This document shows, in pieces, positions 1 to 38,034 of a stretch of 38,034 nucleotides of DNA. The stretch covers positions 1-38,034 of the forward strand of contig CADBRR010000014.1 of assembly GCA_902797145.1 (NCBI GenBank), in the 5' to 3' direction. Each line of letters starts with the position of its first letter. Position 1 is the stretch's first letter. Source of the stretch: an uncultured Eubacteriales bacterium (lineage in GTDB: Bacteria; Bacillota; Clostridia; Christensenellales; CAG-138). The notes under the pieces are model-generated. The model did not search any database, was not told where the DNA came from, and worked only from the letters and a program-made list of their open reading frames with translations. The translations under genes and the position numbers were made by a program.

Positions 1-32
1 AAAAAGAAGGCAATTATATTTCAAATTGCCTC
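1..32 (-). terminator. Intrinsic terminator after the DUF1858 gene
   Basis: A 7-bp inverted repeat (GGCAATT at 9-15 with AATTGCC at 24-30) is followed on the minus strand by a T-rich run (A-rich at 1-8 on the plus strand). It sits just past the stop of the small leftward gene and fits a Rho-independent terminator. Confidence 0.75.
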
Positions 33-50
33 CGAGTTATATTTTTTACA

Positions 51-254
51 TTATGCCTTTGTTGCAAGGAACTCATTGAGCTTTGCTTCGAGATCGTCAG
101 CGTTAATGCCGTGAACCTGACAAGCCTGTTCAAGTGTTTCGCCATGTGCCATAATGCAGCCGAGGCAGTGCATGCCTGAAGCCATAAGAATTTCAGCAAG
201 CTCGTTATCAGCCTGGAGAATATCTGTAATCATCATATCCTTTGAAACCTTCAT
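51..254 (-). CDS. DUF1858 domain protein (hybrid-cluster-associated redox disulfide domain)
   Basis: This 67-residue protein is essentially one DUF1858 domain. It begins with the usual pattern of a Val-Ser-Lys start and a helix ending in Met-His-Cys-Leu-Gly-Cys, which places the paired cysteines at residues 30 and 33 (CxxC), followed by an Ala-His-Gly-Glu-Thr-Leu-Glu turn typical of the family. The family is found alone or fused to hybrid-cluster and other redox proteins and is thought to carry a redox-active disulfide; the exact partner is unknown. The start is supported by an AAGGAG Shine-Dalgarno nine bases upstream. It has its own promoter-like sequence (290-317) and terminator, so it is probably a single-gene unit although it lies downstream of the RCC1-dockerin gene on the same strand. 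Confidence 0.85.
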   Translation of the reverse strand: MKVSKDMMITDILQADNELAEILMASGMHCLGCIMAHGETLEQACQVHGINADDLEAKLNEFLATKA

Positions 255-289
255 GTTTTTAATCTCCTTTCAAAAAACTCTTTATAAAT

Positions 290-317
290 ATTATATCACA
301 AAAGGCTATGTTTTCAA
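290..317 (-). promoter_or_regulatory. Sigma-A-type promoter of the DUF1858 gene
   Basis: Read on the minus strand, TTGAAA (312-317) and TATAAT (290-295) are separated by 16 bp. The position, about 35 bases upstream of the start codon, suits the small DUF1858 gene. Confidence 0.6.
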
Positions 318-339
318 CCGCTTTTGATTAATATATTTA

Positions 340-3300
340 TTAGAGTGTTTCAAGTTCCGCAAGATAACGGAGGATTTTAGTTGCATCTGATGCGTCGATT
401 ATTCCGTCACGATTTACATCGCTGGCAAGTAATTGAACATCTGTAAATTCTTCAAGCTTTGCAACATAACGCAAAATTAAAGATGCATCATATGTATTTA
501 CTTCTTTATCAAGGCTTGCATCACCACAAGCAAATATGGATTCAATAACTGCCTTTATTTCAATATCTTCACCAACCATAATAAAGCTTGTATTCTGTGC
601 GCTCTTGTCAGCAAAAACAACTCCGCTTTCCGACTGCCATTCGATGAATCTATAACCTGTCGGGACTATTGCCGAAACATAAACCCATTCATTCTCACTT
701 GCTGTTTCACTCGATGATATACCGTCAACTACATTGACATAATATTTTTTGTTGTTGAGCGAACTGTCAAAATCGGGGGTTACCTTGCCTTCGCCTGCAA
801 ATACTTCAACATTTTCACTTGTAATATTTGATGAAATTCCGTTTGTTATATCAATATTGTTATAAACAACATTTTCTATCTCATTGTATTCATCATCATA
901 CTCTTTATATGAATAATTGATGTTTTCATTGCCGCTTATATTAATTCTATATTCGTTATCATCAAGCATAATTGAAACCATATCGCCATCAACGATTACA
1001 AAAACGTCTTCCTTAACAACACTTCCGTTGGTTATCTTCGCAACAATGTTATCGTTTGAATCATATACGATAATTTCTGCATCGCTCAAAGAACGAGTGT
1101 TATTAACCTTTGATGACACTATCGAAATAATATGATGTATCGGATTATATTCTATCACAAATGTAGTATAGCTTGTTCCGAAATATTCTCCTATGCCTTC
1201 GATGTAAACTTTTGCAAGTCCGATTTTTACATTGTCCTCATATGATTTAATCTTGAAATCTTTACCTTGCTCTAATTTCTTGCCTGCAAGGAAAACTTCT
1301 ATATCGGGTGTTATTTCTTTGCCTGTATAGTAGAGTGCATCGCCATTTATTACATTTATTTTTGCATACTTCAAATCTTTCTTGAAATTAAGATTCATCT
1401 GGCTTGCATATTTTCTATAAATAGCAGGATGATCATCTTTAAGGCTGTAACACCAACTATTCTTAACTAATTCATAAGCATATTCAACGTTCTTTTGCCC
1501 TTGAATGAGTACAGCAGGAGCGCTTTTTACAAACTTGAAAAATACAATCCTATTTGTAAGCTTGCTGTCAATTTTATCTACAAGCTCACGCATATATTTT
1601 ATGTCAATAAGATTGAGGTTATGTACGCACTTTATCGATTCTTCAAATGCAAGCGCATCCTGTAAGCTGTGAGTTTGCTTGTATTTGATACCTAAATCCT
1701 TTGATGATTTTACCGCAAGTTCCCTTATCTCATGCAAACATTCGATATAATAGTAGCTCTTATTAAGTTCATCTGTATTGTAAATGTCATTACTAAGCTC
1801 AATTCCAAGTGTAAGACCGAGTTTTACAGCTATTGCTTCGGGGAATTTTTTTACAATTTCACCCCATACCACATCAAATACAGCATCGAACATAGACTCA
1901 AGTCCCGTCATAGCCAGCTCTTTTGATAAAACTATTTCTTTAGAGCCCATTACTACATTTATTACATTTTCGATAGCACTCCTCAAGAATAAATTATTTT
2001 CTTTTCTGTTTTCATACATTTTATAAAGCATTTCTTTCATTCCTTCGGAGCATTCATCTAATGTTTCATACAACGCACATCTGATGTTGAACTCTTCGAA
2101 GTTCTTTGATATTGTAACCAATACAGAGAGAATATCCAGTCCAATTCCCAATTTATCTGAAACTTCATTTGTTTGCGTAAGTAACTCTCTTATTTTAGCT
2201 TTATCTGCATCCGACCAGTATTTCGCTAAATCCGTACTGTCGTTTATGATTCCAAATTCATCAAATTTATCAGCCATATACCCCGATACTTTGCTAAGAT
2301 TTTCAGTGGCATTTGAGAATGTACTATCTTTGTTCAACTCTTCACCATATTCAAAAGCTATCATTGATAAAAGCACAGCTTCATAATATTTTTCCTTTGT
2401 TAGCATATCATCATAAATATGTGATGGATCGTTTACTGCATTAGAAAATTCCCAACCATGAAGGCTTATGCAAAAACCTACGTCTGTCCTAATTGAATTA
2501 TAGAATATTTCTGAAGGACCTTTGTGATTGTATATAAGCGAATTTATCATATTATTATGAATGCTTCCCGGTTCAAGCCACTTGTCAGCCCTGTATTGCG
2601 TCAATGTAAAATCGCTGTAATCCTTAGCTATTACTTTGACTTTCGCTGACAATGATGTGCTTGTATGCGCTGAAAATTCAAACGTTCCCTCTTTTTTAGG
2701 AGTGATTTCAACTTCTGCAACATGCTCGTTTTCTTTAGGCACATACATATCAGAACCAATTTTTATATCACCGATTTCTATTTCCGGGTCTGACATGAAA
2801 ACCACTGAGTATATATCATTTTCTTCAGATGTATAAACTACAAGCAGTTTGATTTTTTCGCCAACTTCGGCATAAATGTTTTCTCCGAACGATGAACTGT
2901 CAAGCCCAACCTTGATTTGTTCGTTTGTCGGTGTATTGTCAGGCTGTGAAATGCAGATAGGTTTATTGCTGCTTGTTGTCGTTCCGTCTCCAAGTTGTCC
3001 ATACTCATTATTACCCCACATCAACAGACTGCCATCTTTTTTGATTGCTGCACTATGCCAATCTCCAAGGCTCACTTGTGCTACATTGTCCATTATTTTT
3101 ATCGGATTTGAACTATTTGTTGTTCCGTCTCCAAGTTGTCCATCTTCGTTATATCCCCACATCCATAGACTGCCATCTTTTTTGATTGCTGTACTATGCC
3201 ACCTTCCAAGGCTTACTTGTGCTACATTATCCATTATTTTTATAGGCTTTGAACTATTTGTTGTTCCGTCTCCAAGTTGTCCATCTTCGTTATATCCCCA

Positions 3301-3954
3301 CATACATAGACTGCCATCTTTTTTGATTGCTGCACTATGATAATCTCCAAGGCTTACTTGTGCTACATCATCCATTATTTTTATAGGCTTTGAACTGCTT
3401 GTTGTCGTTCCATTTCCAAGTTGTCCATACTCATTCCATCCCCACATCAACAGACTGCCGTCTTTCTTAATCGCTGCACTATGTTCATCTCCAAGGCTTA
3501 CTTGTGCTACATTGTCCATTATTTTTATCGGGTTTGAACTGTTTGTTGTCGTTCCATTTCCAAGTTGTCCATACTCATTCCATCCCCACATCAACAGACT
3601 GCCGTCCTTTTTTATCGCTGCGCTATGCAAACCTCCAAGGCTTACTTGTGCTACATCATCCATTATTTTTATTGGCTTTATGCTACGTGTTCTTGTTCCG
3701 TTCCCAAGTTGTCCATACTCATTATTCCCCCACATCCACAGACTGCCATGTTCGTCAATACCTGCTGAATGGCTACCGCCCATACTTATCTGAGTGAACC
3801 TTACTTTTCCGTCAAACTCATCACTCTTATAACCAAAGTCACTTTCGGCACTCGAAATTTCCGCTATTGCGCCCGCTACACCCTGCATGGGACACACCAT
3901 AACAACCATCATAACGGCAAGAACTACCGCCATAAGCTTTTTCATCATCTTCAT
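340..3954 (-). CDS. Secreted RCC1-repeat protein with C-terminal dockerin
   Basis: A 1204-residue exported protein. Residues 1-30 form a signal peptide (Lys-rich start, hydrophobic core, Ala-x-Ala end). Residues about 53-340 are six near-identical RCC1-type beta-propeller repeats of 47-48 residues, each with a Ser-Leu-Gly-x-x-His-Ser-Ala core and Met-Trp-Gly...Gly-Gln-Leu-Gly-Asn/Asp-Gly. A large, mostly helical middle region (about 430-860) resembles nothing I recognise. Residues about 873-925 look like the Tyr-Thr-Gly-Lys...Gly-Tyr/Phe surface beta-domain common in Firmicutes. Residues about 1068-1137 resemble a divergent InlB-type repeat, with Gly-Tyr-Arg-Phe-x-x-Trp. Residues about 1141-1204 are a type I dockerin, with duplicated Asp-x-Asn/Asp-x-Asp calcium loops (Gly-Asp-Ala-Ser-Leu-Asp-Lys and Ser-Asp-Val-Asn-Arg-Asp-Gly). 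Dockerins bind cohesins, so the protein is probably attached to a scaffoldin or cell surface; the binding target of the propeller is unknown. An AAAGGAG site precedes the start. Confidence 0.88.
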   Translation of the reverse strand: MKMMKKLMAVVLAVMMVVMVCPMQGVAGAIAEISSAESDFGYKSDEFDGKVRFTQISMGGSHSAGIDEHGSLWMWGNNEYGQLGNGTRTRSIKPIKIMDDVAQVSLGGLHSAAIKKDGSLLMWGWNEYGQLGNGTTTNSSNPIKIMDNVAQVSLGDEHSAAIKKDGSLLMWGWNEYGQLGNGTTTSSSKPIKIMDDVAQVSLGDYHSAAIKKDGSLCMWGYNEDGQLGDGTTNSSKPIKIMDNVAQVSLGRWHSTAIKKDGSLWMWGYNEDGQLGDGTTNSSNPIKIMDNVAQVSLGDWHSAAIKKDGSLLMWGNNEYGQLGDGTTTSSNKPICISQPDNTPTNEQIKVGLDSSSFGENIYAEVGEKIKLLVVYTSEENDIYSVVFMSDPEIEIGDIKIGSDMYVPKENEHVAEVEITPKKEGTFEFSAHTSTSLSAKVKVIAKDYSDFTLTQYRADKWLEPGSIHNNMINSLIYNHKGPSEIFYNSIRTDVGFCISLHGWEFSNAVNDPSHIYDDMLTKEKYYEAVLLSMIAFEYGEELNKDSTFSNATENLSKVSGYMADKFDEFGIINDSTDLAKYWSDADKAKIRELLTQTNEVSDKLGIGLDILSVLVTISKNFEEFNIRCALYETLDECSEGMKEMLYKMYENRKENNLFLRSAIENVINVVMGSKEIVLSKELAMTGLESMFDAVFDVVWGEIVKKFPEAIAVKLGLTLGIELSNDIYNTDELNKSYYYIECLHEIRELAVKSSKDLGIKYKQTHSLQDALAFEESIKCVHNLNLIDIKYMRELVDKIDSKLTNRIVFFKFVKSAPAVLIQGQKNVEYAYELVKNSWCYSLKDDHPAIYRKYASQMNLNFKKDLKYAKINVINGDALYYTGKEITPDIEVFLAGKKLEQGKDFKIKSYEDNVKIGLAKVYIEGIGEYFGTSYTTFVIEYNPIHHIISIVSSKVNNTRSLSDAEIIVYDSNDNIVAKITNGSVVKEDVFVIVDGDMVSIMLDDNEYRINISGNENINYSYKEYDDEYNEIENVVYNNIDITNGISSNITSENVEVFAGEGKVTPDFDSSLNNKKYYVNVVDGISSSETASENEWVYVSAIVPTGYRFIEWQSESGVVFADKSAQNTSFIMVGEDIEIKAVIESIFACGDASLDKEVNTYDASLILRYVAKLEEFTDVQLLASDVNRDGIIDASDATKILRYLAELETL
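2945..3800 (-). repeat. Six tandem 141-144 bp repeats encoding RCC1 blades
   Basis: The DNA shows the same block six times, with only scattered substitutions. On the plus strand it reads as Val-Pro-Ser-like 'gttccgtctccaagttgtcc', then 'gactgccatctttttt', then 'ccaaggcttacttgtgctac'. The first (most 5') copy is the most diverged; the inner copies are nearly identical and differ mainly by one codon in a Thr-Thr-Thr run. The high DNA identity indicates recent expansion or gene conversion. Confidence 0.9.
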
Positions 3955-4012
3955 TTTTGCTCCTTTGATTTAATTCAACAATGTTAATTTATGTTACACT
4001 TGATGCTTTTGA

Positions 4013-4054
4013 ATTGTTGTAACAATATTATACCACATAACGAATTTTTTTCAA
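4013..4054 (-). promoter_or_regulatory. Promoter of the RCC1-dockerin gene with overlapping dyad
   Basis: On the minus strand TTGAAA (4049-4054) and TATAAT (4027-4032) lie 16 bp apart. Immediately downstream is the dyad ATTGTT-GT-AACAAT (4013-4026), placed where a repressor could block initiation. The promoter is a good match; the operator role is inference. Confidence 0.5.
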
Positions 4055-4074
4055 GGAAAACAATAGCCATCATA

Positions 4075-4104
4075 ACAAAAAAACCACAGCCTAAGCTATG
4101 GTCT
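4075..4104 (-). terminator. Intrinsic terminator after the GH13/zinc-ribbon operon
   Basis: Stem ACCACAGC (4083-4090) pairs with GCTATGGT (4095-4102), one G-U pair included, with a 4-base loop. On the minus strand a run of seven T (4077-4083) follows. It lies 20 bases past the zinc-ribbon stop codon. Confidence 0.85.
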
Positions 4105-4122
4105 AACTGCGCATCAGTTTAT

Positions 4123-4512
4123 TTATGTTGTTTTTTCAAACTTATTTCCGCATTTTTTGCAGGTAATAACAATTTTACCTTTTCCTCGTGGAACTCTCAA
4201 TTTCTGTCCGCACTTATTACACTTGAAAACCTTATGTGTTTTTCTATCCTCCATATTCTTTTTAACGTTCAGAACAGAACTCCTTACTTTATAAAGGAAC
4301 GCTTCAAATCTTCCATTTTCTATCTTTCTTGCGTTTATATCCTTTGAAAAAAACCTATATATCAATATTGCAATAACCGCAGTTTGCAGAGCAAGGAACA
4401 CAATATAAAGCCACAGAACATTCCTTGAAACGTTCGTACCTATACTTAAAATCAAAAAAATTATAACGAGCAATCCGCTTAACTTATCAAATCCGTATCT
4501 GCCATTGAACAT
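4123..4512 (-). CDS. Small membrane protein with C-terminal zinc ribbon
   Basis: A 129-residue protein with two predicted membrane helices (about 12-27 and 32-54), a basic linker, and a C-terminal zinc ribbon with Cys-x2-Cys at 98/101 and Cys-x2-Cys at 118/121 separated by a basic hairpin. The ribbon would face the cytoplasm if both helices are inserted as a hairpin. No specific function is recognisable. It starts inside the 3' end of the GH13 gene (34-bp overlap, different frame) with a good GGAGGG site six bases before the ATG, so it is probably translated from the same transcript. The overlap suggests coupling, but whether its role relates to glucan metabolism cannot be told. Confidence 0.75.
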   Translation of the reverse strand: MFNGRYGFDKLSGLLVIIFLILSIGTNVSRNVLWLYIVFLALQTAVIAILIYRFFSKDINARKIENGRFEAFLYKVRSSVLNVKKNMEDRKTHKVFKCNKCGQKLRVPRGKGKIVITCKKCGNKFEKTT

Positions 4513-6221
4513 ACTTTACCCTCCAGCATAACGCCCTCATACGCTTCGAGCGTCAATTCGATACTGTTATTATAACAGATAACCCGCCCGTCTGTAAAGA
4601 TATTCGCATATTCGGTCAACAATTTAATCCTTTCGACATTATCCCCCTCGTTAAAATCATCTCCATAAAAAGTTATCGACTGTTTTATCCCCGAACTGTT
4701 GATAACTATCAAAAAATTATTTCTTTTAGCTGCGATAACATCGTCATTTACTGCGATAACGCAGCAGGCTCCTGAAATTTTCCTATGTACACTACACAGT
4801 TTTTTATAGAAATTTAATAATTGCATATTTTCTCTGCCATACGGATATGGTCTTCTATTGAACGGATCTTTTTCGCCCTCAAGTCCGACCTCATCGCCGT
4901 AATAAATGCACGGAACTCCCGGCATAAAGAATTGTATCATCGCAGCGGACATCTGTTTTAAAAATGTTTCATGTGAAACAATTTTGTTTTTTGAAAGTGC
5001 AGTTATTGACCGCCTCGTATCATGGGTTGACAAAATATTCATTAGCGAATCGAGCATAGGTTTCGGATAACTTTCTATAAGCTCCATTGTTTTATTTTTA
5101 AATTCATACGCATTTATTTCTCCGTTCATAAAATCAATTATATAATTCAAAAGCGGATAATTCATAACGCTGTCGAGTGAATCGCCGTCCGAGTAGGTTC
5201 TTCTATGCCCATACGAAATTTTATTCGTTGCATTTTCCCAGACTTCGCCTATGAGAACATTATCGCCAAGCAATTTTAGATGATTTCTGAACATCTTAAT
5301 AAAATCATCAGTCAATTCATCAGCTACATCGAGTCTCCAGCCCTTAACGCCTGCATCTGCCCAATGCGAAACAACGCTTTTAATAAAATTTCTATAATCC
5401 TCGTTATCCTCATCAACTTCGGGAAGTGACTTAAACCCCCACCAATATTTATCCTTAATATACCAATCCTTTCTTTGCGTATTAAACCTTTTATACCTAT
5501 CAAAATAAATGCTGTCATCGCCTGTATGCGAAAAAACTCCGTCAAGAATAACGTTGATTTTTTCACAAAGCTCCTTTAAATCATCGAATGTACCGAGAAT
5601 AGTATCAATCATCATATAATCGCTTGTATCGTATCTGTGGTTTGACGGAGAAAGGAAAATCGGGTTAAGATAAATCGTATTTATTCCGAGTTTTTGAAGG
5701 TAATCAAGTCGTGAAATAATGCCCCGAATATTTCCGCCGAAGAAGTCGCATGGATTATAGTATTGTTTATCAATAAACGGAAGATACATAACCTCTTCAT
5801 CAAAGAACATATGTTTTGTAGCTTGAAAGCCGAGCTCCAAGTGGCTTTCAATAGAACTATTTCCGCAAAATCTATCGGGAAAAATCTGATACATAACTGA
5901 ATTTTTAAACCATTCAGGCGTTTTAAAATTCTTATCGTAAACCGTTATTTGAAACCTTTCCGAAAGAACAGGCGAATAATAACCTTCGCCGCTTTTTCCG
6001 CAGTAGTATTTATCTCCAACAATAAAGGCATAGAACACAAGTCCCGGTTTTTCGGGCATTTGAACTTGAAACTCCGTCATATCGCCAACATTTTTCCCCT
6101 CTATTATATCGTCGTTAAGAATTAGCAGTGCATCATTTGCTTTTATTCTCAATACGACATAAGATTCCGTTTTTACTGCTCCGAACGGGTATCTATATAT
6201 CTTTTGCCTTGAATTGTGCAT
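4479..6221 (-). CDS. GH13 alpha-glucosidase / neopullulanase-type alpha-amylase
   Basis: A 580-residue intracellular-type glycoside hydrolase (no signal peptide). Residues about 5-95 form an N-terminal beta-sandwich of the CBM34-like type. The TIM barrel starts at Val-Met-Tyr-Gln-Ile-Phe-Pro-Asp-Arg-Phe (109-118). The four conserved regions are visible: Asp-Gly-Val-Phe-Ser-His near 227-232, Gly-Trp-Arg-Leu-Asp-Val with nucleophile Asp298, Leu-Ile-Gly-Glu-Val-Trp with acid/base Glu326, and Ser-Thr-His-Asp with stabiliser Asp401. Near the C-terminal side of the barrel is the usual Pro-Gly-Val-Pro-x-Ile-Tyr-Tyr-Gly-Asp-Glu. Such enzymes (cyclomaltodextrinase, neopullulanase, maltogenic amylase) cleave alpha-1,4 and sometimes alpha-1,6 bonds of maltodextrins in the cytoplasm; the exact substrate cannot be assigned. 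The start has a GGAGGTGA site. A parS-like 16-mer lies in its coding sequence at 4965-4980 (codons for residues 416-420 and neighbours). Confidence 0.87.
   Translation of the reverse strand: MHNSRQKIYRYPFGAVKTESYVVLRIKANDALLILNDDIIEGKNVGDMTEFQVQMPEKPGLVFYAFIVGDKYYCGKSGEGYYSPVLSERFQITVYDKNFKTPEWFKNSVMYQIFPDRFCGNSSIESHLELGFQATKHMFFDEEVMYLPFIDKQYYNPCDFFGGNIRGIISRLDYLQKLGINTIYLNPIFLSPSNHRYDTSDYMMIDTILGTFDDLKELCEKINVILDGVFSHTGDDSIYFDRYKRFNTQRKDWYIKDKYWWGFKSLPEVDEDNEDYRNFIKSVVSHWADAGVKGWRLDVADELTDDFIKMFRNHLKLLGDNVLIGEVWENATNKISYGHRRTYSDGDSLDSVMNYPLLNYIIDFMNGEINAYEFKNKTMELIESYPKPMLDSLMNILSTHDTRRSITALSKNKIVSHETFLKQMSAAMIQFFMPGVPCIYYGDEVGLEGEKDPFNRRPYPYGRENMQLLNFYKKLCSVHRKISGACCVIAVNDDVIAAKRNNFLIVINSSGIKQSITFYGDDFNEGDNVERIKLLTEYANIFTDGRVICYNNSIELTLEAYEGVMLEGKVCSMADTDLIS
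4965..4980 (+). other. parS: parS-like ParB-binding site inside the GH13 gene
   Basis: TGTTTCATGTGAAACA differs from the near-universal bacterial parS (TGTTTCACGTGAAACA) at a single central base. It is identical to the three other copies in this window, and it lies about 11 kb from parB and 19 kb from dnaA. It is within coding DNA, where it encodes a Val-Ser-His-Glu-Thr-Phe stretch. Confidence 0.8.
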
Positions 6222-6249
6222 ATTTTCACCTCCGTTTTTATTATTTTTT

Positions 6250-6278
6250 GTAATATATTATAAAAATAAACATAAATT
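6250..6278 (+). promoter_or_regulatory. Candidate sigma-E promoter of spoIVA
   Basis: GTAATAT (6250-6256) and CATAAATT (6271-6278) are separated by 14 bp, resembling the mother-cell sigma-E pattern (ATATT-like -35, CATA-type -10). spoIVA is a known sigma-E gene in Bacillus, so the placement is sensible, but the region is so AT-rich that the match is only suggestive. Confidence 0.35.
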
Positions 6279-6308
6279 TAAAACAAAAAACATAAGCGAG
6301 GATTTTAT

Positions 6309-7787
6309 ATGGCAGATACTAATATTTACAGAGATATTGCGCTCAGAACTGATGGTGATATCTATATAGGTGTTGTCGGACCTGTAAGAACGGGTAAATC
6401 GACATTTATAAAAAGATTTATGGATTTACTTGTAATACCATGGATTGAAAACGAATACGAGCGTGAGAGATTGATTGACGAACTTCCGCAGAGCGGTTCG
6501 GGAAAAACGGTTATGACGACGCAGCCTAAATTTGTGCCTAACGAAGCTGTTGAAATTGAAATTGACGATAACACGACAGCGAACATAAGGCTTGTTGACT
6601 GTGTTGGCTATATGGTCGATGGTGCGCTCGGAAGTCAGGAAGACGATAAGCCCCGAATGGTACGAACTCCATGGTATGACTATGACATTCCGTTTGAAGA
6701 TGCCGCAGAAATTGGGACTCACAAGGTTATAACCGACCATTCAACAATAGGAATAGTAATAACGACTGACGGAAGCATAACGGGCATTGAGCGAGAAAAC
6801 TACATTGAGGCAGAACAACGAGTTATAAGCGAATTAAAGGCTCAGGGGAAGCCATTTATCGTTATTTTAAACACTACATTACCGACAGGTGAAAGTGCCG
6901 TTTCACTTGCGGAATCACTCGAAGAAAAATATTCATGCCCCGTTATGCCTCTTGATGTTATTCATATGACCGATAACGATTTAAGCGATATAATGGAAAA
7001 AGCATTGATGGAATTTCCTATACAGATGGTAAGGCTCGATATTCCCGAATGGATGCAGTCTTTGAACGAATCGCATTATCTTATAAAGCGTCTTATGGAT
7101 ATTTCAAACGGCATAGGCGATGATATAACGCATATGAGCGACTACAAAAAAATACTTGAATTGTTCAACAGCGTTGAAGATTTCGAGGAAAATCCGGATA
7201 TAAATGTTAATCTTGGCAATGGGGTTATAACAATATCGCTCGTTCCGCTTGCAAATATGTTTTATAGGGTTCTCAGCGAAGAATGTGGGTTTGAAATTTC
7301 AGATGATTATCATCTTATTTCAATGCTCAAAGATTTTTCAAAGGCGAAAAAGGAATATGATAAGCTCCACGATGCGTTATCGTCTGCATACATTCGAGGT
7401 TATGGGCAAGTTCCGCCTATGATGGAGGAAATGCAGCTTTCAGATCCTGAAGTTATACCGCAGGGAAGTCGTTATGGAGTTAAGCTTGAAGCAAAAGCAA
7501 GCGCATTGCATTTAATAAGAATTGATATTGATTCCGCTGTAACTCCTACCGTTGGCACAGAACAGCAAGCAGAAGAATTTGCAAAATATCTTACTGATAC
7601 ATTTAAGAACAACCCTGACGATATGTGGAACACAAGCATTTTTGGAAGACCGCTTTATGATTTAGTTGCTGATACTATGCGTGAAAAGGTCAACAGGCTT
7701 CCCGAAGACGTTCAATCAAAGCTTCAGGAAACAATCGGCAGAATGGTAAATGACGGTTGTAAAGGTCTTGTTTGCGTATTGTTATAA
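6309..7787 (+). CDS. spoIVA: Stage IV sporulation protein A (spore coat morphogenetic ATPase)
   Basis: A 492-residue, full-length SpoIVA. The N-terminal TRAFAC-like ATPase domain carries the Walker A Gly-Pro-Val-Arg-Thr-Gly-Lys-Ser (24-31; the family departs from the usual P-loop spacing in this way) and a Val-Asp-Cys-Val-Gly-Tyr switch region. The rest matches the family's middle domain and its C-terminus, which ends in a short hydrophobic Gly-Leu-Val-Cys-Val-Leu-Leu tail. In Bacillus, SpoIVA polymerises by ATP hydrolysis on the outer forespore membrane as the base layer of the coat, held by SpoVM, and is needed for cortex formation. It is transcribed alone, divergent from the GH13 gene, with GAGGA six bases before the ATG, and ends at a strong hairpin. 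It shows that the organism sporulates. Confidence 0.97.
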   Translation: MADTNIYRDIALRTDGDIYIGVVGPVRTGKSTFIKRFMDLLVIPWIENEYERERLIDELPQSGSGKTVMTTQPKFVPNEAVEIEIDDNTTANIRLVDCVGYMVDGALGSQEDDKPRMVRTPWYDYDIPFEDAAEIGTHKVITDHSTIGIVITTDGSITGIERENYIEAEQRVISELKAQGKPFIVILNTTLPTGESAVSLAESLEEKYSCPVMPLDVIHMTDNDLSDIMEKALMEFPIQMVRLDIPEWMQSLNESHYLIKRLMDISNGIGDDITHMSDYKKILELFNSVEDFEENPDINVNLGNGVITISLVPLANMFYRVLSEECGFEISDDYHLISMLKDFSKAKKEYDKLHDALSSAYIRGYGQVPPMMEEMQLSDPEVIPQGSRYGVKLEAKASALHLIRIDIDSAVTPTVGTEQQAEEFAKYLTDTFKNNPDDMWNTSIFGRPLYDLVADTMREKVNRLPEDVQSKLQETIGRMVNDGCKGLVCVLL

Positions 7788-7799
7788 TAATTTGTAATT

Positions 7800-7834
7800 A
7801 AAGAGCGGCTTCGCATTCGTGCGAAGCCGTAAAA
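7800..7834 (+). terminator. Terminator hairpin between convergent spoIVA and HAD genes
   Basis: A perfect 10-bp stem, CGGCTTCGCA (7806-7815) and TGCGAAGCCG (7820-7829), with a 4-base loop. The T-tract is weak on either strand, but the hairpin sits exactly between two converging stop codons and probably serves both. Confidence 0.75.
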
Positions 7835-8497
7835 TCATTGTTGTATCTTTTTAAAATATTCTAAAACATCGTTAAGTGTCGGAAGAATTATCTCCGTCAT
7901 TTTCTTTATTTGCTCATCAGGTTCTATAAGGTCAGGAACCATTATAACCCTCATTCCTGCTGCATATCCTGCCCTTATCCCGTTATAAGAATCCTCAATA
8001 ACGAAGCAATTTTCACTCTTTTCGTTTATCTTCTGTGCAGCAAGCAGGAATATATCCGGCATAGGTTTGCTTCTTTTTACGTTATCTCCGCCTGTAACGC
8101 TATCAAAATAACCGAGTATTCCAGCATCTTCAAGCTCCGCTTTCACTCGCTTTTCGCCTGTCGATGACGCAAGCGCCGTCTTTATTCCGTTTGAACGGAG
8201 ATATTCGAGTATTTCATGAACTCCACTTTTGATTTTAAACTTCTCTTTCTCATATCTTTTGTCCATTATTGAGCGAAGTTCTTTTCTGTATTCATCATAC
8301 GGAACATCTTCCCCATGCCTTGACAGAAATATCTTCTTCGTTTCTTCGGCATTAACGCCTATGCAAGCACGACAAGTATCCTCAATTCCGTCAAGACCAT
8401 ACTTTTCGCCTATTATTTTCCACGTTTCCATATAGACTCTTTCGGAATCAAATATTACTCCGTCCATATCGAATATGACTGCTTTTATCTTATTCAT
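7835..8497 (-). CDS. HAD-superfamily phosphatase / beta-phosphoglucomutase-like
   Basis: A 220-residue protein of HAD subfamily IA. Motif I is Phe-Asp-Met-Asp-Gly-Val-Ile-Phe-Asp-Ser-Glu with nucleophile Asp10 and acid/base Asp12. A helical cap follows. Motif II is Leu-Ala-Ser-Ser-Thr, motif III the Lys in Arg-Ser-Lys-Pro-Met-Pro-Asp, and motif IV Val-Ile-Glu-Asp-Ser. The Lys-Pro-x-Pro-Asp-(I/V)-(F/Y)-Leu string is typical of beta-phosphoglucomutases and small sugar-phosphate phosphatases; the substrate cannot be assigned. The start lies three bases after the stop of the upstream Gly/Pro-rich gene and has little SD sequence of its own beyond GGATAAG, suggesting translational coupling. Confidence 0.85.
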   Translation of the reverse strand: MNKIKAVIFDMDGVIFDSERVYMETWKIIGEKYGLDGIEDTCRACIGVNAEETKKIFLSRHGEDVPYDEYRKELRSIMDKRYEKEKFKIKSGVHEILEYLRSNGIKTALASSTGEKRVKAELEDAGILGYFDSVTGGDNVKRSKPMPDIFLLAAQKINEKSENCFVIEDSYNGIRAGYAAGMRVIMVPDLIEPDEQIKKMTEIILPTLNDVLEYFKKIQQ

Positions 8498-8500
8498 ATC

Positions 8501-8884
8501 TTATCCAAATATATAATATAATGCAACAACAATAATTATAATCATAACAAGTGTCATACAGCCACAGCCGCTGCCATATCTTCCTCTTCTTGGTGGTGGT
8601 GGTGGTCTGTGTCCAAACATAGGTCGTCTTGGCGGTCTTCCGAATCCTCCGCCGAATCCACCTCCCATTGGCGGTCTTGGCGGTCTTGGTCCTCTTCCGA
8701 AGCCTCCTCCAAAGCCTCCACCGAAGCCTCCTCCGCCCATTGGCGGTCTTGGCGGTCTTGGTCCGCCTCCGAAACCACCGCCCGATGGTCTTGAACCACC
8801 GCCTGACGGTCTTGAACCACCACCTGACGGTCTTGAAGGTCTTGCGCCACCGACTGCGCCTCCTGCAGCACCTTTCATTGACAT
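8501..8884 (-). CDS. Gly/Pro/Arg-rich low-complexity protein with C-terminal membrane anchor
   Basis: About 127 residues. I place the start at the ATG at 8884, preceded by AAGGGGG; upstream in-frame codons (TTG at 8902) read through that SD sequence. Residues 1-100 are low complexity: Arg-Pro-Ser-Gly-Gly-Gly triplets followed by Pro-Arg-Pro-Pro-Met-Gly-Gly-Gly-Phe-Gly-Gly-Gly blocks and a Pro/Arg run. A Cys-Gly-Cys motif then precedes one hydrophobic helix rich in Ile/Val that ends at the C-terminus (tail anchor). I do not recognise a family. The repeat structure suggests an unfolded basic stalk or an RNA/polyanion-binding tail held at the membrane. It lies immediately upstream of the HAD gene in one transcript. 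Confidence 0.7.
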   Translation of the reverse strand: MSMKGAAGGAVGGARPSRPSGGGSRPSGGGSRPSGGGFGGGPRPPRPPMGGGGFGGGFGGGFGRGPRPPRPPMGGGFGGGFGRPPRRPMFGHRPPPPPRRGRYGSGCGCMTLVMIIIIVVALYYIFG

Positions 8885-8918
8885 ATTTTTTCCCCCTTTC
8901 AAATTTCCCTATGATATT

Positions 8919-8947
8919 ATTTTATTATATTACTTATGCAATTTCAA
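8919..8947 (-). promoter_or_regulatory. Sigma-A-type promoter of the Gly-rich/HAD operon
   Basis: Read on the minus strand, TTGAAA (8942-8947) and TAAAAT (8919-8924) are 17 bp apart, about 35 bases upstream of the ATG at 8884. Confidence 0.5.
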
Positions 8948-9035
8948 TAGTTATAATAATTTTTATTAATAATGTACTGTTTATAACCCATTATATTTGT
9001 TATAATAAAATTAATCAAATTCTCCTTAATAATTT

Positions 9036-9080
9036 AGTAAAAAGCAGGGTTAAATCATAATGATATTACCCTGCCTTTTA
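9036..9080 (-). terminator. Bidirectional-type terminator after the yitT-like gene
   Basis: GCAGGGT (9044-9050) pairs with ACCCTGC (9068-9074) and the loop itself contains a small AT dyad. On the minus strand TTTTTACT follows the stem; on the plus strand CTTTTATTA follows. Only the leftward YitT-family gene ends here. Confidence 0.75.
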
Positions 9081-9099
9081 TTATATGGACAACAAAATT

Positions 9100-9966
9100 T
9101 TAAACAACTTCGTGGAAGCCTTTACCTACTATCTCGCTTGAATTTGTAACGATAATAAACGATTTATTATCAAGCGACTTAACATACTTTTTCAAGATCT
9201 GCGATTGTTTCCTTGTAAGGACAGCGAACATAATCGTTTTATTATCGTTGTTATATGCGCTTATGCAGCTTTTGCAAATTGTTGCGCTTTTTTTGAGGAC
9301 GTTCGTTATAAACTCGCTGACAGCATTTTCAAATTCGGGGTTTATAACTATTGTGCAATATTTAGATGTATTTATTGTTACAGAAATTCTATTAACAATA
9401 AATACTTTTGCAAGGAAACCTACAACGCAGAAAAGCCACGTTTCTATTCCGAATACGAAAACTGTTGACATAACAATAAGAGAATCAGCAATAAGCAGTC
9501 CCAGCGAAACATTCATATTTGAATATTTCTTTATTATCATCGCTACAATATCAGTACCGCCTGTTGAACCGCCTACATTAAATAAAATTGCGCTTCCAAC
9601 AGCAGGTAACATAATTGCAATAATCAATTCAAGCAACGGATGTGTTGTAAGAGGTTCTTCAAGTGGACATATCAATTCTAAAGCATAAACGCTCAACGAC
9701 ATTAGCGCACTACAATATACTGTCTTAATTCCGAAATCCTTACCAAGAAAAATAAAACCAACTACAAGCATTACCATGTTAATTATAAGTGATATTGTTC
9801 CTGCCGAAATGTTTTCAAATACTGCGCAAAGCACAACAGAGATACCGCTTACTCCACCTGTTGAGAAATTGTTTGGAAACTTAAAAAAGTAAATTCCAAT
9901 TGCAATTATAAGAGTCCCTACAGTCATTATCAAAAAATCTAAAAATTTGTTTTTATTCTCAATCAT
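9100..9966 (-). CDS. YitT/DUF161 family membrane protein with DUF2179 domain
   Basis: A 288-residue membrane protein. Residues about 1-195 contain five or so membrane helices of the YitT (DUF161) family, including the typical Phe-Pro-Asn-Asn-Phe-Ser-Thr-Gly-Gly-Val-Ser-Gly segment after the first helix and Gly-Gly-Ser-Thr-Gly-Gly-Thr-Asp near the middle. The cytoplasmic C-terminal domain (about 205-285) is DUF2179. Members are widespread in Firmicutes; the transported substrate is not known. The start is supported by an AAGGGG site. It is divergent from a LysR-type regulator across a 139-bp gap, which suggests that the regulator controls it. Confidence 0.88.
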   Translation of the reverse strand: MIENKNKFLDFLIMTVGTLIIAIGIYFFKFPNNFSTGGVSGISVVLCAVFENISAGTISLIINMVMLVVGFIFLGKDFGIKTVYCSALMSLSVYALELICPLEEPLTTHPLLELIIAIMLPAVGSAILFNVGGSTGGTDIVAMIIKKYSNMNVSLGLLIADSLIVMSTVFVFGIETWLFCVVGFLAKVFIVNRISVTINTSKYCTIVINPEFENAVSEFITNVLKKSATICKSCISAYNNDNKTIMFAVLTRKQSQILKKYVKSLDNKSFIIVTNSSEIVGKGFHEVV

Positions 9967-9996
9967 AATTCTTTCCCCTTTTTTATTCCGTATGAT

Positions 9997-10025
9997 ATGA
10001 TATATCCATTATTGAATTTTGTAAA
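9997..10025 (-). promoter_or_regulatory. Promoter of the yitT-like gene
   Basis: On the minus strand, TTTACA (10020-10025) and TATCAT (9997-10002) are 17 bp apart, each five of six to the sigma-A consensus. Confidence 0.55.
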
Positions 10026-10043
10026 ACATTTTTTAAATGTACC

Positions 10044-10072
10044 TTTTCACAACCAAATACTTGTGGTATGAT
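10044..10072 (+). promoter_or_regulatory. Promoter of the LysR gene with internal dyad
   Basis: TTTTCA (10044-10049) and TATGAT (10067-10072) are 17 bp apart. Between them lies the dyad CACAA-N8-TTGTG (10048-10065), which fits a LysR-type autoregulatory operator that could also act on the divergent yitT-like promoter. The operator role is inference. Confidence 0.45.
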
Positions 10073-10105
10073 ATTATATATATTATTTTATGCGGAGGCA
10101 ACAAT

Positions 10106-11008
10106 ATGATAAACTTCCTAAACCTTAAATATTTTGTTATGGTTGCAAATGAAAAAAACATAACAAGGGTTGCTGAAAAAGAACATATTTCACAACAGGC
10201 GCTGAGCGGTCATATAAAGAAAATTGAAGATGATTACGGAATAACAGTATTTGACCGTTCAAACGGATTTAGCCTCACTCATGCAGGTGAAAAGCTTTAC
10301 GATTATGCAACTGAACTTTTGAAAATCAAGTCCGATATGGACAATGAACTTTCGGATTTAAAAAATTATAGTCAGGGTATATTGAGCATAGGAATTTCAT
10401 ATACAAGAGGAAGTGCGTTTTTACCTGAGATACTTCCGTTATTCAAAAAACAGAATCCATATGTAAAGCTAATGATTGTTGAAAATAACTCAAAGGTTCT
10501 TGAAGATTATCTTTTAAAAGGTCATATAGATGTTTATGTTGGCACTAATACAAGGGAACATCCTGATATAGATACAATTGACCTATATTCTGAAAAATTA
10601 TATCTTGTTATACCTAAAAATTCTGTTGATTTTGTACCGCAAAATAATATGTCAATTTCTGATTTTTCACACCTTGATTTTCTGATGCTTACAAAAGCAA
10701 ATAAAATTAGAAAAATCGTTGATGACTACGCTATAAATAATAACATCAAGTTGAATATACAGCTTGAAACAGAAAATATAGAAACTCTGTTTTCTCTCGC
10801 TTGTCAAGGAATGGGAATAACTATTTATCCTGAACTTTTTCTAAAAAATCATATTAAACTTTTAAGCTCGGATAACTGTCCTGTTTATCTTGTGCAGTTA
10901 GATAATAAAGACTTTTCTGATATGCTATCAATAGGATATAACAACAAGCGATATCTATCAAGGCTTGCCCGTGACTTTATATCGCTTGCTCAAAGTGTTT
11001 TTTCGTAA
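10106..11008 (+). CDS. LysR-family transcriptional regulator
   Basis: A 300-residue LysR-type regulator. Residues 1-60 form the winged helix-turn-helix (Phe-Leu-Asn-Leu-Lys-Tyr-Phe start, Val-Ala-Glu-Lys-Glu-His-Ile-Ser-Gln-Gln-Ala-Leu-Ser recognition helix, and Phe-Asp-Arg-Ser at the wing). Residues about 90-295 are a periplasmic-binding-protein-like effector domain. The open frame extends upstream to 10037, but the ATG at 10106 has GCGGAGG seven bases before it and gives the normal family start and length, so I use that. The effector is unknown. Its divergence from the yitT-like gene makes that gene the most likely target. Confidence 0.9.
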   Translation: MINFLNLKYFVMVANEKNITRVAEKEHISQQALSGHIKKIEDDYGITVFDRSNGFSLTHAGEKLYDYATELLKIKSDMDNELSDLKNYSQGILSIGISYTRGSAFLPEILPLFKKQNPYVKLMIVENNSKVLEDYLLKGHIDVYVGTNTREHPDIDTIDLYSEKLYLVIPKNSVDFVPQNNMSISDFSHLDFLMLTKANKIRKIVDDYAINNNIKLNIQLETENIETLFSLACQGMGITIYPELFLKNHIKLLSSDNCPVYLVQLDNKDFSDMLSIGYNNKRYLSRLARDFISLAQSVFS

Positions 11009-11023
11009 AACTATTTTATAAAA

Positions 11024-11039
11024 TGTTTCACATGAAACA
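11024..11039 (-). other. parS: parS-like site between convergent genes
   Basis: TGTTTCACATGAAACA on the plus strand is the exact reverse complement of the other three parS-like copies, so it is the same asymmetric site in the opposite orientation. It lies in the 33-bp gap between the LysR stop and the stop of the AAA-like gene. Confidence 0.8.
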
Positions 11040-11041
11040 TT

Positions 11042-12502
11042 TTATATTTTTATTCCTTCAATATCGGATAAGGTTATTTCCTTTATATTATATTTTTTAT
11101 CCTCTACATTTCGTTGTAAGTAGTTTTCTTCAGCAATATGTGCAATTTTCTGAATGTCATGAGAATTTATATGTCTTCCTGATTTTATTTCAGGACTTAT
11201 AATTTCATCATATATTTTATCATTTATGTTACCATTATAAAAATATCCTTTGAAGAAAACTATTTCTTGAAAGATTCTCAAAAGCTCTGATGGAGTATAT
11301 TCATTAAAAATGATTAGTTTATTCTGAATATTTGCTTCATTAGCTTTTTTTTCAATCAACTTTGCGTTTTCTTTATTGCTGCATTTGAAAATATAAACGC
11401 ATTCAGGAAGTTTATTTAATTCAATTGAATCTATTTTATCATAAATTTCCGAAATATATGTTTTATTTTTTTGGAGCTTTGAAATACTTAATTTTTCACA
11501 ATAATTTAGCTTTTTTTCGCTTGTCATATCAAGATAAAAGCAATATTTTGTAATTAAGTTTGCAACATAATTCCTTCCGCTGCCTGCTGAACCTGCAAGA
11601 ATAAAAATAAATTTTTTATCCTGCGTTCCATAACTTAATTTCATTTTTTGATTATCAACAATACTCATTATATCATCAAAAACCTCTTCAAGAGCAATTG
11701 TATTTTCAATCATAATATTAATAAATCTTATCATGGTCATTCTATAGTTTTTATCAAGGTTAATTATCTTTTTATCAAGATAATTCGAAATTGTTTCTAT
11801 AATTGAAATAATAATCGGATAATTCCTCTTGCACATCGGAAATGAATCTATAGAATTTGCAAAATGATAATATATATTGAACATATCATTGATTATATCG
11901 CTTATATATATTTTTTCATTTTTATTATTTTTGAAGTTTTTAATGCAAATATTCGATATATCTGCAAAAAATTTTAATGCTTTATCACATACATCTATAT
12001 ATTCACTTTCTTGCAACCCTTCATCAAAAATATCATTAGTTAATATTTTTTGACCGAAAATTTTGCTTATTATGTATGACTTTGCATCAATGTTGAGTAT
12101 GCTTCTGTTTGCCATTTGCTTTATTGTCGAATAAAAAAACTCATAAAATTCAGAATTTATTCTCTTCTTAACTTTATCATTTTCATTTTCTAACATTATA
12201 TTTAAAGCATCATGCAGCATATAATATGAATCTTTAGCAATATTTACCCCTGTTCTTTTTTCTATATATTTATGGATATTTTTGTCGAATATATCTAAAC
12301 TATCAGAATCAATTTTTTCATTGCTCCATTTAACGGAATCGACAACACAATTTTTATTAAGATAATCGAAAATTTCTTCCTCGTACATTTTCATATTAGG
12401 AAGTGACATATCGACATCCTCAAAAATTGTTTTCATCATATGCGCAATATCTTCTTTTGATTTTTCTTTACGCTGCAAATTTGCATTATTATTTAAATTC
12501 AT
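11042..12502 (-). CDS. Degenerate AAA+ (SpoVK/CbxX-like) protein of unknown function
   Basis: A 486-residue, very AT-rich, Lys/Asn/Ile-rich gene. Residues 1-290 are helical and unrecognised. Residues 299-311 read Ile-Phe-Ile-Leu-Ala-Gly-Ser-Ala-Gly-Ser-Gly-Arg-Asn, a P-loop whose catalytic Lys-Thr/Ser is replaced by Arg-Asn. Residues about 397-465 (Ile-Ile-Phe-Asn-Glu-Tyr-Thr-Pro-Ser-Glu-Leu-Leu, then Lys-Gly-Tyr, then Ser-Gly-Arg-His-Ile-Asn, ending Tyr-Leu-Gln-Arg) resemble the lid of SpoVK/CbxX-type AAA+ ATPases. Only about 85 residues separate the two parts, and no Walker B Asp-Glu is visible, so it is probably ATPase-dead. The SD sequence is weak (AATAGGT). It lies after gltX but behind a hairpin. 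The family assignment is tentative. Confidence 0.6.
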   Translation of the reverse strand: MNLNNNANLQRKEKSKEDIAHMMKTIFEDVDMSLPNMKMYEEEIFDYLNKNCVVDSVKWSNEKIDSDSLDIFDKNIHKYIEKRTGVNIAKDSYYMLHDALNIMLENENDKVKKRINSEFYEFFYSTIKQMANRSILNIDAKSYIISKIFGQKILTNDIFDEGLQESEYIDVCDKALKFFADISNICIKNFKNNKNEKIYISDIINDMFNIYYHFANSIDSFPMCKRNYPIIISIIETISNYLDKKIINLDKNYRMTMIRFINIMIENTIALEEVFDDIMSIVDNQKMKLSYGTQDKKFIFILAGSAGSGRNYVANLITKYCFYLDMTSEKKLNYCEKLSISKLQKNKTYISEIYDKIDSIELNKLPECVYIFKCSNKENAKLIEKKANEANIQNKLIIFNEYTPSELLRIFQEIVFFKGYFYNGNINDKIYDEIISPEIKSGRHINSHDIQKIAHIAEENYLQRNVEDKKYNIKEITLSDIEGIKI

Positions 12503-12532
12503 ACCTATTGATTTTACCGCTAATAATATTCT

Positions 12533-12555
12533 GAAGTGGAGTTTAGCTCCACTTC
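12533..12555 (-). terminator. Hairpin terminator after gltX
   Basis: Perfect 9-bp stem GAAGTGGAG (12533-12541) and CTCCACTTC (12547-12555) with a 5-base loop, 17 bases past the gltX stop. The following minus-strand sequence (AGAATATTATT) is only moderately T-rich, so termination may be partial and allow some readthrough into the downstream gene. Confidence 0.6.
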
Positions 12556-12571
12556 ATTTATTTTAAATTAT

Positions 12572-14035
12572 TTAACTGAGTTTTTTAAGACCGTATTCGA
12601 GTCTTCTTAACGATTCATCCCTGCCAAGCAAGATTGCTATTTCAATAGCGCCACCGGGAGTAACCTGCTTGCCAGCCATTGCAATTCTTACAGGCCAGAG
12701 TAACGTTCCGTTCTTCAATCCGTTTTCAGCAGCCATATTCATAAGCAAGTCATGAATCTTTGTTTCTTCCCATTCATCAAGTGCTTTAAGCGCAGGAATT
12801 ACCATTTCAAGCACTGATTTTGATACTTCGCTGTTTGTCTTTGACTTTTTATTTGTAAAGAACTCAACAGGATATTCTTCATCAAGCTTTACGAGGAAAT
12901 CAACCATATCAGGAATCTGTGCGAAATATTCAACACGCTGACCAAGAATTTTGAACAAAACAGATGTGTTCATATGAGAAATTCCTGCCATTTCATACCA
13001 TTTCATAGCGTGCTTTGTAAATTCTTCCTCGCTCAACTCTCTAATATACTGCGCATTAAGCCATGTCAGCTTTTCGTTATCAAAAATTGCAGGTGATTTG
13101 CTCATTCCCTTTACAGAAAACGCTTCTTCAAGTTCTTTAAGCGTAAATCTTTCACGTTCATCGCCGGGATTCCAGCCGAGCAATGCTACATAATTTACAA
13201 TAGCTTCTTTAAGATAACCCTTATTTATGAAATCTTCATATGATGCGTCACCATTTCTCTTTGAAAGCTTATGCTGTGCATCTTTCATAATCGGTGTCAT
13301 ATGTATATACTTCGGAATTTCCCAACCAAACGCTTCGTAAAGCAAATTATATTTCGGTGTTGATGAAAGATATTCCATACCACGCATAACATGAGTTATA
13401 TTCATAAGATGGTCATCTATAACATTTGCAAAATTATATGTGGGCATACCGTCAGCTTTTATAAGAACATTATCGTCAAGTTCCGAATTATTTACAGTAA
13501 TCGTACCGAAAATTTCGTCTGTAAACGATGTTTCGCCCTCTGTCGGAACATTCTGCCTAATAACATAGCTTTGACCTTCAGCAAGTCGTCTTTGAATTTC
13601 TTCCTCGCTCATATGCAGACAATGCTTATCATATTTAAATGTTTCGCCTCTTGCCTGAGCTTCTGCTCTTCTCTGTTCAAGTTCTTCCTTTGTACAGAAG
13701 CAACGGTAAGCGTGACCGCTCTTAATTAGCTGTTCTGCGTACGGCATATAGAGATTTTTTCTTTCCGACTGAACGTACGGACCGAAATCGCCGCCAACAT
13801 CGGGACCTTCATCCCAATTTATGCCTATATCCTTAAGTGTTCTATAAATCAATTCAACTGCGCCTTCAACATATCTTTCCTGGTCAGTATCTTCAATTCT
13901 CAAAAGGAATTTTCCGCCGTTTGCCCTTGCAAATAGGTATGCGTAAAGTCCCGAACGGAGGTTTCCAATGTGCATATATCCTGTGGGGCTCGGAGCAAAT
14001 CTTGTCCTAACTGTCATTTTTTTATTCTCTTCCAT
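12572..14035 (-). CDS. gltX: Glutamyl-tRNA synthetase
   Basis: A 487-residue class I aminoacyl-tRNA synthetase that charges tRNA(Glu) with glutamate. The bacterial GluRS start Arg-Thr-Arg-Phe-Ala-Pro-Ser-Pro-Thr-Gly leads into the HIGH-type motif His-Ile-Gly-Asn (22-25). Leu-Arg-Ile-Glu-Asp-Thr-Asp-Gln-Glu-Arg follows. The KMSKS-type motif is Lys-Leu-Ser-Lys-Arg, near residue 255. The C-terminal anticodon-binding helical domain is present and length is normal for the family. GAGGA lies eight bases before the ATG. It starts 22 bp after glnS, so the two synthetases form an operon. With a dedicated GlnRS next door, this enzyme could be the discriminating form, but that cannot be read from the motifs alone. 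Confidence 0.95.
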   Translation of the reverse strand: MEENKKMTVRTRFAPSPTGYMHIGNLRSGLYAYLFARANGGKFLLRIEDTDQERYVEGAVELIYRTLKDIGINWDEGPDVGGDFGPYVQSERKNLYMPYAEQLIKSGHAYRCFCTKEELEQRRAEAQARGETFKYDKHCLHMSEEEIQRRLAEGQSYVIRQNVPTEGETSFTDEIFGTITVNNSELDDNVLIKADGMPTYNFANVIDDHLMNITHVMRGMEYLSSTPKYNLLYEAFGWEIPKYIHMTPIMKDAQHKLSKRNGDASYEDFINKGYLKEAIVNYVALLGWNPGDERERFTLKELEEAFSVKGMSKSPAIFDNEKLTWLNAQYIRELSEEEFTKHAMKWYEMAGISHMNTSVLFKILGQRVEYFAQIPDMVDFLVKLDEEYPVEFFTNKKSKTNSEVSKSVLEMVIPALKALDEWEETKIHDLLMNMAAENGLKNGTLLWPVRIAMAGKQVTPGGAIEIAILLGRDESLRRLEYGLKKLS

Positions 14036-14057
14036 AATCTATTTCCTCAATCATTTT

Positions 14058-15716
14058 TTATTTATTTGGCTTGAAACCATCTTTAAGTCCAACAACTCTA
14101 TTGAAAACGAGCTTATCGCTTGTGCTATCCTTATCCATACAGAAATAACCAACCCTTATGAACTGGAACTTATCAAGAACTTTCGCATCTTTAAGCGACG
14201 GTTCTACTAAGCCATTTACTATTTTCAATGAATCAGGATTCAACTTTTCAGTAAAATCTTCAACTTCTTCATTATTATCATCGTTCATAAGCTGTTCATA
14301 AAGCCTAATTTCTGCTTCAACAGCATCTTCCTGTGAAAGCCAATGAATAGTTCCCTTTACTTTGCGTTCACATTCACCGCTCTTCGTTTCAGGATCATAT
14401 GTTGCATAAATCTGAGTTACGCTGCCATTTTCATCTGTTTCATAACCCGTGCACTTGATTATATAACCGCCTTTGAGCCTTACTTCGCCGTCGGGTTTTA
14501 AACGGAAATATTTCTTCGGTGGGTCATATGAAAAGTCATCTCTATCTATATAGATGTTCTTTGTAAATTTCAATTTTCTTGTTCCTGCCTGCTCATTTCC
14601 CGGAAGATTTTCAAGCTCAATCTCTTCACTCTTTCCATCTTCATGGTTTGTTATTGTAAGCTTTACAGGGTCAAGGACAGCCATAACTCTTGGAGCTTTT
14701 AAATTTAAATCCTCTCTTACACAATGTTCAAGCATAGCTTGGTCAATCGTTGAATCAGCCTTTGCAACGCCAACTCTATCGAGGAAATCAAGTATAGATT
14801 CGGGAGTATAGCCTCTTCTTCTCAAACCACAGAGCGTTGGCATTCTCGGATCATCCCAGCCTCTTACAAAACCTTCTTCAACGAGCCTTCTTAAATATCG
14901 CTTTGACATTATAGTATTCGTAATATTAAGCCTTGCAAACTCAATCTGCCTTGGCTTCGGATTATTGAATCCGCATTTTTCTATAACCCAATTATAGAGA
15001 GGTCTGTGTGCTTCATATTCAAGTGAACAAAGCGAATGTGTAACGCCCTCAATTCCGTCCTGAATAGGATGCGCAAAATCGTACATAGGATAAATGCACC
15101 ACTTATCACCTGTCTGATGATGCTTTATATGAAGTATTCTATAAAGTGCAGGGTCACGCATATTGATATTAGGCGAAGCCATATCAATTTTTGCACGAAG
15201 TGTATGCGTTCCGTCAGCAAATTCGCCATTTTTCATTCTTTCAAACAAATCGAGATTTTCTTCAACCGTTCTATCTCTGAACGGGCTGTTCTTTCCCGGT
15301 TCTGTGAGCGTTCCTCTATATTCACGCATTTCATCTTTTGATAAATCGTCAACATATGCATCACCGCTCTTTATGAGTTTTACAGCCAATTCATAACATT
15401 CATCAAAATAACTTGAACCGAAAACCATTTTATTCCAATTAAAACCAAGCCATTTTATATCTTCCTGAATAGCATCTACAAACTCAACATCTTCCTTTGT
15501 CGGATTAGTATCATCAAATCTCAAATTGCATTTTCCACCATACTTTTTAGCAAGACCAAAGTTTATGCACAATGCTTTTGTGTGACCAATGTGAAGATAA
15601 CCGTTAGGTTCAGGCGGAAATCTTGTCTGCAATTCATTAAGTCTGCCTTCGAGGTCTTCTTCGATGAACTCCTCTATAAAATTTTTAACTTTTACCTCTT
15701 CTCTTACTTCTTCCAT
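14058..15716 (-). CDS. glnS: Glutaminyl-tRNA synthetase
   Basis: A 552-residue class I synthetase of the GlnRS type. Signature features are [14 protein letters not shown] (32-45, eukaryote-like Pro-Pro-Glu-Pro form), Leu-Arg-Phe-Asp-Asp-Thr-Asn-Pro, Tyr-Asp-Phe-Ala-His-Pro-Ile-Gln-Asp, and Ile-Met-Ser-Lys-Arg as KMSKS motif. The two C-terminal beta-barrel anticodon-binding domains follow. It attaches glutamine directly to tRNA(Gln). Many Firmicutes lack GlnRS and instead use GluRS plus the GatCAB amidotransferase. The family is thought to have entered bacteria from eukaryotes, so this copy has a transfer history, though it is shared by several clostridia. GAGGA precedes the ATG. It is followed by gltX after 22 bp and preceded by parB (46-bp gap). 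Confidence 0.95.
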
Positions 15717-15762
15717 ATAAATTCCTCAACTTATTAAATTTAAATTTTCTAAATCATTAAAG

Positions 15763-16629
15763 TTATTCACTTAAAGTATCGAAAATGTGGATTAAATCGT
15801 CCTTTGAATAATATTCTATAACGATTTTACCTTTCTTTTCGCTGCCATTTATCATAACCTTTGTTCCTAACAAATTACACAATCTTTCCTGCGCATCGTT
15901 AAGTTCAGGGCTTAATTTTTTCTTATTATCATCTTTTTTATCGTCTATCTTTTCGTTTTCAGAAAGCTTTTTAGCAATAGTTTCTGCTTCACGAACTGAT
16001 AAATCTTTTTCAATTATAAGCTCTGCAAACTCAATCTGTCTTTGCTTTCCCTTAACCGATAAAATAGCCCTTGCATGACCTGCCTGTATTTTACCATCTT
16101 TAACATAATCTTGAACTTTTTCAGGAAGATTCAATAGTCTTAATGAATTTGCAACCGCAGGTCTGCTCTTTGAAAGCCTTTCTGCTGCCTCCTCCTGAGT
16201 TATATCATAATTATCTATAAGATTTTTAATTGCCAAAGCTTCTTCAATCGGATTTAAATTTTCCCTCTGTATATTTTCAATAAGCGAAACTTCAAGAACT
16301 TCTTTTTCATCAAAATCTCTTATAATAACGGGCACTTTCGTAAGCCCTGCAAGCCTTGCTGCACGGAATCTTCGCTCACCTGCAACTATAACATATCTTC
16401 CGCTATTTTCTTTAACTACTATCGGTTGAACTACACCATAGTTTTTAATTGACTCTGCAAGCTCTGAAAGCTTTTCATCATCAAAGCTCTTTCTTGGCTG
16501 AGAAGCGTTATTGTCAATAAGATATATGCTAATCTCATTTACTCTATCCTGCTGTGCAGAACCACTGCTGCCAATTAACGCATCAAGCCCTTTTCCAAGC
16601 CCTTTCTGACCTTTTTTATATTCAGCCAT
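15763..16629 (-). CDS. parB: Chromosome partitioning protein ParB (Spo0J)
   Basis: About 288 residues, starting at the ATG at 16629 with AGAGG six bases upstream (the frame stays open to 16656). The N-terminus has Gly-Leu-Gly-Lys-Gly-Leu-Asp-Ala-Leu-Ile-Gly, the ParA-contacting segment of chromosomal ParBs. The CTP-binding ParB/Srx domain follows, with Gln-Pro-Arg-Lys and Gly-Glu-Arg-Arg-Phe-Arg-Ala (84-90). Next is the helix-turn-helix (Glu-Ala-Ala-Glu-Arg-Leu-Ser-Lys-Ser-Arg-Pro-Ala-Val) and then a Lys-rich linker and C-terminal dimer domain. ParB loads at parS, spreads as a clamp, and recruits SMC for origin segregation and in spore formers links to Soj/DnaA control. It follows parA by 47 bp. 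Target parS sites are visible at 4965, 11024, 17531 and 17601. Confidence 0.96.
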   Translation of the reverse strand: MAEYKKGQKGLGKGLDALIGSSGSAQQDRVNEISIYLIDNNASQPRKSFDDEKLSELAESIKNYGVVQPIVVKENSGRYVIVAGERRFRAARLAGLTKVPVIIRDFDEKEVLEVSLIENIQRENLNPIEEALAIKNLIDNYDITQEEAAERLSKSRPAVANSLRLLNLPEKVQDYVKDGKIQAGHARAILSVKGKQRQIEFAELIIEKDLSVREAETIAKKLSENEKIDDKKDDNKKKLSPELNDAQERLCNLLGTKVMINGSEKKGKIVIEYYSKDDLIHIFDTLSE

Positions 16630-16676
16630 ATTTAACCTCTCATTATTTTTCCGCATTTAAAACGAAAATATTCGTA

Positions 16677-17441
16677 TTATTCATTAGAACCAACAATTTC
16701 TTCAGCAAGCGATTTATACGCTACTGAACCTGCCGACTTCGGATCATAAAGTGAAATCGGAACACCAAAGCTCGGCGCTTCACCAAGCCTTATTGAACGT
16801 GGTATTATCGTATCATAAACCTTATTTTTAAAGAATTTTCTTACTTCCTGAACAACTTGTGATGATAGGTTTGTCCTTGCATCAAACATTGTCAAAACTA
16901 CTCCCTCAACCATAAGTGATGGGTTAAGATTATCACGAACGAGCTTTACTGTATTTAAAAGCTGTGAAAGACCTTCAAGCGCATAATATTCGCATTGAAT
17001 CGGCACGAGCAGAGTATCAGCAGATGTCAGCGAATTAAGCGTTAATAAACCGAGTGACGGCGGACAATCTATAAAAATATAATCATAATAATCCCTTATT
17101 TCACCGAGCGATTTTGAAAGCTTTTTTTCCCTTGCAATCATATTTACAAGCTCAACCTCTGCGCCTGCAAGCGCAATCTCAGACGGAAGCAAATCAAGAT
17201 TTTCAATGTTTGTCTTTATAATTACGTTCATTGCCGGAACATCGTCAATTATAACATCATAAATGCTCTTTTCAAGATAATCTTTATCTACACCAAGTCC
17301 GCTCGTAGCGTTTCCCTGCGGATCTATATCAACAAGCAGAGTCTTTTTCCCCATCTGTGCGATACAAGCGGATAAATTCACCGCAGTTGTTGTTTTTCCA
17401 ACTCCGCCTTTCTGGTTAGCAATAGCAATTATTTTAGCCAC
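16677..17441 (-). CDS. parA: Chromosome partitioning ATPase ParA (Soj)
   Basis: About 254 residues. I choose the GTG at 17441, because GGAGG is seven bases before it and the product then begins like other Soj proteins (Met-Ala-Lys-Ile-Ile-Ala-Ile-Ala-Asn-Gln-Lys-Gly-Gly); an ATG two codons earlier would sit one base from the SD. The deviant Walker A is Lys-Gly-Gly-Val-Gly-Lys-Thr-Thr, with signature Lys11 and Lys16. Walker A' is Val-Asp-Ile-Asp-Pro-Gln-Gly-Asn, and Walker B is Phe-Ile-Asp-Cys-Pro-Pro-Ser-Leu-Gly. ParA binds DNA nonspecifically as an ATP dimer; ParB stimulates its ATPase, and in Bacillus the monomer inhibits DnaA. The upstream gap holds a terminator and two parS sites, so ParA-ParB may autoregulate. 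Confidence 0.96.
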   Translation of the reverse strand: MAKIIAIANQKGGVGKTTTAVNLSACIAQMGKKTLLVDIDPQGNATSGLGVDKDYLEKSIYDVIIDDVPAMNVIIKTNIENLDLLPSEIALAGAEVELVNMIAREKKLSKSLGEIRDYYDYIFIDCPPSLGLLTLNSLTSADTLLVPIQCEYYALEGLSQLLNTVKLVRDNLNPSLMVEGVVLTMFDARTNLSSQVVQEVRKFFKNKVYDTIIPRSIRLGEAPSFGVPISLYDPKSAGSVAYKSLAEEIVGSNE

Positions 17442-17530
17442 ACTCATTCCTCCGTTTTTCCCTATTTTAAATATTACTCTATTCATTATAAAATAAATCT
17501 TTTAATTTAACAATAGTTATATTAAAAAAA

Positions 17531-17546
17531 TGTTTCATGTGAAACA
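17531..17546 (+). other. parS: parS-like site upstream of parA
   Basis: TGTTTCATGTGAAACA, one base from canonical parS, in the noc-parA gap between the noc terminator and the parA start. Its position in the leader or promoter of parA-parB allows ParB to occupy its own control region. Confidence 0.88.
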
Positions 17547-17552
17547 AAATTT

Positions 17553-17582
17553 AATAAAAAATCCCTCAATAAATTCGAGGGC
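17553..17582 (-). terminator. Intrinsic terminator between noc and parA
   Basis: CCCTC (17563-17567) pairs with GAGGG (17577-17581). On the minus strand ATTTTTTATT follows. It separates noc transcription from parA-parB and lies between two parS sites. Confidence 0.75.
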
Positions 17583-17594
17583 GAAATAATTATT

Positions 17595-18503
17595 TTAAAA
17601 TGTTTCATGTGAAACAATTTTATTGTTTTTTATATGAATTTCAATATCTATTCCATCATCGTGTTCATTTTTTACCATATCAACACCGAATCCGCTTTGC
17701 TTCATAATATCAATAGCATAATTTATTGAATTCATAAACGCTTTATAATCCTTAACTCTTCTTAAAATAACAGGTCGTGGTTTTGCTCCGTTCGTTTTTT
17801 TGTCATACATATCATTAAGTATCTTATTCACTTGCGATTCTGTTTCCTTGACCGACATATTCTTTTCGCTTATCATCTTTATAACTAAAAGCTGCTGCTG
17901 TTCATCACGAAGTTTTAAAATACTCCTTGCGTGCCTCTCGCTTATTTTATATTTTATAATTGCCTTCTTAACAGCAGATGATAGTTTTAAAACTCTCAAT
18001 TTATTTGCTATAAACGATTGACTTTTGCCAAGTCTATAAGCGAGTTCCTCTTGTGTAAGCGAATAATTGCTCAAAAGTGATGCGTAACATTGTGCTTCTT
18101 CTAAAAAATGCAGATTTTCCCTCTGCAAATTTTCTATCAATGCCATCATTGCAGATGTTTCATCAATAGTTCCTACCTGAACCACGCAAGCGACTTTTTT
18201 CATACCAAGGCTTCTAACTGCCCTTAGTCGCCTTTCACCTGCAATAAGCTCATATCTATTTCCTATTTTTCTAACTACGAGCGGTTGAATAAGGCCTACC
18301 TGTTTTATTGATTGAGCAAGCTCCTTTATCGTTTCATCTTCAAACGTATGTCGTGGCTGATATGGATTAGGAACTATGCTATCAACGCTTATTTCCTCAT
18401 ATCTTGTTATTTCTTTGCCATTATAACCAGTATCTTCAAAATTACTTAAATAATTATTATCTTTGTTTTTCTTTGAGGCATTCAAAAAATCGAACATTGC
18501 CAT
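17595..18503 (-). CDS. noc: Nucleoid occlusion protein Noc (second ParB-family protein)
   Basis: About 302 residues, from the ATG at 18503 (GAGGA nine bases upstream; the frame is open to 18587 but without an SD). The N-terminus begins Met-Ala-Met-Phe-Asp-Phe, resembling the amphipathic membrane-targeting tip of Noc. The ParB/Srx domain follows, with Pro-Asn-Pro-Tyr-Gln-Pro-Arg and Gly-Glu-Arg-Arg-Leu-Arg-Ala (89-95). The helix-turn-helix (Glu-Glu-Leu-Ala-Tyr-Arg-Leu-Gly-Lys-Ser-Gln-Ser-Phe-Ile-Ala-Asn-Lys) is followed by a C-terminal Asp-Tyr-Lys-Ala-Phe...Ile-Asp-Ile-Glu-Ile-His dimer domain. In Bacillus Noc coats DNA from Noc sites and keeps FtsZ off the nucleoid. The rsmG-noc-parA-parB order supports Noc over a second plasmid-type ParB. 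Its last codons (Val-Ser-His-Glu-Thr-Phe) are themselves a parS site. Confidence 0.9.
   Translation of the reverse strand: MAMFDFLNASKKNKDNNYLSNFEDTGYNGKEITRYEEISVDSIVPNPYQPRHTFEDETIKELAQSIKQVGLIQPLVVRKIGNRYELIAGERRLRAVRSLGMKKVACVVQVGTIDETSAMMALIENLQRENLHFLEEAQCYASLLSNYSLTQEELAYRLGKSQSFIANKLRVLKLSSAVKKAIIKYKISERHARSILKLRDEQQQLLVIKMISEKNMSVKETESQVNKILNDMYDKKTNGAKPRPVILRRVKDYKAFMNSINYAIDIMKQSGFGVDMVKNEHDDGIDIEIHIKNNKIVSHETF
17601..17616 (+). other. parS: parS-like site in the last codons of noc
   Basis: TGTTTCATGTGAAACA, identical to the copy 70 bp away at 17531. It overlaps the 3' end of noc and encodes its C-terminal His-Glu-Thr stretch. Confidence 0.88.
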
Positions 18504-18610
18504 TTTACATTTTCCTCTCATTGCTATAATTTTCTGTATTATAACATATTTAGAAATAGAAAAATTATTTTTGACAATGAAAGACAAACAAAGACAGTAA
18601 ATTACAAAAT

Positions 18611-19306
18611 TTATAACGGATTTTTGCTTGCAGTACCCGCCTTTCTCGGATAAGCCTGCGGAGTTTTTCCATTTTTTGTTAAAATAACTATTCTTCTTTC
18701 ACCCCAATCTGTATTTACAGCGTTAATTTGATAAGAACACTTTAATACTTTAAGCGCATTTTCTGCATTTTTTAATTCTTCATCAGCGGAAGGACCTTTG
18801 AACATAATACATTTACCGCCAACCTTTACAAACGGAACAGTGAGTTCGCACAAAACATTTGCAGGTGCAACAGCCCTTGAAAGCGAAACATCGTATTTTT
18901 CCCTATGCTCAGCAAGCCTTGCGCCATCTTCGGCACGTGAATGTATACATTCGCATTTAATATTGAGTTTATTTAGCAATTCCTTTAAAAAAGTTATTCT
19001 TTTATTAAGCGAATCGAGCAACACAACTTCAATATCATCTCTTATAATTTTAAGCGGAATACCGGGGAAACCTGCTCCTGTGCCAACATCTATACATTTC
19101 GCGTTTCTCTCGATATATTTAGATAACATAACGCTGTCTGCAAAATGTTTTTTTATAACATCATCGACATCTGTTATTGCGGTTAAATTCATTTTATTAT
19201 TCCATTCGATAAGCATATTATAATAAATTTCAAACTTATCAATCTGAGAATCAGTCAAGCCATTAATGACTGCTGAAATTTTATTTTTAAATTCAATGCT
19301 GCACAT
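18611..19306 (-). CDS. rsmG: 16S rRNA (guanine-527 N7)-methyltransferase RsmG
   Basis: A 231-residue class I SAM methyltransferase that makes m7G527 in 16S rRNA. Features are Asn-Lys-x-Met-Asn-Leu-Thr-Ala-Ile (36-44), His-Phe-Ala-Asp-Ser, the SAM motif Asp-Val-Gly-Thr-Gly-Ala-Gly-Phe-Pro-Gly-Ile-Pro near 73-84, and Ser-Arg-Ala-Val-Ala in the rRNA-facing part. The C-terminal Arg-Lys-Ala-Gly-Thr-Ala-x-Lys-Asn-Pro-Leu ending is typical. It begins four bases after the mnmG stop and leads into noc, the usual clostridial/bacillus order, so it is co-transcribed with mnmG. Confidence 0.97.
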   Translation of the reverse strand: MCSIEFKNKISAVINGLTDSQIDKFEIYYNMLIEWNNKMNLTAITDVDDVIKKHFADSVMLSKYIERNAKCIDVGTGAGFPGIPLKIIRDDIEVVLLDSLNKRITFLKELLNKLNIKCECIHSRAEDGARLAEHREKYDVSLSRAVAPANVLCELTVPFVKVGGKCIMFKGPSADEELKNAENALKVLKCSYQINAVNTDWGERRIVILTKNGKTPQAYPRKAGTASKNPL

Positions 19307-19310
19307 AAAA

Positions 19311-21179
19311 TTAACCCTTCATCTTCTTAATATAAACGAGCAAAACCGAAATATCAGCAGGAGAAACGCCGGAAATTCTCGATGCCTGACCTATGTTATA
19401 CGGCTTATGGGCATTTAACTTTTGCTGCGCTTCTATTCTAAGCCCTTGAATTGATTTATAATCAATATCTTTATCGAGCAAAATATCTTCAAGCTGTTTG
19501 AAACGCTCAACCTGTTCAAGCTGTTTCGCAATATAGCCATCATAATGGGCTTTTAACTCTATCTGTTCTGAAATCTCATCATCAAGCACAGGCAATTCAT
19601 CGGATATTTTAAGAATATCCGTATAAGTAACCCCGTTTCTTTTGAGCAAATCAAAATATTTTATGCCCGTCTTTACTTCGCTATCGCCTGTATTTTTAAG
19701 AAGATTTACAAATTCTTCGTTATTAGGAGCGTGCTTTGATAATATTTTCATTGCGTTATTTATCTGTTCACGCTTATTCATGAGCTTTTCATAACGTTCT
19801 TTTGTTGCAAGACCAATATTATACGATTTTTCTGTAAGTCGCATATCTGCATTATCCTGTCTGAGCAACAACCTATATTCAGCCCTTGAAGTCATCATTC
19901 TATAAGGTTCATTAGTGCCTTTAGTAACCAAATCATCGACAAGGACGCCAATATAAGCATCAGACCTTGACAGAATAAATGGTTCTTTGCCTTTAAGCAT
20001 AAGTGCGCAGTTAATACCTGCATAAATTCCCTGAGCGGCAGCTTCTTCATAGCCTGAGCTTCCGTTTATCTGACCTGCAAAATAAAGACCGCTTATTTTT
20101 TTTGACTGCAAAGTCAAATCGAGCTGGATAGGATCTATACAATCATATTCTATAGCATAACCAAACCTCGTAATAATACAATTTTCCATACCTTCAATCG
20201 TGCGCAGCATATCAATCTGCACATCAGCAGGCAAGCTTGTAGACATACCCTGAACGTACATTTCATCAGTTGAAAGTCCTTCAGGCTCTATAAAAATCTG
20301 ATGCCTATCCTTATCAGCAAATCTTGTAACTTTATCTTCGATTGACGGACAATATCTTGTTCCTACACCGGAAATAAGGCCCGAATACATTGCGGATCTA
20401 TGAATATTATCGAGTATAATCTTATGCGTTTTAAGGTTTGTATATGTAAGGTAGCAAACTTCCTGTTCTTTATCGTTCTTCTGAGTCATAAAAGAGAACT
20501 TCGGAATAGGAATATCGCCATACTGAATATCCATCTTTGAGAAATCAAGGCTTGATTTTTTAACCCTTGCAGGAGTTCCTGTTTTAAATCTTCTTAAAGA
20601 AATTCCATTGTCTATAAGCGAACGAGAAAGCTCATTTGCACCGAAAAGACCTGACGGACCGCTTTGTTTTACATAATTTCCGATAAGAATATTGCTTTTA
20701 AGATAAACACCGCAGGCGACTATAACGCTTTTTGTCTTGAAATATGCACCGCTTGCGCATCTTATAGCTTCTACTTTTCCATTTTTTGTAACTATTTCAA
20801 CGCATTCATCTTGAAAAAGAGTTAAATTATCTTCCCTTTCAAGCGTTATCTTCATTCTTTCATGGTAACGCCTTTTATCCATTTGCGCACGAAGTGAATG
20901 AACAGCAGGACCTTTTCCTGTATTCAACATACGCATCTGAATAAAAGTATCATCGGCAGCCAATCCCATTTCACCGCCTAAAGCGTCAATTTCCCTTACA
21001 AGATGGCCTTTTGACGTTCCGCCAATAGCAGGGTTGCAGGGCATAAGTCCTACAGAATCAAGATTCATAGTCAAGCACATAGTATCAAGCCCCATTCTTG
21101 CACAAGCAAGCGCAGCTTCACAGCCTGCATGACCTGCACCCAACACTATTGTATCAAATTTTCCTGTAAAATAAGACAT
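19311..21179 (-). CDS. mnmG: tRNA uridine-34 5-carboxymethylaminomethyl modification enzyme MnmG (GidA)
   Basis: A 622-residue FAD enzyme that works with MnmE to install the (carboxymethyl)aminomethyl group on U34 of several tRNAs. The N-terminal Rossmann motif Gly-Ala-Gly-His-Ala-Gly-Cys-Glu-Ala (14-22) and Pro-Cys-Asn-Pro-Ala-Ile-Gly-Gly-Thr-(S/A)-Lys-Gly are the family signatures. Further on are Thr-Gly-Thr-Pro-Ala-Arg and Gln-Gly-Ile-Tyr-Ala-Gly-Ile-Asn, and the C-terminal helical tail contains [10 protein letters not shown]. Length is normal. AGGAG precedes the start. It directly follows dnaN here, whereas its partner mnmE lies on the other side of the origin. Confidence 0.97.
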
Positions 21180-21213
21180 ATGCTCTGTTCTCCTAATTAT
21201 TTTTAAAATTTAT

Positions 21214-22317
21214 TTATGCAAGTGAGGGTCTTATAGGCAATACGAGATAATAGAACTCATCGCCTCTTATTCCTCTGAATACGCATGGGCTTATATTCTT
21301 TGTCAAATCGAGGTACAATTCATCATCATCAAGGTTTTTAAGAATATCTATAATAAACTTTGAATTGAACGATATATCTATTGAACCGCCCATTATCTGA
21401 ACCGGTACATCTTCGTTGATTTTACCAATTTCATTATTTGCTGTTATATGCAAATAGTCGTTTTCAAATGAGAATTTTACAAGATTATTCTTGTTTTCCC
21501 TTGCTAAAAGCGATGCTCTATCTATGCTTTCATAAAACTCCTGTCTATTTACCTTAACCCTTATTTCATATTCTTTAGGCAAAATCTGACTATATTTTAT
21601 ATATTCGCCTTCAAGAAGCCTTGTAAGCAATTTTGTATGACCTAAATCTATCATAGCGTTTGCCATTGAAAGGTGCATCTTTACAGGTTCATCGCTATCT
21701 TCAAGTATGTTCGCCATTTCATTGAGCGCTTTAGGCGGAATAACTGCCCTTTCTACAAGCGTTGAACCTGATATCTGTTCTTTTCTTATAGCAAGCCTAT
21801 AACCATCAAGCGCTACCATAGTCAAGTTATTATCTTTAACCTCTACAAGTATTCCGTTAAGTATTCCCTTGGATTCATCAACAGATGCAGAAAACTTCGT
21901 CTGCCTTATCATGCTTTTTAGCTTATTCTGTGAAATATTTATTCCTTCTGACATATACATAGGTGCCATTTCGGGATATTCTTGAGCATCAAAGCACTGT
22001 ATAGTTGTATTTATTCTTCCGCATTTGATATACGCTGTCGTCCCCTCAACTGAAATATCAACTAAATCGTTAGGTAATTTTCTTATAATATCAGCAAATA
22101 TTCTTCCCGGAAAAACTATTACGCCTTCTTCTTCAATAGTTGCTGGTATTTCTGTTTCTATCTGAAGAGAAAGGTCTGAACATTTAACGTGCAGTTTTCC
22201 CTCTGAAGCATCTACATATATTCCTTCAAGTATATTTACAGCTGATTTAGCAGTAAGTGCCTTTGTTGCTGTAGATATGGCTGCATTCAAATCGTAGTTA
22301 TCAACAAAAAATTTCAT
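21214..22317 (-). CDS. dnaN: DNA polymerase III beta sliding clamp
   Basis: A 367-residue beta clamp with three repeated domains of about 120 residues. It starts Met-Lys-Phe-x-Val-Asn/Asp, and near the end has the expected Pro-Cys-Val-Phe-Arg...Tyr-Leu-Val-Leu-Pro-Ile-Arg pattern ending the third domain. It encircles DNA and tethers PolC/DnaE and other partners. A GGAG/GAG-rich leader lies ahead of the ATG. It follows dnaA across a 317-bp gap full of DnaA boxes, and leads into mnmG after 34 bp. Confidence 0.97.
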   Translation of the reverse strand: MKFFVDNYDLNAAISTATKALTAKSAVNILEGIYVDASEGKLHVKCSDLSLQIETEIPATIEEEGVIVFPGRIFADIIRKLPNDLVDISVEGTTAYIKCGRINTTIQCFDAQEYPEMAPMYMSEGINISQNKLKSMIRQTKFSASVDESKGILNGILVEVKDNNLTMVALDGYRLAIRKEQISGSTLVERAVIPPKALNEMANILEDSDEPVKMHLSMANAMIDLGHTKLLTRLLEGEYIKYSQILPKEYEIRVKVNRQEFYESIDRASLLARENKNNLVKFSFENDYLHITANNEIGKINEDVPVQIMGGSIDISFNSKFIIDILKNLDDDELYLDLTKNISPCVFRGIRGDEFYYLVLPIRPSLA

Positions 22318-22339
22318 TTTTCACTCGCTCTCCTTTGCT

Positions 22340-22386
22340 TTAATTAATTTTTAATTAGTTTTAGTATTATTAGGGGGTGCGGATAA
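22340..22386 (-). other. oriC: Basal origin unwinding element (DnaA boxes, GC run, DnaA-trios, AT-rich DUE)
   Basis: Read on the minus strand, the DnaA-box-like TTATCCGCA (22378-22386) is followed by CCCCC (22373-22377) and then AT-rich DNA to dnaN. On the opposite (plus) strand, read 3' to 5' from the G run, the triplets are GAT, TAT, TAT, GAT, TTT, GAT (22373 down to 22356). This is the order of the Bacillus basal unwinding system: boxes, GC cluster, DnaA-trios, unwinding region. The assignment is by pattern, not experiment. Confidence 0.72.
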
Positions 22387-22553
22387 TGTGGAAAAGCTTT
22401 AAAATTCCCCAAAATGGTAACTTTTGGGCTGTTGAATTCGTTTTGGAAAAACTGTTTATAAGTGGTTGAGTTATCAACATAAATCCACATTTCCACTCTA
22501 TCCGCATTTTATCCACTGTGGATTGTTGATTATGTGGATAAAATTGTGGAAAA
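22378..22553. other. oriC: DnaA-box cluster in the dnaA-dnaN gap
   Basis: One perfect box TGTGGATAA (22533-22541). One-mismatch boxes are TGTGGAAAA (22387-22395 and 22545-22553), TGCGGATAA (22378-22386), TTATCAACA (22471-22479) and TTATCCACT (22509-22517). Two weaker ones are near 22481 and 22498. The two boxes at 22378-22395 are directly abutted and point toward the unwinding element. The stretch 22554-22634 next to the dnaA stop is AT-rich without boxes. Confidence 0.85.
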
Positions 22554-22634
22554 CTCATTATTTAGTTTAATCAAGCTTAATATTGCACCTTAAAGATACA
22601 TAATTAAGCTTGAAAAAATATTATATTTAATTGC

Positions 22635-23996
22635 TTATTTCTCATTTATGCGCTTTGTAAGATCTTGAATAGTTGCTTCAAGCTTTACATCTTTCTTCAT
22701 ATCGTTTGTTATTTTTTCCTGCGCATACATAATAGTTGTATGGTCACGACCTCCGAATGCTTCACCTATCTGCGGATATGAACAATCGAGTATCGACCTG
22801 CAAAGATACATGGCAATCTGACGAGGATAAGCTATATCCCTGCTCTTCCTCTTTCCTTTTAAATCATTTACTGTAATTCCATATTGTTCTGCAACCATTT
22901 CCTGAATAGTATCAATAGATGCAACACGTTTTGTTTCGCCATTGAGAATATCCCTCAAAGCAAGTTCTGCAACAGATGTTGTGACAGGCATTTTCGTAAG
23001 GTTTGCATATGCAACTACCCTTGTAAGTGAACCTTCAAGTTCCCTGATATTTGAATTTACCTTTTCTGCGATAAAAAGCAATACATCGTTAGGAACAACA
23101 TAACCTTCGCTTAATGTCTTTTTGCGAAGAATTGCTGTCCTCGTTTCAAAATCAGGCGGCTGAATATCCGTTATAAGACCGCCCTCAAACCTTGATCTCA
23201 ATCTTTCTTCAAGCGTCTGAATTTCCCTCGGAGGTCTATCCGATGAAAGAACTATCTGCTTGTTTGCGCTATGAAGTGCGTTGAATGTGTGGAAAAACTC
23301 TTCCTGCATTCCCTCTTTACCTGTTATAAATTGAATATCGTCTACGAGCAATACATCAACAGTTCTATATTTTGCCCTAAACTGTGCGTTCTTGTTTACT
23401 CTGATAGATTCTACAAGTTCGTTTAGGAATGTTTCGCTTGTAACGTACATAATATTTGCACGAGGATTGTTCTCCTTTATCTTATGCGCTATTGCGTGCA
23501 TAAGATGGGTTTTTCCAAGCCCAACTCCGCCATACATAAAAAGAGGATTGTATGCCTTTGCAGGATTTTCTGCAACTGCGAGCGCAGCAGCGTGTGCAAA
23601 GTGATTTGATCCGCCTATAACAAATGTATCAAATGTGTATTTAGGATTAAGGCTGAGTGATTTAAATGAATCATCGTTCATATAATTATTATCGACCTTA
23701 TCCGCAGATATTTTATCTTCATCAATATTTCTGTATAGTTCTCTTTCAGATGGTTCTATATAAACGATGTCATTGAGTTCGATATCATTGACAGAATTGA
23801 CTATTTCCTTTACTCTCTGCTTGTACATATTTGTCAAATTCTGCTTTGATGTACTATTTTCTGCCTCAAGTATTAATACTCCATTATCTATTGCGACAGG
23901 TTTTATCTGAATAAAATAGTTGTTATATGAAAGCTCCGTTACAGCATCTTTTATGCTATTTAAAGAATTATTCCATATAACCTTTGCAGAAGACAT
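22635..23996 (-). CDS. dnaA: Chromosomal replication initiator DnaA
   Basis: About 453 residues, from the ATG at 23996 with AAGGAG upstream (the frame is open 11 codons further, without an SD). Domain I is at about 1-80 and linker domain II at about 85-115. The AAA+ domain has Walker A Gly-Gly-Val-Gly-Leu-Gly-Lys-Thr-His (156-164), Walker B Leu-Leu-Val-Asp-Asp-Ile-Gln-Phe and the Leu-Arg-Ser-Arg-Phe arginine-finger region. The C-terminal helix-turn-helix has the DnaA signature Gly-Gly-Arg-Asp-His-Thr-Thr-Ile-Met-Tyr-Ala. It binds 9-mer DnaA boxes and melts the origin. Boxes in its own leader (24036-24080) indicate autoregulation. Confidence 0.98.
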   Translation of the reverse strand: MSSAKVIWNNSLNSIKDAVTELSYNNYFIQIKPVAIDNGVLILEAENSTSKQNLTNMYKQRVKEIVNSVNDIELNDIVYIEPSERELYRNIDEDKISADKVDNNYMNDDSFKSLSLNPKYTFDTFVIGGSNHFAHAAALAVAENPAKAYNPLFMYGGVGLGKTHLMHAIAHKIKENNPRANIMYVTSETFLNELVESIRVNKNAQFRAKYRTVDVLLVDDIQFITGKEGMQEEFFHTFNALHSANKQIVLSSDRPPREIQTLEERLRSRFEGGLITDIQPPDFETRTAILRKKTLSEGYVVPNDVLLFIAEKVNSNIRELEGSLTRVVAYANLTKMPVTTSVAELALRDILNGETKRVASIDTIQEMVAEQYGITVNDLKGKRKSRDIAYPRQIAMYLCRSILDCSYPQIGEAFGGRDHTTIMYAQEKITNDMKKDVKLEATIQDLTKRINEK

Positions 23997-24035
23997 ACGC
24001 CTTTTTCTCCTTTCAAAATAATTCCACAAAAAAAG

Positions 24036-24080
24036 TTATTCACATTCTGTTGATAAAATTGTGGATAAATCTGTGAATCA
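24036..24080. other. oriC: DnaA boxes in the dnaA leader
   Basis: Perfect boxes TTATTCACA (24036-24044) and TGTGGATAA (24060-24068). One-mismatch boxes are TGTTGATAA (24048-24056) and TGTGAATCA (24072-24080). They lie between the candidate dnaA promoter and the SD, where DnaA binding could repress its own gene. Confidence 0.85.
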
Positions 24081-24108
24081 TTCACAGCTATATCGTCCAT
24101 AATTTAAA

Positions 24109-24137
24109 ATTATATAATATATTACAGGCAATAGTAA
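24109..24137 (-). promoter_or_regulatory. Candidate dnaA promoter
   Basis: On the minus strand a perfect TATAAT (24109-24114) lies 17 bp downstream of TTACTA (24132-24137), a poor -35. It is about 110 bases upstream of the dnaA start, with the box cluster in the transcribed leader. Confidence 0.45.
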
Positions 24138-24251
24138 TCCCTTTTATAATAACAAATAAACCTTTTAAATACAAGTAAAAACGAAAAAAATAAATAAAAA
24201 AATAATCAAGTGGGGGGAAGTTGTGGAATCGGGTCGAATAAAAACACTATA

Positions 24252-24275
24252 TGTGGATAACATAATTTATCCACA
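24252..24275. other. oriC: Inverted pair of perfect DnaA boxes between dnaA and rpmH
   Basis: TGTGGATAA (24252-24260) and TTATCCACA (24267-24275) face each other across six bases. They sit in the AT-rich dnaA-rpmH gap (23997-24529), about 50 bp upstream of the rpmH -35 element. Between 24081 and 24251 I see only AT-rich DNA and the dnaA promoter. Confidence 0.88.
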
Positions 24276-24327
24276 GCAAAAAAACATCAAAAAGTGAATA
24301 AATGAATACATAAATTTATAAAAAAAC

Positions 24328-24356
24328 TTGACAGAAACATATATTTCTTATATAAT
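24328..24356 (+). promoter_or_regulatory. Consensus sigma-A promoter of rpmH
   Basis: TTGACA (24328-24333), 17 bp, TATAAT (24351-24356): a perfect match. It implies a leader of about 165 nt, which contains a 7-bp hairpin (ACGGATA 24386-24392 with TATCCGT 24406-24412). Confidence 0.9.
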
Positions 24357-24529
24357 ATCAAATGGCAGTATGTTGTAAAACATCTACGGATAATTTAATG
24401 AAAGGTATCCGTTAAATTTTGCAATCTTTTTTAAGTGTTTATCTTATTGTTCCGTTTCAATACAGGGGGAATGATAAACAATTAAAATTAATATTGAATA
24501 TAAAAAATCAGAGAAGAGAGGTGTAAATT

Positions 24530-24664
24530 ATGCTTCAAACATACCAGCCCAAGAAAAGGCAGAGAAAAAAGGTTCATGGCTTCCGTCAGCGCATGAAGAC
24601 TGCTAATGGACGTAATGTACTTGCACGCAGAAGATTGAAGGGTAGAAAAAGACTCTCTGCATAA
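24530..24664 (+). CDS. rpmH: Ribosomal protein L34
   Basis: A 44-residue, highly basic protein that matches L34 throughout: it starts Met-Leu-Gln-Thr-Tyr-Gln-Pro-Lys-Lys, has Val-His-Gly-Phe-Arg-Gln-Arg-Met and Gly-Arg-Asn-Val-Leu-Ala-Arg-Arg-Arg, and ends Lys-Gly-Arg-Lys-Arg-Leu-Ser-Ala. It is part of the large ribosomal subunit. AGAGAGG precedes the ATG. It stands divergent from dnaA, as in most bacteria, has a consensus promoter, and is followed by a strong terminator that partly separates it from rnpA. Confidence 0.98.
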
Positions 24665-24698
24665 TCTAATTTATTTAACATTTATCAATGGAAAGCTA

Positions 24699-24733
24699 TC
24701 ACAGCAGGCACTGTGCTTGCTGTGAGTTTTTCT
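24699..24733 (+). terminator. Strong intrinsic terminator between rpmH and rnpA
   Basis: A 12-bp stem (24699-24710 with 24714-24725, one G-U pair) with a 3-base loop is followed by GTTTTTCT. It should stop most rpmH transcripts, giving much more L34 than RnpA from one promoter. Confidence 0.9.
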
Positions 24734-24770
24734 AATATCACCCGTAGTTTTTAAAGGAGTCAAAATAAGT

Positions 24771-25154
24771 GTGAAACGCTGTTACTCGCTAAAAAGAAAT
24801 AAACAATTCAGATATGTATATAGAGTAGGTAAGTCTGTATCTGACAGATATATTGTACTGATTTATGCGCCTAAAAGCAAAAGTAAAGACGCAAAAAATA
24901 AAAATAATGATAATGAATACAATATACATATAGGGCTTACAGTTAGTAAAAAAATTGGAAACAGCGTAGTTAGAAACAAAGTAAAGCGTCGGTTAAGGGA
25001 AGTTATAAGGCCATTTTTACCGAAAATAAAAAATGGTTATAATATAATTGTTATCGCAAGGACATCAATAGTTGATGCGGAGTTTAAAAACATAAGTTTA
25101 TGTTTTGCTCGTTCGCTCAACAAGGCAGGGCTTTTAAAACAGCCTGAGGTTTGA
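24771..25154 (+). CDS. rnpA: Ribonuclease P protein component
   Basis: A 127-residue basic protein, the protein subunit of RNase P that helps its RNA process tRNA 5' ends. The family signature is visible as Gly-Asn-Ser-Val-Val-Arg-Asn-Lys-Val-Lys-Arg-Arg-Leu-Arg-Glu. The N-terminal Leu-Lys-Arg-Asn-Lys-Gln-Phe-Arg-x-Val-Tyr is also typical. An insert of about 15 Lys/Asn-rich residues (38-52) lies between the first strands. The start is GTG with AAGGAG eleven bases upstream, a little far, which would fit modest expression. It leads into yidD after 44 bp. Confidence 0.95.
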   Translation: MKRCYSLKRNKQFRYVYRVGKSVSDRYIVLIYAPKSKSKDAKNKNNDNEYNIHIGLTVSKKIGNSVVRNKVKRRLREVIRPFLPKIKNGYNIIVIARTSIVDAEFKNISLCFARSLNKAGLLKQPEV

Positions 25155-25198
25155 AAATCCGTGAATTTGTAATATTCATATTGTGATAGATAAAGATT

Positions 25199-25429
25199 AT
25201 GAAAAAAGTTCTTATAGCTCTTATCAGGTTTTATAGAAAACATATATCGCCTGCTCTTCCTCCAAGTTGCAGGTTCACTCCAACGTGCTCGCAGTACGGC
25301 ATTGAAGCTATTGAAAAGCACGGAGCGTTGAAAGGAACTGCTTTGACTATATGGAGAATATTGAGGTGTAATCCTTTTTGTAAAGGCGGTTATGATCCTG
25401 TTCCCGAACCTAAAATAAAAGACCGATAA
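25199..25429 (+). CDS. yidD: Membrane protein insertion efficiency factor YidD
   Basis: A 76-residue protein with the YidD core: an amphipathic N-terminal helix, then [15 protein letters not shown], then Arg-Cys-Asn-Pro-Phe...Gly-Gly-Tyr-Asp-Pro-Val-Pro. It helps YidC-dependent insertion of membrane proteins. It sits between rnpA and yidC as in most bacteria. No clear SD precedes the ATG (GATAAAGATT), so it may depend on readthrough from rnpA translation or be weakly made. Confidence 0.95.
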
Positions 25430-25496
25430 GCTTTTGAATTTGCAAGCTATTAAAATTAAAATAAAATTATAATCGGAAAGAGAGAATATTTTTTAC

Positions 25497-26486
25497 ATGG
25501 ATGGTGCATTTTTTCTTATGAATTGGCTTTATCTCGGTATGGATTGGCTTTATAATGTAGTTACGCCGGGAAGCCTTGTACTTACTATTGTAATTGCAAC
25601 ACTTATAATCAGAGGAATAACGATTTTTTCTGATATAAATACGAGAAAACAAAGTATGAAAACGGCTCAAATTCAGCCGGAACTCGATAAACTTAAGAAA
25701 AAATATCCAAGGCAGGATCAGGCTCAGGAGTTAAGTCAGGCTCAGATGAAGCTTATGAAGGAAAACGGCATAAGTATGTTTGCTGGCTGTTTGCCTATGA
25801 TAATAACGCTCGTAGTTTTCATGTCGTTCTTCTCAGCATTTAGATTCTGGGGTTACAACGAGATGGCAAAGGTTATATATGATACAAGCGTTGACGAACA
25901 AAAGGGTATCGAAGAATTTGAAAAGTTCGGTTTTTTGTGGGTTAAGAATATATGGCAGCCCGATAATATGACAAAAAATGTTGTTATGGTATCAAATGAA
26001 TTTTTCAAGATTGACCTTCACAAACTTGATTGCGTAAAGAATGATGAAAAAATTGCTGAAGATTTCGTAAAATGGGGCTGGATAGGCGTTGAAGAAAAAA
26101 CCGATGAAAACGGAAATGTTACTAAGACCTATACAAAGATTACGGATCCGTCAAAGGAAGCCGTTGATAAATATGTAGAAATTTCAAATAAGATAAGAAG
26201 TCATTATGATTCGGAAGCAAATGGATATTTCGTATTGCCTGTAATTGCGGCAGTTCTTAACTTCCTTTCTGCATGGGTTATGAGAAAGAGCCAGCCTAAG
26301 AATCAGAATAATCCTATGGGCAACGGAAACTTTATGCTGTTTTTAATGCCTGCATTGAGCTTCTATTTCTGTTTGAGTTATACATCAGCATTTGCTATTT
26401 ACTGGTCGATAAGCTGTCTTATAAGCGTTGCAGTAAATGTAGTGCTCAGCAAAAAATACTCGGTTAAGCCAATAGAAAACAAATAA
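25497..26486 (+). CDS. yidC: Membrane protein insertase YidC/SpoIIIJ
   Basis: A 329-residue polytopic protein of the Gram-positive YidC type. The first membrane segment (about 25-41) is followed by the cytoplasmic coiled hairpin Gln-Pro-Glu-Leu-Asp-Lys-Leu-Lys-Lys-Lys-Tyr (the C1 loop), and then further helices beginning Met-Phe-Ala-Gly-Cys-Leu-Pro-Met. The large loop about 125-230 is an insertion found in clostridial members. No lipoprotein box is present at the N-terminus, in contrast to Bacillus SpoIIIJ. It inserts membrane proteins with or without SecYEG; in Bacillus SpoIIIJ is needed for sigma-G activation in the forespore. A GGAAAGAGAG site precedes the ATG. Confidence 0.95.
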   Translation: MDGAFFLMNWLYLGMDWLYNVVTPGSLVLTIVIATLIIRGITIFSDINTRKQSMKTAQIQPELDKLKKKYPRQDQAQELSQAQMKLMKENGISMFAGCLPMIITLVVFMSFFSAFRFWGYNEMAKVIYDTSVDEQKGIEEFEKFGFLWVKNIWQPDNMTKNVVMVSNEFFKIDLHKLDCVKNDEKIAEDFVKWGWIGVEEKTDENGNVTKTYTKITDPSKEAVDKYVEISNKIRSHYDSEANGYFVLPVIAAVLNFLSAWVMRKSQPKNQNNPMGNGNFMLFLMPALSFYFCLSYTSAFAIYWSISCLISVAVNVVLSKKYSVKPIENK

Positions 26487-26524
26487 TAAACATAATTACA
26501 TAAAAATAAGTGAGGAAAATTTCG

Positions 26525-27604
26525 ATGAGATCTATTGAAGTAAGCGGAAAATCCGTTGACGCTGCCGTTTTTGAAGGTCTTAGGCAGCTTGGTATTGCAA
26601 TTGATGAGGTAAATATAACAGTTATTCAGAACGAGAAAAAAGGTGTTCTCGGAATAGGTTCAAAGCCTGCAATAGTAAGACTTGAAGAAAAAGAACGTGA
26701 GTCTATTTTAGATGAAATTTCTTTTGAAACAAAGAATGAAAATAATAATGAAAAAAAGAACGAACGCAAGGGCGAAAGGCGTGAACGCACGATGAATCGT
26801 GAAAATAAGCCGAAGGTTCAGAAAAAAACACTTGAAGAGTATTGGGCAGAGCATGGCGTAACGGATGAAAGTGTAGAAGAAAGTAAAGACGCTGAAATAA
26901 CTGAATTAAATACTGAATTAAATCAGGATTATTCAAGCGAAAACATAGTAACTACAGATGAGCAATCCGATGAAAGCTGCAAACCTGAATATACAAGAAG
27001 ACCGTCAAGGAACGGATATTCAAGGGGCAGAAGAAATGTAGGCGAAAATAGAGAAAGAAATGAAAAGTTTACGAAAACTCATGAAAAAATAAACTATACT
27101 GAAGAAGCAGCGCAGAATTGCGAAGCAGCGCAGTATGTAAAAGAACTTATTGAAAAGATGGGCGTTGAAGGCAAAGTACTTGCGTTTGTTGACGAAGGCA
27201 TAATAAAGATTAAGATAGAGAGTGAAACTATCGGTGTTCTTATTGGTTATAGAGGTGAAACGCTCGATGCTTTGCAGTATTTGACATCGCTTTATGCAAA
27301 CAGAAATCATAAAGATGATACATATACAAAGGTTACTATCGACACAGAAGATTATAGGGATAAGAGGAAAGAATCGCTTATTAGGCTTGCACGCAGAGTT
27401 GCTTATCAGGTAAAGGAAAGCGGCAAGATGAAAGCGCTTGAACCTATGAATCCTTATGAAAGAAGAATATTGCATTCAACACTTCAAAACAATCCTTATG
27501 TTGAAACATATTCAGAGGGCGATGAACCTAACCGTCACGTAATAGTTGTACCTAAAACAGTTGCAAGGAACAACCAAAGGCGTGAAAGAAAAATTAGAGA
27601 ATAA
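26525..27604 (+). CDS. jag: RNA-binding protein Jag (KhpB)
   Basis: About 359 residues, from the ATG at 26525 (GAGGA eight bases upstream; the earlier GTG at 26510 lies within this SD region). The Jag-N domain is at 1-50 (Ile-Glu-Val-Ser-Gly-Lys-Ser-Val-Asp-Ala-Ala). A long, charged, low-complexity linker (about 60-200) rich in Glu/Asn/Lys/Arg follows. The KH domain has Ile-Gly-Tyr-Arg-Gly-Glu-Thr-Leu-Asp-Ala-Leu-Gln (usual GxxG loop), and the R3H domain has Met-Asn-Pro-Tyr-Glu-Arg-Arg-Ile-Leu-His. Jag/KhpB pairs with KhpA and regulates cell elongation and small-RNA binding. The linker is longer than in Bacillus. It follows yidC by 38 bp. Confidence 0.95.
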   Translation: MRSIEVSGKSVDAAVFEGLRQLGIAIDEVNITVIQNEKKGVLGIGSKPAIVRLEEKERESILDEISFETKNENNNEKKNERKGERRERTMNRENKPKVQKKTLEEYWAEHGVTDESVEESKDAEITELNTELNQDYSSENIVTTDEQSDESCKPEYTRRPSRNGYSRGRRNVGENRERNEKFTKTHEKINYTEEAAQNCEAAQYVKELIEKMGVEGKVLAFVDEGIIKIKIESETIGVLIGYRGETLDALQYLTSLYANRNHKDDTYTKVTIDTEDYRDKRKESLIRLARRVAYQVKESGKMKALEPMNPYERRILHSTLQNNPYVETYSEGDEPNRHVIVVPKTVARNNQRRERKIRE

Positions 27605-27620
27605 TTAAAGCATTTATTGA

Positions 27621-27690
27621 CTGTGATAATTATATCACAGATTGGGGATAGGGCGGACTTGGCTCGTGTTAAATGGGTTTTGTCTGCCCT
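27621..27690 (+). other. Two structured elements in the jag-mnmE gap
   Basis: A perfect inverted repeat CTGTGATA-atta-TATCACAG (27621-27640) is followed by a second dyad, GGGCGGAC (27651-27658) with GTCTGCCC (27682-27689), around a 23-base loop. Neither has a T-run, so neither is a typical terminator. They could be an operator and a leader structure for mnmE, or a factor-dependent terminator of the rnpA-jag operon. Confidence 0.4.
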
Positions 27691-27718
27691 GAATTTATAA
27701 GTTATAGGAATTTTTGTT

Positions 27719-29035
27719 ATGGAATTTCAAGATACTATATTTGCGCTTGCAACACCGGTAGGCGGAGCTGTTGCATTGATAAGAATAAGCGGTGAAAAAA
27801 GCTTAGATGTACTTAAAAAAATATTTACCGGCAGGGTAGAAAACAGGTTTTTATCATATGGTAAAATAATTGATGAAAACGGAGAAACACTCGATGAATG
27901 TATGGCTGTTTATATGAAAAAGCCACATACTTATACGGGCGAAGATACTGTTGAAATATCAATTCATGGCGGAGTTGCTGTTGCACAGTCGGTTTGTGAG
28001 CTTATTTCAAAGTCAGGCGCAGTTCCTGCACAGGCTGGTGAATTTACAAAGCGTGCATTTATGAATGGCAAGCTCGACCTTGTTCAAGCTGAAGCTGTTA
28101 TGGATATTATAAACGCTTCCGCTAAAAAGAGTGCACAATCCGCATTATATCAGCTCGATGGCAAATTGAGCGAAAAGCTCGAAAATATCGAGAATTTGCT
28201 TATTGATGCGCTTTCGGGCATTGATGCTGCGATTGATTATCCCGAAGAGCTTGAAGAGGATACGTTCTCTGCGCTCCCCAATTATATTGATACTTCTTTG
28301 CGCTTTATAGATGAGCTTATTGAAAATGGGCTTAAATCTCGCTGTATAAGGGAAGGTATTAGAGTTTGTATCGCTGGTAGACCTAATGTTGGCAAATCTT
28401 CCTTGCTAAATTCTATAATAGGAAGTCAGCGTGCCATTGTAACGAATATCGAGGGCACAACAAGGGATATAATCGAGGAAAGCATCAATATAAATTCTGT
28501 TCCTGTAAGGATTGTCGATACGGCAGGAATAAGAAAAACTGACGATATTATTGAAAATATAGGCATTGAAAAATCATATGAAGCGATTGAAAATTCGGAT
28601 ATAGTTTTATTAGCATTTGATGCGTCTGAGAAGCTTACAGATTATGATTTTGAGCTTTTGAATAAAACAAAGGATAAAAAACGAATTGCTGTTCTATGTA
28701 AGTCTGATTTAGATACCGTTATTTCGAAAGATGATTTCGATTTTGATAGCGTTTTGATAAGTTCAATTACTTATGATGGAATTGATGAGCTAAAAAATCT
28801 CATTGTAAAAAGCGTTGTTCCGTCAGATGAAAATGCAGTCATTACGAACACAAGGCATATTGACTTGCTTTCAAAAGCAAAACAAAACCTTATTAGTGCT
28901 AAAACGACAAGTGAAATCGATTGTATTGCAACCGATATTCGCTCCGCACTCGAAAACTTATCCACAATTACTGGAAAATATGTGGATAATTCAGTCATTG
29001 ACAGGATTTTTGAACGCTTTTGTGTCGGAAAATAA
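27719..29035 (+). CDS. mnmE: tRNA uridine-34 modification GTPase MnmE (TrmE)
   Basis: A 438-residue GTPase that pairs with MnmG for U34 modification. The N-terminal formyl-THF-binding domain has Gly-Gly-Ala-Val-Ala-Leu-Ile-Arg-Ile-Ser-Gly (15-25). The G domain carries G1 Gly-Arg-Pro-Asn-Val-Gly-Lys-Ser-Ser (about 220-228), G2 Gly-Thr-Thr-Arg-Asp, G3 Asp-Thr-Ala-Gly-Ile and a G4-type Cys-Lys-Ser-Asp. It ends Phe-Cys-Val-Gly-Lys with the conserved Cys435. Slightly shorter than the usual 450-460. AGGA precedes the ATG. Its 3' end contains two perfect DnaA boxes. Confidence 0.97.
   Translation: MEFQDTIFALATPVGGAVALIRISGEKSLDVLKKIFTGRVENRFLSYGKIIDENGETLDECMAVYMKKPHTYTGEDTVEISIHGGVAVAQSVCELISKSGAVPAQAGEFTKRAFMNGKLDLVQAEAVMDIINASAKKSAQSALYQLDGKLSEKLENIENLLIDALSGIDAAIDYPEELEEDTFSALPNYIDTSLRFIDELIENGLKSRCIREGIRVCIAGRPNVGKSSLLNSIIGSQRAIVTNIEGTTRDIIEESININSVPVRIVDTAGIRKTDDIIENIGIEKSYEAIENSDIVLLAFDASEKLTDYDFELLNKTKDKKRIAVLCKSDLDTVISKDDFDFDSVLISSITYDGIDELKNLIVKSVVPSDENAVITNTRHIDLLSKAKQNLISAKTTSEIDCIATDIRSALENLSTITGKYVDNSVIDRIFERFCVGK
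28958..28989. other. Two perfect DnaA boxes in the 3' end of mnmE
   Basis: TTATCCACA (28958-28966) and TGTGGATAA (28981-28989) face each other across 14 bases within coding DNA, about 5 kb from dnaA. Coding as Leu-Ser-Thr and Tyr-Val-Asp-Asn, both fit an ordinary MnmE tail, so they may be coincidental. Confidence 0.6.
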
Positions 29036-29037
29036 TA

Positions 29038-29071
29038 AAAATAGGGAGGCAAAAACCTCCCATTTTTTTAT
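29038..29071 (+). terminator. Bidirectional terminator between mnmE and cysK
   Basis: GGGAGG (29044-29049) and CCTCCC (29056-29061) form a stem with a 6-base loop, followed by ATTTTTTTATTT on the plus strand and by TATTTTTATT on the minus strand. It ends both converging transcripts. Confidence 0.9.
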
Positions 29072-29077
29072 TTAAAT

Positions 29078-30007
29078 TTATTCCTCAAATAAAGCGGTAG
29101 AGAAATATCTTTCGGCAGTATCGGGAAGAACTGTAAGGACAGTTTTGCCTTCGCCAAGCTTTCTTGCAAGTCTTAATGCGGCAGCAACATTAGTACCGCT
29201 TGAAATTCCGCACATAATTCCCTCTTCCCTTGCAAGTCGCTTTGCTGTTGCAAGCGCTTCTGAATCCGAAACAACACAAATATCGTTAAAAATATTTCTA
29301 TTGAGAATGGCAGGGATTATTCCATCCCCTATTCCCATTTGAATATGCGTACCTATTGCTCCGCCTGATAATACTGCGGCATTTTCAGGTTCAATAGCCC
29401 ATATTTCTATGTTGGGATATTTTTCTCTCAAAACTTCGCCTATACCTGTAATAGTTCCGCCGGTTCCTATTCCGCTGCAAAATCCGTCAATAGGCTTTCC
29501 TACCTGCTCTAAAATTTCAAGCGCAGTATGATTTATATGCGCAAGCGTATTGTTAGGATTTTCAAACTGGTTAGGAATAAACACGTTGGGGTTCTTTTTT
29601 TTCATATTCAATGCTGCTTCAAGGCATTCGTTTATGCACTTTCCTATATCGCCTGCATCGTGGATAAGCTGAACCTCCGCACCGTAATGCTTTACGAGTT
29701 TTCGCCTTTCTTCGCTAACAGAATCGGGCATAATGATTATTGTACGATATCCCTTTATCGCACCGACAAGCGCAAGCCCTATACCTTGATTTCCGCTCGT
29801 TGGTTCAACGATTATAGTATCTTTGTTTATAATACCGCTTTTTTCTGCTTGGTCTATCATATTAAATGCAGTTCTTGTTTTAATAGAACCGCCAACGTTT
29901 AGCGCTTCGACCTTTACTAAAATTTCGGCACTTCCGTTTTCGTGCATTCTATTTAGCCTTACAACCGGAGTATTGCCAATAAATTCAAGTATATTATTAC
30001 AAATCAT
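29078..30007 (-). CDS. Cysteine synthase / O-acetylserine sulfhydrylase-like
   Basis: A 309-residue fold-type II PLP enzyme. Asn-Val-Gly-Gly-Ser-Ile-Lys-Thr-Arg places the Schiff-base Lys at 43; most CysK proteins have Lys-Asp-Arg. The substrate loop is Thr-Ser-Gly-Asn-Gln-Gly (69-74), where classical CysK has Thr-Ser-Gly-Asn-Thr-Gly. The phosphate cup is Gly-Thr-Gly-Gly-Thr-Ile-Thr-Gly, and a Ser-Ser-Gly-Thr-Asn follows near the PLP N1. These departures recur in some clostridial 'cysteine synthase A' proteins. The likely reaction is O-acetylserine plus sulfide to cysteine, though a related beta-replacement is possible, and the gene symbol cysK is therefore withheld. It follows degV by 19 bp; AGAGG precedes the ATG. 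Confidence 0.85.
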   Translation of the reverse strand: MICNNILEFIGNTPVVRLNRMHENGSAEILVKVEALNVGGSIKTRTAFNMIDQAEKSGIINKDTIIVEPTSGNQGIGLALVGAIKGYRTIIIMPDSVSEERRKLVKHYGAEVQLIHDAGDIGKCINECLEAALNMKKKNPNVFIPNQFENPNNTLAHINHTALEILEQVGKPIDGFCSGIGTGGTITGIGEVLREKYPNIEIWAIEPENAAVLSGGAIGTHIQMGIGDGIIPAILNRNIFNDICVVSDSEALATAKRLAREEGIMCGISSGTNVAAALRLARKLGEGKTVLTVLPDTAERYFSTALFEE

Positions 30008-30026
30008 AAAATGACCTCTTTAAAAA

Positions 30027-30914
30027 TTAATCTACCCTTTCATCACCTAAGAAAAAGAGCGCAACTGTTCCAATTCCCGTATGACTTCCTATCGTAGTGC
30101 CGATAGTGTTTATCATAATATCGCCGTCAATGTTCTTGAACTTTTCTTTAACGAGCTGCTTTACAGCTTCTGCATCTTCGATGCAATGCGAATTTGATAT
30201 AAAGCATTTTCCCGAATAATTGAGTCCGCCCTGAGCGTGCTTTTCCATTTTATCGACTATTTCCTTTATAACACGCTTCTTTGAACGAATCTTTGCACGT
30301 GGAATCAACCTGCCCTTATAATCCATATTAAGGAGTGGGCAAATTCCAAGAATGGTTCCTACAAAACCTGCTGTTTTTGAAACTCTACCGCCTCTGATAT
30401 AGCTTGTTAAGTCAGTTGAAAAGAACCAATGGTGAACTTTGAGCTTGTTTTCCTCTGCCCAATCCCTCAACTGTTCAATACTCTTTCCTTCATCACGCAT
30501 ATCAGCAAGATAAGCCATAAGAAGACCGCTTCCCGATGATGCGCCAAGCGAGTCAATAACTATAATCTTCCTTTCAGGATAACGTTCCCTTGCTATTGCA
30601 GCGGCGCTTGAAGCTGAATTATATGTTCCTGAAATACCTGTTGAGAGGCATACATGGATTATATCCTTGCCCTGTTCTAAAAATTTTTCAAAGTATTCAA
30701 GATACTGACCTATATTTATCTGGGAAGTGCTTGCAATCGCTCCGTTTGCGAGCATAGTATAGAACTTTTCATACGGAAGAGTCTTGCCTAAATCATCTGC
30801 ATATGCTGTTCCGTCAATAGAGAAGTTGAAGCATATATATTCTATGTTTCTTTCTTTAAGATATTCACTTGAGAGGTCCACTGTTGAACAACAGCTCAAT
30901 ATGTATTCGTTCAT
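30027..30914 (-). CDS. DegV family fatty-acid-binding protein (FakB-like)
   Basis: A 295-residue DegV/FakB-type protein. Visible motifs are Thr-Ser-Gln (63-65), Cys-Leu-Ser-Thr-Gly-Ile-Ser-Gly-Thr-Tyr-Asn-Ser (89-100), Ile-Asp-Ser-Leu-Gly-Ala-Ser-Ser-Gly-Ser-Gly, and Gly-Gly-Arg-Val-Ser-Lys. FakB proteins bind fatty acids and present them to the kinase FakA for phosphorylation. I see no fakA in the window. The gene is upstream of the cysteine synthase gene in the same transcript (19-bp gap). AGGAAGG precedes the ATG. Confidence 0.9.
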   Translation of the reverse strand: MNEYILSCCSTVDLSSEYLKERNIEYICFNFSIDGTAYADDLGKTLPYEKFYTMLANGAIASTSQINIGQYLEYFEKFLEQGKDIIHVCLSTGISGTYNSASSAAAIARERYPERKIIVIDSLGASSGSGLLMAYLADMRDEGKSIEQLRDWAEENKLKVHHWFFSTDLTSYIRGGRVSKTAGFVGTILGICPLLNMDYKGRLIPRAKIRSKKRVIKEIVDKMEKHAQGGLNYSGKCFISNSHCIEDAEAVKQLVKEKFKNIDGDIMINTIGTTIGSHTGIGTVALFFLGDERVD

Positions 30915-31000
30915 AAATTTTATTCCTTCCTATATGTTTAATAAAAACGCTTTATCAATTTAATTATAAAATAATAATATATTTTTTACACGCTATGATG

Positions 31001-31094
31001 TTTCTCTATTTTCTATTTTAAGTAGAAATTTCTCTACGCACAGTAGAATTGCAGCTTTTGCCGGGATTGACAAATAAATCAAGGCTGTTATAAT
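31001..31094 (+). promoter_or_regulatory. Promoter and repeat array upstream of the MATE gene
   Basis: TTGACA (31067-31072) and TATAAT (31089-31094) are 16 bp apart. Just upstream are TTTCTCTA twice (31001-31008, 31029-31036), the dyad GTAGA-N6-TCTAC (31022-31037) and another GTAGAA (31043-31048). This looks like an operator array for an unidentified regulator. The rest of the 211-bp gap is AT-rich with nothing else seen. Confidence 0.6.
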
Positions 31095-31125
31095 AATATT
31101 ATCTTGATTTTAATGGAGGTTATAT

Positions 31126-32493
31126 ATGGCTGTTTCATCATCGGATATGTGCGAAGGTCCTCTTCTCAAAAAAATAATTTCATATACCGTACCAATAATT
31201 TTGACTGGACTTTTGCAGCTCTTATTCAATGCCGCAGACCTTGTTGTAGTAGGTAATTTTTCAGGCAGCATATCTGTTGCGGCTGTTGGTGCGACAGGTT
31301 CTATTATAAACCTTATAGTAAATCTTTTTATCGGTTTATCGGTCGGCGCTGGTGTTTGCGTTGCACACGCTATCGGAGCGAATGATTTAGAAGCGCAGCA
31401 CGATACTGTTCATACGGCAATCCCTGCCGCAATAATAAGTGGAGTATTTCTTACTATAATAGGCGTTACGTGCGCAAGGTTTTTCCTTGAACTTATGGGA
31501 ACGCCCGAAGATGTTATTGATTTATCAGCAACATATATGAGAATTTACTTTATGGGTATGACCGCAAGTATGATTTATAACTTCGGCGCAGCTATACTCC
31601 GTGCGGCAGGCGATACAAAAGGTCCATTATATTTTCTTACAACAGCAGGCGTTTTGAATGTTATTTTGAATCTTATATTCGTTATAGTTTTTAAAATGGC
31701 TGTTGCAGGCGTTGCGTTCGCAACAATAATTTCACAGGCATTGTCTGCATTTCTTGTCGTTGTTGCACTTATTAAAAGGGAAGATGGCTGCAAGCTTATT
31801 CTTTCAGATATGAGAATACATAAAAAGCCCTTGATTAAGATGATTAAAATAGGTGTCCCGGCAGGAATACAGGGATCTTTATTCTCAATTTCAAATGTGC
31901 TTATTCAATCGTCAATAAATTCGTTCGGTTCTGTTGTTATGTCGGGTAATGCGGCAGCAGCTAACCTTGAAGGATTCGTGTATGTTACAATGAATGCGTT
32001 TCACCAGACCGCACTTAACTTTGTCGGTCAAAATATGGGCGCAAGAAAATACGATAGGCTTGGCAAAATATTGTTCCAATGCCTTGCATCGGTTGCAACT
32101 GTCGGTTTAGTTGCAGGCGGACTCGTATATTTGTTTGGTGAGCCACTGCTCGGAATTTATATAAATGACTCGCTTGATGCGATAGGTTACGGACTTAATA
32201 GGCTATTGTTCATATGCTTGCCGTACTTCCTTTGCGGACTTATGGATGTTACAACGGGCGCAATAAGGGGAATGGGCGCATCGCTCGTGCCTATGATAAT
32301 AACCGTTGCAGGCGTGTGCGTTATGAGAATTGTATGGATATATACTGTATTTGCAATTCCTGAATATCATACGCTTGATGTGCTTTACGCATCTTATCCT
32401 ATTTCGTGGGTGCTAACATTCGTAGCGGAGGTAATTGCGTTCTTCGCTATTAGAAATAGGCTTATAAAAAAACAACTTAATAACAATATTTAA
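31126..32493 (+). CDS. MATE family multidrug/organic-cation efflux transporter
   Basis: A 455-residue membrane protein with about twelve predicted helices in two similar halves of six, as in MATE exporters. The N-terminal Lys-Lys-Ile-Ile-Ser-Tyr-Thr-Val-Pro-Ile-Ile and Phe-Asn-Ala-Ala-Asp-Leu-Val-Val-Val-Gly (first two helices) and Gly-Val-Pro-Ala-Gly-Ile-Gln (start of the second half) are typical of the clostridial MATE branch. The substrate is unknown. GGAGG lies six bases before the ATG. The strong promoter and upstream repeats suggest regulated, possibly drug-inducible, expression. It is transcribed alone. Confidence 0.92.
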   Translation: MAVSSSDMCEGPLLKKIISYTVPIILTGLLQLLFNAADLVVVGNFSGSISVAAVGATGSIINLIVNLFIGLSVGAGVCVAHAIGANDLEAQHDTVHTAIPAAIISGVFLTIIGVTCARFFLELMGTPEDVIDLSATYMRIYFMGMTASMIYNFGAAILRAAGDTKGPLYFLTTAGVLNVILNLIFVIVFKMAVAGVAFATIISQALSAFLVVVALIKREDGCKLILSDMRIHKKPLIKMIKIGVPAGIQGSLFSISNVLIQSSINSFGSVVMSGNAAAANLEGFVYVTMNAFHQTALNFVGQNMGARKYDRLGKILFQCLASVATVGLVAGGLVYLFGEPLLGIYINDSLDAIGYGLNRLLFICLPYFLCGLMDVTTGAIRGMGASLVPMIITVAGVCVMRIVWIYTVFAIPEYHTLDVLYASYPISWVLTFVAEVIAFFAIRNRLIKKQLNNNI

Positions 32494-32499
32494 ATATAA

Positions 32500-32532
32500 A
32501 CAATCCCCCACCGCATAACGGTGGGGACTTTA
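32500..32532 (+). terminator. Bidirectional terminator after the MATE gene
   Basis: CCCCACCG (32506-32513) and CGGTGGGG (32519-32526) form an 8-bp GC-rich stem with a 5-base loop, followed by ACTTTATTATT on the plus strand. The opposite strand has only a moderate T tract but the M32 gene ends here too. Confidence 0.85.
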
Positions 32533-34011
32533 TTATTCAACAGCATATTTTGTTTTGAGATAATTGAAATAGTAATCAGGATTGAACTTCTCGCCTGTTG
32601 CCTTTTCAAGAATTGTATCGGACTCATATAATGCGCCGAAACGCTGAATGTTATCTCTTAAATAGTCCATAATTTCTTTATATCTTGAATTTTTGAGCAG
32701 CAAATCGACATCAATATCTTTTCGCATAGCGTTATCAAACTGCGCTGCAAACGCACTTGAAAGCGCATAGGTCGGGAAATATCCTATATAACCATATGCC
32801 CAGTGCATATCCTGCATAACGCCCATTTCTGCGCTTGGAACTGTAATGCCAAGATATTTTTTATAAAGCTCGTTCCATGCTCCCTCTAAATCTTGCGTGC
32901 CTATTTCTCCGCTAAACAATGCTTTTTCAAGTTCATATCTTATCATAATATGTATAGGATATGTAAGCTCATCAGCTTCTGTCCTTATAAGCGTTGGCTG
33001 CGAATAGTTAAGCGATTTCATAAACTTATCGAGCGGAATAGATGAAAATGGGTTCGGAAAATATCTTTGTAAAACTTTATAAAATGATTCCCAGAACGCA
33101 TAACTTCTTCCAAGATGATTTTCACACAGCCTTGATTGCGATTCCTGCATAGCTGCGCTAATATCCGTCATTATAACGCTTGCATCATACTTTTTATCAA
33201 CATTATGTATGTACCACGCATGACCCGATTCATGTATAGTTGAAATAATTCCATCAACAATGCTGTTTTTCCTGTATTTTGTTGTAAACCTAACATCGTT
33301 TTCGCTAATCCATGTTGTGAGCGGATGCATTCCTTCGCCTAAACGTGACCAATCGTTTGTTACTGACAGAAAATTCAATAATTCACGCATGAGCTTTCTT
33401 TGAACATCTATATCGTATTCCCCATATAAAACGGAGCGCAAGTCGGATTTTTTCTGTGCCTTTATAAGTGGCGGAAGCTCTGTTTTTATGCTGTTGAAAA
33501 ATTTATCGTATCGCTTCGTGTTCCAGCCCGGCTCGTTATCGTCAAGGAGAGTATCGTAAATGCTTTGTGAGTTATTGCGGCAAAGAGTCATTTCCTTAAC
33601 GACATTTATAAGCTGTTTAAGGTGGGGTTCAAACGATTTATAATCCGATTTTGCCTTGTATTCCTGCCAAGACGCACTTGCGTTATTGAGCGATTCGTTA
33701 TAGCGGGAATATAGCGATTTCGGGACAGATGCAAGCTTATTTCTCTGTCTTAAATAAAGCTGAGCCTTGCGCTTTAAATCAAATTCTACTTCATCTGAAT
33801 TTGAAATTTCTTCAAGCACATCGCCTATTTTTTCATCATATAGTAAGCTGAAACGCTCATTTGCAAGGCTTAAACGGAGCTTATTTCTCGTATTTAAACC
33901 GCCCTGAGGTGCGTTCCATGCCGCATCGAGCCCGCAAAGCGTAATTGCATATGTGAGCGCTTCCGCTTTTTCAACAAACTCATTAAAAATATCAAGAAAA
34001 TCTTTTTTCAT
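32533..34011 (-). CDS. M32 family metallocarboxypeptidase (Taq-type)
   Basis: A 492-residue zinc carboxypeptidase of family M32. The HExxH motif is His-Glu-Ser-Gly-His (260-264). Upstream is His-Pro-Leu-Thr-Thr...Asn-Asp-Val-Arg-Phe-Thr-Thr-Lys-Tyr and downstream Gln-Glu-Ser-Gln-Ser-Arg-Leu-Cys-Glu-Asn, then Ile-Arg-Tyr-Glu-Leu-Glu, all standard for M32. It releases C-terminal residues from peptides; without a signal peptide it is probably cytoplasmic. It begins 15 bases after the ABC permease stop, so it shares that transcript. The SD (AAGGA) is about 12 bases from the ATG, a little far. Confidence 0.95.
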   Translation of the reverse strand: MKKDFLDIFNEFVEKAEALTYAITLCGLDAAWNAPQGGLNTRNKLRLSLANERFSLLYDEKIGDVLEEISNSDEVEFDLKRKAQLYLRQRNKLASVPKSLYSRYNESLNNASASWQEYKAKSDYKSFEPHLKQLINVVKEMTLCRNNSQSIYDTLLDDNEPGWNTKRYDKFFNSIKTELPPLIKAQKKSDLRSVLYGEYDIDVQRKLMRELLNFLSVTNDWSRLGEGMHPLTTWISENDVRFTTKYRKNSIVDGIISTIHESGHAWYIHNVDKKYDASVIMTDISAAMQESQSRLCENHLGRSYAFWESFYKVLQRYFPNPFSSIPLDKFMKSLNYSQPTLIRTEADELTYPIHIMIRYELEKALFSGEIGTQDLEGAWNELYKKYLGITVPSAEMGVMQDMHWAYGYIGYFPTYALSSAFAAQFDNAMRKDIDVDLLLKNSRYKEIMDYLRDNIQRFGALYESDTILEKATGEKFNPDYYFNYLKTKYAVE

Positions 34012-34026
34012 AATATAATACTATCC

Positions 34027-35256
34027 TTATTTCCCTTTGAAAACGTTTTTTATAACAGTTGAAAACTTGGGCGGATTGCCATACATAAGAACGCCTGCAC
34101 GATAAATCCTTGCCGAAAGAACGCCTATTGCGAACGCTGTAAGAATAAGTATAACGATAGAAATAATTATTTCATAAAGCGGAACTGAGGTCATAGCTAT
34201 CCTTGTAAACATCGCCATCGGAGATGTAAGCGGAATAAATGAACATATTTTCATAAGAAGATTATCAGAATTTCCGCTGCCGAGCGAGAACATTACAACA
34301 AAGAACATTATAATGAACATAATCTGAACAGGCATAACCTGCGTATTGACATCTTCAAGCTTCGATACCGTTGAACCCATTGCGCCATAAAGAAAAGCGT
34401 AAATAAGGAAACCAAGTATAAAGAATATAAGCATATAAATGAACAAGTCAAATGGCATATCGAATATTGAATTTATTATTTCATCATCTGCCCAATATGA
34501 TTTGTTTATGTTGAAGAACAATAGCGCAGCGCCGAATATAGCAACAAGCTGAACAAAACCTGCGATACAAGCTGCAATTACTTTTCCGAACATCATACTT
34601 ACTGGTTTTGCGCTTGTTATAAGAAGCTCCATTGCCCTTGAACTCTTTTCTGTTGCAACGCTCATTGTTACCATTTGTCCATACATAAGTATTACAATAT
34701 AAAGCGCAAAAATCATAATGTATGTGTAAAAGAAATTGTCCCTCTGGTTCTTGCCCGACGAAACTGTTTCTATTTCAGGCTCATATGTTAAGATGTTGAG
34801 CGATTCTTCTTTTGTAAGTCCGCTTTCGCTGAGTTTATCAAACCTGAACGATTCACTAATAAGTTCGCTTGCTAAAGCTATGTTATTATCGTACATTGAA
34901 ATGTTGTTTACGATATAACTGCATATAGAATAGCCTGAAAATACAAAACCGCATTCAGCTTCGTCATTGGCTATTTTTTTGCTCATACTCTCAACGCTTT
35001 CATCTGAAAATACTACATTGTAGTTTGAAAATGTATCAGAAATAGATTCCATAACGCTTGATGGAATGTCGCCTGCAACGAGCATTATCGGGAGATTTTC
35101 CGTCGGTTCTTCCTCTTCGGGGATTACATCTACAAATCGAGGAAAGAACATTAAAATTGCAATTATTACAACAAGGAATATCGTTATTCCTACAAAAACC
35201 TTGTTTGAAAAATAGCTTTTTAATTCAAAGTTGAATATTGTACCGAACTGCTTCAT
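34027..35256 (-). CDS. ABC-2 type exporter permease (NatB-like)
   Basis: A 409-residue membrane protein. A first helix (about 22-40) is followed by a large outside domain (about 45-170) and then five helices, beginning with Tyr-Ile-Met-Ile-Phe-Ala-Leu-Tyr-Ile-Val. This is the architecture of the NatB/ABC-2 family, in which the region Glu-Lys-Ser-Ser-Arg-Ala-Met-Glu-Leu-Leu-Ile-Thr-Ser is characteristic. NatAB exports sodium or drugs in Bacillus; substrate here is unknown. Its ATG overlaps the ATPase stop as ATGA, giving translational coupling to the ATPase gene. Confidence 0.92.
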   Translation of the reverse strand: MKQFGTIFNFELKSYFSNKVFVGITIFLVVIIAILMFFPRFVDVIPEEEEPTENLPIMLVAGDIPSSVMESISDTFSNYNVVFSDESVESMSKKIANDEAECGFVFSGYSICSYIVNNISMYDNNIALASELISESFRFDKLSESGLTKEESLNILTYEPEIETVSSGKNQRDNFFYTYIMIFALYIVILMYGQMVTMSVATEKSSRAMELLITSAKPVSMMFGKVIAACIAGFVQLVAIFGAALLFFNINKSYWADDEIINSIFDMPFDLFIYMLIFFILGFLIYAFLYGAMGSTVSKLEDVNTQVMPVQIMFIIMFFVVMFSLGSGNSDNLLMKICSFIPLTSPMAMFTRIAMTSVPLYEIIISIVILILTAFAIGVLSARIYRAGVLMYGNPPKFSTVIKNVFKGK

Positions 35257-36140
35257 TTCCTTACCTCCGTATATTCAACAAAAATATCATTGAGTGACGG
35301 TTCATATACCTTGATTTCATCTATATCATAACTTGATGATAGCTTTTTCATAACTTCTTTTTTGTCGGATTCATTTTCAAGGCTTATCATGATTTCATCG
35401 TTCTTCAAACGCTGACTTGATTTAAACTCTTTCATTATATCCTCAAATTGCGTTGATGATACTACAAGCTTATTTCGTGGATAACTCCTCTTTATTTCGT
35501 GAAGATTTCCTGTTATAGCAACGTTTCCGCTGTTTATTATAGCTATGTTGCTGCAAAACTCCTCTATGTAGTTCATCTGATGACTTGAAAAAAGAACTAT
35601 TTTCCCTTTTTGTATCTCTTCTTTTACTACATCCTTTAATAGCATTGCATTGACGGGATCAAGGCCCGAAAACGGTTCGTCAAGCACGATTATTTCAGGA
35701 TCGTGCGCAAGCGCAGTTATAAGCTGCATTTTCTGCTGATTTCCTTTTGAAAGCGTGTCAAGCCTCTTGTTCCTATACTGCATCATATCAAGCCTTTCGA
35801 GCCATTTATCGACTGATTTTTCAGCATCTAATTTATTCATTCCTTTAAGCTGAGCAAAGTATATTAGCTGGTCAACTATCTTCTTTTTAGGATAAAGTCC
35901 CCTCTCTTCAGGAAGATAACCAAGCTTAATATTATTGTAATCTATTTTGTTGCCATCGAGCAGAACTTCCCCGCTATCCTGCGCAAAAACACCCATAAGT
36001 ATCCTTATGGTTGTTGTTTTGCCTGCACCGTTTCTGCCTAAAAGTCCGAACGCTTCTCCACTCTCGCACGAAAATGTTATGTCGTTTAAAACGTGCTTTT
36101 CTCCGAAGCTCTTGTTTATATTTCTGAGTTCAAGCTTCAT
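35253..36140 (-). CDS. ABC transporter ATP-binding protein (NatA-like)
   Basis: About 295 residues, from the ATG at 36140 with AAAGGGG eight bases upstream (the open frame reaches 36167). Walker A is Gly-Arg-Asn-Gly-Ala-Gly-Lys-Thr (35-42). The Q-loop region is Leu-Pro-Glu-Glu-Arg-Gly-Leu-Tyr-Pro. The signature is Leu-Ser-Lys-Gly-Asn-Gln-Gln-Lys, Walker B Ile-Val-Leu-Asp-Glu-Pro, and the switch Ser-Ser-His-Gln-Met. The Leu-Ser-Lys-Gly-Asn-Gln-Gln form and C-terminal Asp-Ile-Phe-Val-Glu-Tyr match NatA. It powers the adjoining ABC-2 permease. Its promoter (36175-36203) lies beside a DnaA-box cluster. Confidence 0.94.
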   Translation of the reverse strand: MKLELRNINKSFGEKHVLNDITFSCESGEAFGLLGRNGAGKTTTIRILMGVFAQDSGEVLLDGNKIDYNNIKLGYLPEERGLYPKKKIVDQLIYFAQLKGMNKLDAEKSVDKWLERLDMMQYRNKRLDTLSKGNQQKMQLITALAHDPEIIVLDEPFSGLDPVNAMLLKDVVKEEIQKGKIVLFSSHQMNYIEEFCSNIAIINSGNVAITGNLHEIKRSYPRNKLVVSSTQFEDIMKEFKSSQRLKNDEIMISLENESDKKEVMKKLSSSYDIDEIKVYEPSLNDIFVEYTEVRK

Positions 36141-36174
36141 ATTGTTTTCCCCTTTATAATAATTCATTGGTTAC

Positions 36175-36203
36175 ATTTTAATGCAATGTATTCACTTTGT
36201 CAA
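36175..36203 (-). promoter_or_regulatory. Sigma-A promoter of the ABC exporter operon
   Basis: On the minus strand TTGACA (36198-36203), 17 bp, TAAAAT (36175-36180), about 35 bases upstream of the ATPase start at 36140. Confidence 0.75.
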
Positions 36204-36221
36204 CATATGTACGGTTTATAA

Positions 36222-36350
36222 AGTGGATAACTCTGTGGATTTATGTGAATAACTTGTCCTATCATATATTTTTCCCTAAAAATATTAAAAATTCGATGTG
36301 GGGATATGTGGGAAAAGTTATTCACAAAGTTATCAACAGGTTGTGCATAA
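36222..36350. other. DnaA-box cluster about 12 kb from dnaA
   Basis: Three perfect TTATNCACA-type boxes: TGTGAATAA (36244-36252), TTATTCACA (36318-36326), TGTGCATAA (36342-36350). One-mismatch boxes are AGTGGATAA (36222-36230) and TTATCAACA (36330-36338). A two-mismatch TGTGGATTT is at 36234. All lie in the 296-bp gap between the ABC ATPase and M14 genes. The gap has no other recognised element apart from the ABC promoter. Confidence 0.75.
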
Positions 36351-36436
36351 CTTTATGTTCATTCGATAAAATATTGGTTATAAAACAAGATTTTACATCA
36401 TAAATTGTAAAAATAAATCCAATGGGGGAATTTTTT

Positions 36437-37726
36437 ATGTATAATTTTAAAACCTTGAAATATTCAGATACAGGCGTCGATGTGGAATACTTGCAGCTCG
36501 CTCTTGAAAGGGCAGGTTTTTCCGCAGGAAATATCGACGGAATTTTCGGAATAAAAACGCTTAATTCCGTTAGACGATTCCAAAGCGCAAACGGACTTAA
36601 AATTGATGGATTCGTTGGACCTATAACATGGAATGCGCTCGAAAAATACTTGACAGGTTATGTCGTGCATACCATAAAACCCGGAGATACTATTTATCTT
36701 TTAGCATCGAAATACTCAACGACTGTATCAGCTATCCGTACAGCTAATCCTTACGCACAGCCTTACAACCTCCAAGTAGGCGATACGCTTATAATTCCGC
36801 TTAATTTTGATGTCGTGCCGACAAATGTTAGCTATACGAGCGTCCTTTCAGAAATGATAATTGACGGACTTACAAGACGCTATCCGTTCATTATGAATGA
36901 AGTTATCGGAAAAAGCGTTATGGAAAATAATTTGAATGTTCTTTCAATGGGCAACGGTGAAAAAGAGGTTTTCTATAATGCTTCTCACCATGCAAATGAA
37001 TGGATAACAACACCTGTTCTCTTCAAGTTTGCAGAAGAATTTGCTTTTGCAGCAGTAAATGGTGAAAGTATTTTAGGTCAGGATGCACAGTCGCTTTTCA
37101 ACGATGTAAAACTCTATATAGCACCACTTGTTAATCCTGACGGAGTAAATCTTGTAAATAATTTTATTAGCACATCATCACCTTTTTATACACGTGCAAG
37201 GCGAATTTCAATGGCATTTGATGAAATTCCTTTTCCGAGCGGCTGGAAAGCAAATATTGCAGGAACTGATTTAAATCTTAATTATCCTGCCGATTGGGAT
37301 ATAGCAAAGCAGATAAAGTATGCACAGGGGTTTGATATGCCTGCGCCGAGAGATTTCGTTGGCGAAGCTCCGCTTTCTGCGCCTGAAAGCAGGGCGGTAT
37401 ACGATTTTACAAAAGCGCATAATTTTCTTTTGACGCTTTCATATCATACGCAGGGCGAAGTTATTTATTGGAAGTTCAAGAATATCGAGGTCGAAGGAGC
37501 GTATGAAATAGCGACCGAGTTTGCAAAGGTAAGCGGCTATTCGCTCGAACTAGTTCCCGATGAATCCGCAAATGCTGGTTATAAAGACTGGTTTATTCTC
37601 GAATATCAGCGCCCCGGTTATACTATCGAATGCGGAAAAGGTGTAAATCCATTGCCGATTTCGCAATTTGATGGAATTTATAGGGATAATATTGGTATCC
37701 TTGTTATTGGAATAATCAGAAGTTAG
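36437..37726 (+). CDS. Peptidoglycan peptidase: PG-binding, LysM and M14 carboxypeptidase domains
   Basis: About 429 residues, from the ATG at 36437 (GGGGGA seven bases upstream; the earlier ATG at 36422 is part of that SD). Residues about 5-70 are a PG_binding_1 domain (Asp-Gly-Ile-Phe-Gly-x-Lys-Thr, Val-Gly-Pro-Ile-Thr-Trp). Residues about 76-121 are a LysM domain (His-Thr-Ile-Lys-Pro-Gly-Asp-Thr-Ile). The M14 domain has zinc ligands His185-x-x-Glu188 and His337, and catalytic Glu398. The order matches gamma-D-glutamyl-meso-diaminopimelate peptidase I of spore-formers, which trims cell-wall peptides. No signal peptide is visible, so it is made in the cytoplasm, possibly of the forespore. 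Upstream is the DnaA-box cluster. Confidence 0.93.
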   Translation: MYNFKTLKYSDTGVDVEYLQLALERAGFSAGNIDGIFGIKTLNSVRRFQSANGLKIDGFVGPITWNALEKYLTGYVVHTIKPGDTIYLLASKYSTTVSAIRTANPYAQPYNLQVGDTLIIPLNFDVVPTNVSYTSVLSEMIIDGLTRRYPFIMNEVIGKSVMENNLNVLSMGNGEKEVFYNASHHANEWITTPVLFKFAEEFAFAAVNGESILGQDAQSLFNDVKLYIAPLVNPDGVNLVNNFISTSSPFYTRARRISMAFDEIPFPSGWKANIAGTDLNLNYPADWDIAKQIKYAQGFDMPAPRDFVGEAPLSAPESRAVYDFTKAHNFLLTLSYHTQGEVIYWKFKNIEVEGAYEIATEFAKVSGYSLELVPDESANAGYKDWFILEYQRPGYTIECGKGVNPLPISQFDGIYRDNIGILVIGIIRS

Positions 37727-37753
37727 CAATTTAAATTAAAAATTAGAATTTGT

Positions 37754-37783
37754 AAAGTCGGGCTTTCAGGTCTGACTTTTTTA
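37754..37783 (+). terminator. Intrinsic terminator after the M14 peptidase
   Basis: AGTCGGGC (37756-37763) pairs with GTCTGACT (37770-37777), two G-U pairs included, followed by a TTTTTT run. Confidence 0.7.
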
Positions 37784-37821
37784 ATCGAGCATAGAGTTTT
37801 ATCGTGCCCGATTTTATGGGT

Positions 37822-37853
37822 ACAGTTTACAGTTTACTCCTCACTCCTCACTC
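37822..37853. repeat. Two adjoining 7-bp microrepeats
   Basis: ACAGTTT occurs twice in tandem (37822-37835) and ACTCCTC two and a half times (37836-37853). The pair sits just after the stop of the phage-type gene. It may be a fragment of an interspersed repeat. Confidence 0.5.
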
Positions 37854-37854
37854 A

Positions 37855-38034
37855 TCAAACGTCAATCCCGAACGCTCTCAGCTCATCATCAGTATATTTT
37901 CGCTTGTCCGTCCTGCCCGTTTCAGATAGCGGAACAACAACCTTTTCAAGCCATCGCTTGTCTTTAAGCCACGAAACCGGATTGGGGATGTATCGCCCAC
38001 CTTCGCTTCGCCATTGTGTCGTTCGCATAAATCG
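37855..38034 (-). CDS. C-terminus of a phage-type replication/HTH protein (partial)
   Basis: Open frame running off the right edge; 59 residues visible, ending at the TGA at 37855-37857. The visible part contains Gln-Trp-Arg-Ser-Glu-Gly-Gly-Arg-Tyr-Ile-Pro-Asn-Pro-Val-Ser-Trp-Leu and Asp-Lys-Arg-Trp-Leu-Glu. This matches the C-terminal pattern of phage replisome-organiser proteins (Gly-x-Tyr-Ile-Pro-x-Pro-x-Trp-Leu-x-x-x-Arg-Trp). Too short for the ordinary ORF minimum, but the match is distinctive. It suggests a prophage or mobile element beyond the edge, or a remnant of one. Confidence 0.6.
   Translation of the reverse strand, partial: RFMRTTQWRSEGGRYIPNPVSWLKDKRWLEKVVVPLSETGRTDKRKYTDDELRAFGIDV

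Follow-up and report, generated by a model that had tools for sequence, protein, structure and literature searches.

A cluster of DnaA boxes outside oriC in a member of the Christensenellales: a probable DnaA-binding site with a possible role at two divergent genes

Five DnaA boxes lie close together in an intergenic region outside oriC, 12.2 kb from the start of dnaA. What is such a cluster for: does bound DnaA control the neighboring genes, is DnaA merely held there, or do the boxes serve no purpose at all? The window, i.e., the whole stretch of 38,034 nucleotides analyzed here, had been given a sequence-only reading, which described three perfect and two one-mismatch boxes in both orientations within about 130 bp, about 12 kb from oriC and inside a divergent gap of 296 bp. 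This description holds in all of these points, the cluster spanning 129 bp (36222-36350) with boxes on both strands:

36141..36436, no strand: divergent intergenic region, 296 bp between start codons set by ribosome-binding sites, containing the cluster and both predicted promoters
36222..36230, minus strand: DnaA box with one mismatch, TTATCCACT, 19 bp upstream of the -35 hexamer of the ABC operon
36244..36252, minus strand: perfect DnaA box, TTATTCACA (consensus TTATNCACA), 22 bp, or two helical turns, from the box at 36222
36318..36326, plus strand: perfect DnaA box, TTATTCACA, first half of a tandem double box with a 3-bp spacer
36330..36338, plus strand: DnaA box with one mismatch, TTATCAACA, completing the tandem double box
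36342..36350, minus strand: perfect DnaA box, TTATGCACA, convergent with the box at 36318 at an offset of 24 bp

The borders of the gap follow from the ribosome-binding sites, which place the start of the ABC exporter gene at ATG 36140 (AAAGGGGAAA) and that of the M14 peptidase gene at ATG 36437 (GGGGGA); the listed ORF starts at 36167 and 36422, respectively, are upstream alternatives.

DnaA-box clusters (DBCs) have been defined as at least three DnaA boxes with up to one mismatch and a mean spacing below 100 bp (PMC7561715), and the five boxes in the gap fall within this definition. Like the B. subtilis DBCs at sda/yqeG, ywlC, ywcI/vpr, yydA, trmE/jag and gcp/ydiF, the window cluster is a group of several TTATNCACA boxes that share an intergenic region outside oriC, and the B. 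subtilis clusters, too, are found mostly at promoters and in some cases near the origin (PMC4447404; PMC5295017). However, none of them flanks an ABC exporter/M14 pair, and the window cluster is predicted from sequence. Because its neighbors differ, it would be of the same kind as the B. subtilis DBCs, but not an ortholog of any of them; the only cluster of this genome that shares a site with B. subtilis is the one on contig C81, 3′ of gcp/tsaD.

Could these boxes have come together by chance in AT-rich DNA? The A+T content of the gap (73%) would favor this, but it is rejected on simulation and genome count, its probability being next to nothing. The window holds 11 perfect boxes where 2.15 are expected from dinucleotide shuffles; they fall in oriC and near 28.96 and 36.2-36.35 kb, with a single box at 15.56 kb. 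Perfect boxes had been expected once in several kilobases, whereas in this genome they are rarer than that: the whole draft (1.96 Mb in 162 contigs) contains 103, one per 19 kb. At least three perfect boxes within about 250 bp occur in oriC, in the window gap and on contig C81 alone, among the 100 of 103 sites listed. In 254-bp intergenic sequences simulated with Markov models of order 1-3 at a G+C content of 31%, three perfect boxes were obtained in 0 of 20,000 draws for each order, and a triplet as tight as the one in the window is expected 0.0016 times per genome.

The boxes near 28.96 kb form a separate pair (28958-28989): two perfect convergent boxes, at 28958 and 28981, near the 3′ end of mnmE and 5 kb from dnaA. 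A cluster resembling the one at jag/mnmE in B. subtilis was considered and rejected, the boxes at the mnmE 3′ end having no counterpart in relatives of the family.

More telling than the number of boxes is their arrangement, for which the origin of the same genome provides a reference:

22318..24520, no strand: bipartite oriC, comprising the dnaA-dnaN gap (22378-22553) and the dnaA-rpmH gap (24036-24301)

The core triplet of the window (36318/36330/36342) consists of a tandem pair 12 bp apart, i.e., with a spacer of 3 bp, plus a box at 24 bp in convergent orientation. The same 12-12 layout is found in oriC1 at 24036/24048/24060: the tandem spacing of 12 bp matches that of 24036/24048, and the 24-bp offset is identical to that of 24036/24060. 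The middle box of oriC1 at 24048 is TTATCAACA as well, although on the opposite strand compared to 36330 in the window. Moreover, both spacings belong to a grammar that extends throughout the order. In 61 genomes, tandem and convergent pairs of perfect boxes are far more abundant than in a reversed-pattern control, which is nearly empty, and divergent pairs hardly exist; the offsets peak at 9, 12 and 21 bp for tandem and at 12, 23-24 and 35 bp for convergent pairs. In E. coli, DnaA binds preferentially to boxes separated by 2-3 bp; such double boxes, the best predictor of DnaA binding in vivo, predicted 15 of 16 ChIP-seq regions (PMC11317965). The pair 36318-36326 and 36330-36338 is a double box of exactly this type. 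The match to the spacing grammar is the best evidence in this analysis that DnaA would bind at the window cluster. Given that the triplet follows the pair-spacing rule of the order and matches the genome's own oriC1, the cluster is almost certainly, to judge from its sequence, a DnaA-binding site of the B. subtilis DBC kind. This part of the sequence-only reading is well supported: the boxes are non-random, they obey the pair spacing, and comparable clusters outside oriC are widespread in the order.

The likeness to other known systems is more limited. With the E. coli double boxes at purH, polA and mutH/DARS2, the window cluster shares the two boxes 3 bp apart at 36318/36330 (PMC11317965), but here they are embedded in a larger cluster of mixed orientation, in another host and beside other genes. 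E. coli datA, DARS1 and DARS2, which are marked by IHF or Fis sites and by acting on DnaA-ATP hydrolysis or nucleotide exchange, resemble it, on the present evidence, only in being non-coding DnaA-box clusters away from oriC, in an unrelated sequence context. The clostridial bipartite oriC (oriC1/oriC2, e.g., in C. difficile) has the same box type, and the genome's own oriC1 also the box-12-box-12-box spacing, whereas the window cluster lacks the dnaA/dnaN context and no DnaA-trio was seen there. As to the origin region itself, the listed dnaA ORF (22638-24029) begins at TTG; a start at ATG 23996, which follows AAAGGAGAAAAAGG, is more likely and would slightly lengthen the dnaA-rpmH gap.

A second replication origin or a site of DnaA-dependent unwinding was considered as well. 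Boxes in both orientations lie beside AT-rich DNA that is as unstable as the dnaA-dnaN gap (98.6 percentile for the window gap vs. 97.8). However, a normal bipartite oriC is located only 12 kb away, no gene for an initiator or loader is present, and the gap contains no DnaA-trio-like run beside the boxes, though the same search finds none in the genome's own oriC2 either. A secondary origin is judged very unlikely.

If DnaA binds in this gap, it would do so in front of two genes:

35253..36140, minus strand: ABC exporter ATPase (PF00005, DrrA1-3_C), from domain matches, followed by an ABC-2 permease
34027-35256: ABC-2 permease, after the ABC ATPase in the operon
36437..37726, plus strand: protein with PG_binding_1, LysM and Peptidase_M14 domains, from domain matches
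36175..36203, minus strand: sigma-A-like promoter of the ABC operon, TTGACA, 17 bp, TAAAAT, near-consensus with 11 of 12 positions matching
36399..36406, plus strand: candidate mother-cell-type (sigma-E/K-like) -10 element of the M14 gene, CATAAATT, located 38 nt upstream of the ATG and accompanied by a weak -35

The predicted start site of the ABC operon lies near 36168, and the boxes at 36222 and 36244 are centered upstream of it, at distances of about 58 and 80 bp; the triplet 36318/36330/36342 is located about 60-90 bp upstream of the predicted M14 start. Since each predicted start site thus has boxes about 58-92 bp on its upstream side, the proposal of the sequence-only reading that the two genes are under DnaA control is plausible, the distance to each predicted promoter being one that would be typical of a regulator.

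For the M14 gene, the promoter element is suggestive of its expression. A CATANANT element is present 15-75 nt before the start in 23 of 73 non-redundant M14 relatives, compared to 0 and 3 in two control stretches, and resembles the -10 of the mother-cell sigma factors (sigma-E/K). This CATAnAnT element suggests expression of the PG-binding/LysM/M14 family in the mother cell during sporulation, and the domains together with the promoter motif of the relatives point to a sporulation role for the M14 protein. Examples of M14 genes with the element conserved 15-75 nt on their 5′ side are L461, L466 and L468.

The sequence-only reading had named, as evidence against itself, box positions that are not conserved in close relatives with the same neighbors; the comparisons with other genera bear this out by half. 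The M14 gene is common in other genera, but upstream of it, in 79 relatives of other genera (54.6 kb), a single perfect box was found, which is the background level; conservation of the cluster with the M14 gene is rejected for these 79. Among the M14 relatives in other genera, none was found to have a divergent ABC gene beside it, and no relative keeps both neighbors. The ABC gene has no close ortholog in the family, its best relative being 45% identical and from another family, and conservation of the cluster with this gene is rejected as well. With boxes at background upstream of the M14 relatives, no divergent ABC gene and the nearest ABC relative in another family, the window cluster is, on these comparisons, lineage-specific at its place. 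This would be expected if it were a neutral leftover, for example part of an oriC-like array that was duplicated or has decayed and now has no function: no relative examined has boxes conserved at this place, and the triplet copies the oriC1 spacing exactly. However, inspection reveals no similarity to oriC beyond the boxes, and it is unlikely that, without selection, three perfect boxes would have stayed intact in non-coding DNA so rich in A+T, which makes a leftover improbable.

The same genome contains two other intergenic clusters outside oriC, one 5′ of a CwlD-like amidase gene and one 5′ of a SipL-type gene. The first (C81; L141:3475-3673) comprises five perfect and about five one-mismatch boxes within 200 bp between tsaD/gcp and the CwlD-like Amidase_3 gene; the second (C42; L142:2423-2500) lies in the gap that follows the 3′ end of spo0A and precedes the 5′ end of a SipL-domain gene, and is conserved in many genera. 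The genes are called cwlD and sipL on the basis of their domain matches (Amidase_3 and SipL, respectively) and their position. Across the 30 best-matching loci for each gene, the window's own genome included, perfect boxes number 27 in 20.4 kb upstream of cwlD, compared to 0 in the coding sequence (20.5 kb) and 1 downstream (20.9 kb). Downstream of spo0A, 28 occur in 20.6 kb, as opposed to 0 in the coding sequence (23.9 kb) and 4 upstream (21.0 kb). By these box rates, two DnaA-box cluster positions are conserved in the order, 5′ of cwlD and in the spo0A-sipL gap, and this pattern is a stronger result than the window cluster itself. The clusters remain 5′ of cwlD or of the SipL-type gene in genomes in which tsaD or spo0A is located elsewhere, and this persistence when the other neighbor changes points to control of the gene. 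As a strong DnaA region is found 3′ of gcp in B. subtilis, too (PMC4447404), the C81 site may be ancient.

Both positions concern genes of sporulation, and the host is a spore-forming bacterium. In B. subtilis, DnaA-activated sda halts sporulation while replication is active. Sda (PF08970) was found in 0 of 61 genomes of the order by a search that recovers the B. subtilis protein as a positive control. A direct link from DnaA to sporulation genes in this order is a reasonable hypothesis, because clusters are kept at cwlD and spo0A/sipL while sda is absent from the 61 genomes. The window cluster resembles the conserved ones in lying 5′ of a sporulation-type wall hydrolase gene, yet it is lineage-specific. 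Tentatively, and with more doubt than confidence, the three may be combined: in an order without Sda, DnaA might regulate sporulation genes directly through the cwlD and spo0A-sipL clusters, and the window cluster might be a lineage-specific third target that brings a mother-cell-type wall peptidase under DnaA. In the literature covered, which is incomplete, nothing was found that links DnaA boxes to cwlD, sipL or the region downstream of spo0A in Clostridia, and a replication-sporulation link through DnaA-box clusters is little explored. If DnaA binds at the spo0A/sipL and cwlD clusters, a second and more direct link between replication and sporulation would become testable in gut Clostridia, and the window cluster would illustrate the recruitment of new genes to it.

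For the window cluster itself, promoter control is preferred on account of position, spacing and the analogy with the two conserved clusters; the ABC promoter, with its 11 of 12 matches, and the mother-cell-type -10 conserved in the M14 family are further points for it. In this explanation, which we hold with roughly even confidence, the cluster is a real DnaA-binding site outside oriC at which bound DnaA regulates one or both divergent genes and is also sequestered to some extent near the origin. DnaA would load first on the double box 36318-36338 and its convergent partner 36342-36350, and then cooperatively occupy the two left boxes at 36222 and 36244. Once bound, DnaA would regulate the transcription of one or both genes, so that a lineage-specific exporter and a sporulation-type wall peptidase would be coupled to the state of DnaA, while some DnaA would be withheld close to the origin. 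Regulation is the most likely role of bound DnaA because the left pair lies about 58-80 bp upstream of the ABC start and the right triplet lies at a similar distance, about 60-90 bp, from that of M14. Observed are the boxes as such, that they are non-random, how they are spaced and where they stand with respect to the predicted promoters; that DnaA occupies them, in which direction it regulates and how replication timing might be affected is inferred. In B. subtilis, most high-affinity DnaA regions outside oriC lie upstream of genes, several of which are activated or repressed by DnaA (PMC4447404).

The main rival to promoter control is pure titration, to which we give appreciably less weight: the site would bind DnaA, be duplicated early, since it is close to the origin, and lower free DnaA after initiation, and the flanking genes would be incidental. 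Indeed, deletion of six DnaA-box clusters in B. subtilis leads to earlier initiation (PMC5295017). Near-origin clusters are, moreover, over-represented. Counting perfect boxes with gaps of up to 30 bp, and with distances to dnaA known within contigs only, as many of the genomes are draft metagenome assemblies, 70 pair clusters outside oriC are obtained, of which 10 are located at most 20 kb from dnaA, where 1.4 would be expected; 8 vs. 1.4 (P about 9e-5) are counted after removing one of two genomes of the same genus, and 6 are left once the genome of the window is excluded, too. This is a genuine excess, albeit a modest one. One of these (G013) amounts to nothing more than the conserved spo0A cluster, and many relatives have no cluster near oriC, both of which weaken titration, as do the small number of boxes, five being few compared with oriC itself, and their tight placement upstream of two predicted promoters. 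Other near-origin clusters are found near MurA, short-chain dehydrogenase or ParB genes, and the clusters stand beside different genes in different genera. This speaks for titration and, together with a cluster that is conserved with neither of its neighbors, against promoter control, since near-dnaA clusters beside unrelated genes fit titration equally. If the clusters do nothing but titrate, the DnaA sinks outside oriC known from Bacillus would extend through the Clostridia at conserved places. The first interpretation, a titration or regulatory locus, is partly supported overall.

Two species of one genus, G010 (L269) and G031 (L267), carry 4-5 perfect boxes beside a MurA-type gene about 10-11.5 kb downstream of dnaA, and a cluster in G005 (L388) is located 3′ of a MurA-type gene as well.
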